The notes under the pieces are model-generated. The model was not told the origin of the DNA. It was given only the letters and a program-made list of their open reading frames with translations, and did no database searches. The position numbers and the translations under genes are program-made. From contig JAUWBH010000046.1 of the NCBI GenBank assembly GCA_030605085.1, forward strand, positions 1 through 34,829: a stretch of 34,829 bases of DNA. The letters run 5' to 3'. Positions 1 through 34,829 of the stretch are shown here, in pieces. The stretch's first letter is position 1. The number at the start of each line of letters is the position of its first letter. The stretch is from Promethearchaeota archaeon. Its GTDB lineage: Archaea > Asgardarchaeota > Lokiarchaeia > Sigynarchaeales > SOKP01.

Positions 1-34
1 AACTTTTTTCAATATTTTCTTAAGTCTTCTTTAA

Positions 35-208
35 TTACACATCCGACATTATTTTAAGTTGTGCATTATACTCCATTACAGTAGGTTTAAGTTTTTGTCG
101 TAGAGGACATCTATTAAATCTTAAGGCAATCGAATTTAAATGATAAATTCTTACATCCCCCTACTTTTTTACTCCAAAGTCTTGTAATTCATTAATGTCG
201 GTAGCATA
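35..208 (-). pseudogene. Possible decayed coding fragment
   Basis: On the minus strand this stretch reads as about 57 codons with a single internal TAG. After that stop it is open for over 40 codons and includes DVRIYHLNSIALRFN and PLRQKLKPTVMEYN, which look like real protein rather than translated AT-rich noise. There is no start codon and a stop closes each end. The charged, Arg/Lys-rich composition would suit a transposase remnant, but I do not recognise a family. The rest of 1-521 is AT-rich DNA in which I see no other gene. Confidence 0.25.
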
Positions 209-320
209 TCATGAAAAAATAACTTTTTATTGATTAACTTGTAAACTTAAGAAATAAAAAAATTATTTGAATATTTAAAAAAATTGAATATTTAACTTGA
301 GGATTGCTTTAAAAATAGAG

Positions 321-374
321 TTTTAAATTTATATTTCTCAATTTTTTATATAAAACTTTTCATTCCAGTTTAAA
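321..374 (+). repeat. Imperfect direct repeat, copy 1
   Basis: This 54-bp stretch matches 1816-1869 in the same orientation at 47 of 54 positions by hand alignment, with no gaps. The last 18 bases, ttttcattccagtttaaa, are identical in both copies. Copy 2 begins 9 bases after the stop codon of the broken glycosyltransferase gene, so copy 1 may be the 3' flank left by a lost upstream duplicate of that gene. Confidence 0.7.
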
Positions 375-521
375 ATTTTTTTTGTTTTTTTTTAGATTTT
401 GTTTTAAGTAAATTAAATATTTATACACATACTTCTCGTATATTTATAATATTTTATAGAAAAATACATTATAGAAAAACAATTTCTTAAAATAAGATGG
501 CATCCTTGTTTATACAGATTA

Positions 522-1807
522 ATGATTGAATTGAAGAAACTTAATTTATAAAAGAGAGCAACTATTTTACGGCTTTTATTATTAATTTTTTTATTGGCAT
601 TAATTTTAAGATTTTTAACAATAGCTTTTCTTTCTGGTCAAGAACAAAATTTATATGAAAAAGGTGAAATTGCCATTCACATCGTATCAGGAAAAGGTTT
701 TACAATGGGATTCTATCCCTCTACTCCTAATCAAGAAACATGTGTTATGGCACCAATATATCCTTACTTTATTGCATTTTTTTATTTAATTTTTGGAGTA
801 AATCAAAAAGCGTTATTAGCTATTCAAATTACCCAAGCATTTATAGGAGCATTTACTATTTTTCCAATTTATTGTTTGGAAAAAAATTTTTTTCTCAAAA
901 AACAGCTATATATTCATGTTTATTTTTTGCATTTTATCCTGATCTTTTATATAGTGTATATGTTGTCCAACAATTGACCATTGTAACATTTTTAATACCA
1001 ACGCTTACTTATTTCACTTATGAAATCCAACAAAAACCAACGTATAAGAAGGCAATAATCACTGGCATTTTATATGGTTTTTTTTTGCTCGTAGAACCTG
1101 TAATTGTTTTTATGCTCGCTTTATTTTTGATTTGGATGGCGATTTTTTGGATTCATAAGATATATAAGAAGGAAAAATCATTAAGCATGAAATCAATTGT
1201 TTTGCTCAAGAAAAATGCATTATCGATTTTATTATTAATAATTATGTGCAGCGTTATTATTACTCCTTGGCTAATTAGATGTTTTATAGTTTATGATGGT
1301 AGATTTGTTTTCATTAAAGCCAATGGTTTTAATTTATGGAGAGGAAATAATCCTCAATACACTAATAAAGGTCGTCCCAGTCATTTTCTTGAAGATACAG
1401 AAGGCTTAACGAAAGAGGGTGAAATTGATCAATGGTATTTTGAAAATGCAATTGAATATATGATTACTAACATACCAGAAACTATTTTTAATTGCTTCCG
1501 AAAGTTTCTACAATTCTGGGGATTCCAAACAGGATTTGGAGTTCAAACTTCACTTTTAAGAGCGATACTATATATCCCTTTACTAGTGCTATTTGTTTTG
1601 GCATTAATTTTTGAAAGAAAAAGAAAATTTAATCTTATACCCTTGTTAATTCCACTATTATGTTTTACATTAGTTTATTCTATAACTTTTGTTCTTCCAA
1701 GATATCGAGTTCCAATTCAACCAATAATGTTCATTTTCTCTGCTTACGCATTTAATAAATGCGTTAATATGATTATGGATAAATTAAGATTAAAAAAGCG
1801 GACTTAA
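522..1807 (+). pseudogene. Broken multi-TM glycosyltransferase gene (ArnT/PMT-like)
   Basis: The product is an integral membrane glycosyltransferase of the ArnT/PMT/RgtA-like GT-C type, which would transfer a sugar from a polyprenyl-phosphate donor at the membrane. Hydrophobic helices alternate with short loops, and the region after TPWLIR containing NLWRGNNPQYT is typical of the family. Two lesions break it. An ATG at 522 starts MIELKKLNL and meets an in-frame TAA at 549-551, after which KRATILRLLLLIFLLAL continues as the natural first membrane helix. At the A7 run 880-886 the frame changes. Adding one A restores LEKKFFSQKTAIYS and joins the two halves (up to about 885, then on to 1807). A start at TTG 594 would cut the first helix in half. 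Either a recent pseudogene or two sequence errors; the family call is fairly sure, the state less so. Confidence 0.75.
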
Positions 1808-1815
1808 ATAAAGAA

Positions 1816-1869
1816 TTTTAAATTTAGATGTCTCAAATTGTAATATTAAATTTTTCATTCCAGTTTAAA
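1816..1869 (+). repeat. Imperfect direct repeat, copy 2
   Basis: This is the second copy of the 54-bp repeat seen at 321-374, lying just past the TAA (1805-1807) of the glycosyltransferase pseudogene. Weak similarity continues upstream of both copies, across the stop codon of copy 2 (about 10 of 14 bases), which favours an old tandem duplication of a gene end over a transposon target duplication. Confidence 0.7.
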
Positions 1870-1896
1870 GTAAAGCTTACTTTATATAAAAAAAGA

Positions 1897-2583
1897 TTAA
1901 TGTTTTTTACTTTCTTTTAATCTTTTCATTGCTCTTCTCTCTAAGAGCTTTGAGTAGGTTTCCCATTTATCCGGTTCTCCCGGTTTTTTCTCTTTAATGA
2001 CGAAACGACAATAATCTGCTCCTGCCGGAATAGTTTGAGTGAATTCAATCTGATGTTCAATATTAAAAGGGTTATGTTCTCTAAATCCCTCTATAATACC
2101 TTGAACCAAATATCTCTGTACTCGACAATCAAAAGCTTTATATACATCTTGGAGCGGACACCAAAGGATATTGAACGAACAATGCGTATCATCATCAATA
2201 GCCGGTTCTTCTATGGATGTCCATGCTTGAGTATTTACAATAGTTGCTAAAAAGCTCATAAGTTCGATTGGAGAAATATCGGGAGGTATCTCTGCTCCTT
2301 CAATTATTTGCCTCCCAACATCATAGCCTGTTTTAATTAAGGCTTTATTAACCATTTTTTGTCCTTCTACGCCAAAAGTAGATTCCGCTTCTTTTAAAAT
2401 ATTAATTACTGCCATGCTCATGAATAATCCAAACTGTAATAACGATGAAGGATCGAAATCCTCTCGATCTTGCACTTCCTCCCTAAATTTCACGAGTGCT
2501 TTCTTAAAAGGTTCACCGAGTTTTGTTTTATTCCAATTAGTTTCCTTACGATTTCCACCTTTCAAAATTCCTTTACTTTTCAA
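1897..2583 (-). CDS. L-2-amino-thiazoline-4-carboxylic acid hydrolase family protein
   Basis: This 228-residue protein belongs to the ATC-hydrolase-like family, named after the bacterial enzyme that opens L-2-amino-thiazoline-4-carboxylate on the way to cysteine. Many archaeal members have unknown substrates. The family block is in the C-terminal half: a Cys-containing strand, then WCPLQDVYKAFDCRVQRYLV and IIEGFREHNP, then a hydrophobic IEFTQTIPAGADYCRFVI strand. The N-terminal half is helical. No signal peptide or membrane helix is seen, so it should be cytosolic. The only upstream start is TTG at 2583, because a TGA lies three codons further up and the first internal ATG is at residue 55. 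It is a single gene, divergent from the coiled-coil operon. Whether it truly hydrolyses ATC cannot be told from sequence. Confidence 0.75.
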   Translation of the reverse strand: MKSKGILKGGNRKETNWNKTKLGEPFKKALVKFREEVQDREDFDPSSLLQFGLFMSMAVINILKEAESTFGVEGQKMVNKALIKTGYDVGRQIIEGAEIPPDISPIELMSFLATIVNTQAWTSIEEPAIDDDTHCSFNILWCPLQDVYKAFDCRVQRYLVQGIIEGFREHNPFNIEHQIEFTQTIPAGADYCRFVIKEKKPGEPDKWETYSKLLERRAMKRLKESKKH

Positions 2584-2733
2584 TAATAATCACATCACGA
2601 TTGATAAATTTTATATTTATTTGTAGTGTTATTTAGCAAAAAAAGTCTTTTGATTTTCATATTAAAGAAATAAGAAGATTTAAAATATAATTGAGGTATA
2701 TAATAATAAAGTCTAACATAAATTTTTACTTAA

Positions 2734-2738
2734 AGGTG
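2734..2738 (+). promoter_or_regulatory. Ribosome binding site of first coiled-coil gene
   Basis: AGGTG, within TAAAGGTGTC, lies 8 bases before the ATG at 2747 and supports that start. A TATA-like stretch (tttaaaatataa, 2679-2690) further upstream could be the operon promoter. Confidence 0.5.
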
Positions 2739-2746
2739 TCATCTCA

Positions 2747-3496
2747 ATGAGCCAAATAACTGAAATAAAGACATCCTTAAAGAAGATTATATCAACCTTA
2801 GAGGACATTTCCAATTCAAACGCAGATTATATTCCAAAATTAATCGATCATCCTACAAAATTGTTAGAATTAGTTGAACAATTTGAGCAGGAAAAAAACA
2901 ACAACATAAAAACCATAGAGAACCATACTGATGAGATTAATTCTCTAAAAAATAAAATAACACAAAATAAAAGAGAAATCGAAAAATTACAAGAGGAAAA
3001 CGAGGAAAAAACCAAAGAACGGCAAGAGCTAATAAAAAAAATTCAAGCAGTCCAAAACGAATTAACAGAAACTCAAGGAAAAGTAAAGGCTAAGAAAGAA
3101 GAGCTTGAAAATCGAGAGCAATACCTAAAAGAATTAGAAAAGGCGGTTCAGGAAATGACTTCGTTTCAAGAAGCATTTGAAGAGAAATTCAAGAAGAGTA
3201 AAACTCAACTTCAAGAGGAATTTGATGTAAAAGATAAATACGTCACTACCTTTGAAACAAAAATAGCTGCGATGAAAACATTAATAAAACAGAAATATAT
3301 CACTTCTAATCTCTTAAAGATTATTCAATCTTTGCAACAAGATGCAACTTTAGATATTAAAAGTATTGCTATTCCATTAGATATTAGAGAAGACGTAATT
3401 AAAAAGTTCCTTCGTAAAATGTTTGAAGAAAACGGTCCAATCGAATATGACGAAAGTGCTGGAACTGTAACATTAAAAGGGGAGGTGGATTTTTAA
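2747..3496 (+). CDS. Coiled-coil protein with C-terminal winged-helix domain (pair member 1)
   Basis: A 249-residue soluble protein. Residues 1-45 are helical, about 50-160 are a highly charged coiled coil rich in Glu, Lys and Gln, and about 185-249 look like a winged helix: a helix with LLKIIQSLQQDATLDIKSIA, a recognition-type helix EDVIKKFLRKMFEE, then a two-strand wing ending GTVTLKG. It is the first gene of a tight operon with a second coiled-coil/winged-helix protein starting one base after its stop, which suggests a stoichiometric partner. The layout recalls the kite subunits of SMC complexes or DNA-bound scaffolds, but no ATPase head is present and I cannot name a family. Function unknown. 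Confidence 0.85.
   Translation: MSQITEIKTSLKKIISTLEDISNSNADYIPKLIDHPTKLLELVEQFEQEKNNNIKTIENHTDEINSLKNKITQNKREIEKLQEENEEKTKERQELIKKIQAVQNELTETQGKVKAKKEELENREQYLKELEKAVQEMTSFQEAFEEKFKKSKTQLQEEFDVKDKYVTTFETKIAAMKTLIKQKYITSNLLKIIQSLQQDATLDIKSIAIPLDIREDVIKKFLRKMFEENGPIEYDESAGTVTLKGEVDF
3479..3488 (+). promoter_or_regulatory. Strong ribosome binding site inside upstream gene
   Basis: GGGGAGGTGG overlaps the last codons of the first coiled-coil gene and sits 9 bases before the ATG at 3498. It fixes that start and implies translational coupling of the two genes. Confidence 0.7.
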
Positions 3497-3497
3497 A

Positions 3498-4226
3498 ATG
3501 GGTTCAAAAGAGGTAATATCATCAATCGGACAATTTGAGAATGCGTTCGATGCGTTCAACCAAGCCTTAGAGAGGAATGTCAAAGAAATTACCCAAAACG
3601 TAAGCTCTATATGGAAAACAATGAAAGTTGAACAAGAAGAAAACGAGAAATTACTTGCTACGATACAAGAACAAAATTCGGAAATAACAGAACTAAGAAC
3701 TAATGCAGAAAGCTTAGATAAGAAGATTGAAGAATTAAAAGGAATAAAAGACGATTTAGCTTCAAAAATTATGGAACTAAATACTGATTTTGAAAAAACT
3801 ACTAGCGACTTGAAAAAACCACAATTTGAACTCGAGAATTTAACATCTAAATTAGAGACCGTAAACGAAAAAATTACCACGAAAGAAACCGAGAAAACAA
3901 AACTAGATCAGAAAAAGATTGACAACGAAAATCGAGAAACCGAATTAACAAACTCCCACGCAAAGCGAATGGAAGAGGTAAAGAAAAGAATTGTCGAATT
4001 AAAGAAAAATAACTTCTTCACTAATTTCTTAATTGAAAATTCCGAAGAGGAGATTCACGAAGTAGGCATAATCTCGGTCATTTTCTTAAAGGGAACCTGC
4101 AAACTTGACGATTTAAAAAAGGAATTAGATGTGCCACCGATAATGGCGGTTAGAACGATCCGCCAGCTCGCCTTGAAAGGAATTATAAATCTTGACGAAG
4201 ATACAGATATGGTAAGTTTACCTTAA
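3498..4226 (+). CDS. Coiled-coil protein with C-terminal winged-helix domain (pair member 2)
   Basis: A 242-residue soluble protein with the same architecture as its upstream neighbour: a helical N-terminus, a long Glu/Lys/Asn coiled coil from about 45 to 165, and a winged helix from about 170 to 242 (EVGIISVIFLKGTCKLDDL, then a recognition helix MAVRTIRQLALKG and a wing IINLDEDTDMVSLP). The two proteins differ clearly in sequence but share domain order, so they probably arose by duplication and may form a heterodimer. Translation is coupled through a strong Shine-Dalgarno site within the first gene. The winged helix could bind DNA or another protein. I do not recognise a named family. Confidence 0.85.
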   Translation: MGSKEVISSIGQFENAFDAFNQALERNVKEITQNVSSIWKTMKVEQEENEKLLATIQEQNSEITELRTNAESLDKKIEELKGIKDDLASKIMELNTDFEKTTSDLKKPQFELENLTSKLETVNEKITTKETEKTKLDQKKIDNENRETELTNSHAKRMEEVKKRIVELKKNNFFTNFLIENSEEEIHEVGIISVIFLKGTCKLDDLKKELDVPPIMAVRTIRQLALKGIINLDEDTDMVSLP

Positions 4227-4232
4227 ATTGAA

Positions 4233-4250
4233 ATAAGCTCAGTTGCTTAT
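4233..4250 (+). terminator. Hairpin with T-rich tail after coiled-coil operon
   Basis: ATAAGC, a six-base loop and GCTTAT form a 6-bp stem just after the operon stop codon. T-rich DNA follows (4255-4300), as in archaeal terminators. It lies between convergent genes and could serve both strands. Confidence 0.4.
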
Positions 4251-4335
4251 ATCTATTTACTTAATAAATTTTTTTCAATATTTTTTTTCTCTCTGTTTTT
4301 TATTTGAAAATCAATTTGTTATTTAAATTTGTAAT

Positions 4336-5925
4336 TTAAAATCCAACAGCATGTCCGTCTTTTCTAGGATCTGAAGCAGCAACATACCCATCTTCGAGTT
4401 TATATATTATTTGAGCGCCTCCAAATTCCACAAAATGACTTTTTGAGACTTTATGACCTCGCTCTTTAAGACCTTTTATGGTTTGTTCGTTAAATCCCGA
4501 TTCTACGCTAACAATAAGACCATCCTTGACTTGCCAACGTGGTGCATCGACCGCAGCTTGAGGATTTTGCCTATATTCAAATATCCTAATCATCATTTGA
4601 GCATGACCCACTGGTTGGAATGCGCCCCCCATTACGCCAAAACTCATCAGAGGTTCATTATTTTTTGTCACAAATGCCGGAATTATCGTATGATAAGGCC
4701 TTTTATTCGAACCTACTTGATTAGGGTGTCCTTCTTCCATTACGAAGCCTGCACCGCGATTCTGAAGACTTATGCCTGTATTTGGTATTACAATTCCAGA
4801 ACCGAATCCAAAATAATTAGATTGAATATAAGACACCATCATTCCATTTTCATCAGCGGCAGTTAAATAGACTGTATCTCCGCGTTTAGGAACTCCATGT
4901 TCATGTTTTTTTGCGCTTTCAATATTGATTAGGCTAACCCTCTCTTTTAAGTAATCGGGTTCAAGTAGATATTTCGGGTCAAATTCTAGCGTTGAAGGAT
5001 CTGAAATATAGCGATAAGCATCTGCAAATGCTAATTTCATAGCTTCAAGTTGTAGGTGGATAGAATCTACTGAATCTGGTTCAAAAGAGCTTATATCGAA
5101 CTGTTTTAAAATACCTAACATTATTAGAGTAGCTAATCCTTGACCGTTCGGGGGAATCTCGTGTAATTCAACTCCTTTATACTCAATTTTGATAGGATCT
5201 ACCCATGTAGGTGTATGATTTTCAAAGTCTTCATATGTCATTAAACCTCCGGTTTTTTTCGCATGTTCTTTAATTTTTTTTGCTAGTTCTCCATGGTAGA
5301 ACTCGTGTCCCTCGGTTTTGGCTATAAGTTCTAAGCTCCGTGCTTGAGCGGGAAATGTAAATAAATCCCCCGCTCTAGGCGCTTTACCATTTCGGAGAAA
5401 CGCATCGCAAAATTCGGGATACCTGTTAAATGTCCGTGCTAGGACTTGCCAAACATCAGCAGTTATAGGAGATACTAAAAAACCATTTTTAGCATATTTA
5501 ATTGCAGGTTTAAACAATTCTTGAAACGATAGCTGCCCGTACTTTTTTGATAATTCCACCCATGCGGAGACTGCGCCAGGGACAGTAACGGTATCCCATC
5601 CTATGTATGGCATCCTTTTATATTTTGATAAAAAATATTCGGGGGTCCACGCAGCAGGAGATCTTCCAGATGCGTTTAGACCGACTATTTTTTTACCGTC
5701 CCATAATATCGCGAAAGCATCGCTTCCTATTCCATTCATTGTTGGTTCCACAACTGTAAGAGTAATTGCGGTAGCAATAGCAGCATCTATTGCATTCCCT
5801 CCTTTTAAAAGTATTTGAAGTCCTGCTTGAGATGCGAGTGGTTGAGATGTTGATACAATATTATTGGCCAAAATTGGCATTCTTTGAGACGGATATGGAA
5901 ACTTCCATCTAAAATCTTTTCTCAT
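4336..5925 (-). CDS. ggt: Gamma-glutamyltransferase-like N-terminal nucleophile hydrolase
   Basis: A 529-residue gamma-glutamyltranspeptidase family protein, normal length for the family. These enzymes mature by autocleavage and attack gamma-glutamyl bonds such as that in glutathione. Here the new N-terminus should be Thr351 in RGDTVYLTAAD, giving a large subunit of about 350 and a small one of about 179 residues. Other family blocks are GGNAIDAAIATAITLTVVEP near the N-terminus (about 42-61), NGIGSDAF (64-71), the SNYFGFGSGIVIPNTGISLQ region (369-388), and MGGAFQPVGHAQ (432-443). There is no signal peptide, so it is likely cytosolic, as in the YwrD-like branch. True substrate unknown. It is a single gene, convergent with the coiled-coil operon, starting at ATG 5925. 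Confidence 0.92.
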   Translation of the reverse strand: MRKDFRWKFPYPSQRMPILANNIVSTSQPLASQAGLQILLKGGNAIDAAIATAITLTVVEPTMNGIGSDAFAILWDGKKIVGLNASGRSPAAWTPEYFLSKYKRMPYIGWDTVTVPGAVSAWVELSKKYGQLSFQELFKPAIKYAKNGFLVSPITADVWQVLARTFNRYPEFCDAFLRNGKAPRAGDLFTFPAQARSLELIAKTEGHEFYHGELAKKIKEHAKKTGGLMTYEDFENHTPTWVDPIKIEYKGVELHEIPPNGQGLATLIMLGILKQFDISSFEPDSVDSIHLQLEAMKLAFADAYRYISDPSTLEFDPKYLLEPDYLKERVSLINIESAKKHEHGVPKRGDTVYLTAADENGMMVSYIQSNYFGFGSGIVIPNTGISLQNRGAGFVMEEGHPNQVGSNKRPYHTIIPAFVTKNNEPLMSFGVMGGAFQPVGHAQMMIRIFEYRQNPQAAVDAPRWQVKDGLIVSVESGFNEQTIKGLKERGHKVSKSHFVEFGGAQIIYKLEDGYVAASDPRKDGHAVGF

Positions 5926-6030
5926 TTTAATACTATCTTAATAATATTTTCAAGTATGATAAATATATTTTGAACTTGATGTTATTATTTAAAAAAAATA
6001 AAAAAAATTAAAATTAATTAATAGTTTCTA

Positions 6031-6294
6031 AGAATCCTTAATTAATAATTTAGCAAGTTTATCGGGTAAAAAGAAACCTAAATAGAACAAGAACGAACTA
6101 GAAATCAATATCAATCCGGCTATAACTAAAGTTACGGGAGTTACTGGAATACCCATATCAAAAAGACCTGCTACAGTGAAACAAATAAAGGCTATTAATA
6201 AAAGTCTTCCTTTCCATCGAGTTTTCGGATCGTCTGATTGAAAAGATTTTCTAGAAAAGAGAAAACCGGTTATTAGGGCAGTTGGAATTAAGAT
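6031..6294 (-). pseudogene. C-terminal remnant of a multi-TM membrane protein
   Basis: On the minus strand 88 codons are open from just after a TAA (6295-6297) to a TAG at 6028-6030, without a usable start at the upstream end. The translation has three strongly hydrophobic helices (around LLLIAFICFTVAGLFDMGIP, VTLVIAGLILI and SSSFLFYLGFFLP) and a short polar tail. It reads like the last helices of a sensor-type 7-TM module, similar in layout to the end of the protein at 10338-11036. It lies directly downstream of the acyl-CoA synthetase gene on the same strand, so the 5' part of the gene seems to have been lost. Confidence 0.55.
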
Positions 6295-6309
6295 TTAATG
6301 CATTGACGA

Positions 6310-7770
6310 TTAAAAACTGTTTGTGAATTGGATGTTTTGAGATTTTAAATAATCTGCGTAATCGCATAACAATGAAATGCTATTTGCAGCTTCTTTTAAC
6401 GATAAGAAATATGGCGCTCTTTTCCTATTTAAAAATTTTCTAACAACATTAAATTTTTTCGCAATTTCTATGGAATCAGCAACACTAGGTATGCAAACTA
6501 TTATTGGTTTTAAAGTTCTATCTTGAATTTCCAGTATTCTTTTAAATACAAGCTGATATAAATGATGAGGCCAAAGTGGAATAATAACAATGTCTATACT
6601 AGGATCATCAACACAAATATCTATACATTTAATAAAAATATCTAGAACAAATCCAGAAGCACCTAAATCTATTGGATTAGTAATATTGACATTCACATCT
6701 GGTAAAATTCTTGAAATCTTTTCCTGAGAACCTGGCGTTAAATTAGGGATTCTCAAATTATGAGCACAAAATATATCAGTTACGTTAGTTGCGTTCCCTC
6801 CGCCAGGTGTGACGATCCCCACATTTCTCCCTTTTGGAAGATTATTAGGGAATAATAATTCAAATGTTTTAATGGTGTTCCAAAATTCTTCGTTATCCTT
6901 GACTATAGTTGTTCCTGTTTGCTTTGCCATTGCTTTCCACAGACGCAAGTCAGAAGCTATAGCACCTGTATGAGAAAACGCTGCGTGAGAACCATCATTT
7001 GTATATCCACCCTTCCAAATTATAACAGGCTTAGATTTCGTTGTCTTTTTGAGTTCAAGATAGAAATCGTGACCATTGGCTGAACCGAAGGATTCTAAAT
7101 ATGCCGCAATCACTTTTGTTTTAGGATCTTGGCGAAAATATCTTAAAAAATCTAAACAATTCAAATCTATTTGATTACCAAATGAAACTCCATATCGAAA
7201 TCTAATATCACGCTTATAACCTGTATCTACTAATTGAGTTAAATGACCTCCAGATTGAGACATAAAAGAAACTGAGCCCAGGTTTCCAGGAAAATCGGAA
7301 AAACTGAAACTCATTCCATTTTCAGAATTAAAGGGGCCTAAGCAGTTTGGTCCGATAATTCTTGTATCTGAATCCTTAATGATGGAAATTAGTTCCCTTT
7401 CCATTTCTTTTCCTTCAGAATCTCCTGTTTCAGAAAAACCCGAAGCAAAAATAATGACCCAATTAATCTTTTTCTTTACGCATTCCTTAAGAACTTGCGG
7501 AATGAACTTAGTTTTTAGAGATATATAGGCAGTATCGATCGAACATTTAACATCTAGAACTGATGGGTAACACTTCCAATCCATTATTTTATCGTATTTT
7601 GGATTGACAAGATAAAAAGTATCTGACCATTCTGAGTTTTTAAAGGCAGGTAGAAAAAGCATCGCTCCAAAAGCAGAATTCTCGGAAGCACCAATAAAAG
7701 CTATGTGTTTCGGATGAAATAAAGAATCTAATTTTTTAAAGTCATTTTCCTCATCTCTTTGAATAATCAT
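6310..7770 (-). CDS. Acyl/acetate-CoA ligase (ADP-forming), alpha subunit
   Basis: This 486-residue protein is the alpha (CoA-binding) part of an NDP-forming acyl-CoA synthetase of the ACD/SCS superfamily, which makes ATP from acyl-CoA, ADP and phosphate. Residues about 15-145 are the CoA-binding Rossmann domain (HIAFIGASENSAFG, IIGPNCLGPFN). Residues about 160-300 are a ligase-CoA domain with SQSGG at 171-175 and SHTGA with the phosphorylated His at 267. Residues about 310-470 are a second such domain (GIVTPGGGNATNVTD, ITNPIDLG). The ATP-grasp beta part is absent here and not encoded next door, so the partner must lie elsewhere. In Asgard archaea such enzymes are linked to acetate or peptide fermentation. 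A TATA-like sequence about 25 bp before ATG 7770 suggests leaderless transcription. Confidence 0.9.
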   Translation of the reverse strand: MIIQRDEENDFKKLDSLFHPKHIAFIGASENSAFGAMLFLPAFKNSEWSDTFYLVNPKYDKIMDWKCYPSVLDVKCSIDTAYISLKTKFIPQVLKECVKKKINWVIIFASGFSETGDSEGKEMERELISIIKDSDTRIIGPNCLGPFNSENGMSFSFSDFPGNLGSVSFMSQSGGHLTQLVDTGYKRDIRFRYGVSFGNQIDLNCLDFLRYFRQDPKTKVIAAYLESFGSANGHDFYLELKKTTKSKPVIIWKGGYTNDGSHAAFSHTGAIASDLRLWKAMAKQTGTTIVKDNEEFWNTIKTFELLFPNNLPKGRNVGIVTPGGGNATNVTDIFCAHNLRIPNLTPGSQEKISRILPDVNVNITNPIDLGASGFVLDIFIKCIDICVDDPSIDIVIIPLWPHHLYQLVFKRILEIQDRTLKPIIVCIPSVADSIEIAKKFNVVRKFLNRKRAPYFLSLKEAANSISLLCDYADYLKSQNIQFTNSF

Positions 7771-7804
7771 TATTTAAGATAAATATGAAAATTTTATATT
7801 TTTT

Positions 7805-7846
7805 ATGAAATGAAACAAATCAAACACTTCTTGAAATGAAATAAAT
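7805..7846. repeat. Two direct repeats in divergent promoter region
   Basis: The sequences atgaaatgaaacaaat (7805-7820) and ttgaaatgaaataaat (7831-7846) are a near-identical 16-bp pair with a 26-bp period, about two and a half helical turns. A related inverted element, atttcattatgaaat, follows at 7850-7864. The cluster lies between the divergent acyl-CoA synthetase and longin-like genes, closer to the former. It may be an operator, though AT-rich DNA gives such pairs by chance. I see no gene in 7771-8066. Confidence 0.3.
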
Positions 7847-8032
7847 TTGATTTCATTATGAAATTTACTTAATCATTTAGGTTTCTATTTACCAGAAAAA
7901 ATAGCTAAATCGTTGATTAAATAAATTAAATAGAAAATCAATTTTTTTTAATTACTTAGAATTTAACATTTTTTCATAGTTTTCATAGGAATAGTTTAGA
8001 CAATAAATTTAAAAATAGAAATTTTTAACTAT

Positions 8033-8043
8033 TATATATAAAA
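8033..8043 (+). promoter_or_regulatory. TATA box of longin-like gene
   Basis: TTATATATAAA is centred about 29 bp before the ATG at 8067, which places the start point at or just before the start codon. This suggests a nearly leaderless mRNA. No Shine-Dalgarno site is seen. Confidence 0.5.
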
Positions 8044-8066
8044 TACAATTTTATATCATTGTTGTC

Positions 8067-8483
8067 ATGGACAGTAAAGTTTTACAAGACATTTGGATAC
8101 TTACTAACACGGGCATAGTTCTCTGGAATCGTGTGTTTGACGAGCAAATGAAGACTCAACTATTTGGAGCGTTGATGAGTGCCCTTAATTCATTTGCTGA
8201 AAAATTGTCTGAAGGAGGGCTTTCAAATTTCGAACTGAGCGATAAGCGTTTTATCATAATGAAACAAAATGAATTACTGTTTGTTGCGAGTTCCTCAAAA
8301 AAAGTAAAAGAAAAAAAGGTAATACAACAATTAGAGACTGTTTCCAATAAATTTAACGAATTATATCCATTAGAATGGTTCAAAAACGAATGGGATAATG
8401 ATATTAGCGTTTTTTCCAATTATGGTAATGAAATTGGGCAAACTATGGCTGACCCTATAAAAAAGTTTTGGGACGGTTTCTAA
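8067..8483 (+). CDS. Small longin-like (SNARE-like fold) protein
   Basis: A 138-residue protein whose pattern fits the longin/roadblock/sedlin class: an N-terminal strand pair with a turn (IWILTNTGIVLWNRVF), a long amphipathic helix (residues about 25-47), two further strands (FELSDKRFIIMKQNELLFVA) and a second long helix (VIQQLETVSNKFNELYP). In eukaryotes, longin and related folds act in vesicle traffic complexes and as GTPase platforms. Asgard genomes encode many such proteins of unknown role. The last 35 residues form a tail of unclear fold. No membrane helix is seen. It is a single gene with its own promoter. The fold is inferred from sequence pattern only; no GTPase is encoded nearby. 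Confidence 0.6.
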   Translation: MDSKVLQDIWILTNTGIVLWNRVFDEQMKTQLFGALMSALNSFAEKLSEGGLSNFELSDKRFIIMKQNELLFVASSSKKVKEKKVIQQLETVSNKFNELYPLEWFKNEWDNDISVFSNYGNEIGQTMADPIKKFWDGF

Positions 8484-8681
8484 AACAAAGTTGCTGGAGC
8501 TTTATATTAAGTTAAAATTTTTAATTTTTTAAAGGATTCTACCTTTATCTTCATTCTCATTTTAAATTTTTCCTACATTACAAATCGTAGTCTAAAAAAC
8601 TAAATTTTTAATTTTAACTAAAATTAATCTAAACATAATTATTTTAAATAATTCATAGGTTTACAAACAAAAAAAAAAGAT

Positions 8682-10142
8682 GTGAAAATATTGGGAAGAC
8701 CTAGCCCGTTAGACATTTACGCTTTATTAGATAAAAGTAATTGTAAAGATTGTGGATATGACACCTGCATGGCATTCGCTACCGCCTTATTGGAAAGGGA
8801 AATTAGTTTAGACGATTGTACCCATCTCAATAAAGAACCAAAGCAAGCTAAAAAATTAGCAAAACTAAGAATAATAACAGCACCACCCCAAAAACCTGTA
8901 ATTATTGGTGTGGGTGACCGAGCTTGTATTGTGGGTGGAGAGGAGGTCTTATTTCGCCACCAGCTTACATATTACAACGAAACAGCAATCTTCATAGAAA
9001 TTGCCGATGATGACCCTGATTTAGTAGAAATCGTAAAATATTTGACTGATTTAAAGATTGAAAGAATGGGTGATGTGCTTAGAATTAATGGTATCGCTTT
9101 AAGATGCGTTTCTGGAGATGCTGACCAATTTAAACTAGCCGCTAAAAAATGTTTAGAAAGTTCGAACCTTCCAATTATGCTTTGTTGCTTAAATCCAGAT
9201 ACTCTATTAGCCGCTGCTGGTGAAATTAAAGATAAAAGACCATTATTATACGCAGCAACTAAAGATTCTTGGGAACAAATTGGTAAGTTTGCCGTACAAA
9301 ACAATTTACCCATTGCTGCGATCTCAACTAACTTAGATGATTTAATCTCTTTAAGTGCTACCTTACAAAAATTAGGTGCAAAAGAGATTGTTTTAGATCC
9401 AGGAACCTTCTTTGGACCTGGTAAGTTAGCGTTTACTTACGATAATATTATGCAAATTAGAAACGCAGCTATTAATAAGGAGGATCCCAACGCAGGTTGG
9501 CCAGTAATGGGTGTTCCAGCTGCTTATTGGAGTCAAGTAGATTCGAGTAAAGGCGACTTATGGCAACATCAATACCAAGAAGTCATTATGGGCGCCATTA
9601 TGGAAGCTATTGATACTTCTTTAATAGTTTTACACGCCGGCCAAAAGAAAGACGAGATCTGGGCGCTCTTAGCATTAATGACATTACGTCAAAGCATATT
9701 CTCAGATCCGAGGATCTATCCCGCTGTTGATCCTGGATTGTATAAAATTGGAGAGCCTGACGACATGGTACCAATCTGGGTTACTAGCAACTATAGAATG
9801 ACAAAGATTCCAGTAGAGCAAGACCTTCAAGGTGGAAATCTTAACGGCTGGCTTTTAGTTGTAGATAGCGAGGGAATTGGCATTGAATCTGCCGTTGCTG
9901 GAGGTCAGTTCAACGCAACCGCTATCGCTGAAGCCGTTAGCGAGTTCAATGCGTTTAATGAAGTTAAACACAGAATACTTATTATTCCTGGTATGGCTGC
10001 CCGATTAAGTGGCGCTTTAGAAGATGAAGCTAATTGTTATGTCGTTGTTGGACCAAGAGACAGTTCTGGAATTCCGAAATACATGGAAACACAATGGAAT
10101 CCTAAACAGTTTATGAAAGAGTTTGCAGAACGCGGGGATTAA
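8682..10142 (+). CDS. cdhE: Acetyl-CoA decarbonylase/synthase gamma subunit (corrinoid iron-sulfur protein large subunit)
   Basis: This 486-residue protein is the large subunit of the corrinoid iron-sulfur protein in the archaeal acetyl-CoA synthase complex. It passes the methyl group from tetrahydropterin to the CODH/ACS metal centre in the Wood-Ljungdahl pathway. The N-terminal 4Fe-4S module has Cys21, Cys24, Cys29 and Cys46 (NCKDCGYDTCMAFA, then DDC). A TIM-barrel domain follows (about 70-310), then the C-terminal corrinoid-binding Rossmann-like domain (about 330-470). Length matches the family. The start is GTG at 8682, since no in-frame ATG lies near. A TATA-like tattttaaataat (about 8639-8651) precedes it by about 30 bp. 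The other cdh genes are not adjacent, unlike the usual operon. Its GC content is higher than that of its neighbours, which fits strong expression. Confidence 0.95.
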   Translation: MKILGRPSPLDIYALLDKSNCKDCGYDTCMAFATALLEREISLDDCTHLNKEPKQAKKLAKLRIITAPPQKPVIIGVGDRACIVGGEEVLFRHQLTYYNETAIFIEIADDDPDLVEIVKYLTDLKIERMGDVLRINGIALRCVSGDADQFKLAAKKCLESSNLPIMLCCLNPDTLLAAAGEIKDKRPLLYAATKDSWEQIGKFAVQNNLPIAAISTNLDDLISLSATLQKLGAKEIVLDPGTFFGPGKLAFTYDNIMQIRNAAINKEDPNAGWPVMGVPAAYWSQVDSSKGDLWQHQYQEVIMGAIMEAIDTSLIVLHAGQKKDEIWALLALMTLRQSIFSDPRIYPAVDPGLYKIGEPDDMVPIWVTSNYRMTKIPVEQDLQGGNLNGWLLVVDSEGIGIESAVAGGQFNATAIAEAVSEFNAFNEVKHRILIIPGMAARLSGALEDEANCYVVVGPRDSSGIPKYMETQWNPKQFMKEFAERGD

Positions 10143-10337
10143 TAAGGAATTTTAAATTATATTCTCCTTTTATTTTATTTTGTTTCTTATTGAAGTTTAT
10201 TTTATTTTGTTTATTATTATAGTTCTATTAAAAAGTATTTTTAAAATAGAGAATACATTATGTCTTTAGACAAATATAGTTTTTAAATTTTAAAATTTAT
10301 AAAAATCACAAAGGATTCATTTTAAAGTGAAAAAATT

Positions 10338-11036
10338 ATGAATTTTATAGATATTTTTATGTTGATTTTACAGCTAGTAAGTATCTTTCTTGTTTTTATT
10401 CTTTTATTTCGTGTATATATTAAACATAAAAAAAATCCTATAGCCATTTATCTTTATTTATTAATATTTTTCTTAATGCATCTATTAAGTTTGATCTTCG
10501 TTTTAATAGCTAATATTCTCGGTATTTTTTCTATTGAGTATTCCTTATTTATATTGTTAGTTTTTTTAGTTTTAGCTTTGTTTACATCCAATATAGCTTG
10601 CGTCTCAGGATATATATTTTCGAATGTAATGCTAGAATCAGAAAAATCTTACTTTAGCAAACGCATAAATTTTCTTTTTATTTTAGCATTAATTGTGATC
10701 TTCTTTATTCTAAGTTTTTTTACTGGTTTTTATTTCGACCTATTAGCTGGAACAATTTTATTATTCTTAGAATTGCTATTTGGAACGTTAATTCTCATAA
10801 ATATAAGGCGTTTTTATTTAAAACTAACTGATCAAGTAGCTCGAGCCAAATGTAAATTATTAATGCTTGGTTTCGCATGTACACAAATTATTTCTAGTCT
10901 CATCTTTATATTCATAGTTGATTATGAAGTTACATCTACAACAGAATTTGACCCTGTTATATTGATTGTATTTATAATTTATTATGTCATTTTAACAAGT
11001 GGATTTATCTTGATCGAGTCTTCCTATCGAATATAG
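10338..11036 (+). CDS. Seven-TM membrane protein of unknown function
   Basis: A 232-residue, almost fully hydrophobic protein with about seven membrane helices (roughly residues 4-24, 36-60, 69-93, 112-130, 134-152, 170-190 and 206-226) and short charged loops (YIKHKKNP, ESEKSYFSKR, RRFYLKLTDQVARAKCK). The layout resembles stand-alone 7-TM sensor modules that are fused to kinases in other proteins; here no cytoplasmic output domain follows. The start at ATG 10338 sits directly before the first helix. It is a single gene. A shared layout with the broken fragment at 6031-6294 suggests a paralogous family. Function not known. Confidence 0.75.
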   Translation: MNFIDIFMLILQLVSIFLVFILLFRVYIKHKKNPIAIYLYLLIFFLMHLLSLIFVLIANILGIFSIEYSLFILLVFLVLALFTSNIACVSGYIFSNVMLESEKSYFSKRINFLFILALIVIFFILSFFTGFYFDLLAGTILLFLELLFGTLILINIRRFYLKLTDQVARAKCKLLMLGFACTQIISSLIFIFIVDYEVTSTTEFDPVILIVFIIYYVILTSGFILIESSYRI

Positions 11037-11191
11037 TTTATTGGATAAGTTTATAATTATTTCTTTTATTTTATCCAAAATTGTATTAAATGGAAGGAAA
11101 AGAAATATTAATATTATTGAATTACATATTTATTGGGTATTTTTTTTAATTATTATTCTAGTTATTAAAAAGGGTTGGGACTTGAAATAAG

Positions 11192-12007
11192 ATGGCTGAT
11201 AAAAAATTAACATTAATCATATGTCCAACATGCAAGTCTCAAAAAAAAATTGAAATTCCAAATGAACTTATTTATGACGCTGATAACATAGTCACGATAT
11301 CTGTTCCCAAGGGTTTAATATGTGAACATACATTTCATGCATTTATTGATAGAGATTTTGAAGTGCGTGGTTATCAACTAGCAGATTTAGAACTTCCAAA
11401 TGCGGATAATGATTTAAAGATGCTGCATCTTTTTGAACGTACGCGGAAATCTGATATATTAGTTGTAGAAATAATCAGACTGAATATAAAGCCACAAATT
11501 CTTTCTTATCTCATAAGGGGCAATTTTTTTAACAAAAATGTTATATTTGTCGTTCCAGAAACGAAAATATTTTTAGAACCTCATATAGACTATTTCTTTA
11601 AACTAATTTTTGAAAAGTACTTCAAATTGAATATATCAATTGTAAATGAGCCAAATTATGTTGAGATTAAATCATGTTTTGAAAATGATATCGTTATAGG
11701 AATGAATGAGATAATTAATGACAACGATAAAATTATGAATTCAACAAAAATGGTCTTTGAAACAAAAATAGTAAATGATTTTTATTTTAACCCTTCAAGT
11801 CAAAATGCGTTAATAGACATAAAGTATGAAATTAGAAAAGCCTTTTCAATATGTAAAAATGTAATTAATATCGTTGAAAATCTAAAAACGAATGAAGAGT
11901 TTGATCGCTTTACTATAGTCGCACAACATATAGATTTTATTATCGATGTCGCTAGATATTATTTTAAAAAACACGTTCCAATTAAAGAATACATCGCATC
12001 AATATAA
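11192..12007 (+). CDS. Zinc-ribbon-like N-terminal domain protein, unknown function
   Basis: A 271-residue soluble protein. Residues 1-62 form a compact module with CPTC (Cys11, Cys14), then VPKGLICEHTFHAFID with Cys44 and His46 (perhaps His49), and end in FEVRGYQ; this looks like a zinc-binding ribbon. The rest is mixed alpha/beta, with a strand-rich segment ILVVEIIR and NVIFVVPETKIF and a helical C-terminus (about 205-270). I recall similar Cys/His modules in Asgard proteins, but no function is known to me. The start at ATG 11192 has a weak GGGTTGGGA site upstream. Its last nine bases overlap the end of the convergent HAD gene. Confidence 0.75.
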   Translation: MADKKLTLIICPTCKSQKKIEIPNELIYDADNIVTISVPKGLICEHTFHAFIDRDFEVRGYQLADLELPNADNDLKMLHLFERTRKSDILVVEIIRLNIKPQILSYLIRGNFFNKNVIFVVPETKIFLEPHIDYFFKLIFEKYFKLNISIVNEPNYVEIKSCFENDIVIGMNEIINDNDKIMNSTKMVFETKIVNDFYFNPSSQNALIDIKYEIRKAFSICKNVINIVENLKTNEEFDRFTIVAQHIDFIIDVARYYFKKHVPIKEYIASI

Positions 12008-12652
12008 AGAATTTATTATATCTTTAGTTATTTCGTTAATACTATTCAGAATTAACATTTTTATATCTAATCCCTTCTTCAACTGTTTAGCCGTGTGATT
12101 ACCCGTTAATACAGCTATAAATGGGCATTTTAACATTTCAGCAAGCATTCCATCGTTAGGATGGTCTCCGATGACGATGAACTTATAATCTGGATATCTA
12201 TCGAGTAAATAATCTTTTAATTTAGAATCTGTCTTACTTTTTCTATCTTCAGTTTCTCCTAAGATATAATTAAAATATTTGTCTAAATCTAAATATTTCA
12301 ACAATTTCACTGCCATTTCCTGCTTTTTTGATGTAATTACACCCAAAACAAAAGAGTTCTTTAATTCTTCTAATTTATTTTTTACTCTAGGAATTAATTT
12401 TACCTGGAAAATCCCTTTAGAAACATAATACTCTCGAAAGGCGGACGATAACAATGAAGTTTCAAAATTAGTAGCTCTAGCGAACATCGTATCTAATGGA
12501 GTCCCGATCATTTTTTTAATTCTTAACTCATCAATCTCAGGTAGATTATACTTTTTTAAAGCGTAATTAAAAGAATTTACAATACCTTCGCTATTATCAA
12601 TAAGAGTAAAATCTAAATCGAAACTCAATAAGAATTTTTTGTTTTTTTTCAT
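11999..12652 (-). CDS. HAD-superfamily phosphatase (phosphoglycolate phosphatase-like)
   Basis: A 217-residue haloacid-dehalogenase-type hydrolase, probably a cytosolic phosphomonoesterase. Motif I is SFDLDFTLID with nucleophile Asp12 and acid/base Asp14. A helical cap follows (about 17-80). Motif II is GVITSKK, a lysine in the EDRKSKTDSK region would be motif III, and IVIGDHPNDGMLAE is motif IV, which binds magnesium. The cap type and length fit the phosphoglycolate phosphatase/Gph-like branch, whose substrates vary. It lies downstream of the TPR-protein gene on the same strand with a 34-bp gap, so the two may be co-transcribed. Its end overlaps the convergent zinc-ribbon gene by nine bases. 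Confidence 0.88.
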   Translation of the reverse strand: MKKNKKFLLSFDLDFTLIDNSEGIVNSFNYALKKYNLPEIDELRIKKMIGTPLDTMFARATNFETSLLSSAFREYYVSKGIFQVKLIPRVKNKLEELKNSFVLGVITSKKQEMAVKLLKYLDLDKYFNYILGETEDRKSKTDSKLKDYLLDRYPDYKFIVIGDHPNDGMLAEMLKCPFIAVLTGNHTAKQLKKGLDIKMLILNSINEITKDIINSLY

Positions 12653-12686
12653 AAAATCTCTCGTTTGTATAAAATAACGCGAATTT

Positions 12687-14315
12687 TTATCGAGAAAAGA
12701 GACTCGCTGGCGGTTGTAGACTTTTTAACAAATCTAATAAGTATATGATCTCTTCGGAGCCTTTTATTAATCTTTTCAAACTGTAGGGAAAATCCTTTAA
12801 TTCCACTCTTTTTCCTTCATAGACCCATTTTATGATTAACCTTATCATTTCCTTGTATTTATTAATAGTTCCTCCTTCGAAATCAATTTCATTCATTATT
12901 TTCTCTGCTTTGTCTAATTTTCCACTAAGAATACTAGACAAGGAGGCTAATACGGAAGAATGAACGATATGAGAAGTACCAATTCTTTTTAAATTTGCCG
13001 CTCTATAATAATATCTGTAGACATTTCTCACCATTTCTCTGAGGAAAATATCTTTTGCGATATCTAACTGTTCGTAGAATTTAATGCTTTCTAATATAAG
13101 AGTAGCTGCGGTATAAAATTGCTTGTTTTTAAGCCCTTCTTTTGCAATCTTGCTTAAACCCCTAACTATTTGATTAAAAATTCCAAATCGGTTAAACTCT
13201 AAATTGCCTTCAACTGCGATGTCGTAAGCGTTTAAATATCTTTCGGTGGATTGGTTTATTTCGCTAATTTTCCAAAAATTGTCCCCCGCTCTAACAAAGT
13301 GTTTATATGCCATATCGTAATTATTAAGTTCTTTAAATATAGATGCGGCATCAAAAAGATTTATAGCTGATTCGGTATAATCTTTACCTTTTTCAGCGTA
13401 ATTTCCTGCTAAAACGAAACAAGAAGCACATTTAATTAAGTTATTGTGGATTTCTTGGTAGCATAACCCCGCACCGCGATAAAACCTTGCTATTTTTTGA
13501 AAATTCTTCTTTTTTTTTTGTAAACCTTCCGCCAAATTTATATATGCCCCTGCTTCTTTTTTAGTGAAATTAACAATCTTTTCTTTATTATTAAGGATTT
13601 TAAGACTGTATAATTTCTTTAAAATCTGACACATTTGAGCTAACGCTAAATTATCGTTCTTTTCTTCGAATTCGTAAAATAATTTCGAGAAAAAATCAAC
13701 CCCGTCTAAAATAATCTCCTTTGATTTATCATAATCGTCTAATTCTTCAAAACAAGAAGCAATCTGCTGATACGAATAGGACAATAAATCGTAAAAACTA
13801 TTGGTCTTTGAAATATTAATAACAACTTCGAAAAACAAAACCGCATTTTTAAAATCTGAAACTTTAACATACAATTCGGCTATGTTTTGATGATTTTGAG
13901 CAAGTTTCCTTAACTCGTTAAAATCTTCCATAAGTTTGCTTTCTTGGTTTAAATATTTGATCCCTTTAAGAATATATTCTTTCTCTAAATTAGAATCTTG
14001 CAATTTTTCGCCGTATATATCCGCAATTTTTAAATATATCTCTGCTACTTCGTGCAATTTTGCCTGCATAATAAGATTTTCAATCAATTTTTCCATCAAT
14101 TCAATATTATGCTTATATAATTCAACAGCACGAGAAAAATCCAGTACTTCTAAAAGTTCCGCAGCAGAATATATAAATTCCCCAGCATCAAAATAATCGC
14201 CAGATTCGGCAATTTCGTTCGAAAATTTAATTGAAGAGGAGATCATTTCTCGATACAGCTTATTTCTCTCGTGTGGCTCTGTTATTACTTCGATCTTCGA
14301 TAAAGATTCTCTCAA
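12687..14315 (-). CDS. Alpha-solenoid/TPR (SNAP-like) protein
   Basis: A 542-residue, almost entirely helical protein built of degenerate TPR-type hairpins. Recurrent signatures include AEIYLKIADIYG, AELYVKVSDFKNAVLFFE, YSYQQIASCFEELDDYDKS, and a run of Cys/Ala-rich pairs (FYRGAGLCYQEI, CASCFVLAGNYAEKGKDY, FDAASIFKELNNY). The spacing and the 'A..AG..Y' character recall eukaryotic alpha-SNAP, a solenoid adaptor, but this is only a fold-level likeness. No membrane helix. The annotated start is TTG at 14315. The same frame stays open up to 14375 with protein-like residues (DDFEILEEGEYTDYADFIE), but that extension has no standard start codon and a TGA ends it, so the N-terminus may be damaged or misplaced. 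The likely role is protein-protein scaffolding. Confidence 0.8.
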   Translation of the reverse strand: MRESLSKIEVITEPHERNKLYREMISSSIKFSNEIAESGDYFDAGEFIYSAAELLEVLDFSRAVELYKHNIELMEKLIENLIMQAKLHEVAEIYLKIADIYGEKLQDSNLEKEYILKGIKYLNQESKLMEDFNELRKLAQNHQNIAELYVKVSDFKNAVLFFEVVINISKTNSFYDLLSYSYQQIASCFEELDDYDKSKEIILDGVDFFSKLFYEFEEKNDNLALAQMCQILKKLYSLKILNNKEKIVNFTKKEAGAYINLAEGLQKKKKNFQKIARFYRGAGLCYQEIHNNLIKCASCFVLAGNYAEKGKDYTESAINLFDAASIFKELNNYDMAYKHFVRAGDNFWKISEINQSTERYLNAYDIAVEGNLEFNRFGIFNQIVRGLSKIAKEGLKNKQFYTAATLILESIKFYEQLDIAKDIFLREMVRNVYRYYYRAANLKRIGTSHIVHSSVLASLSSILSGKLDKAEKIMNEIDFEGGTINKYKEMIRLIIKWVYEGKRVELKDFPYSLKRLIKGSEEIIYLLDLLKSLQPPASLFSR

Positions 14316-14375
14316 TTTTTCTATAAAATCCGCATAATCAGTATACTCCCCTTCTTCAAGAATCTCAAAATCATC

Positions 14376-14615
14376 TCATAAAATCTATGGACTATTTAAT
14401 GGTAATTTAACTAAAAATAAAAACAAATGGGTTTTTAATTACACATATTTATCGAAATATTTTGAATTTGTTGTCAAAAAATTAACGTCAAAAAGTGTAT
14501 CGTTAGATGTTGAGTATTTATAGCTAACAGTTACTAAAAATATACCCAAATTTGGACATATTATGTAGGACTATAACTGGAGTCCTTCGACCAAACACAG
14601 ATATTTAGCCGAGTA
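14376..14615 (-). other. Right-end region of TnpB-like locus; possible guide RNA scaffold
   Basis: This 240-bp gene-free stretch lies directly 3' of the large RuvC nuclease gene, where TnpB elements carry the right end and the 3' part of their guide (omega) RNA. It holds a clear hairpin at 14567-14586, a 10-bp palindrome CCAAATTTGG (about 14548-14557) and AT-rich DNA. I could not define a transposon boundary, so the RNA assignment is inference from position. Confidence 0.35.
14567..14586 (-). ncRNA. Hairpin downstream of the TnpB-like gene
   Basis: AGGACT, an eight-base loop and AGTCCT give a perfect 6-bp stem, starting about 30 bases past the stop codon of the nuclease gene. IS200/IS605-type elements have end hairpins, and TnpB guide RNAs have stem-loops here, so it could be either. 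No expression evidence. Confidence 0.35.
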
Positions 14616-17300
14616 TCAACTAATACTTAAATTTCTTAATATTTTTCTTTTACCAATAAGCCTTGAGGCATTCAGATCAGAATCTACATATGTACCACAA
14701 TGCTTACAATGAAACATTTTTCCATTTCTGAAGCCTTCTTCTCTGCAAACAGCACAAATATGAGAAGATTTATAAGCGTCAACTACAACAAATTCTATAC
14801 TTTTCCTTAAAGCATTTTGCAAAGTCATGTATTGTACTTGCGAGAAAAACCAATGAGTCTGCCAAAATGCAATCCAGCTTCCTTTTTCCGATTTTTTTGA
14901 ATGTTTTGACCAACTTAACTCTTCTGCTTTAATTCTATTTGCCCCGTGATACTGAGCAATTCTGACGATTAATACAGACAGTCTATTAACGACTTCCTTA
15001 TTTAACCGTTGAATTTTACTCCAGATGTACGATTCTGTTTTCATTCGATGATACCATTTTATATTGTTCCAATAATCGTTTGGATGTCTATTTTCGTATT
15101 CCATCCTTAGCTTTTGAACGATTCTATGTTCCCTTCTTAAATTAATGAGTCTTTGTTTTATGTTTGAAGGATTTAATTCTTTATTTTGCAAATAGACGAA
15201 TTTGCCTGTAGTGTCGTCGAATTTTATATCAAATAAGGTTCTCTGATTAATAAAATGTCTCTTAATCTCGTCGTTATTTGATGGCTTTGATTTATCTCTC
15301 ACTGAAAGCACAGCAAAATGTTTTATGCCTAAATCTACTGAAACCTCTATGTTGTTGTTCTGTTTATTCTGAGGTATATGATTTCTGTCCATTTTTTTCT
15401 CAAATGGTTGGCATAAGATAAGCTTTTTGCCTTTAAGAGAGATAACGGGATTTCTTAATTTATATTCCTTCTTTAAAAACTCACGAAACCGTTTTTGCTG
15501 ATTTGTATTTAAGTTCAATACATATTCCTTACCTCTTTTTTTAATTAAACCGAAATTAATTGAAAAAGAATCTTTGTTAAATTCGTAAATATATTCAGTC
15601 ATAACCAATGGAATTGAAAGGCTCTTAATTTTTGGTATTGATGTTATACTATATATTTCAGAGCTAATTTCCTCTAATTCTTTTTTTAGATTATTTGTGA
15701 TAGTATTTATAGACACTATTCGTAAGAGTAAAGATTTTAACTCCGCTTTAGCACGATTTACTAGTTTAGAAATCGTATATTCTTTAAAACCGTTAAAATC
15801 TAACGATTTAACAGAAATTCTTGAAAGGTTTGGTTTAAAAATGTGTTTTGATAGATTTAAATTTGGATTCTGAACCAAATTTTTTAAATAATTTACAAGT
15901 TGCTCTAAAACTTTAATTTTTAACGATTTATGTAGTATTAAAGAGTACTGCTGAGATTTGGTAATTTGAACTTTATCAACTTTTCTATTTCTAATCTTTT
16001 TAAAATCATCAATCTCTAGAATAGAGTAATCGTTAAAGAGATTATTCACAAATGAGACTAAACAGTTATCTCCATGAATCTTTTTATATAATAATCGTTT
16101 TTTGGCTAATTTAGTAGTATCGGTCTTTATCTTCTGAATAAATAGCTTTAAGAGATAATCTTGAGGATTTAAATTTTGTCTCGAACGATTATTAACAACT
16201 TCTTTAGAAATTTTGGAAAAAAAATCGTCTAGCAACTCATTTGAACTATTTTTATTAAACGCTATAAAATCAATTAACTGTTCAATCCCTTTTTTTAGAA
16301 TTATATCCATTCTTTTACGAGAGAATAATATATTCCTTACCTGTCCAATATGATTTATAAGATATTCGTTGGAAGGATTGTCGTAATCGCCTAGTACATT
16401 TTTTCTGTGTTTAAAGTTGAAATCCGATAAAAATTCTTGAAATATTTTTTTTCCTGATAAAAATGCCTCTAAAATGTAGTATTTATCAATCACAGTAATT
16501 TTTTTACTTTCTGAATAATCCCATACTTCCCTACTCTTATCCGAACTTAATAACAAATTAAGGTTAGAGATTATTTTTTTTAATCGTTCGTTTCTTATTA
16601 TCCAATTTCTAACCGCATAAAAAGGGTATTGAAGTGCATTTTGTTTTGCTCTTTCAATTAATTTGGTAGATTTATCATAATTTGATTCGAACTTGCTTAA
16701 ATTTCGAGAAGGATCGTTTGGATCACTGTAATAATCGTAAATATATCTCCGAATCCTTTTTTTGGCAGAAATGAGTAATCGTTCGTTAGAATTAATTTTT
16801 TTAAAATCTATCTTTTCCTTTTGAGATACTGTTAATATAAAATTTGGGTTTTGATATGATTTATTGTATATAATAGACGGATTAGCTCTGATCTCATTTA
16901 TGAAAAATTCTATATATTTATTTTCAATGTCTCTGAACTTTATTATTTGTTTTCGAATATTGTCAAGTACAGATTTATCGGGTGGGATTAGCGCAAATTT
17001 TCTCGATATTATTCGATTAACAGCCTTTTTACGAAAACGCCATGTTAAGTTCAAATATTTTGCTATTTTTTTTACTAAAGCTATAGATGTACCGGCATTT
17101 TCAGCGATTTGCTCATAAGTTAAGTTTCTATAAAAGGAAGTTATCATTCTGATAATTTTTGAATATAAATCAACTTCTGCAATTTTAGGTTTAGATATTG
17201 GTTCATTTATTCTCTTAAGGATCTCTTTTGAGGTGAGAACTCTATTATTATTTCTAATTACTTTCCATATTGATTCTTGTTTTAATTTACTCAACTCCAT
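14616..17300 (-). CDS. Large TnpB/Cas12-like RuvC nuclease with N-terminal helix-turn-helix
   Basis: This 894-residue protein belongs to the TnpB/Cas12 superfamily of RNA-guided nucleases but is about twice the usual TnpB length. Residues 60-84 (LTYEQIAENAGTSIALVKKI) form a helix-turn-helix. From about 100 a TnpB-like start appears (KFALIPPDKSVLDNIRKQII), followed by a greatly enlarged helical region to about 560 in the REC position. Residues about 565-645 resemble the wedge domain (LRNPVISLKGKKLILCQPFE). The RuvC core is complete: Asp656 in VSVDLGIKHFAVL, Glu793 in IKAEELSW, and Asp875 in VDSDLNAS. A zinc ribbon uses Cys849, Cys852, Cys865 and Cys868. No TnpA transposase, cas1/cas2 or CRISPR array is in the window. 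ATG 17300 has a weak GAGAAGG site. All catalytic residues present argue for an active enzyme. Confidence 0.88.
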   Translation of the reverse strand: MELSKLKQESIWKVIRNNNRVLTSKEILKRINEPISKPKIAEVDLYSKIIRMITSFYRNLTYEQIAENAGTSIALVKKIAKYLNLTWRFRKKAVNRIISRKFALIPPDKSVLDNIRKQIIKFRDIENKYIEFFINEIRANPSIIYNKSYQNPNFILTVSQKEKIDFKKINSNERLLISAKKRIRRYIYDYYSDPNDPSRNLSKFESNYDKSTKLIERAKQNALQYPFYAVRNWIIRNERLKKIISNLNLLLSSDKSREVWDYSESKKITVIDKYYILEAFLSGKKIFQEFLSDFNFKHRKNVLGDYDNPSNEYLINHIGQVRNILFSRKRMDIILKKGIEQLIDFIAFNKNSSNELLDDFFSKISKEVVNNRSRQNLNPQDYLLKLFIQKIKTDTTKLAKKRLLYKKIHGDNCLVSFVNNLFNDYSILEIDDFKKIRNRKVDKVQITKSQQYSLILHKSLKIKVLEQLVNYLKNLVQNPNLNLSKHIFKPNLSRISVKSLDFNGFKEYTISKLVNRAKAELKSLLLRIVSINTITNNLKKELEEISSEIYSITSIPKIKSLSIPLVMTEYIYEFNKDSFSINFGLIKKRGKEYVLNLNTNQQKRFREFLKKEYKLRNPVISLKGKKLILCQPFEKKMDRNHIPQNKQNNNIEVSVDLGIKHFAVLSVRDKSKPSNNDEIKRHFINQRTLFDIKFDDTTGKFVYLQNKELNPSNIKQRLINLRREHRIVQKLRMEYENRHPNDYWNNIKWYHRMKTESYIWSKIQRLNKEVVNRLSVLIVRIAQYHGANRIKAEELSWSKHSKKSEKGSWIAFWQTHWFFSQVQYMTLQNALRKSIEFVVVDAYKSSHICAVCREEGFRNGKMFHCKHCGTYVDSDLNASRLIGKRKILRNLSIS

Positions 17301-17325
17301 ATTTGCAACCTTCTCATTAATCTAA

Positions 17326-17676
17326 TCAAGCTCTCTGATATAACTTATACTCTCCTCTGTCGTAATTATAAGATCTTAATATATCTTTGGTAATTCTTGC
17401 AGATGAATGACAATAATGTGTATGTAATAATGGATATTTGGATTTCCATTCGTTATAAAAATTTTTTCTAATCATTGGATAAGAGGAATAGTCGTAATAT
17501 GTATTACCTTTCTTGGAAACTTTCCTAAAAAGAGGATTTTCGATACACTTATCTATTAAAAAATTGACAGAATCTTTAAAACAATTAATAGTATACACAA
17601 TTTTCTCGTATTTCCTTTTAGTGAGTTTCAAAGATTTTATCTTCACTGTTTTTATTACTTTCAAAAGAAATACCAT
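17326..17676 (-). CDS. TnpB N-terminal fragment or stand-alone WED/REC-like small protein
   Basis: About 116 residues that match the N-terminal part of TnpB only: a first strand (KTVKIKSLKLTKRKYEKIVY), then the helical REC segment with SVNFLIDKC, YPMIRKNFYNEWKSKYPLL and HTHYCHSSARITKDILRSYN. The wedge and RuvC parts do not follow; the frame ends after a short YDRGEYKLYQRA tail. The stop is 25 bases before the start of the large nuclease on the same strand. It may be the stump of an older TnpB, cut when the second gene arrived, or a separately encoded module. ATG 17676 is preferred over the TTG one codon upstream. Intactness of the reading frame over 116 codons is notable. Confidence 0.65.
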   Translation of the reverse strand: MVFLLKVIKTVKIKSLKLTKRKYEKIVYTINCFKDSVNFLIDKCIENPLFRKVSKKGNTYYDYSSYPMIRKNFYNEWKSKYPLLHTHYCHSSARITKDILRSYNYDRGEYKLYQRA

Positions 17677-17679
17677 CAA

Positions 17680-18100
17680 TCGTGTTGAATAAACTAAAAT
17701 TATAAGCTTATTAGAATGTCTGACTATTTAAATTAAAGACCCTAACAAATTTTTGAATTTTATATTTTTCAATTAATTTATGAACACTTTTTTTAAATAT
17801 ATATATTTGAAAAATGTCTAAAGAGTAAAATCAGAGTCCCATATGATTTATGGAATCGTTCTGAATTCAGTAAGAAAAAACTGAAATTTTTATGAAAGTA
17901 TTGATATTAAAAATAATTAAATAAGGAAAGGAAACGGATCTCAAGAATATCAATTGTTTATTATTAGGTATTATTTGAACTTGTAAGCCATTAACAGAAG
18001 ACAATATATATATATATAAATTGATATCTTATTATTAACTACAAATAAATTTTTAAGTAAAAGAAATATAAAAAAATTAAAATAAAAATTAAAATAAAAG
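17680..18100. other. Gene-free AT-rich region left of TnpB-like locus
   Basis: This stretch of about 420 bp lies between the TnpB fragment and the ubiquitin-like gene. It contains a 10-bp palindrome ATAAGCTTAT (about 17701-17710), the alternating tract aaatatatatattt (about 17795-17808), CTGAATTCAG (about 17862-17871) and a (TA)n run near 18006-18018 that could include the promoter of the next gene. The left end of the mobile element may be here, but I could not match any sequence to the right-end region. No coding frame is convincing. Confidence 0.4.
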
Positions 18101-18319
18101 GTGCCCCTATTGAAACAAGTAAGTGAATTATTGGAAACAGGAATTTATGAAGTCTTTACGCCCGAAAAAGAAATGACCGTTGCGGATTTATTGAAAGAGT
18201 TAAATTTGGAGAATAAATATTTTGGAATCTTAGTGGATGGCAAAAAAGCCGAACCAAGCACGAAAATTGACTCAAATTCAGAAATTGTTATTCTTCCGCA
18301 CATTGCCGGCGGGGCGTAA
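18101..18319 (+). CDS. Ubiquitin-like sulfur carrier/modifier (MoaD/ThiS/SAMP family)
   Basis: A 72-residue beta-grasp protein of the MoaD/ThiS/SAMP type. Such proteins are adenylated at a C-terminal Gly-Gly and then carry sulfur (molybdopterin, thiamine, tRNA thiolation) or are joined to target proteins. Visible features are the helix MTVADLLKELNLEN, the strand FGILVDGKKAE, and the end SEIVILPHIAGGA. The family usually stops right after Gly-Gly; here one Ala follows (GGC GGG GCG TAA). This would need trimming before activation, as with eukaryotic ubiquitin precursors, or the protein is used differently. It starts with GTG; the N-terminal strand is short, so the true start is uncertain. No E1-like or JAB protease gene is in the window. 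Confidence 0.82.
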   Translation: MPLLKQVSELLETGIYEVFTPEKEMTVADLLKELNLENKYFGILVDGKKAEPSTKIDSNSEIVILPHIAGGA

Positions 18320-18626
18320 AAGGAAAAAGTAAAAAATATTTTTTTTCTCACTCTTTTTTTAAAGTTTCCTCAATTTATATAATTTTTAGAGGTATTTAAG
18401 ATAAGTTTCTAGTTGAAATTTTTTTAAGAAAATTATTTTGTTAAATAGAGAAACTAAATAAACACGAAGATCTTGTTCATTTTTGCCGTTTACAATTCAC
18501 CAATGTCGAAATAGATCTAAGTGAGATAGTTTAAAGAAAAATTTAAGTTACTTTTTGACTCTTTTTTTATTTTTAATTTGTTAAAAAATATTGGATTTTA
18601 TAAGATTTAATGTAAATTCATATTTA
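18320..18626. other. Gene-free AT-rich spacer
   Basis: About 300 bp between the ubiquitin-like gene and the peptidase. A T-rich tract (18340-18362) right after the first gene may end its transcript. I see no other structure or reading frame of note. Confidence 0.4.
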
Positions 18627-19805
18627 ATGACAATCACTGAAAATTATGCGTATGATATTGCTAAGAAATTAGCCTTCCCTCGCTTAATTGGTTCTGAAGG
18701 GGAAAAAAAGGCTATTGAACTTGTGGTAGAAGAATTTCAAAAAGTAGGATACGATTTGATCCATCGCGAGAAATTTAAAACCTCATTTCGCAGTTGGATT
18801 ATCGTGAGATACATGTTTCTCCCATTTGGTGTCCTTCTTATTCTATTGGCGTTATCTTTTTATATAAACCCTTGGATTACGTTAGGATTAGTAGGTCTGA
18901 ATTTTATCTTGCTTTTTAAAGCTCTGGGACTAGCTACAAGCGATAAAATTATTTTTGCAAAGAACGAGGATAAAAACTATGAAACTGAAAACCTCTATGT
19001 GGAGTTAAAAAGTAATAATTCTAAGGCTAAAATCGTTTTCATGGGTCATTTGGACTCTAAATCTCAAACTTTTTCAAGTTCGACGCGAATTCTTATTTTC
19101 TTAGTTGCTGCTTTTGGTACTTTAATAATGTTGATTTTATACCTCATTTTATGTATTGTAAGAATCTTTGTACCATTTAATATTCTCCTGTTAAACCACA
19201 TTCTTCTATTCATTTGTGTAAGTATTGCTATAATTGGAGCCCTTAACATTTTTAATAAAACGGGTAATGTATCTCCCGGTGCGTTTGACAATGCGTCCGC
19301 TGTAGGAACGGTAATTGAACTTGCCAAATATTTTAAGGAGAATCCTGTTGATAATGTCGATCTTGTATTCTTAACCCCTAGTTCTGAAGAGTTAAACTTA
19401 GGAGGAGCAAAGGATTTCATGTCAAAACATAAAGAAGAATTTGATAAAAATTCGACATATTTTATTAATTACGATCTCATAGGAGGCTCTGAATTAATCA
19501 CGATAGTCACCTCGTATGGAATTCCTCGAAAAACCTCGTCAAAGAAATTAAACGATTTATTTCTTAAAAGTGCTAAAGAATTAGGAATTAAAGCTAAAAG
19601 CGTTTATTTACCTACAGGGGCTTGGTCAGATTACATGCCGGTTGTTAAACACGGATTTGAAGCGTGTTGGATCGGTTCTCAACCAGGTTTGAAGTATGTC
19701 CATACTAAAAAAGATAACATGAGTTTAGTATCTAAAGAGGGTTTAAAAAACACGCTTTTATTAACCATAGAGGTCGTAAACAAGATAAATAACGAATTTA
19801 ACTAA
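18627..19805 (+). CDS. Membrane-embedded M28-family metallopeptidase
   Basis: A zinc aminopeptidase-type (M28) protein of about 392 residues, interrupted by membrane helices. Numbered from the alternative TTG at 18591, the metal ligands are His153 (MGHLDS), Asp233 (SPGAFDNASAVG), Glu267 with catalytic Glu266 (TPSSEELNLGGA), Asp295 (FINYDLIGG) and His371 (KYVHTKKDN). All are present. Two hydrophobic helices lie at about 71-115 and two or three more at about 166-220, inserted between the first and second metal ligands. The protein is thus anchored in the membrane, unlike most M28 enzymes. I prefer ATG 18627 (MTITENYAYDIAKKLAFPRL) because family homology begins there. Its substrate is unknown. 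Confidence 0.88.
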   Translation: MTITENYAYDIAKKLAFPRLIGSEGEKKAIELVVEEFQKVGYDLIHREKFKTSFRSWIIVRYMFLPFGVLLILLALSFYINPWITLGLVGLNFILLFKALGLATSDKIIFAKNEDKNYETENLYVELKSNNSKAKIVFMGHLDSKSQTFSSSTRILIFLVAAFGTLIMLILYLILCIVRIFVPFNILLLNHILLFICVSIAIIGALNIFNKTGNVSPGAFDNASAVGTVIELAKYFKENPVDNVDLVFLTPSSEELNLGGAKDFMSKHKEEFDKNSTYFINYDLIGGSELITIVTSYGIPRKTSSKKLNDLFLKSAKELGIKAKSVYLPTGAWSDYMPVVKHGFEACWIGSQPGLKYVHTKKDNMSLVSKEGLKNTLLLTIEVVNKINNEFN

Positions 19806-20067
19806 AGACCACTCGCTTGCGTCGCCATTACGGTAATAACATCTTATTTGGGGTGAATTCCAATTATCTCTATTCGCTTCAATTAATGTGAATTTATCAC
19901 TTCTGCATTCCTAATAATACTATTTCCACTTTTCAAGAATATGAAAGAAAAATTGCGTAATAGGTCTTTATATGTTGCTAAAATAAAATAATATTTTTAA
20001 TCTAAGTTTTTTAAATCGATGATTTTTCATTTCTCAAAATTAATTAATAAAATCTCTTATTAACATG
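19806..20067. other. Gene-free region before the histone-fold gene
   Basis: The first 60 bases are less AT-rich than the surroundings (CTCGCTTGCGTCGCC near 19812-19826), then the DNA turns AT-rich. I found no reading frame, and no hairpin beyond a few base pairs. A short conserved RNA cannot be excluded. Confidence 0.3.
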
Positions 20068-20087
20068 ATAAGTTTTTAAAAACTTAT
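20068..20087. promoter_or_regulatory. Perfect 20-bp palindrome at the histone-fold gene promoter
   Basis: ATAAGTTTTTAAAAACTTAT is a perfect palindrome ending 36 bp before the ATG at 20124. Its AT-rich centre could itself be the TATA element, and a dimeric regulator bound here would block the core promoter. It could be chance in AT-rich DNA, but 20 bp with no mismatch is unusual. Confidence 0.5.
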
Positions 20088-20123
20088 TTTATCTTAAAAC
20101 AAAAGAAAGAGAAGACTACAAAA

Positions 20124-22952
20124 ATGAGCGAGCAAATTGAAGGAATAATATTAGAGCAAAGCCCCTTATTTTTAAACAGAGACGAGGAGATGAAAGGTTT
20201 CCTTTTGAAGCATTTTGAGAACTTATTTGAAGATTATAAATTATTAAATCTGGATAGATTTGACATGAGCGAGAGAATTTTAAAGGCGGGATTTCATAAG
20301 GAATTATCTGGGTGGCTCAATATTTATAAAAATATTGTTATTAGCTCACATTTAATTGAAGCAGGTAAAAAGAAACGATATGATTATAAATTCTATTTTA
20401 TAGAAGAAAAATTAGACGAAGAAACAATCGAGTTAATTACAGATGGTCTAAATGAAGTTGAAAGTCTTAAACGCAAATTTAAATTTGAAGAAGCGATCGC
20501 AAAAGTTGATGAAATGTTAAATCTTATTAAAAATAAGGAAGATAGAGTGTTCAATTTAAAATTATACCATGCTCGGACGGATGTTATTGATGCTGAGATC
20601 GAGTACAAAAGATTAATGGCTAGATTAATTGAATTAGAAAAAATAATAAAAGTCGATATAAAAATTGAAGATCTAGAAAATGACGATTTAAACTTTTTTA
20701 TCGAAAATTGCGAAGAGATCGTTCAAATTTCTAAAGCCCTTAAGAAAGGACCTTTAATAAGAAAATATTCAAGTATATTAGAGAAGTCTAAAAATGAGAT
20801 AAAATTAAGAAGAGATTTAGCAAGATTGGAACAATATATTTTGCAAAATAGAGAAAGAAAAAATTTCATTGCTGCGATAAATGATTGTGAAAATATAATT
20901 AAGTTAGCTACTGATAACGCTAAAACTGAATTAGCTGAGAAATATACTCAAATTTTAAAAGAAATTAATGAAGAAATTGAAAAAATTAAAAATAATATAG
21001 AAATTGCCATGGATGAGAGCGCAAAATTGATTGAAGATTCAAACTTTGAAGATGCTTTTTCAAAAATCAATTTCGCTTTAGAGCTACTAGATATCACGCA
21101 GTTTAAAGGTTATGAGAATTATGAAAAGAGATTGTTAGAAAAAAGGACCGAATATATCAATATTCAAGAAGATCGTTTAAAATTAGCTAAAGACATTACA
21201 GAGTTAGACAATAAATTAAAACAAAAAATTGAGAATAAAAAACTTTTTTCAGCTAAAAATTATTGCGAAAGATTAATAGAGTTATCGAAAGAAAATAATA
21301 AAGATGAGTTAGTAAACAATTATATGCTATTATTAGAGCAAATCAATAAAGAAATAGACGAGTTAAAGGAAAAGATTGAAGATGAAATTAAAGAGAGCGA
21401 AAAATTAAGCGAAAATCTCTATTTTGAAGAAGCAATTTCCAATATTAATTCTATGCTCAAAATCATTGGTGAAAACCTTCCTGCATATAGGATAAAACTA
21501 GAAAACACCAAGAATATTATATTAAAAGCAGAAAATGAATATAGACAACTTGAACGTGAAATTGACGAGTTAAATGAAGTTTTAGGGGATTATCTAGTTA
21601 GGAAAAATTTTACTGCTGCAATAGAAATTTGTGAAAAAATCATTAATATATACAAACAGCATCGAGCAGCATCAAAGTTAATAGACAACTACACGACTAT
21701 TTTAAACCAACTTACAAACAAAGTGGAAGAAATCAAAAAAGGTATTGAAATTCTTTTGGAAGAAAGTTATTCTCTCGTCGTCGAATATCTGTTCAAAGAA
21801 GCCCTCTCTAAAATCGCAAATGGAATGGATTTAATAGGGGAACAAGATCTTCCAGAATATTCCAGAAAATTAAAAATTAGAAAAGAACAAATTTTTGAAG
21901 CTCAAGAAAAATATATTAAATTTACCGCCGATGTTGAAGATTTAGAAAAACAGCTTGAAGTTAATCTTGAAAATAAAAATTTAGTTATGGCACTAAATAA
22001 ATCCGATTTATTAATAAATATTTATGAATCCTTAAATCAACCCGAATTAATCAAAAAATATACTGACATTTATAATGAAATTAATAAAGAAGTTGGGGAG
22101 ACCAGAAGTAAAGTCGATACAGTTATAATTACTAGTCATAAATTAAGCGCTAATTTTGAATTTGAAGTAGCTATTTCAAATATTGATAAAATGTTGAAAT
22201 CTATGGAAGAACAAAATTATCCAGATTTAAAAAGAGCGTTAGAAAATAAAAGACAAGAAATAATCTCTCTCGAAGTGAAATATAAAAAATATCTAACTCA
22301 GATTGAAGAATTAGATAAAGAACTTGAAGATAATATTAAAGAAGAAAATTATGTTGCTGCATTAAATATTTGCGAAGAGATCATCCATATTTCTGAATTA
22401 AATAATAATCAAGAATATATTAAAAAATACAAAAACAAACTTAAAGAGATCAAAAGCGAATTTCAAAAATTTTCGAAATTAAAAAGCTCGTTGGCGAAGG
22501 GAGCTATAAAAGTAAAAGGCTCACTGGCGAAGGGATCTACAAAAGCAAAAAGCTCATTGACGAAGGGAGCTATAAAAGCAAAAAGCTCACTGGCGAAAGG
22601 AGCTATAAAAGTGACGAAAGGAGTATCAAAAATTAAGATACTAAAAGAGAAACCATTAAAAAAGGAGTTATTAGCAGAACAAGCAAGATCTGAAATAAGA
22701 AAATCTAAAACATCATGTATTCGAAAAGGTTCTAGCTTTTATCCTTATATTAGATGGACGCCAATTCGTAGATTAATGAAGGATGCAGGTGCACATATAG
22801 TAGCTTGTAAAGCTGTAATTGAGTTAATAGAGTGGATGGGTACTGCAGCCGAAACAATAACAAAGACAGCGTTAACGCTAACAGAACATGCCAAAAGAAA
22901 GAAAATATCTAAATATGACATATTATTTGCTGTGAAATACCTCAAGTCATAG
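20124..22952 (+). CDS. Giant histone-fold protein: helical repeats, Lys-rich linker and C-terminal archaeal histone
   Basis: A 942-residue protein with an unusual layout. Residues 1-110 are an N-terminal helical domain. About 110-785 hold four to five repeats of roughly 125 residues, each a charged helix pair with a signature like NFIAAINDCENIIKL, SAKNYCERLIEL, NFTAAIEICEKIIN or NYVAALNICEEIIHI, followed by a second pair of the FEEAISNINSMLKI type. Residues 788-835 are a Lys/Ala/Ser/Gly linker of about four 11-residue repeats. Residues 877-942 are a histone fold: PIRRLMKDAGA matches PIGRIIKDAGA of HMfB, and the Arg925/Asp932 pair of HAKRKKISKYDI matches the HMfB R52/D59 clamp. The C-terminus may bind DNA or pair with another histone while the long arm reaches other partners. 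No ATPase motif. Stop is TAG. Confidence 0.9.
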   Translation: MSEQIEGIILEQSPLFLNRDEEMKGFLLKHFENLFEDYKLLNLDRFDMSERILKAGFHKELSGWLNIYKNIVISSHLIEAGKKKRYDYKFYFIEEKLDEETIELITDGLNEVESLKRKFKFEEAIAKVDEMLNLIKNKEDRVFNLKLYHARTDVIDAEIEYKRLMARLIELEKIIKVDIKIEDLENDDLNFFIENCEEIVQISKALKKGPLIRKYSSILEKSKNEIKLRRDLARLEQYILQNRERKNFIAAINDCENIIKLATDNAKTELAEKYTQILKEINEEIEKIKNNIEIAMDESAKLIEDSNFEDAFSKINFALELLDITQFKGYENYEKRLLEKRTEYINIQEDRLKLAKDITELDNKLKQKIENKKLFSAKNYCERLIELSKENNKDELVNNYMLLLEQINKEIDELKEKIEDEIKESEKLSENLYFEEAISNINSMLKIIGENLPAYRIKLENTKNIILKAENEYRQLEREIDELNEVLGDYLVRKNFTAAIEICEKIINIYKQHRAASKLIDNYTTILNQLTNKVEEIKKGIEILLEESYSLVVEYLFKEALSKIANGMDLIGEQDLPEYSRKLKIRKEQIFEAQEKYIKFTADVEDLEKQLEVNLENKNLVMALNKSDLLINIYESLNQPELIKKYTDIYNEINKEVGETRSKVDTVIITSHKLSANFEFEVAISNIDKMLKSMEEQNYPDLKRALENKRQEIISLEVKYKKYLTQIEELDKELEDNIKEENYVAALNICEEIIHISELNNNQEYIKKYKNKLKEIKSEFQKFSKLKSSLAKGAIKVKGSLAKGSTKAKSSLTKGAIKAKSSLAKGAIKVTKGVSKIKILKEKPLKKELLAEQARSEIRKSKTSCIRKGSSFYPYIRWTPIRRLMKDAGAHIVACKAVIELIEWMGTAAETITKTALTLTEHAKRKKISKYDILFAVKYLKS
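22485..22625 (+). repeat. 33-bp tandem repeats encoding the Lys-rich linker
   Basis: About four copies of a 33-bp unit encode variants of SLAKGAIKVKG, SLAKGSTKAKS and SLTKGAIKAKS. The DNA itself is conserved between copies (for example 'ctcactggcgaagggagctataaaag' variants), so the array is fairly recent and may vary in copy number. Its composition recalls the tails of linker histone H1. Confidence 0.85.
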
Positions 22953-23083
22953 CTTTCTATAAACTAACTCGTATTTAAAACTTATTTTGTTTTTTCTCTT
23001 AATTTTCTTAATTTTCTCGGTTTTTTTCAAATGGGTTAGCAAAATAACTTTGTGTTTGTAATTGAAAAACTGATTTTAGTACA

Positions 23084-23965
23084 TTAAAGCATTTCACCCT
23101 TTAAATGTTCAATATCCTTATGAATTTCCATTGCATCCGGAGATTCGCCTAATCCGAGCTGATTGAGCAATGATAGTGCTTTTTCATACATTTTTAAAGC
23201 CTCGGAAAAATCTTTTAGACGATGATACATTGATCCAATATTTCTGAGACAAAATGATTTACTTTCTAAATCATCTAACTGCTCAAAAACTTTAGATGCA
23301 TGTTCGTATGATTTTAGTGCTTCGTTATAATTTTCCTCCTCTTGATAAAGACTGCCAATGTTATTAAAAATAATAGCTTTCCCTGACAAATCTCCTAATA
23401 ATTCGTATAATTTTAAAGCTTCTTCATATTTTTTCAGTGCTTTGTGATAATTCAACTAGTCTTGTTCAAGGTTACCTATATAACCAAGAGTTTCGGCTTT
23501 TTTTATTAAAATATCCGATTTTTTATCTAAATCTTCTGATTTATTACATAAATTGAGTGCATCTTCATATCGTTTCATGGCTTTATAAAAGTTTCCTTGC
23601 ATCCTATAAACTGCCGCCATATTATGAAGTATACCGGTTTTTCCCATAAAATCATCTTGCTCCACACAAATCTGAAGAGATGTTATATATTTTTTCAATG
23701 CTTCTGAATAATTTGCTTGGAGAAAATAAATACTCCCGATATCGTTAAGAATCCGGGCTTTTCTTTCCAAATTTTCTAATGCTTCGGCGATTTCTAATGC
23801 TTCTTCATACAAACTCAACGCCTCAGAAAAATTGCCTTGGACACGATTTATATCACCTATATCTCTAAGTTCATTAACTTTCTGTATCTTATCCCCTATT
23901 CGACTTTTCAAAATATCAATAGCCTTTTTAACTTTTTTTGCTTTTGTAGAATTACTCAACCCCAA
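23084..23965 (-). pseudogene. TPR-repeat protein gene interrupted by an in-frame TAG
   Basis: The minus strand encodes about seven tetratricopeptide repeats in one continuous frame, but TAG at 23456-23458 cuts it into 169 and 123 residues. Repeats run on both sides with correct phase: RDIGDINRVQGNFSEALSLY, NDIGSIYFLQANYSEALKKY, HNMAAVYRMQGNFYKAMKRY, then after the stop NNIGSLYQEEENYNEALKSY and RNIGSMYHRLKDFSEALKMY. In the repeat IGNLEQD-stop-LNYHKALKKY the stop replaces exactly one residue where a sister repeat has Glu; CAG to TAG is a likely change. The start is TTG at 23965 or 23959. Such proteins are scaffolds. It is either a recent pseudogene, a sequence error or a readthrough case; TAG ends other genes in this window. 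Confidence 0.8.
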
Positions 23966-24010
23966 TAAATGGCAAAATAAATTTTAGAATAATAAATGGC
24001 AAAATAAATT
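23964..24010. repeat. 27-bp tandem duplication between two genes
   Basis: The 20-mer aataaatggcaaaataaatt occurs at 23964-23983 and again at 23991-24010, a period of 27 bp. One copy covers the start codon region of the TPR gene, the other the stop codon of the 77-residue gene, so a small duplication has occurred at their junction. Replication slippage is the simplest origin. Confidence 0.85.
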
Positions 24011-24242
24011 ATGTTGGTTCCACATAGACCTCTCCTTCTCTAATTTTACCATTACACCATCTGAGTAACCGAGTTCCGTATTCGTCTAGGAAGTTCTCTC
24101 GAACGACGAAATTGATAATATCTGAATACATAATTCTTCTCGTTCCTTTAATTATGTAGCTCAATTTGTCCACAATTTCTTTTAGTAATTTGATGTTTGT
24201 AAGAGTTTTAATTTTTTCAGCTATGCCAATATTCTGACTCAT
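24009..24242 (-). CDS. Small protein of unknown function (77 aa)
   Basis: A 77-residue basic protein starting at ATG 24242. It is mostly helical with a segment KEIVDKLSYIIKGTRRIMYS and a conserved-looking end FLDEYGTRLLRWCNGKIREG. The tail VYVEPT could be a short strand. No metal-binding or catalytic motif is visible. It lies 43 bp upstream of the interrupted TPR gene on the same strand and may share its transcript. A small winged-helix or partner protein of the TPR protein is possible, but this is a guess. Confidence 0.5.
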   Translation of the reverse strand: MSQNIGIAEKIKTLTNIKLLKEIVDKLSYIIKGTRRIMYSDIINFVVRENFLDEYGTRLLRWCNGKIREGEVYVEPT

Positions 24243-24439
24243 TTTTATTACTTAACTTTCGATTAAAATTATTTTTACATTTTTGAAACCATTATGATTT
24301 TCTATATTGACAATTTTAAAGCACTATCTTTTCTTAAAGCGATTTTAGTAAAACCTTAAAAAACGAATTTTCGTAAGAAAAATTACAACTTTTTATACTC
24401 TTGATTAAAAAATTAGATAAAATTAAACGATACGAGAAG

Positions 24440-24616
24440 ATGTCCAAAATAATCCATCTAGGAAATAAAGAATTAGTTGAAAGCTCTAAAGAAATAAAAG
24501 AGGATATAAGTTCAGAGAATTCGATGGGAAATATCGTAAGTTCGTATTTTGTTAAAAAATTTTCTACGACAGATAAAGAAAAAGAGTTTCAAGAGTTTAT
24601 TTTTAATTCAAAATAG
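24440..24616 (+). CDS. Small charged protein of unknown function
   Basis: From ATG 24440 this gives 58 residues (MSKIIHLGNKELVESSKEIK onward), or 71 from a TTG at 24401. It is Lys/Glu/Ser-rich, probably helical, with no recognised motif. It is divergent from the 77-residue gene and ends about 90 bp before the metallophosphoesterase gene. The codon pattern looks coding, but the length is short and the call is weak. Confidence 0.4.
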   Translation: MSKIIHLGNKELVESSKEIKEDISSENSMGNIVSSYFVKKFSTTDKEKEFQEFIFNSK

Positions 24617-24708
24617 ACAAGCGTTTGTTGATTTAATCAATTTTTTCTTTATTTGGTTCACTAAATTTAAACATCAAGAAGTATTAAACAAAAATCTATA
24701 TGAGTTAG

Positions 24709-25200
24709 ATGATTTGGTTTAGTGCGGATTTTCACTTATCTCACGCGAACATAATTAAATATTGCAACCGACCTTTTGATTCTGTGGAAGAAATGAACGC
24801 AACAATTGTTAATAATCTCATTTATACTTTAGAAAAAGGGGACACATTCTATTTTTTAGGTGATTTGACTTTTAATAGTAAATTAATTCGTCCGTTCTTT
24901 ACACTTTTTAAAAAAATCGACATACATTTTATTTTAGGAAATCACGATGGAACATTAGTTCAGAAATACGCTAAAAAGTATTGTAAAGATGTTTCGTATT
25001 TTAAAAAAATAATAATTGATGAGGTATCTATTCTTTTGTTTCATTATGCGTTAAGAACTTGGGATAATGACTCTTGGCAATTATACGGTCACTCTCATGG
25101 AAAACTTGAACCACATGAAAAGCAGTTCGATGTTGGAGTAGATAATAATTATTTTTTTCCTATCTCGTTCGATGAGCTTCTTAAAATAATGGAGAAATAA
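24709..25200 (+). CDS. Calcineurin-like metallophosphoesterase
   Basis: A 163-residue phosphoesterase with all five family motifs: DFHLSH (Asp7, His9), FLGDLTF, LGNHDG, FHYAL and YGHSHGK. Two metal ions bound by these residues hydrolyse phosphodiester or phosphomonoester bonds. Its small size and sequence resemble short bacterial and phage-type members of the family, whose natural substrates are mostly unknown. It has no membrane helix or signal peptide. The start ATG 24709 is directly before the first strand (MIWFSADFHLSH). No close operon partner; the next gene starts 145 bp on. Confidence 0.9.
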   Translation: MIWFSADFHLSHANIIKYCNRPFDSVEEMNATIVNNLIYTLEKGDTFYFLGDLTFNSKLIRPFFTLFKKIDIHFILGNHDGTLVQKYAKKYCKDVSYFKKIIIDEVSILLFHYALRTWDNDSWQLYGHSHGKLEPHEKQFDVGVDNNYFFPISFDELLKIMEK

Positions 25201-25345
25201 TTTATTTCATGATTTACAAACTTTCTTTTTTACAGCTTTTAATTTGTAACAAATAATTAAAAATAACTTTAGATTTTTTAATATTGCTGCAATTTCTAAT
25301 TTAATAGATAATGGACAGTCATAAGAAAAATACAATCTGTGAAAA

Positions 25346-26449
25346 ATGATTACCTATCAATTATTTGATTTATTTTTAAAAATGAATCCGTTCTTTAGAA
25401 GAAAACTAATTAAAATAAAAGATATTCATAGATGGATAAAAGATTTAAAAATAGACAAGCATCTTGAAAAAGAAGCTAATTTAAAAATTTTTTTAGAATA
25501 TCTCCATCGCGAAAATATAATCAACCCCTTTTTCAAAATCGAGTTTCCAGTTGAGCATAAATTTCATACACACTGGATGGGTATGCCTAATTTAACTAAT
25601 GATATTAGTTCTCATTCATGGGAAGAGGTTTATAAAGAAAATCTTATTATCTTTTTTGATAATGAGCAAGAAAGATTAAAAAAATGGAATCATAAAAGGA
25701 TTAAGAGAAAAGTTGAAGAGAATTTATATGCTCTTGAAGAAAGTGTCTATTATTATCATCCTATCCAATTTGTTCAGCTGCTCTCAATAATATTTCACAT
25801 GAAAAAGATTAATCCTAATCTTTTATCAATAAAAACCTATTTTGAGTATTACTGGGAAAGATTTTTTGAATTTGAAGGGGATTCTTTCGTGAAAAATATT
25901 AAAGAAATTATAAACAAGCAAAATAAATCTATTCAAGAATATATACATGATATCCGTAAAAAACAAAACTTTACGATTTATGAAAAAATACTTCCAAGAT
26001 TTTTTTGGCTTACACCTGAAGTGTTTCAATTATGGATAAAACTAGAAGCAATCTTCTCCTCAAACTTTTATATTCCTTCTCATTTAAAAGCTCCAGTTCA
26101 AATAAAGCGCAATATTATTAAAGAAAATGATGTAAATGATGCATACAAAAAAGATATTTATGATAGGAGAGAAAAATTTGAAAAGATTCAAGAATTTTTT
26201 AGTTCTGAAGAAGTTAAAATAATAATATATCTTTTAGATGTTTTTGAAGAAGAACATGATTTTGAAGGTCTTGATAAATGGTTTGATTTAATCATACAAA
26301 TCAATAAGTCAAAGAAAAACAAATTAAAGGGATTTTTATCATTTTATGCAAATATATTTGAAATAATCAGAATATTAAAACTTGCTCTATGGTATTTAGA
26401 ACCAGATGCGGAAAAAAAGAAAAAGATTAGACCAGAATATTTTATATAG
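25346..26449 (+). CDS. Unknown 367-aa protein rich in aromatic residues
   Basis: A soluble, helix-rich protein with many Phe, Tyr, Trp and Lys residues and no membrane helix. Notable segments are FFRRKLIKIKDIHRWIKDLK near the N-terminus, HKFHTHWMGMPN around residue 75, YYYHPIQFVQLLSIIFHMKK around 140 and FFWLTPEVFQLWIKLEA around 222. The C-terminus (KLALWYLEPDAEKKKKIRPE) ends on a TAG. I do not recognise a family and see no catalytic motif. It starts at ATG 25346. It could be the N-terminal part of a longer protein, but there is no downstream reading frame that continues it. Confidence 0.6.
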   Translation: MITYQLFDLFLKMNPFFRRKLIKIKDIHRWIKDLKIDKHLEKEANLKIFLEYLHRENIINPFFKIEFPVEHKFHTHWMGMPNLTNDISSHSWEEVYKENLIIFFDNEQERLKKWNHKRIKRKVEENLYALEESVYYYHPIQFVQLLSIIFHMKKINPNLLSIKTYFEYYWERFFEFEGDSFVKNIKEIINKQNKSIQEYIHDIRKKQNFTIYEKILPRFFWLTPEVFQLWIKLEAIFSSNFYIPSHLKAPVQIKRNIIKENDVNDAYKKDIYDRREKFEKIQEFFSSEEVKIIIYLLDVFEEEHDFEGLDKWFDLIIQINKSKKNKLKGFLSFYANIFEIIRILKLALWYLEPDAEKKKKIRPEYFI

Positions 26450-26564
26450 GAAAAATTTATATATAGGAAAATTTTACTACTTTTACCGAAATTTTTGTAT
26501 AAAATTGTATAAATTGCGAAAATAAATAATAAATAATAAATAAATAAAGAAAACCAAAGTTAAA

Positions 26565-26570
26565 AGGTGA
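26565..26570 (+). promoter_or_regulatory. Ribosome binding site of CMD-family gene
   Basis: AGGTGA lies 8 bases before ATG 26579. This decides between that ATG and the ATG at 26575, which would stop after three codons. A TATA-like tataaatt (26507-26514) and an (AAAT)n-like tract (about 26520-26549) lie further upstream. Confidence 0.6.
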
Positions 26571-26578
26571 AATAATGA

Positions 26579-27235
26579 ATGAGTGATCAAGATGAGCAAG
26601 TAACGAGAAAAATCGAACGCCGTGAACATGTGCGGCTATCCGAACCCAGAATCCTTCCCCTGAATAGAGATGAGTTTGCCAAACAAACGAAAGATTTTTT
26701 GTTAAATAAATCAGAATGGGATAAATTGGTGAAGGAGACCATGGAAGGGATAAAAGATTTATATTCACAGATCCCATACCTAAATGTGTTTGCTACAACC
26801 GCAAGATATAAAGAACTACGTATAAGATCTACGACTTTTAACAGCCATATAATGAATAAATCATCGCTACCCGATCGGGATAAAGAGATACTCATTCTTC
26901 GTATGGCATGGATCTGCCATTGTGAATATATGTGGGGTCATCATGTTATACGCGGAAAGATGGCTGGTCTTTCTGATGATGAAATCAGCCGTATCATGGA
27001 AGGACCAGACGCCGATGGATGGGCTCCTTTTGATGCGACATTGCTTTGTGCGGTTGACGAGCTCTATACAGACACCTTTATTACCGACAAAACTTGGAAG
27101 ACTCTGGCTGAACGGTATAATACACATCAGCTCATGGATTTAGTCGCCACTGTGGGTTTTTACAATAATTCAGCCATGTCGCTCAATACTTATGGCGTTC
27201 AACTGGAAGAAGGAGTTAAAGGATTCCCAGAATGA
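26579..27235 (+). CDS. Carboxymuconolactone decarboxylase/AhpD-like family protein
   Basis: A 218-residue CMD-family protein. The core has HIMNKSSLPDRDKEILILRM, the CHCEYMWGHHVIRGKMAGLS motif with Cys and His residues in the family active-site helix, and LMDLVATVGFYNNSAMSLNT near the C-terminus. Relatives include lactone decarboxylases and AhpD-like peroxidase partners; only one motif Cys is followed by a nearby Cys (CHC), so a classic CxxC redox centre is absent. The base composition (about 45% GC in samples I counted) and Arg codons CGC, CGG and CGT differ from its AT-rich neighbours that favour AGA. This points to recent transfer, probably from bacteria. Substrate unknown. Confidence 0.85.
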   Translation: MSDQDEQVTRKIERREHVRLSEPRILPLNRDEFAKQTKDFLLNKSEWDKLVKETMEGIKDLYSQIPYLNVFATTARYKELRIRSTTFNSHIMNKSSLPDRDKEILILRMAWICHCEYMWGHHVIRGKMAGLSDDEISRIMEGPDADGWAPFDATLLCAVDELYTDTFITDKTWKTLAERYNTHQLMDLVATVGFYNNSAMSLNTYGVQLEEGVKGFPE

Positions 27236-27570
27236 GAATATATTGATGAGAATTTTATTATTAAAATCTTGAATTTATTTTCTCTTTTATCTCTTTTTTT
27301 CTGAATTTTTTGCCATAGGTCGTTTTCGAACTGTTCCTTTAGAAAATTTTGGAGAATTTAGAAGAAGAAATATGAGATGTAAGGGAAGTTTTCCTTTCTG
27401 AACGAAAGTTAAATTTATATATGGAGAAATTTATATATGAAAAAATAAAGGCATTAGGCATATCTTACAAATTCTTTGAAATTCTCAACTATAAAGAACT
27501 TTAAATTTATTAAAAATGTAGAATTCATTAAAAAAAAAAAATAAAAAATCAATTTAGGTTAAATTAGATT
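27236..27570. other. Gene-free region with a possible tiny ORF
   Basis: The region is AT-rich with a T-run after the CMD gene. An ATG at 27421 opens a 27-codon frame to 27504 (MEKFIYEKIKALGISYKFFE, then ILNYKEL) that reads like the first helix and strand of a protein and may be a small gene or a decayed N-terminus. The phrase aaatttatatatg occurs twice, at about 27412 and 27427. Nothing else is evident. Confidence 0.25.
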
Positions 27571-28488
27571 ATGGAATTATTTAATGAAATTGAAGAAAGA
27601 TTTGTTAAAGTCAACGGAATTAAACTCCACACCGTTTTAATTGGTTCTGGTGAACCTTTAATGTTACTGCACGGTTTTCCGGATTTTTGGTACGGCTGGA
27701 AATATATTATTTTAGGACTAAAGGACAAGTATAGATTAATCGTTCCTGATATGAGAGGATACAACACTTCTGATAAGCCAGAGGGCATTGAAAACTATAC
27801 TTTAGAGATTTTGGTTGAAGATATCCGTTCTCTGAGCGATGCGCTAAGTTTGGGTAAGTTTTCCCTTGCCGGACACGATTGGGGTGGACCTGTAGCGTGG
27901 GGGTTCGCCGAGAAACATCCAGAATTATTAAGAAAATTGATACTTTGCAATGGACCCCACCCAATAGTAATGGGAAAAGCAATTGGTAAACATAAAGCTC
28001 AACAAAGAGCTAGTTCCTATATATTAGAATTTATAAAACCTGATAGCGCAAAAATACTTATGGATAACGATTTTAAAATTTTAAAAGCAATTATGAATAT
28101 GGATATCCAAACTTTAAGAAGTCTTTTTGGAGGACCAACAGTAGAGAACATTTCTGAATTACCAAAAAGAGAGAAACGACTTAGTGAGTTTGATATGCAA
28201 AAATATGTAGAAGCATGGTCTCAACCAGGAGCGGTAAATGCAGGGTTGAATTATTATCGCGCGACCGTTAAGTTTATGTCCAGATCTAAAGCCTGGACTG
28301 GAATAATAAATGTTCCGACCTTGGTTATTCACGGTATGAAAGATATTGCTTTAACCCCTAAAATTTTAGAAGGTTTGGAAGAATATGTAAAGGATTTAAA
28401 AATTGTAAAAATTGAAAACGCTTCTCACTGGGTAATGGTCGACGAGCCAGAAATGGTTATTTCAAGCATTAAAGAGTTTTTAGGTTGA
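27571..28488 (+). CDS. Alpha/beta hydrolase, epoxide hydrolase-like
   Basis: A 305-residue alpha/beta-hydrolase of the epoxide hydrolase/haloalkane dehalogenase branch. The oxyanion motif is HGFPDFWYGW (34-43), and the nucleophile is Asp103 in AGHDWGGPVAW, which points to an Asp-type hydrolase rather than a serine esterase. Asp258 (IHGMKDIALTP) is the likely acid and His286 (NASHWVMVDEP) the base. A helical cap occupies about 130-235; epoxide hydrolases need two cap tyrosines, and NAGLNYYRATVK carries Tyr-Tyr in that place. No signal peptide; cytosolic. It starts at ATG 27571. It is a single gene. An epoxide is the best-guess substrate, not proven. Confidence 0.9.
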   Translation: MELFNEIEERFVKVNGIKLHTVLIGSGEPLMLLHGFPDFWYGWKYIILGLKDKYRLIVPDMRGYNTSDKPEGIENYTLEILVEDIRSLSDALSLGKFSLAGHDWGGPVAWGFAEKHPELLRKLILCNGPHPIVMGKAIGKHKAQQRASSYILEFIKPDSAKILMDNDFKILKAIMNMDIQTLRSLFGGPTVENISELPKREKRLSEFDMQKYVEAWSQPGAVNAGLNYYRATVKFMSRSKAWTGIINVPTLVIHGMKDIALTPKILEGLEEYVKDLKIVKIENASHWVMVDEPEMVISSIKEFLG

Positions 28489-28542
28489 AAAACTTGCAAT
28501 TCTAATATTTTTTTTACTATTTTTCAAATTTTTTTTATTTAT

Positions 28543-29544
28543 TTACTCTGATTTATTATTATTTTTGATAACTTTTATTTTTAACAAATCTTTAGCTAGA
28601 ATAGTGTTTGGGAATATTTCTTTTGCGTCTTCAAGTAATTTTTGCGCATTTTCTTGATATCTTGAAGAAATATGAGTTAATATCAATTGTTTTGCGTTCA
28701 TTAGTTTTGCGACATTCGCAGCATCAACGCTGGTTGAATGCATTTTTTCTTTAGCAGCTTCCGATAATTCTTTTCCGAAAGTTGCTTCGTGTATTAAAAT
28801 ATCGGAATCTTTACCTAAATCTATTAAAGTTTCACAGGGCGTCGTATCTCCCGAATAAGTTATTTTTACACCAGGTCTTTCGTATCCCACTATCCCCTCT
28901 TTTCTAGGGTCAATAACTTTTCCATCAATTTCAATTTCTAATCCTTGCTGTAATTTTTTCCAAACGCGGCTTTCGGGGATTCCTAATTCTCTTGCTCTTT
29001 CGGGATTAAATTTACCATATCGAGGTTTTTCTATGAAGGAATATGCAAAGGTAGTAATTGAATGATTAACTAAAGCATAGTTTATAAGATATCTGTTAGT
29101 TTCGTGAATTGTATTATTATTTAAATTTTCTTCTTTTTTAGGGATTTCCGAATCTAATCCTTCAAATTCAATTAAATTATTATTGATGTGGTCAATTTCA
29201 ATGATTTTAATTGGATAATTTGTTTTTAATCCAAGTATTTTTCTATGTAAAAACAAATAAATGAATAAATTTCGAGGTCCAAAAATAGTGACAGGAGCAG
29301 TTCTTTCGGCTAATCCAAATCGAAACAATAATCCTGGAAGACCTATGATATGATCTCCGTGAAAATGAGAAATAAGAATCTTTAATGGCTTGTTGAATTT
29401 TAATCCAGCGTCTATAAATCTGCGCTGAATATCTTCCCCACAATCGAATAATATGATGTGATTTTTAAATTTTAGTGCGGTGGAGGATAAATTTCGATTC
29501 TTAACGGGAATAGCCGCTGAAGAACCTAGGATAATGAGTTCCAT
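28543..29544 (-). CDS. rnz: Ribonuclease Z (tRNase Z)
   Basis: A 333-residue metallo-beta-lactamase-fold endonuclease that trims the 3' end of tRNA precursors. The zinc motif is ISHFHGDHIIG with His and Asp residues at about 60-65. The N-terminal strand MELIILGSSAAIPVKNRNLS, the GPRNL segment, the TYSGDTTPC motif with the bridging Asp, LIHEATF and the C-terminal ILTHISSRY His are all there. A stretch around 130-160 (DSEIPKKEENLNNNTIHET) is a lineage-specific loop. Its ATG is 9 bases after the stop of the upstream coiled-coil gene, so the two form an operon. Length is normal for the short (RNase ZS) form. Confidence 0.95.
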   Translation of the reverse strand: MELIILGSSAAIPVKNRNLSSTALKFKNHIILFDCGEDIQRRFIDAGLKFNKPLKILISHFHGDHIIGLPGLLFRFGLAERTAPVTIFGPRNLFIYLFLHRKILGLKTNYPIKIIEIDHINNNLIEFEGLDSEIPKKEENLNNNTIHETNRYLINYALVNHSITTFAYSFIEKPRYGKFNPERARELGIPESRVWKKLQQGLEIEIDGKVIDPRKEGIVGYERPGVKITYSGDTTPCETLIDLGKDSDILIHEATFGKELSEAAKEKMHSTSVDAANVAKLMNAKQLILTHISSRYQENAQKLLEDAKEIFPNTILAKDLLKIKVIKNNNKSE

Positions 29545-29553
29545 TAACGTTCA

Positions 29554-30690
29554 TTATGGTATTTTTTTTCTTAACTCAGAGATTTCTAATCTTTGTTGGG
29601 AAATTTGTTTGTTTAGATCTTCGATTATATTTTTCAATTCTCTCCATCTTAAAGCAACATGTGGATTTTTCGTCGGAGCCTCTTCAGAGAGCAGATCGAT
29701 GTTTTTTAATTTCTTTCTTAATTCAGTTATTATTTGTTCCTGAGAACCATCCTGTAATCCCGACGCTATTTTTTCAATATGGGAATCGATAAGTTGATTT
29801 TGAAGTAATTTAATTTGACTGTTTGCCTTATTCAATTTTCTTTGTAACTCTCCCGTTAAATTAGTGATTGAAGTTTCCGATTTAGCATCATTATATGCTG
29901 AAATTGAATTTATTTGTGCTTCTTCTAAAATAGAAATCGTATTTTTCAATTCTACAATTCTTATTTCTCTTTCATTTAATTCAACTCTTAAATTTTCAAT
30001 TTGCTTCTTTAGATCGTTAGGGTCAAATTCTTCTAATAACATACTTTCTTTAAAGATTTTTTTTTCGAGTTTAGCGAGTTTTTTTTTTATAGATTTTATT
30101 TTTCTCTTATGTGTTGCTATTTTTAATTGTTCTTGAAGATATTCTTTTAAATCTTCTATTGATGAGCTATTTGAAGCACATCCTCCACTTGATCTGGCAA
30201 TCTCTAATTCTTTTTCCAATTCAGCTATTCTTAACTTTAACGAGCCAATTTCTTCTTTTTTACTCTCTTTTGTTAATTCTGATATTAATCTTTGTTGCTT
30301 GTTTATTTTATCTTGTAATTCTTTTATTAAGGTTTCAAGAGGCTCCTTCTTCTCTTCGATTCTTATTACGGTCCCATTACCAGATCTAACTAATTTTTCT
30401 AGCTCTAATTGAATACCGATCTTTTCTTTTCTTAGAAATCCCATATTATCTTTTAATTCTCTAATCTGTTTTTCTTTTTCTTTTAATTGATATTCCCATC
30501 TTGATTCTAATTTTTTATTGAGTTTCTTTTTTGAACCTTTTGAATCTTCTTCCAGTAAAAAACTATCTAATTTCATAATCGTCTCTTCTAATTGTTCAAT
30601 TTTATTGAGATAACCGATGATTTCACGATCTTTCTTTTCTAAATTTGACTCTAATTTGTTAATTCTAGCTGTTAGGTCTTCTTCAGTCAT
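29554..30690 (-). CDS. Long coiled-coil protein upstream of RNase Z
   Basis: A 378-residue protein that is nearly all coiled coil, with heptads rich in Leu, Ile, Glu and Lys across about 1-130, 135-175, 180-255 and 290-378. Short breaks occur near GSGNGTVIRIEEKK (about 102-117) and SGGCASNSSS (about 168-177). No enzymatic domain or membrane helix is visible. It starts at ATG 30690 and lies in a tight operon with rnz, which suggests linked expression but does not prove a role in tRNA processing. I do not recognise a specific family; a structural or scaffold role is likely. Confidence 0.8.
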   Translation of the reverse strand: MTEEDLTARINKLESNLEKKDREIIGYLNKIEQLEETIMKLDSFLLEEDSKGSKKKLNKKLESRWEYQLKEKEKQIRELKDNMGFLRKEKIGIQLELEKLVRSGNGTVIRIEEKKEPLETLIKELQDKINKQQRLISELTKESKKEEIGSLKLRIAELEKELEIARSSGGCASNSSSIEDLKEYLQEQLKIATHKRKIKSIKKKLAKLEKKIFKESMLLEEFDPNDLKKQIENLRVELNEREIRIVELKNTISILEEAQINSISAYNDAKSETSITNLTGELQRKLNKANSQIKLLQNQLIDSHIEKIASGLQDGSQEQIITELRKKLKNIDLLSEEAPTKNPHVALRWRELKNIIEDLNKQISQQRLEISELRKKIP

Positions 30691-30761
30691 CTTTGGAGCT
30701 CTACTTTTACCTTCTTATTGTTTAAATTTTTGTTATAATTTGTATTAAAATAATTTATTTA

Positions 30762-30785
30762 AAAATAGTATATTAATACTATTTT
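30762..30785. terminator. Perfect inverted repeat after ABC transporter operon
   Basis: AAAATAGTAT, a four-base loop ATTA and ATACTATTTT make a perfect 10-bp stem. On the minus strand it lies 20 bases past the stop of the permease gene, followed by T-rich DNA. It probably ends the transporter transcript before the coiled-coil/rnz operon. Confidence 0.5.
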
Positions 30786-30804
30786 ATAAATAATTGTAAG
30801 GTTC

Positions 30805-32748
30805 TTAATATATCTCAAAATCTTTTATGGAAAATTTATCTATTTTTTTCATAATTGGAATCAGACTTAGATGAATAAAAAGAATGCTAATTCCAAATAA
30901 GATTGAAATGATAATAAAAGGAACATGCAAAGCCGGTAAATGGACTCGTTCAACTAATAAAATTGAGTTCAACAACATTCCAATTCCTAAACTCAATAAC
31001 AAAGAAGGAATAATAACGAACACCGCCTCTAAAAATAGGATTCTCTTTAAAGATTTCCTTTTAGAACCAAGGGCTCTCATTATTAAGAAATCCTTCATCT
31101 TTTCTATTAATCCTGCTTTCTGATAATTATATAACGAAAAAATGGAAATTAGGCCCATTATTACTATTAAAAATGTTGGAAATATTGATAAATTCGAAAT
31201 ATGATCTATATTTTTTTCAAAGATTTTATCTAAACGTTTATGTACAAAACCCTCACCTAGATTTTCATCTATTATTTCATCCAGTTCTTTCTTAATATCG
31301 TCATATTTATCGCTTTTTAGTTCTAACAAAACGAGGTTGACTTCATTTTCTGTTAAATCTAATTCGTCTCGAAACTCATCTAAACCCACATATCCCGCAT
31401 AACCACTATAAAAGCTATCAATTACGACATCAGAAATGTGAAATGTATGGCCTAAATCTTCAAATCTTAAACTTTGATCCAGCGGGTGATCGAAGAAATT
31501 GTAAGCTAATCCATCTCCAATTGTCATGTTATCGTATGCATCGTCATCATCAAAAAATCTTCCTTCAATTTCAAAATCTTGAATCAAATTATCAGGATCC
31601 ACACCGATAAAGGGAAAGTTTCCATCTCTTTCTTGACCAACTTCGTAATATCCACTGGTACTCCCTTCTCCAGTATAGACAATTCCTTTTACTTCTTCCA
31701 CATCGCAAAACTTTATAAGTCTTTCATCTATTTGTTTTATCTCGTCAATCTCTTCTAGTTTATCGTCCATTTCTTCAAAATCAAATAAATATTTTGATTC
31801 TGTAAATTCTATGTCATCTTCATCTACAAATACATTTGGATTTGAATACATTTCGTACATCTCACAATAGTTATCAACTACATCTTCGTGACCAATTACA
31901 ACAATATTTTCCCCTTGAGATTTTCTTATCCATTCCTGAGTAGAACTGTTTAAAACAAGACTACCTAATCCTAAAGTAAATATAATTAGGAAGATCAACG
32001 AGAAAACCACTAAAAATCTATAGTATTCTCCTTTTCTTCTCAATGTATTTACAATTGCGATTTTTACGTTAAATCCTATAGAGGAAAGCCATCTTGTGAT
32101 AAATGTAAGTTTTTTAGTCGCATCGTAATTATATGGAATGTCTTTTGAAAACGTTTTTAATATTTTTTGGGCACCAATTTTTCTTAGTGTAAAACCAGTG
32201 ATTATAAAAATTCCTACAGAGCAAGATATAAATAATATCAGAGTATACGCATAATCTATTTGAAAAACAATCGAAAATCCCAAAAAATTAAAAATTAAGG
32301 CGCATATAACCCAAGAAATTATCCCTATAACTAAGCCTATGAAAAAACCAATTAAAAAAATTATATAGGCTTCGAGAAGATAGAAGCTATATAATTTCCC
32401 TGGTAATGTACCTAATGCTTTCATAATCGCAATGTCTCTTTTTTTATGAATTATTAACGTTGTAGAAATAACAATCACAACTATAAACGCAAGAATAAAA
32501 ACCAAAGCAAGGATTAAGGTGATAAATTGAGAATAGACTACATTGATCGCCCCAGAAAAATAATATTTATTTTTATAACTCTCTCGAGAACGATTTAAAA
32601 CGAAAACATTTAATCCAAATGAAATTGAAAAATATATAAAAAATACCGCCAGCGCTATTATTAAGATTACAGTTAATACGTAAGGATAAGTTTGACTTTT
32701 TTTCCGAAAAAAATCCTTGAGGGCAAAATCTAAAGACATATTAAACAA
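30805..32748 (-). CDS. ABC transporter permease, FtsX/MacB-like, with large acidic external domain
   Basis: A 647-residue permease with two FtsX-type membrane modules. Helix 1 is at about 22-48. A first three-helix FtsX block is at about 78-205 (with the coupling-type segment KKRDIAIMKALGTLPGKLY), another helix at about 243-268, and a second FtsX block at about 540-635 (MKDFLIMRALGSKRKSLKR). Between them, about 275-535, lies a long external domain rich in Asp and Glu (FVDEDDIEFTE, FFDDDDAYDN). The fold is that of MacB/LolCE-type transporters, which work mechanically on outer-surface substrates rather than moving solutes across. It follows the ATPase gene with a 13-base gap. The acidic domain may bind calcium or a cationic ligand; this is inference. 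Confidence 0.88.
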   Translation of the reverse strand: MFNMSLDFALKDFFRKKSQTYPYVLTVILIIALAVFFIYFSISFGLNVFVLNRSRESYKNKYYFSGAINVVYSQFITLILALVFILAFIVVIVISTTLIIHKKRDIAIMKALGTLPGKLYSFYLLEAYIIFLIGFFIGLVIGIISWVICALIFNFLGFSIVFQIDYAYTLILFISCSVGIFIITGFTLRKIGAQKILKTFSKDIPYNYDATKKLTFITRWLSSIGFNVKIAIVNTLRRKGEYYRFLVVFSLIFLIIFTLGLGSLVLNSSTQEWIRKSQGENIVVIGHEDVVDNYCEMYEMYSNPNVFVDEDDIEFTESKYLFDFEEMDDKLEEIDEIKQIDERLIKFCDVEEVKGIVYTGEGSTSGYYEVGQERDGNFPFIGVDPDNLIQDFEIEGRFFDDDDAYDNMTIGDGLAYNFFDHPLDQSLRFEDLGHTFHISDVVIDSFYSGYAGYVGLDEFRDELDLTENEVNLVLLELKSDKYDDIKKELDEIIDENLGEGFVHKRLDKIFEKNIDHISNLSIFPTFLIVIMGLISIFSLYNYQKAGLIEKMKDFLIMRALGSKRKSLKRILFLEAVFVIIPSLLLSLGIGMLLNSILLVERVHLPALHVPFIIISILFGISILFIHLSLIPIMKKIDKFSIKDFEIY

Positions 32749-32761
32749 AACCTAAAAAAAT

Positions 32762-33553
32762 TTATTTCTTTTCCTTAGTTATAATATCTTCTTTAATTAT
32801 TTTTCCATCATCAAAAGTAATGACTCTATCTGATAATTTTAACAAAAAATCGTCGTGTGTAGCTATAATTATTGTTTTTTTGCCTTCTTTTTTCAATTGA
32901 TTGAAGAGATCTCTTATAAATTCACTTGTCTTTTTATCAAGATTAGCAGTAGGCTCATCGGCTAGTATAACAGGAGGATCGTTGGCTAATGCACGAGCAA
33001 TAGCTACTCTTTGTTGTTCTCCAGCAGAAAGTTGAAATGGTAAGTGTTCTCTGCGTTCACCCAGACCTATTCTCTTTAATAAATTAACGGCGCGTTCTCT
33101 AGATTCCTCAAAAGTCATTCCCGCAAGATTCATAGGAAACATTACATTTTCCTCAGCAGTAAGAGTAGAAATAAGATTATAATTTTGAAAAATGAATCCG
33201 GAATTTATTAGTCTAAAAGTTGCTAAAGATTCTTCCTCCATATCACTTATTTTCACACCATGAGAGTAAATCGTTCCTTCCCCGGAGTCTAATCCTCCAA
33301 TTAAATTTAACAAAGTCGTTTTACCAGCACCAGAAGGTCCCTTAATTGCAACAAATTCCCCTTCTTTTATTTTTATAGAGACATTATCAACTGCTCTTAC
33401 AATGTATTCTCCAATATCATAATCTTTTACTAAATCTTGAGCAAGAATTACGATATCTCCTTTAAGAAGATTAATTATTTTATCTGCTTCTTGATCTTCT
33501 TTAAGTAATTCCTCTTCTTCTATCTTCTTCAGAGCATCTTTCTTTTTTGACAC
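32762..33553 (-). CDS. ABC transporter ATP-binding protein, LolD/MacB type
   Basis: A 263-residue ABC ATPase that pairs with the downstream FtsX-like permease. Walker A is GPSGAGKTTLLN, the Q-loop is IFQNYNLIS, the signature is LSAGEQQRVAIARAL, Walker B is VILADEPTANLD and the H-loop is IIIATHDDFLL. The first 35 residues are a Lys/Glu-rich extension (KKKDALKKIEEEELLKEDQE) not usual in this family. LolD/MacB-type ATPases power membrane-surface machines. The start is GTG at 33553; upstream DNA is AT-rich, with a TATA-like ttttaaa on the minus strand. The two-gene operon ends at the inverted repeat at 30762-30785. Confidence 0.93.
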   Translation of the reverse strand: MSKKKDALKKIEEEELLKEDQEADKIINLLKGDIVILAQDLVKDYDIGEYIVRAVDNVSIKIKEGEFVAIKGPSGAGKTTLLNLIGGLDSGEGTIYSHGVKISDMEEESLATFRLINSGFIFQNYNLISTLTAEENVMFPMNLAGMTFEESRERAVNLLKRIGLGERREHLPFQLSAGEQQRVAIARALANDPPVILADEPTANLDKKTSEFIRDLFNQLKKEGKKTIIIATHDDFLLKLSDRVITFDDGKIIKEDIITKEKK

Positions 33554-33643
33554 ATTATATACAAATTTTTAAAAGATTTAAAATTCAGTCTTTTATCAGT
33601 GGAAAATTTGCTTTATTTTTTTTTGACAAATTTAAAAATTAAA

Positions 33644-33651
33644 TTTAAATA
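33644..33651 (+). promoter_or_regulatory. TATA box of candidate RNA gene
   Basis: TTTAAATA is centred about 29 bp before the first base of the RNA's closing stem (33677). This is the spacing expected for an archaeal promoter and supports a plus-strand RNA start near 33677. Confidence 0.5.
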
Positions 33652-33676
33652 GTATTGTAACAATTTTAATACATAA

Positions 33677-33811
33677 GGGAGAACTCGAGAAATAATAAAT
33701 AATATCCCCTAATTGCTAATTAAAGTAGTAACTAACCTTTATACATAAATCTAAAACTCATAATAATGTTTTAGAGCTTTATTTTCTCGAATCTCCCTTT
33801 CTTTTTTTTTG
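33677..33811 (+). ncRNA. Candidate structured RNA (about 120-135 nt)
   Basis: The arms 33677-33695 (gggagaactcgagaaataa) and 33779-33797 (ttattttctcgaatctccc) pair to form a closing helix: 6 bp, a small internal loop, then 7 bp and 4 more with one bulge. Inside, TCTAAAAC (33750-33757) pairs perfectly with GTTTTAGA (33768-33775) around a ten-base loop, and taatt/aatta flanks GCT at 33710-33722. A T-rich run (33798-33810) follows the closing stem like a terminator, and a TATA box precedes it. It could be an independent small RNA or a leader for tusA, whose GTG is about 190 bases on. It matches no RNA family I know. Confidence 0.5.
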
Positions 33812-33984
33812 TTTCAATGATTTTCTTTTATTTCTTTTTATAAGCATTTATAAATTATAAGATGATTTTTAAGCTAAATTATACTATGTTTTCTAAAAGT
33901 GTTTAGAATAGTTAAATTATAATAAGAACTTTAAAATTTTTACTTTAATCATTGTAATATAGTAAACTAAATTAAAAAAAATTT

Positions 33985-33990
33985 AGGAGG
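33985..33990 (+). promoter_or_regulatory. Ribosome binding site of tusA-like gene
   Basis: AGGAGG lies 8 bases before GTG 33999, a full Shine-Dalgarno match that fixes the non-ATG start. Confidence 0.8.
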
Positions 33991-33998
33991 TTTTAAAA

Positions 33999-34253
33999 GT
34001 GAGTAATAAAGATAGCATAGAAATTGAGGTTGCCGAGGAATTAGATACAAGAAGATTATTTTGCCCTGAACCTTTATTTGAAGTGAGAAACTTATCAGAG
34101 ACTCTTGAGATTGGGCAATGCTTTAAGGTTTTAGCAGATGATCCTGCCGCTGAAGAGGACTTAACTCGATGGGCAAAAAGGACGGAAACTGAGATTTTAG
34201 AATTCGTAAAAGATGGTGAAGATCTAATATTTTATTTTAAGAAAAAGAAATAA
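33999..34253 (+). CDS. TusA/SirA-family sulfur carrier
   Basis: An 84-residue protein of the TusA family, small proteins that carry persulfide sulfur on one cysteine for tRNA thiolation, molybdenum cofactor or sulfur metabolism. The active-site motif is LFCPEPLFEVRN with Cys22, close to the family CPxP. A helix, then FKVLADDPAAEEDLTRWAKR and a last strand LIFYFKKKK complete the two-layer fold. The start is GTG with a strong Shine-Dalgarno site. A DsrE-like gene follows 19 bases later, a known pairing in sulfur relay systems. An additional sulfur carrier of the MoaD type is found at 18101. Confidence 0.92.
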   Translation: MSNKDSIEIEVAEELDTRRLFCPEPLFEVRNLSETLEIGQCFKVLADDPAAEEDLTRWAKRTETEILEFVKDGEDLIFYFKKKK

Positions 34254-34272
34254 TTTATGAGGTGAAAAAAAA

Positions 34273-34635
34273 ATGGGTGAAGAAAAACATTTGTTATATG
34301 TACAAACAAGCGACAATCCAGAGCGTCAATATTCTCCTTTAGTTTTAGCACAAACGGCAAAAGCGATGGATATTAAAGCAACAGTTTATTATTTAGGCAC
34401 AGGTTTAAGAATCTTAAAACCAGGAGAAGCTGATAAAATAAAAATAGGAGCATTTCCTAGTGTTAAAGAAATGATTGATAAAAGCTTAGAAGCGGGCGTT
34501 GAAATATTAGTTTGTGAAGCATCTAAACGAATGTTAGGCTGGGAAGAAGTAGAATTGATCCCTGGAGTTAAAATTGTAGGAGCTGCTACTTTAAACGATT
34601 TAGTATTAGAAGCAGATGGAAGTCTGTTTTTTTAA
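34273..34635 (+). CDS. DsrE-family sulfur relay protein
   Basis: A 120-residue DsrE/TusD-like protein. Strand-helix units begin with HLLYVQTSDNPERQYSPLVL, then ATVYYLGTGLRILKPG, then VEILVCEASKRMLGW with Cys81 at the place of the sulfur-binding cysteine, and finally VKIVGAATLNDLVLEADGSL. It should accept persulfide from the upstream TusA-like protein. The ATG 34273 is preceded by GAGGTGA (about 34259-34265). The two genes form an operon. Known DsrE proteins form hexamers with DsrF and DsrH; those partners are not in the window, so this may act alone or as a homomer. Confidence 0.9.
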   Translation: MGEEKHLLYVQTSDNPERQYSPLVLAQTAKAMDIKATVYYLGTGLRILKPGEADKIKIGAFPSVKEMIDKSLEAGVEILVCEASKRMLGWEEVELIPGVKIVGAATLNDLVLEADGSLFF

Positions 34636-34829
34636 TTTTACTTTTCCTTTTTTTGATTTGTTATACTGCTATACTTTTTTTCTTTATGACTTGACTTTCA
34701 AAGATATGATTTTCAATTTTTATCTTTTCTTTCAAATAAATTTTGTCGGAAACCTTAAGAAGAATAATCTTTTGTATAGTAGTGGCAAATAAAAAACATA
34801 TTTTTGACTTAGAAGTCATTAGCTCTTAA

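Follow-up and report, generated by a model that had tools for sequence, protein, structure and literature searches.

TnpB is the transposon-borne ancestor of CRISPR Cas12, which is generally held to derive, by growth, from a compact TnpB. A contig of a Promethearchaeota archaeon (JAUWBH010000046.1), of which the 34,829 nucleotides analysed here are termed the window, encodes a TnpB that has reached the size of Cas12, mostly through growth of its REC part. The question raised by this locus is whether such a protein represents a stage on the way to a CRISPR effector, a host protein recruited from a transposon, or a transposon TnpB that has been enlarged whilst still tied to the RNA of a transposon end.

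The large TnpB gene and its catalytic core

The gene lies on the minus strand; the plus strand at 14616-17300 is full of stops and holds no such frame. The gene and its core residues are positioned as follows.

14616..17300, minus strand: large TnpB open reading frame of 894 aa, an HTH module followed by the large TnpB core (translation)
15333..15335, minus strand: RuvC-I aspartate D656, in DLG (residue check and 36-row family alignment)
14922..14924, minus strand: RuvC-II glutamate E793, at the canonical position (residue check and 36-row alignment)
14676..14678, minus strand: RuvC-III aspartate D875 (residue check and 36-row alignment)
14697..14756, minus strand: zinc ribbon, CxxC (C849, C852) and CxxC (C865, C868) (Pfam and residue check)

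Six ORFs of the window were scanned with Pfam and NCBIfam. In the large TnpB, the TNB zinc ribbon was recognised by Pfam (Cas12f1-like_TNB, PF07282, E 7e-11, residues 819-882) and OrfB was matched weakly, whilst the NCBIfam models guided_TnpB and IS607_TnpB both matched below their cut-offs. An AlphaFold2 model of the protein (pLDDT 83.1, pTM 0.72) showed residues 98-894 to be well modelled as a TnpB/Cas12 core. The RuvC triad and the four cysteines reported in the preliminary description are all present, and the triad is nearly universal in the family alignment: D656 was found in 36 of 36 rows and E793 and D875 in 35 each, the sole exception being L059, the row of which ends at a contig end. 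The zinc-ribbon cysteines are less strict than the triad (34, 32, 34 and 28 of 36 rows for C849, C852, C865 and C868, respectively).

According to the part of PMC10711439 that treats IS607 TnpBs, these are marked by D(hydrophobic)G in RuvC, a canonical glutamate approximately 50 residues before the zinc finger and a final D. The corresponding D656-L-G, E793 (56 residues before C849) and D875 are present in the window protein, with the zinc ribbon between RuvC-II and RuvC-III. Compact size, which is usual for IS607 TnpBs without defining them, was not found, the protein having 894 aa and its core alone approximately 797 aa. The available text of PMC11061315 gives an average of 390 aa for IS607 TnpBs; the window protein, about double that size, differs from them further in its 455-residue REC part and its extra HTH. 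The large TnpB is predicted to cut DNA under RNA guidance.

The enlarged REC part

15621..16985, minus strand: enlarged helical REC part, residues 106-560 (AlphaFold2 model and family alignment)

The REC part lies between two WED strand blocks and was modelled with mostly high pLDDT, and with its 455 residues the enlargement noted earlier is real. It is conserved in the family, with lengths of 326-459 residues across the 36 rows. In four pairs of relatives, the window being in none, dN/dS was 0.20-0.24 in the REC half versus 0.18-0.25 in the RuvC half; in these relatives purifying selection acts equally on the REC part and the RuvC half. When the REC part alone was compared with the REC of Cas12, there was no convincing match among the comparisons made.

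A predicted omega-RNA at the right end of the element

The DNA 3' of the stop codon was strikingly similar among relatives, and the following features were assigned to it.

14527..14615, minus strand: 3' part of the omega-RNA scaffold and right end of the element (covariance model R1 and boundary alignment)
14568..14585, minus strand: hairpin GGACT/AGTCC, the loop of which contains CAGTTAT (5' strand of the pseudoknot)
14528..14534, minus strand: GTAACTG, 3' strand of the pseudoknot
14507..14526, minus strand: predicted guide, 20 nt of flank past the right end (alignment position)

The guide length of 20 nt was assumed from the ISFba1 TnpB, as given in the available text of PMC11061315. The pseudoknot strings were first picked by eye in 25 loci, a list that is no test; pseudoknot counts were repeated with untrimmed alignments, without the window, and with loci outside a pseudoknot-free model, and 13 of the 25 loci picked by eye entered none of these counts.

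In an untrimmed alignment of 13 right ends (A3), three helices specified by us were supported, with 93.2% of 221 cells paired, including the pseudoknot, which pairs the hairpin loop with the last seven bases before the end. Double changes occurred in 10 of 17 pairs, and covariation was 0.558 versus 0.250 in shuffled alignments and 0.067-0.146 when slid; the number of further pair types was reached by 16 of 500 shuffles. Without the window (A5), 94.1% of cells were paired and covariation was 0.544; in this case 112 of 500 shuffles attained the number of further pair types.

The covariance model R1 was built from the other 12 right ends of A3, with the window excluded and no pseudoknot included. 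It found the window site at 14508-14615 with 46.3 bits and an E-value of 7.9e-9, R1 E-values being rough owing to a short calibration. A set of 24 sequences (A6) was then formed by the window, 20 freshly fetched loci and L002, L008 and L058, none of them among the 12 of R1. The pseudoknot was formed in 168 of 168 cells of this set; shuffles gave 90.8%, and sliding gave 18-48%. Two of its seven pairs showed double changes, a number that 388 of 500 shuffles also reached, and these changes fell in 15 cells, a number that no shuffle reached; further pair types were reached by 158 of 500 shuffles. In all 24 rows a single T, at position 14527 of the window, ends the conservation, and the bases beyond vary freely. 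Since conservation stops at the element end, the flank at 14507-14526 is the predicted guide. Even with three mismatches allowed, the window contains no second copy of the 22 bases at 14506-14527.

This arrangement resembles that of known IS607 TnpBs, in which, according to the accessible part of PMC11061315, an omega-RNA (reRNA) scaffold runs to the element end and is followed by the guide. The same source describes for the ISFba1 TnpB (PDB 8iaz) a RuvC D-E-D, a zinc ribbon and a right-end omega-RNA (reRNA), all shared with the window protein, and likewise a pseudoknot between an apical loop and a far part of the scaffold. The earlier proposal of a nuclease guided by DNA binding was not borne out, a covarying omega-RNA right end, which the preliminary description had overlooked, being located just downstream of the gene. 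The window gene is very probably a large IS607-type TnpB with an omega-RNA.

The window RNA reached no Rfam gathering score, and its sub-threshold matches were chance-like. It scored 46 bits with R1 versus 75-99 bits for the 23 others, and its upstream hairpin is weak, both of which suggest that the window copy may be decaying. R1 was also run on 35 further loci. Of 18 from the large family, nine matched at E <= 0.02, at their right ends; weaker matches were obtained for L037 and L039 (E 0.6-0.8) and, at another place, for L068 (E 0.4), and nothing below E 1 for L061, L064, L066, L067, L069 and L043. None of 17 ordinary TnpB loci matched at E <= 0.02. A second, weak R1 match, at 2221-2270 of the window (E 0.22), was attributed to chance.

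Relatives in Asgard archaea

A protein search with residues 500-894 retrieved 19 relatives of 739-1540 aa; both of those that bear an organism name are Promethearchaeota. In a profile search of 227 Asgard-phylum genomes, with up to three candidates scored in each, 29 had matches at E 1e-20 or better, the weaker of which included some fragments and ordinary TnpBs. Open frames of at least 660 aa were found in at least 14 of the 227 genomes; in a fifteenth (G155) the frame is broken by stops. Two named loci of the large-TnpB family belong to Lokiarchaeota.

In a phylogeny of the RuvC region, the check that the preliminary description had proposed, 37 large forms and 19 ordinary TnpBs were split by a single branch with support of 92/97. 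The large forms thus stood apart from ordinary TnpBs as a clade; the tree held no Cas12 sequence, and its placement of them relates to ordinary TnpBs alone. The root was placed at the midpoint, L022, L016, L081 and L067 had long branches, and L049, L062 and L066 were flagged for their make-up. L022, which is viral and of ordinary size, adjoins the large clade on a very long branch. Judged by sequence, the large TnpBs are one Asgard clade. At least one TnpB survey used 350-550 aa as its search filter, according to the available part of PMC10711439, and would have missed this clade. No description of it appeared among the matches listed from the open full-text literature, which mostly leaves out subscription papers.

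The N-terminal HTH module

17010..17300, minus strand: N-terminal HTH module, residues 1-97 (homology to P0025 and codon usage)

The helix-turn-helix noted at the N-terminus by the preliminary description belongs to a module of approximately residues 1-97. Codon usage over this stretch is coding-like in the frame of the ORF only, and an open run of 104 codons would arise by chance with P <= 0.00025. AlphaFold2 modelled the HTH with modest pLDDT, about 70 at residues 61-80 and about 45 at residues 1-60. Six close stand-alone relatives of 829-847 aa (P0002, P0003, P0005, P0006, P0008 and P0010) begin at a point equivalent to approximately residue 96 of the window TnpB, immediately ahead of the first WED strand, which indicates that the TnpB core comprises about 797 residues and that the first 97 are an addition.

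Direct searches with the module gave no match, and it was absent from P0002-P0020. It has so far been found in two proteins, the window TnpB and P0025, a 1890-aa Lokiarchaeota 'transposase' retrieved by profile search. Residues 950-1041 of P0025 match window residues 3-95 with 36.6% identity (67.8 bits, E 7e-19), the best of 2000 shuffles reaching 26.2 bits. The two proteins have the HTH and the large TnpB core in common, aligning over residues 1-891 of the window protein at 36% identity, and differ by some 945 further N-terminal residues in P0025. On these alignments the HTH is genuine, a module that both the window TnpB and the diverged P0025 carry in the same position ahead of the core. Neither it nor the well-modelled, conserved REC part is therefore unrelated filler, the result that the preliminary description had named as contrary to its reading. 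HTH_OrfB_IS605 (PMC3627910, as described in the available text) is a different HTH, taken to lie in the N-terminus of TnpB proper.

In a tree of the cores, P0025 branches first and the window second, followed by ten members without the HTH (starred forks), the absence in these ten being judged from the starts stated in the protein records. This tree was midpoint-rooted, six distant large forms had been left out beforehand, P0025 has a long branch and P0001 was flagged for its make-up. It counts two label changes for the HTH, which may have been present in the common ancestor and later lost or exchanged, or may have been gained twice.

It is possible to regard the HTH as the remnant of a host gene, joined to the element by an in-frame insertion and with no function in the nuclease. 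The N-termini of other large TnpBs do differ greatly (retropepsin-like in P0007, membrane-like in P0004, Zn-ribbon in P0009, P0011, P0012 and P0014), one such module also heads other kinds of protein, and the successive branches of P0025 and the window, with their two label changes, would accommodate two gains. We nonetheless consider this reading unlikely, as the same module occupies the same position in the window protein and P0025 despite their strongly diverged cores. That the HTH module has a role in the large TnpB appears reasonably likely.

The other N-termini were varied. Residues 1-947 of P0025, the very long part before its HTH-TnpB, contain CxxC motifs in pairs and match a TFIIB repeat weakly (E 0.09). 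Residues 1-714 of P0007 place a retropepsin-like domain (PF00077, E 6e-5) ahead of the large TnpB, and a linker of about 49 residues is the sole part that this protein has in common with P0009/P0011. P0004 has a membrane-like N-terminus. In P0009, P0011, P0012 and P0014 an N-terminal module of about 460 aa, with a Zn-ribbon and a helical part, is fused to the large TnpB. Matches to this module, some partial, were found in 20 of the 227 Asgard genomes, and it also heads other C-terminal parts: intein-like in L092 (PF14890, E 3e-6) and, by eye and with no Pfam match for either, resembling HNH in L086 and LAGLIDADG in L087. In L086, L087 and L089 the Zn-ribbon-module protein has a divergent neighbour gene that looks similar in all three.

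Association with IS607 recombinases and insertion sites

An IS607 serine recombinase partner is a further feature shared with the ISFba1 TnpB system (PMC11061315, in the text available), here through the relatives. Among 19 non-redundant loci with at least 700 nt upstream, eight had an IS607-type recombinase directly upstream on the same strand, three of these in split or overlapping frames; the search used one query recombinase, and some may have been missed. Two of the upstream recombinases were examined and consisted of Resolvase and MerR domains. The other 11 loci, the window included, were without tnpA; no tnpA match was found in the window, and the left end of the window copy was not located.

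Three relatives at different sites (L055, L056 and L057) share the same right end, followed by differing flanks, and the TnpB-only pair L063 and L065 also lies at different sites with matching ends. Given this pair and the 11 of 19 loci without tnpA, the missing tnpA was not taken to exclude IS607 membership. In L008, a TnpB relic of about 0.4 kb (1225-2100) lies, by eye, between two parts of a PadR-type gene, and the right end there is followed by the PadR-type gene's own sequence.

The lack of an adjoining tnpA could also mean that the HTH-TnpB has lost its mobility and become a domesticated host protein that now regulates or defends, as the preliminary description had suggested, and the fused HTH has been kept although the window protein and P0025 have diverged deeply, to 36% identity across the full length. 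Nothing in the window indicates domestication beyond the absent tnpA: the right end, its pseudoknot and the nuclease triad are intact. Furthermore, L063 and L065 lack tnpA and yet occupy different sites with matching ends, and no conserved neighbourhood was found, the flanking TPR gene being differently surrounded in L100, L102 and L105. Domestication is thus quite unlikely.

Comparison with Cas12, Fanzor and TldR

The size of the protein had led to the suggestion of an intermediate between TnpB and a CRISPR Cas12 effector. Its REC has grown where the larger Cas12s have their enlargement, Cas12f was among the best profile and fold matches, and the best PADLOC match was Cas12u3 (E 3e-16). However, Cas12f and other Cas12 effectors have a CRISPR array, whereas the window TnpB has a guide RNA that is the right end of a transposon. 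The preliminary description had reported no array in the window and had proposed a search of related genomes for homologues and nearby arrays; homologues were found in Asgard genomes, and a scan of 93 loci and the window for 20-base words that recur exactly, at least three times and 40-100 nt apart, revealed no CRISPR-like array, its single match being one word repeated three times in the viral locus L016. The IS607 recombinases of the relatives, and the separation of the large forms as their own clade from 19 ordinary TnpBs in a tree without Cas12, likewise speak against such a stage, which we consider highly unlikely. The window gene is best regarded as a transposon TnpB that bears an HTH and was enlarged independently, and not as a step towards a known Cas12.

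Fanzor1 and Fanzor2 are TnpB relatives, Fanzor1 also with REC insertions, and Fanzors are marked by a DPG motif in RuvC-I together with a glutamate placed six residues ahead of the first zinc-finger cysteine (PMC10711439, in the part available). A large IS607-type TnpB from Asgard archaea with a fold match to mimivirus Fanzor2 might be viewed as a prokaryotic Fanzor or its ancestor; this is improbable in the extreme, since the window protein has DLG, Y843 and a glutamate at the canonical place, and E occurs at the column of residue 843 in none of 36 rows. TldR, a nuclease-dead TnpB repressor, has a disabled RuvC triad; the triad of the window protein is intact.

Proposed mode of action

The window TnpB very probably belongs to an IS607-type element, without tnpA in this copy, of the Asgard giant-TnpB lineage. 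A transcript running through the gene may also give rise to the omega-RNA, encoded at the 3' end of the element; the pseudoknotted scaffold of this RNA would end exactly at the right end, and the next approximately 20 flank bases would act as guide. The omega-RNA would lead TnpB to matching DNA, where the RuvC domain would cut, and cutting of empty sites could restore the element there or help it to spread. With its doubled REC lobe the protein probably holds an RNA of greater length or more structure, or else a longer duplex of guide and target. The probable role of the HTH is to bind DNA at the element end or the promoter, which would hold the complex close to its element or serve to regulate it; the HTH perhaps replaces part of the missing TnpA.

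As the large TnpB is tied to transposon-end RNA and, in relatives, to an IS607 recombinase, enlargement need not await CRISPR, which suggests that Cas12-sized proteins can arise during transposon life.

Right ends without TnpB

R1 matches were present in 24 of the 227 genomes, with at least 16 in the richest. Of 20 right ends fetched, 12 were uninformative, as the contig ends less than 0.4 kb from them on the TnpB side; for the other eight, 1361-2972 nt of upstream sequence were present. Seven of these eight, in four genomes, had no TnpB or TnpA match there: L111 (G155), L116, L117, L119 and L120 (G002), L122 (G150) and L127 (G140). Their pseudoknots are intact. L109 was an internally deleted element.

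The TnpB-less right ends are possible candidates for trans guides, or for solo ends. A more far-reaching proposal, which we regard as doubtful, is that in these Asgard genomes one giant TnpB uses dispersed TnpB-less right ends as trans guides, the fused HTH and other N-termini adding DNA targeting. If true, this would be a CRISPR-like split of one effector and many guides, without an array. The exchangeable N-termini and TnpB-less right ends raise the questions of what benefit REC growth brings and whether many trans guides serve each TnpB.

Other genes in the window

17365..17664, within the ORF at 17326-17679, minus strand: truncated start of an ordinary IS607 TnpB of approximately 450 aa (neighbour of the large TnpB)

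This fragment shares 72% identity with L074 and L075 over 100 aa. Its homology ends abruptly at 17365, and the rest of the gene was not found in the window. It abuts the 5' side of the large TnpB and is a separate gene. At 20124-22952 the window encodes a 942-aa protein with an archaeal histone fold at its end (PF00808, E 7e-6), which also matched NF043032 below the cut-off (E 4e-11). A SNAP/TPR-like protein (PF14938, E 6e-8) is encoded at 12687-14315. By eye, its homologue in L102 lies near a hydrolase gene and an RNase Z-like gene, whose counterparts in the window are 13 kb distant from the SNAP/TPR-like gene, and in L100 and L105 an RNase Z-like gene lies within a few kb of the homologue. 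This closer spacing suggests that the window from approximately 14.3 to 27.5 kb may be an inserted block.
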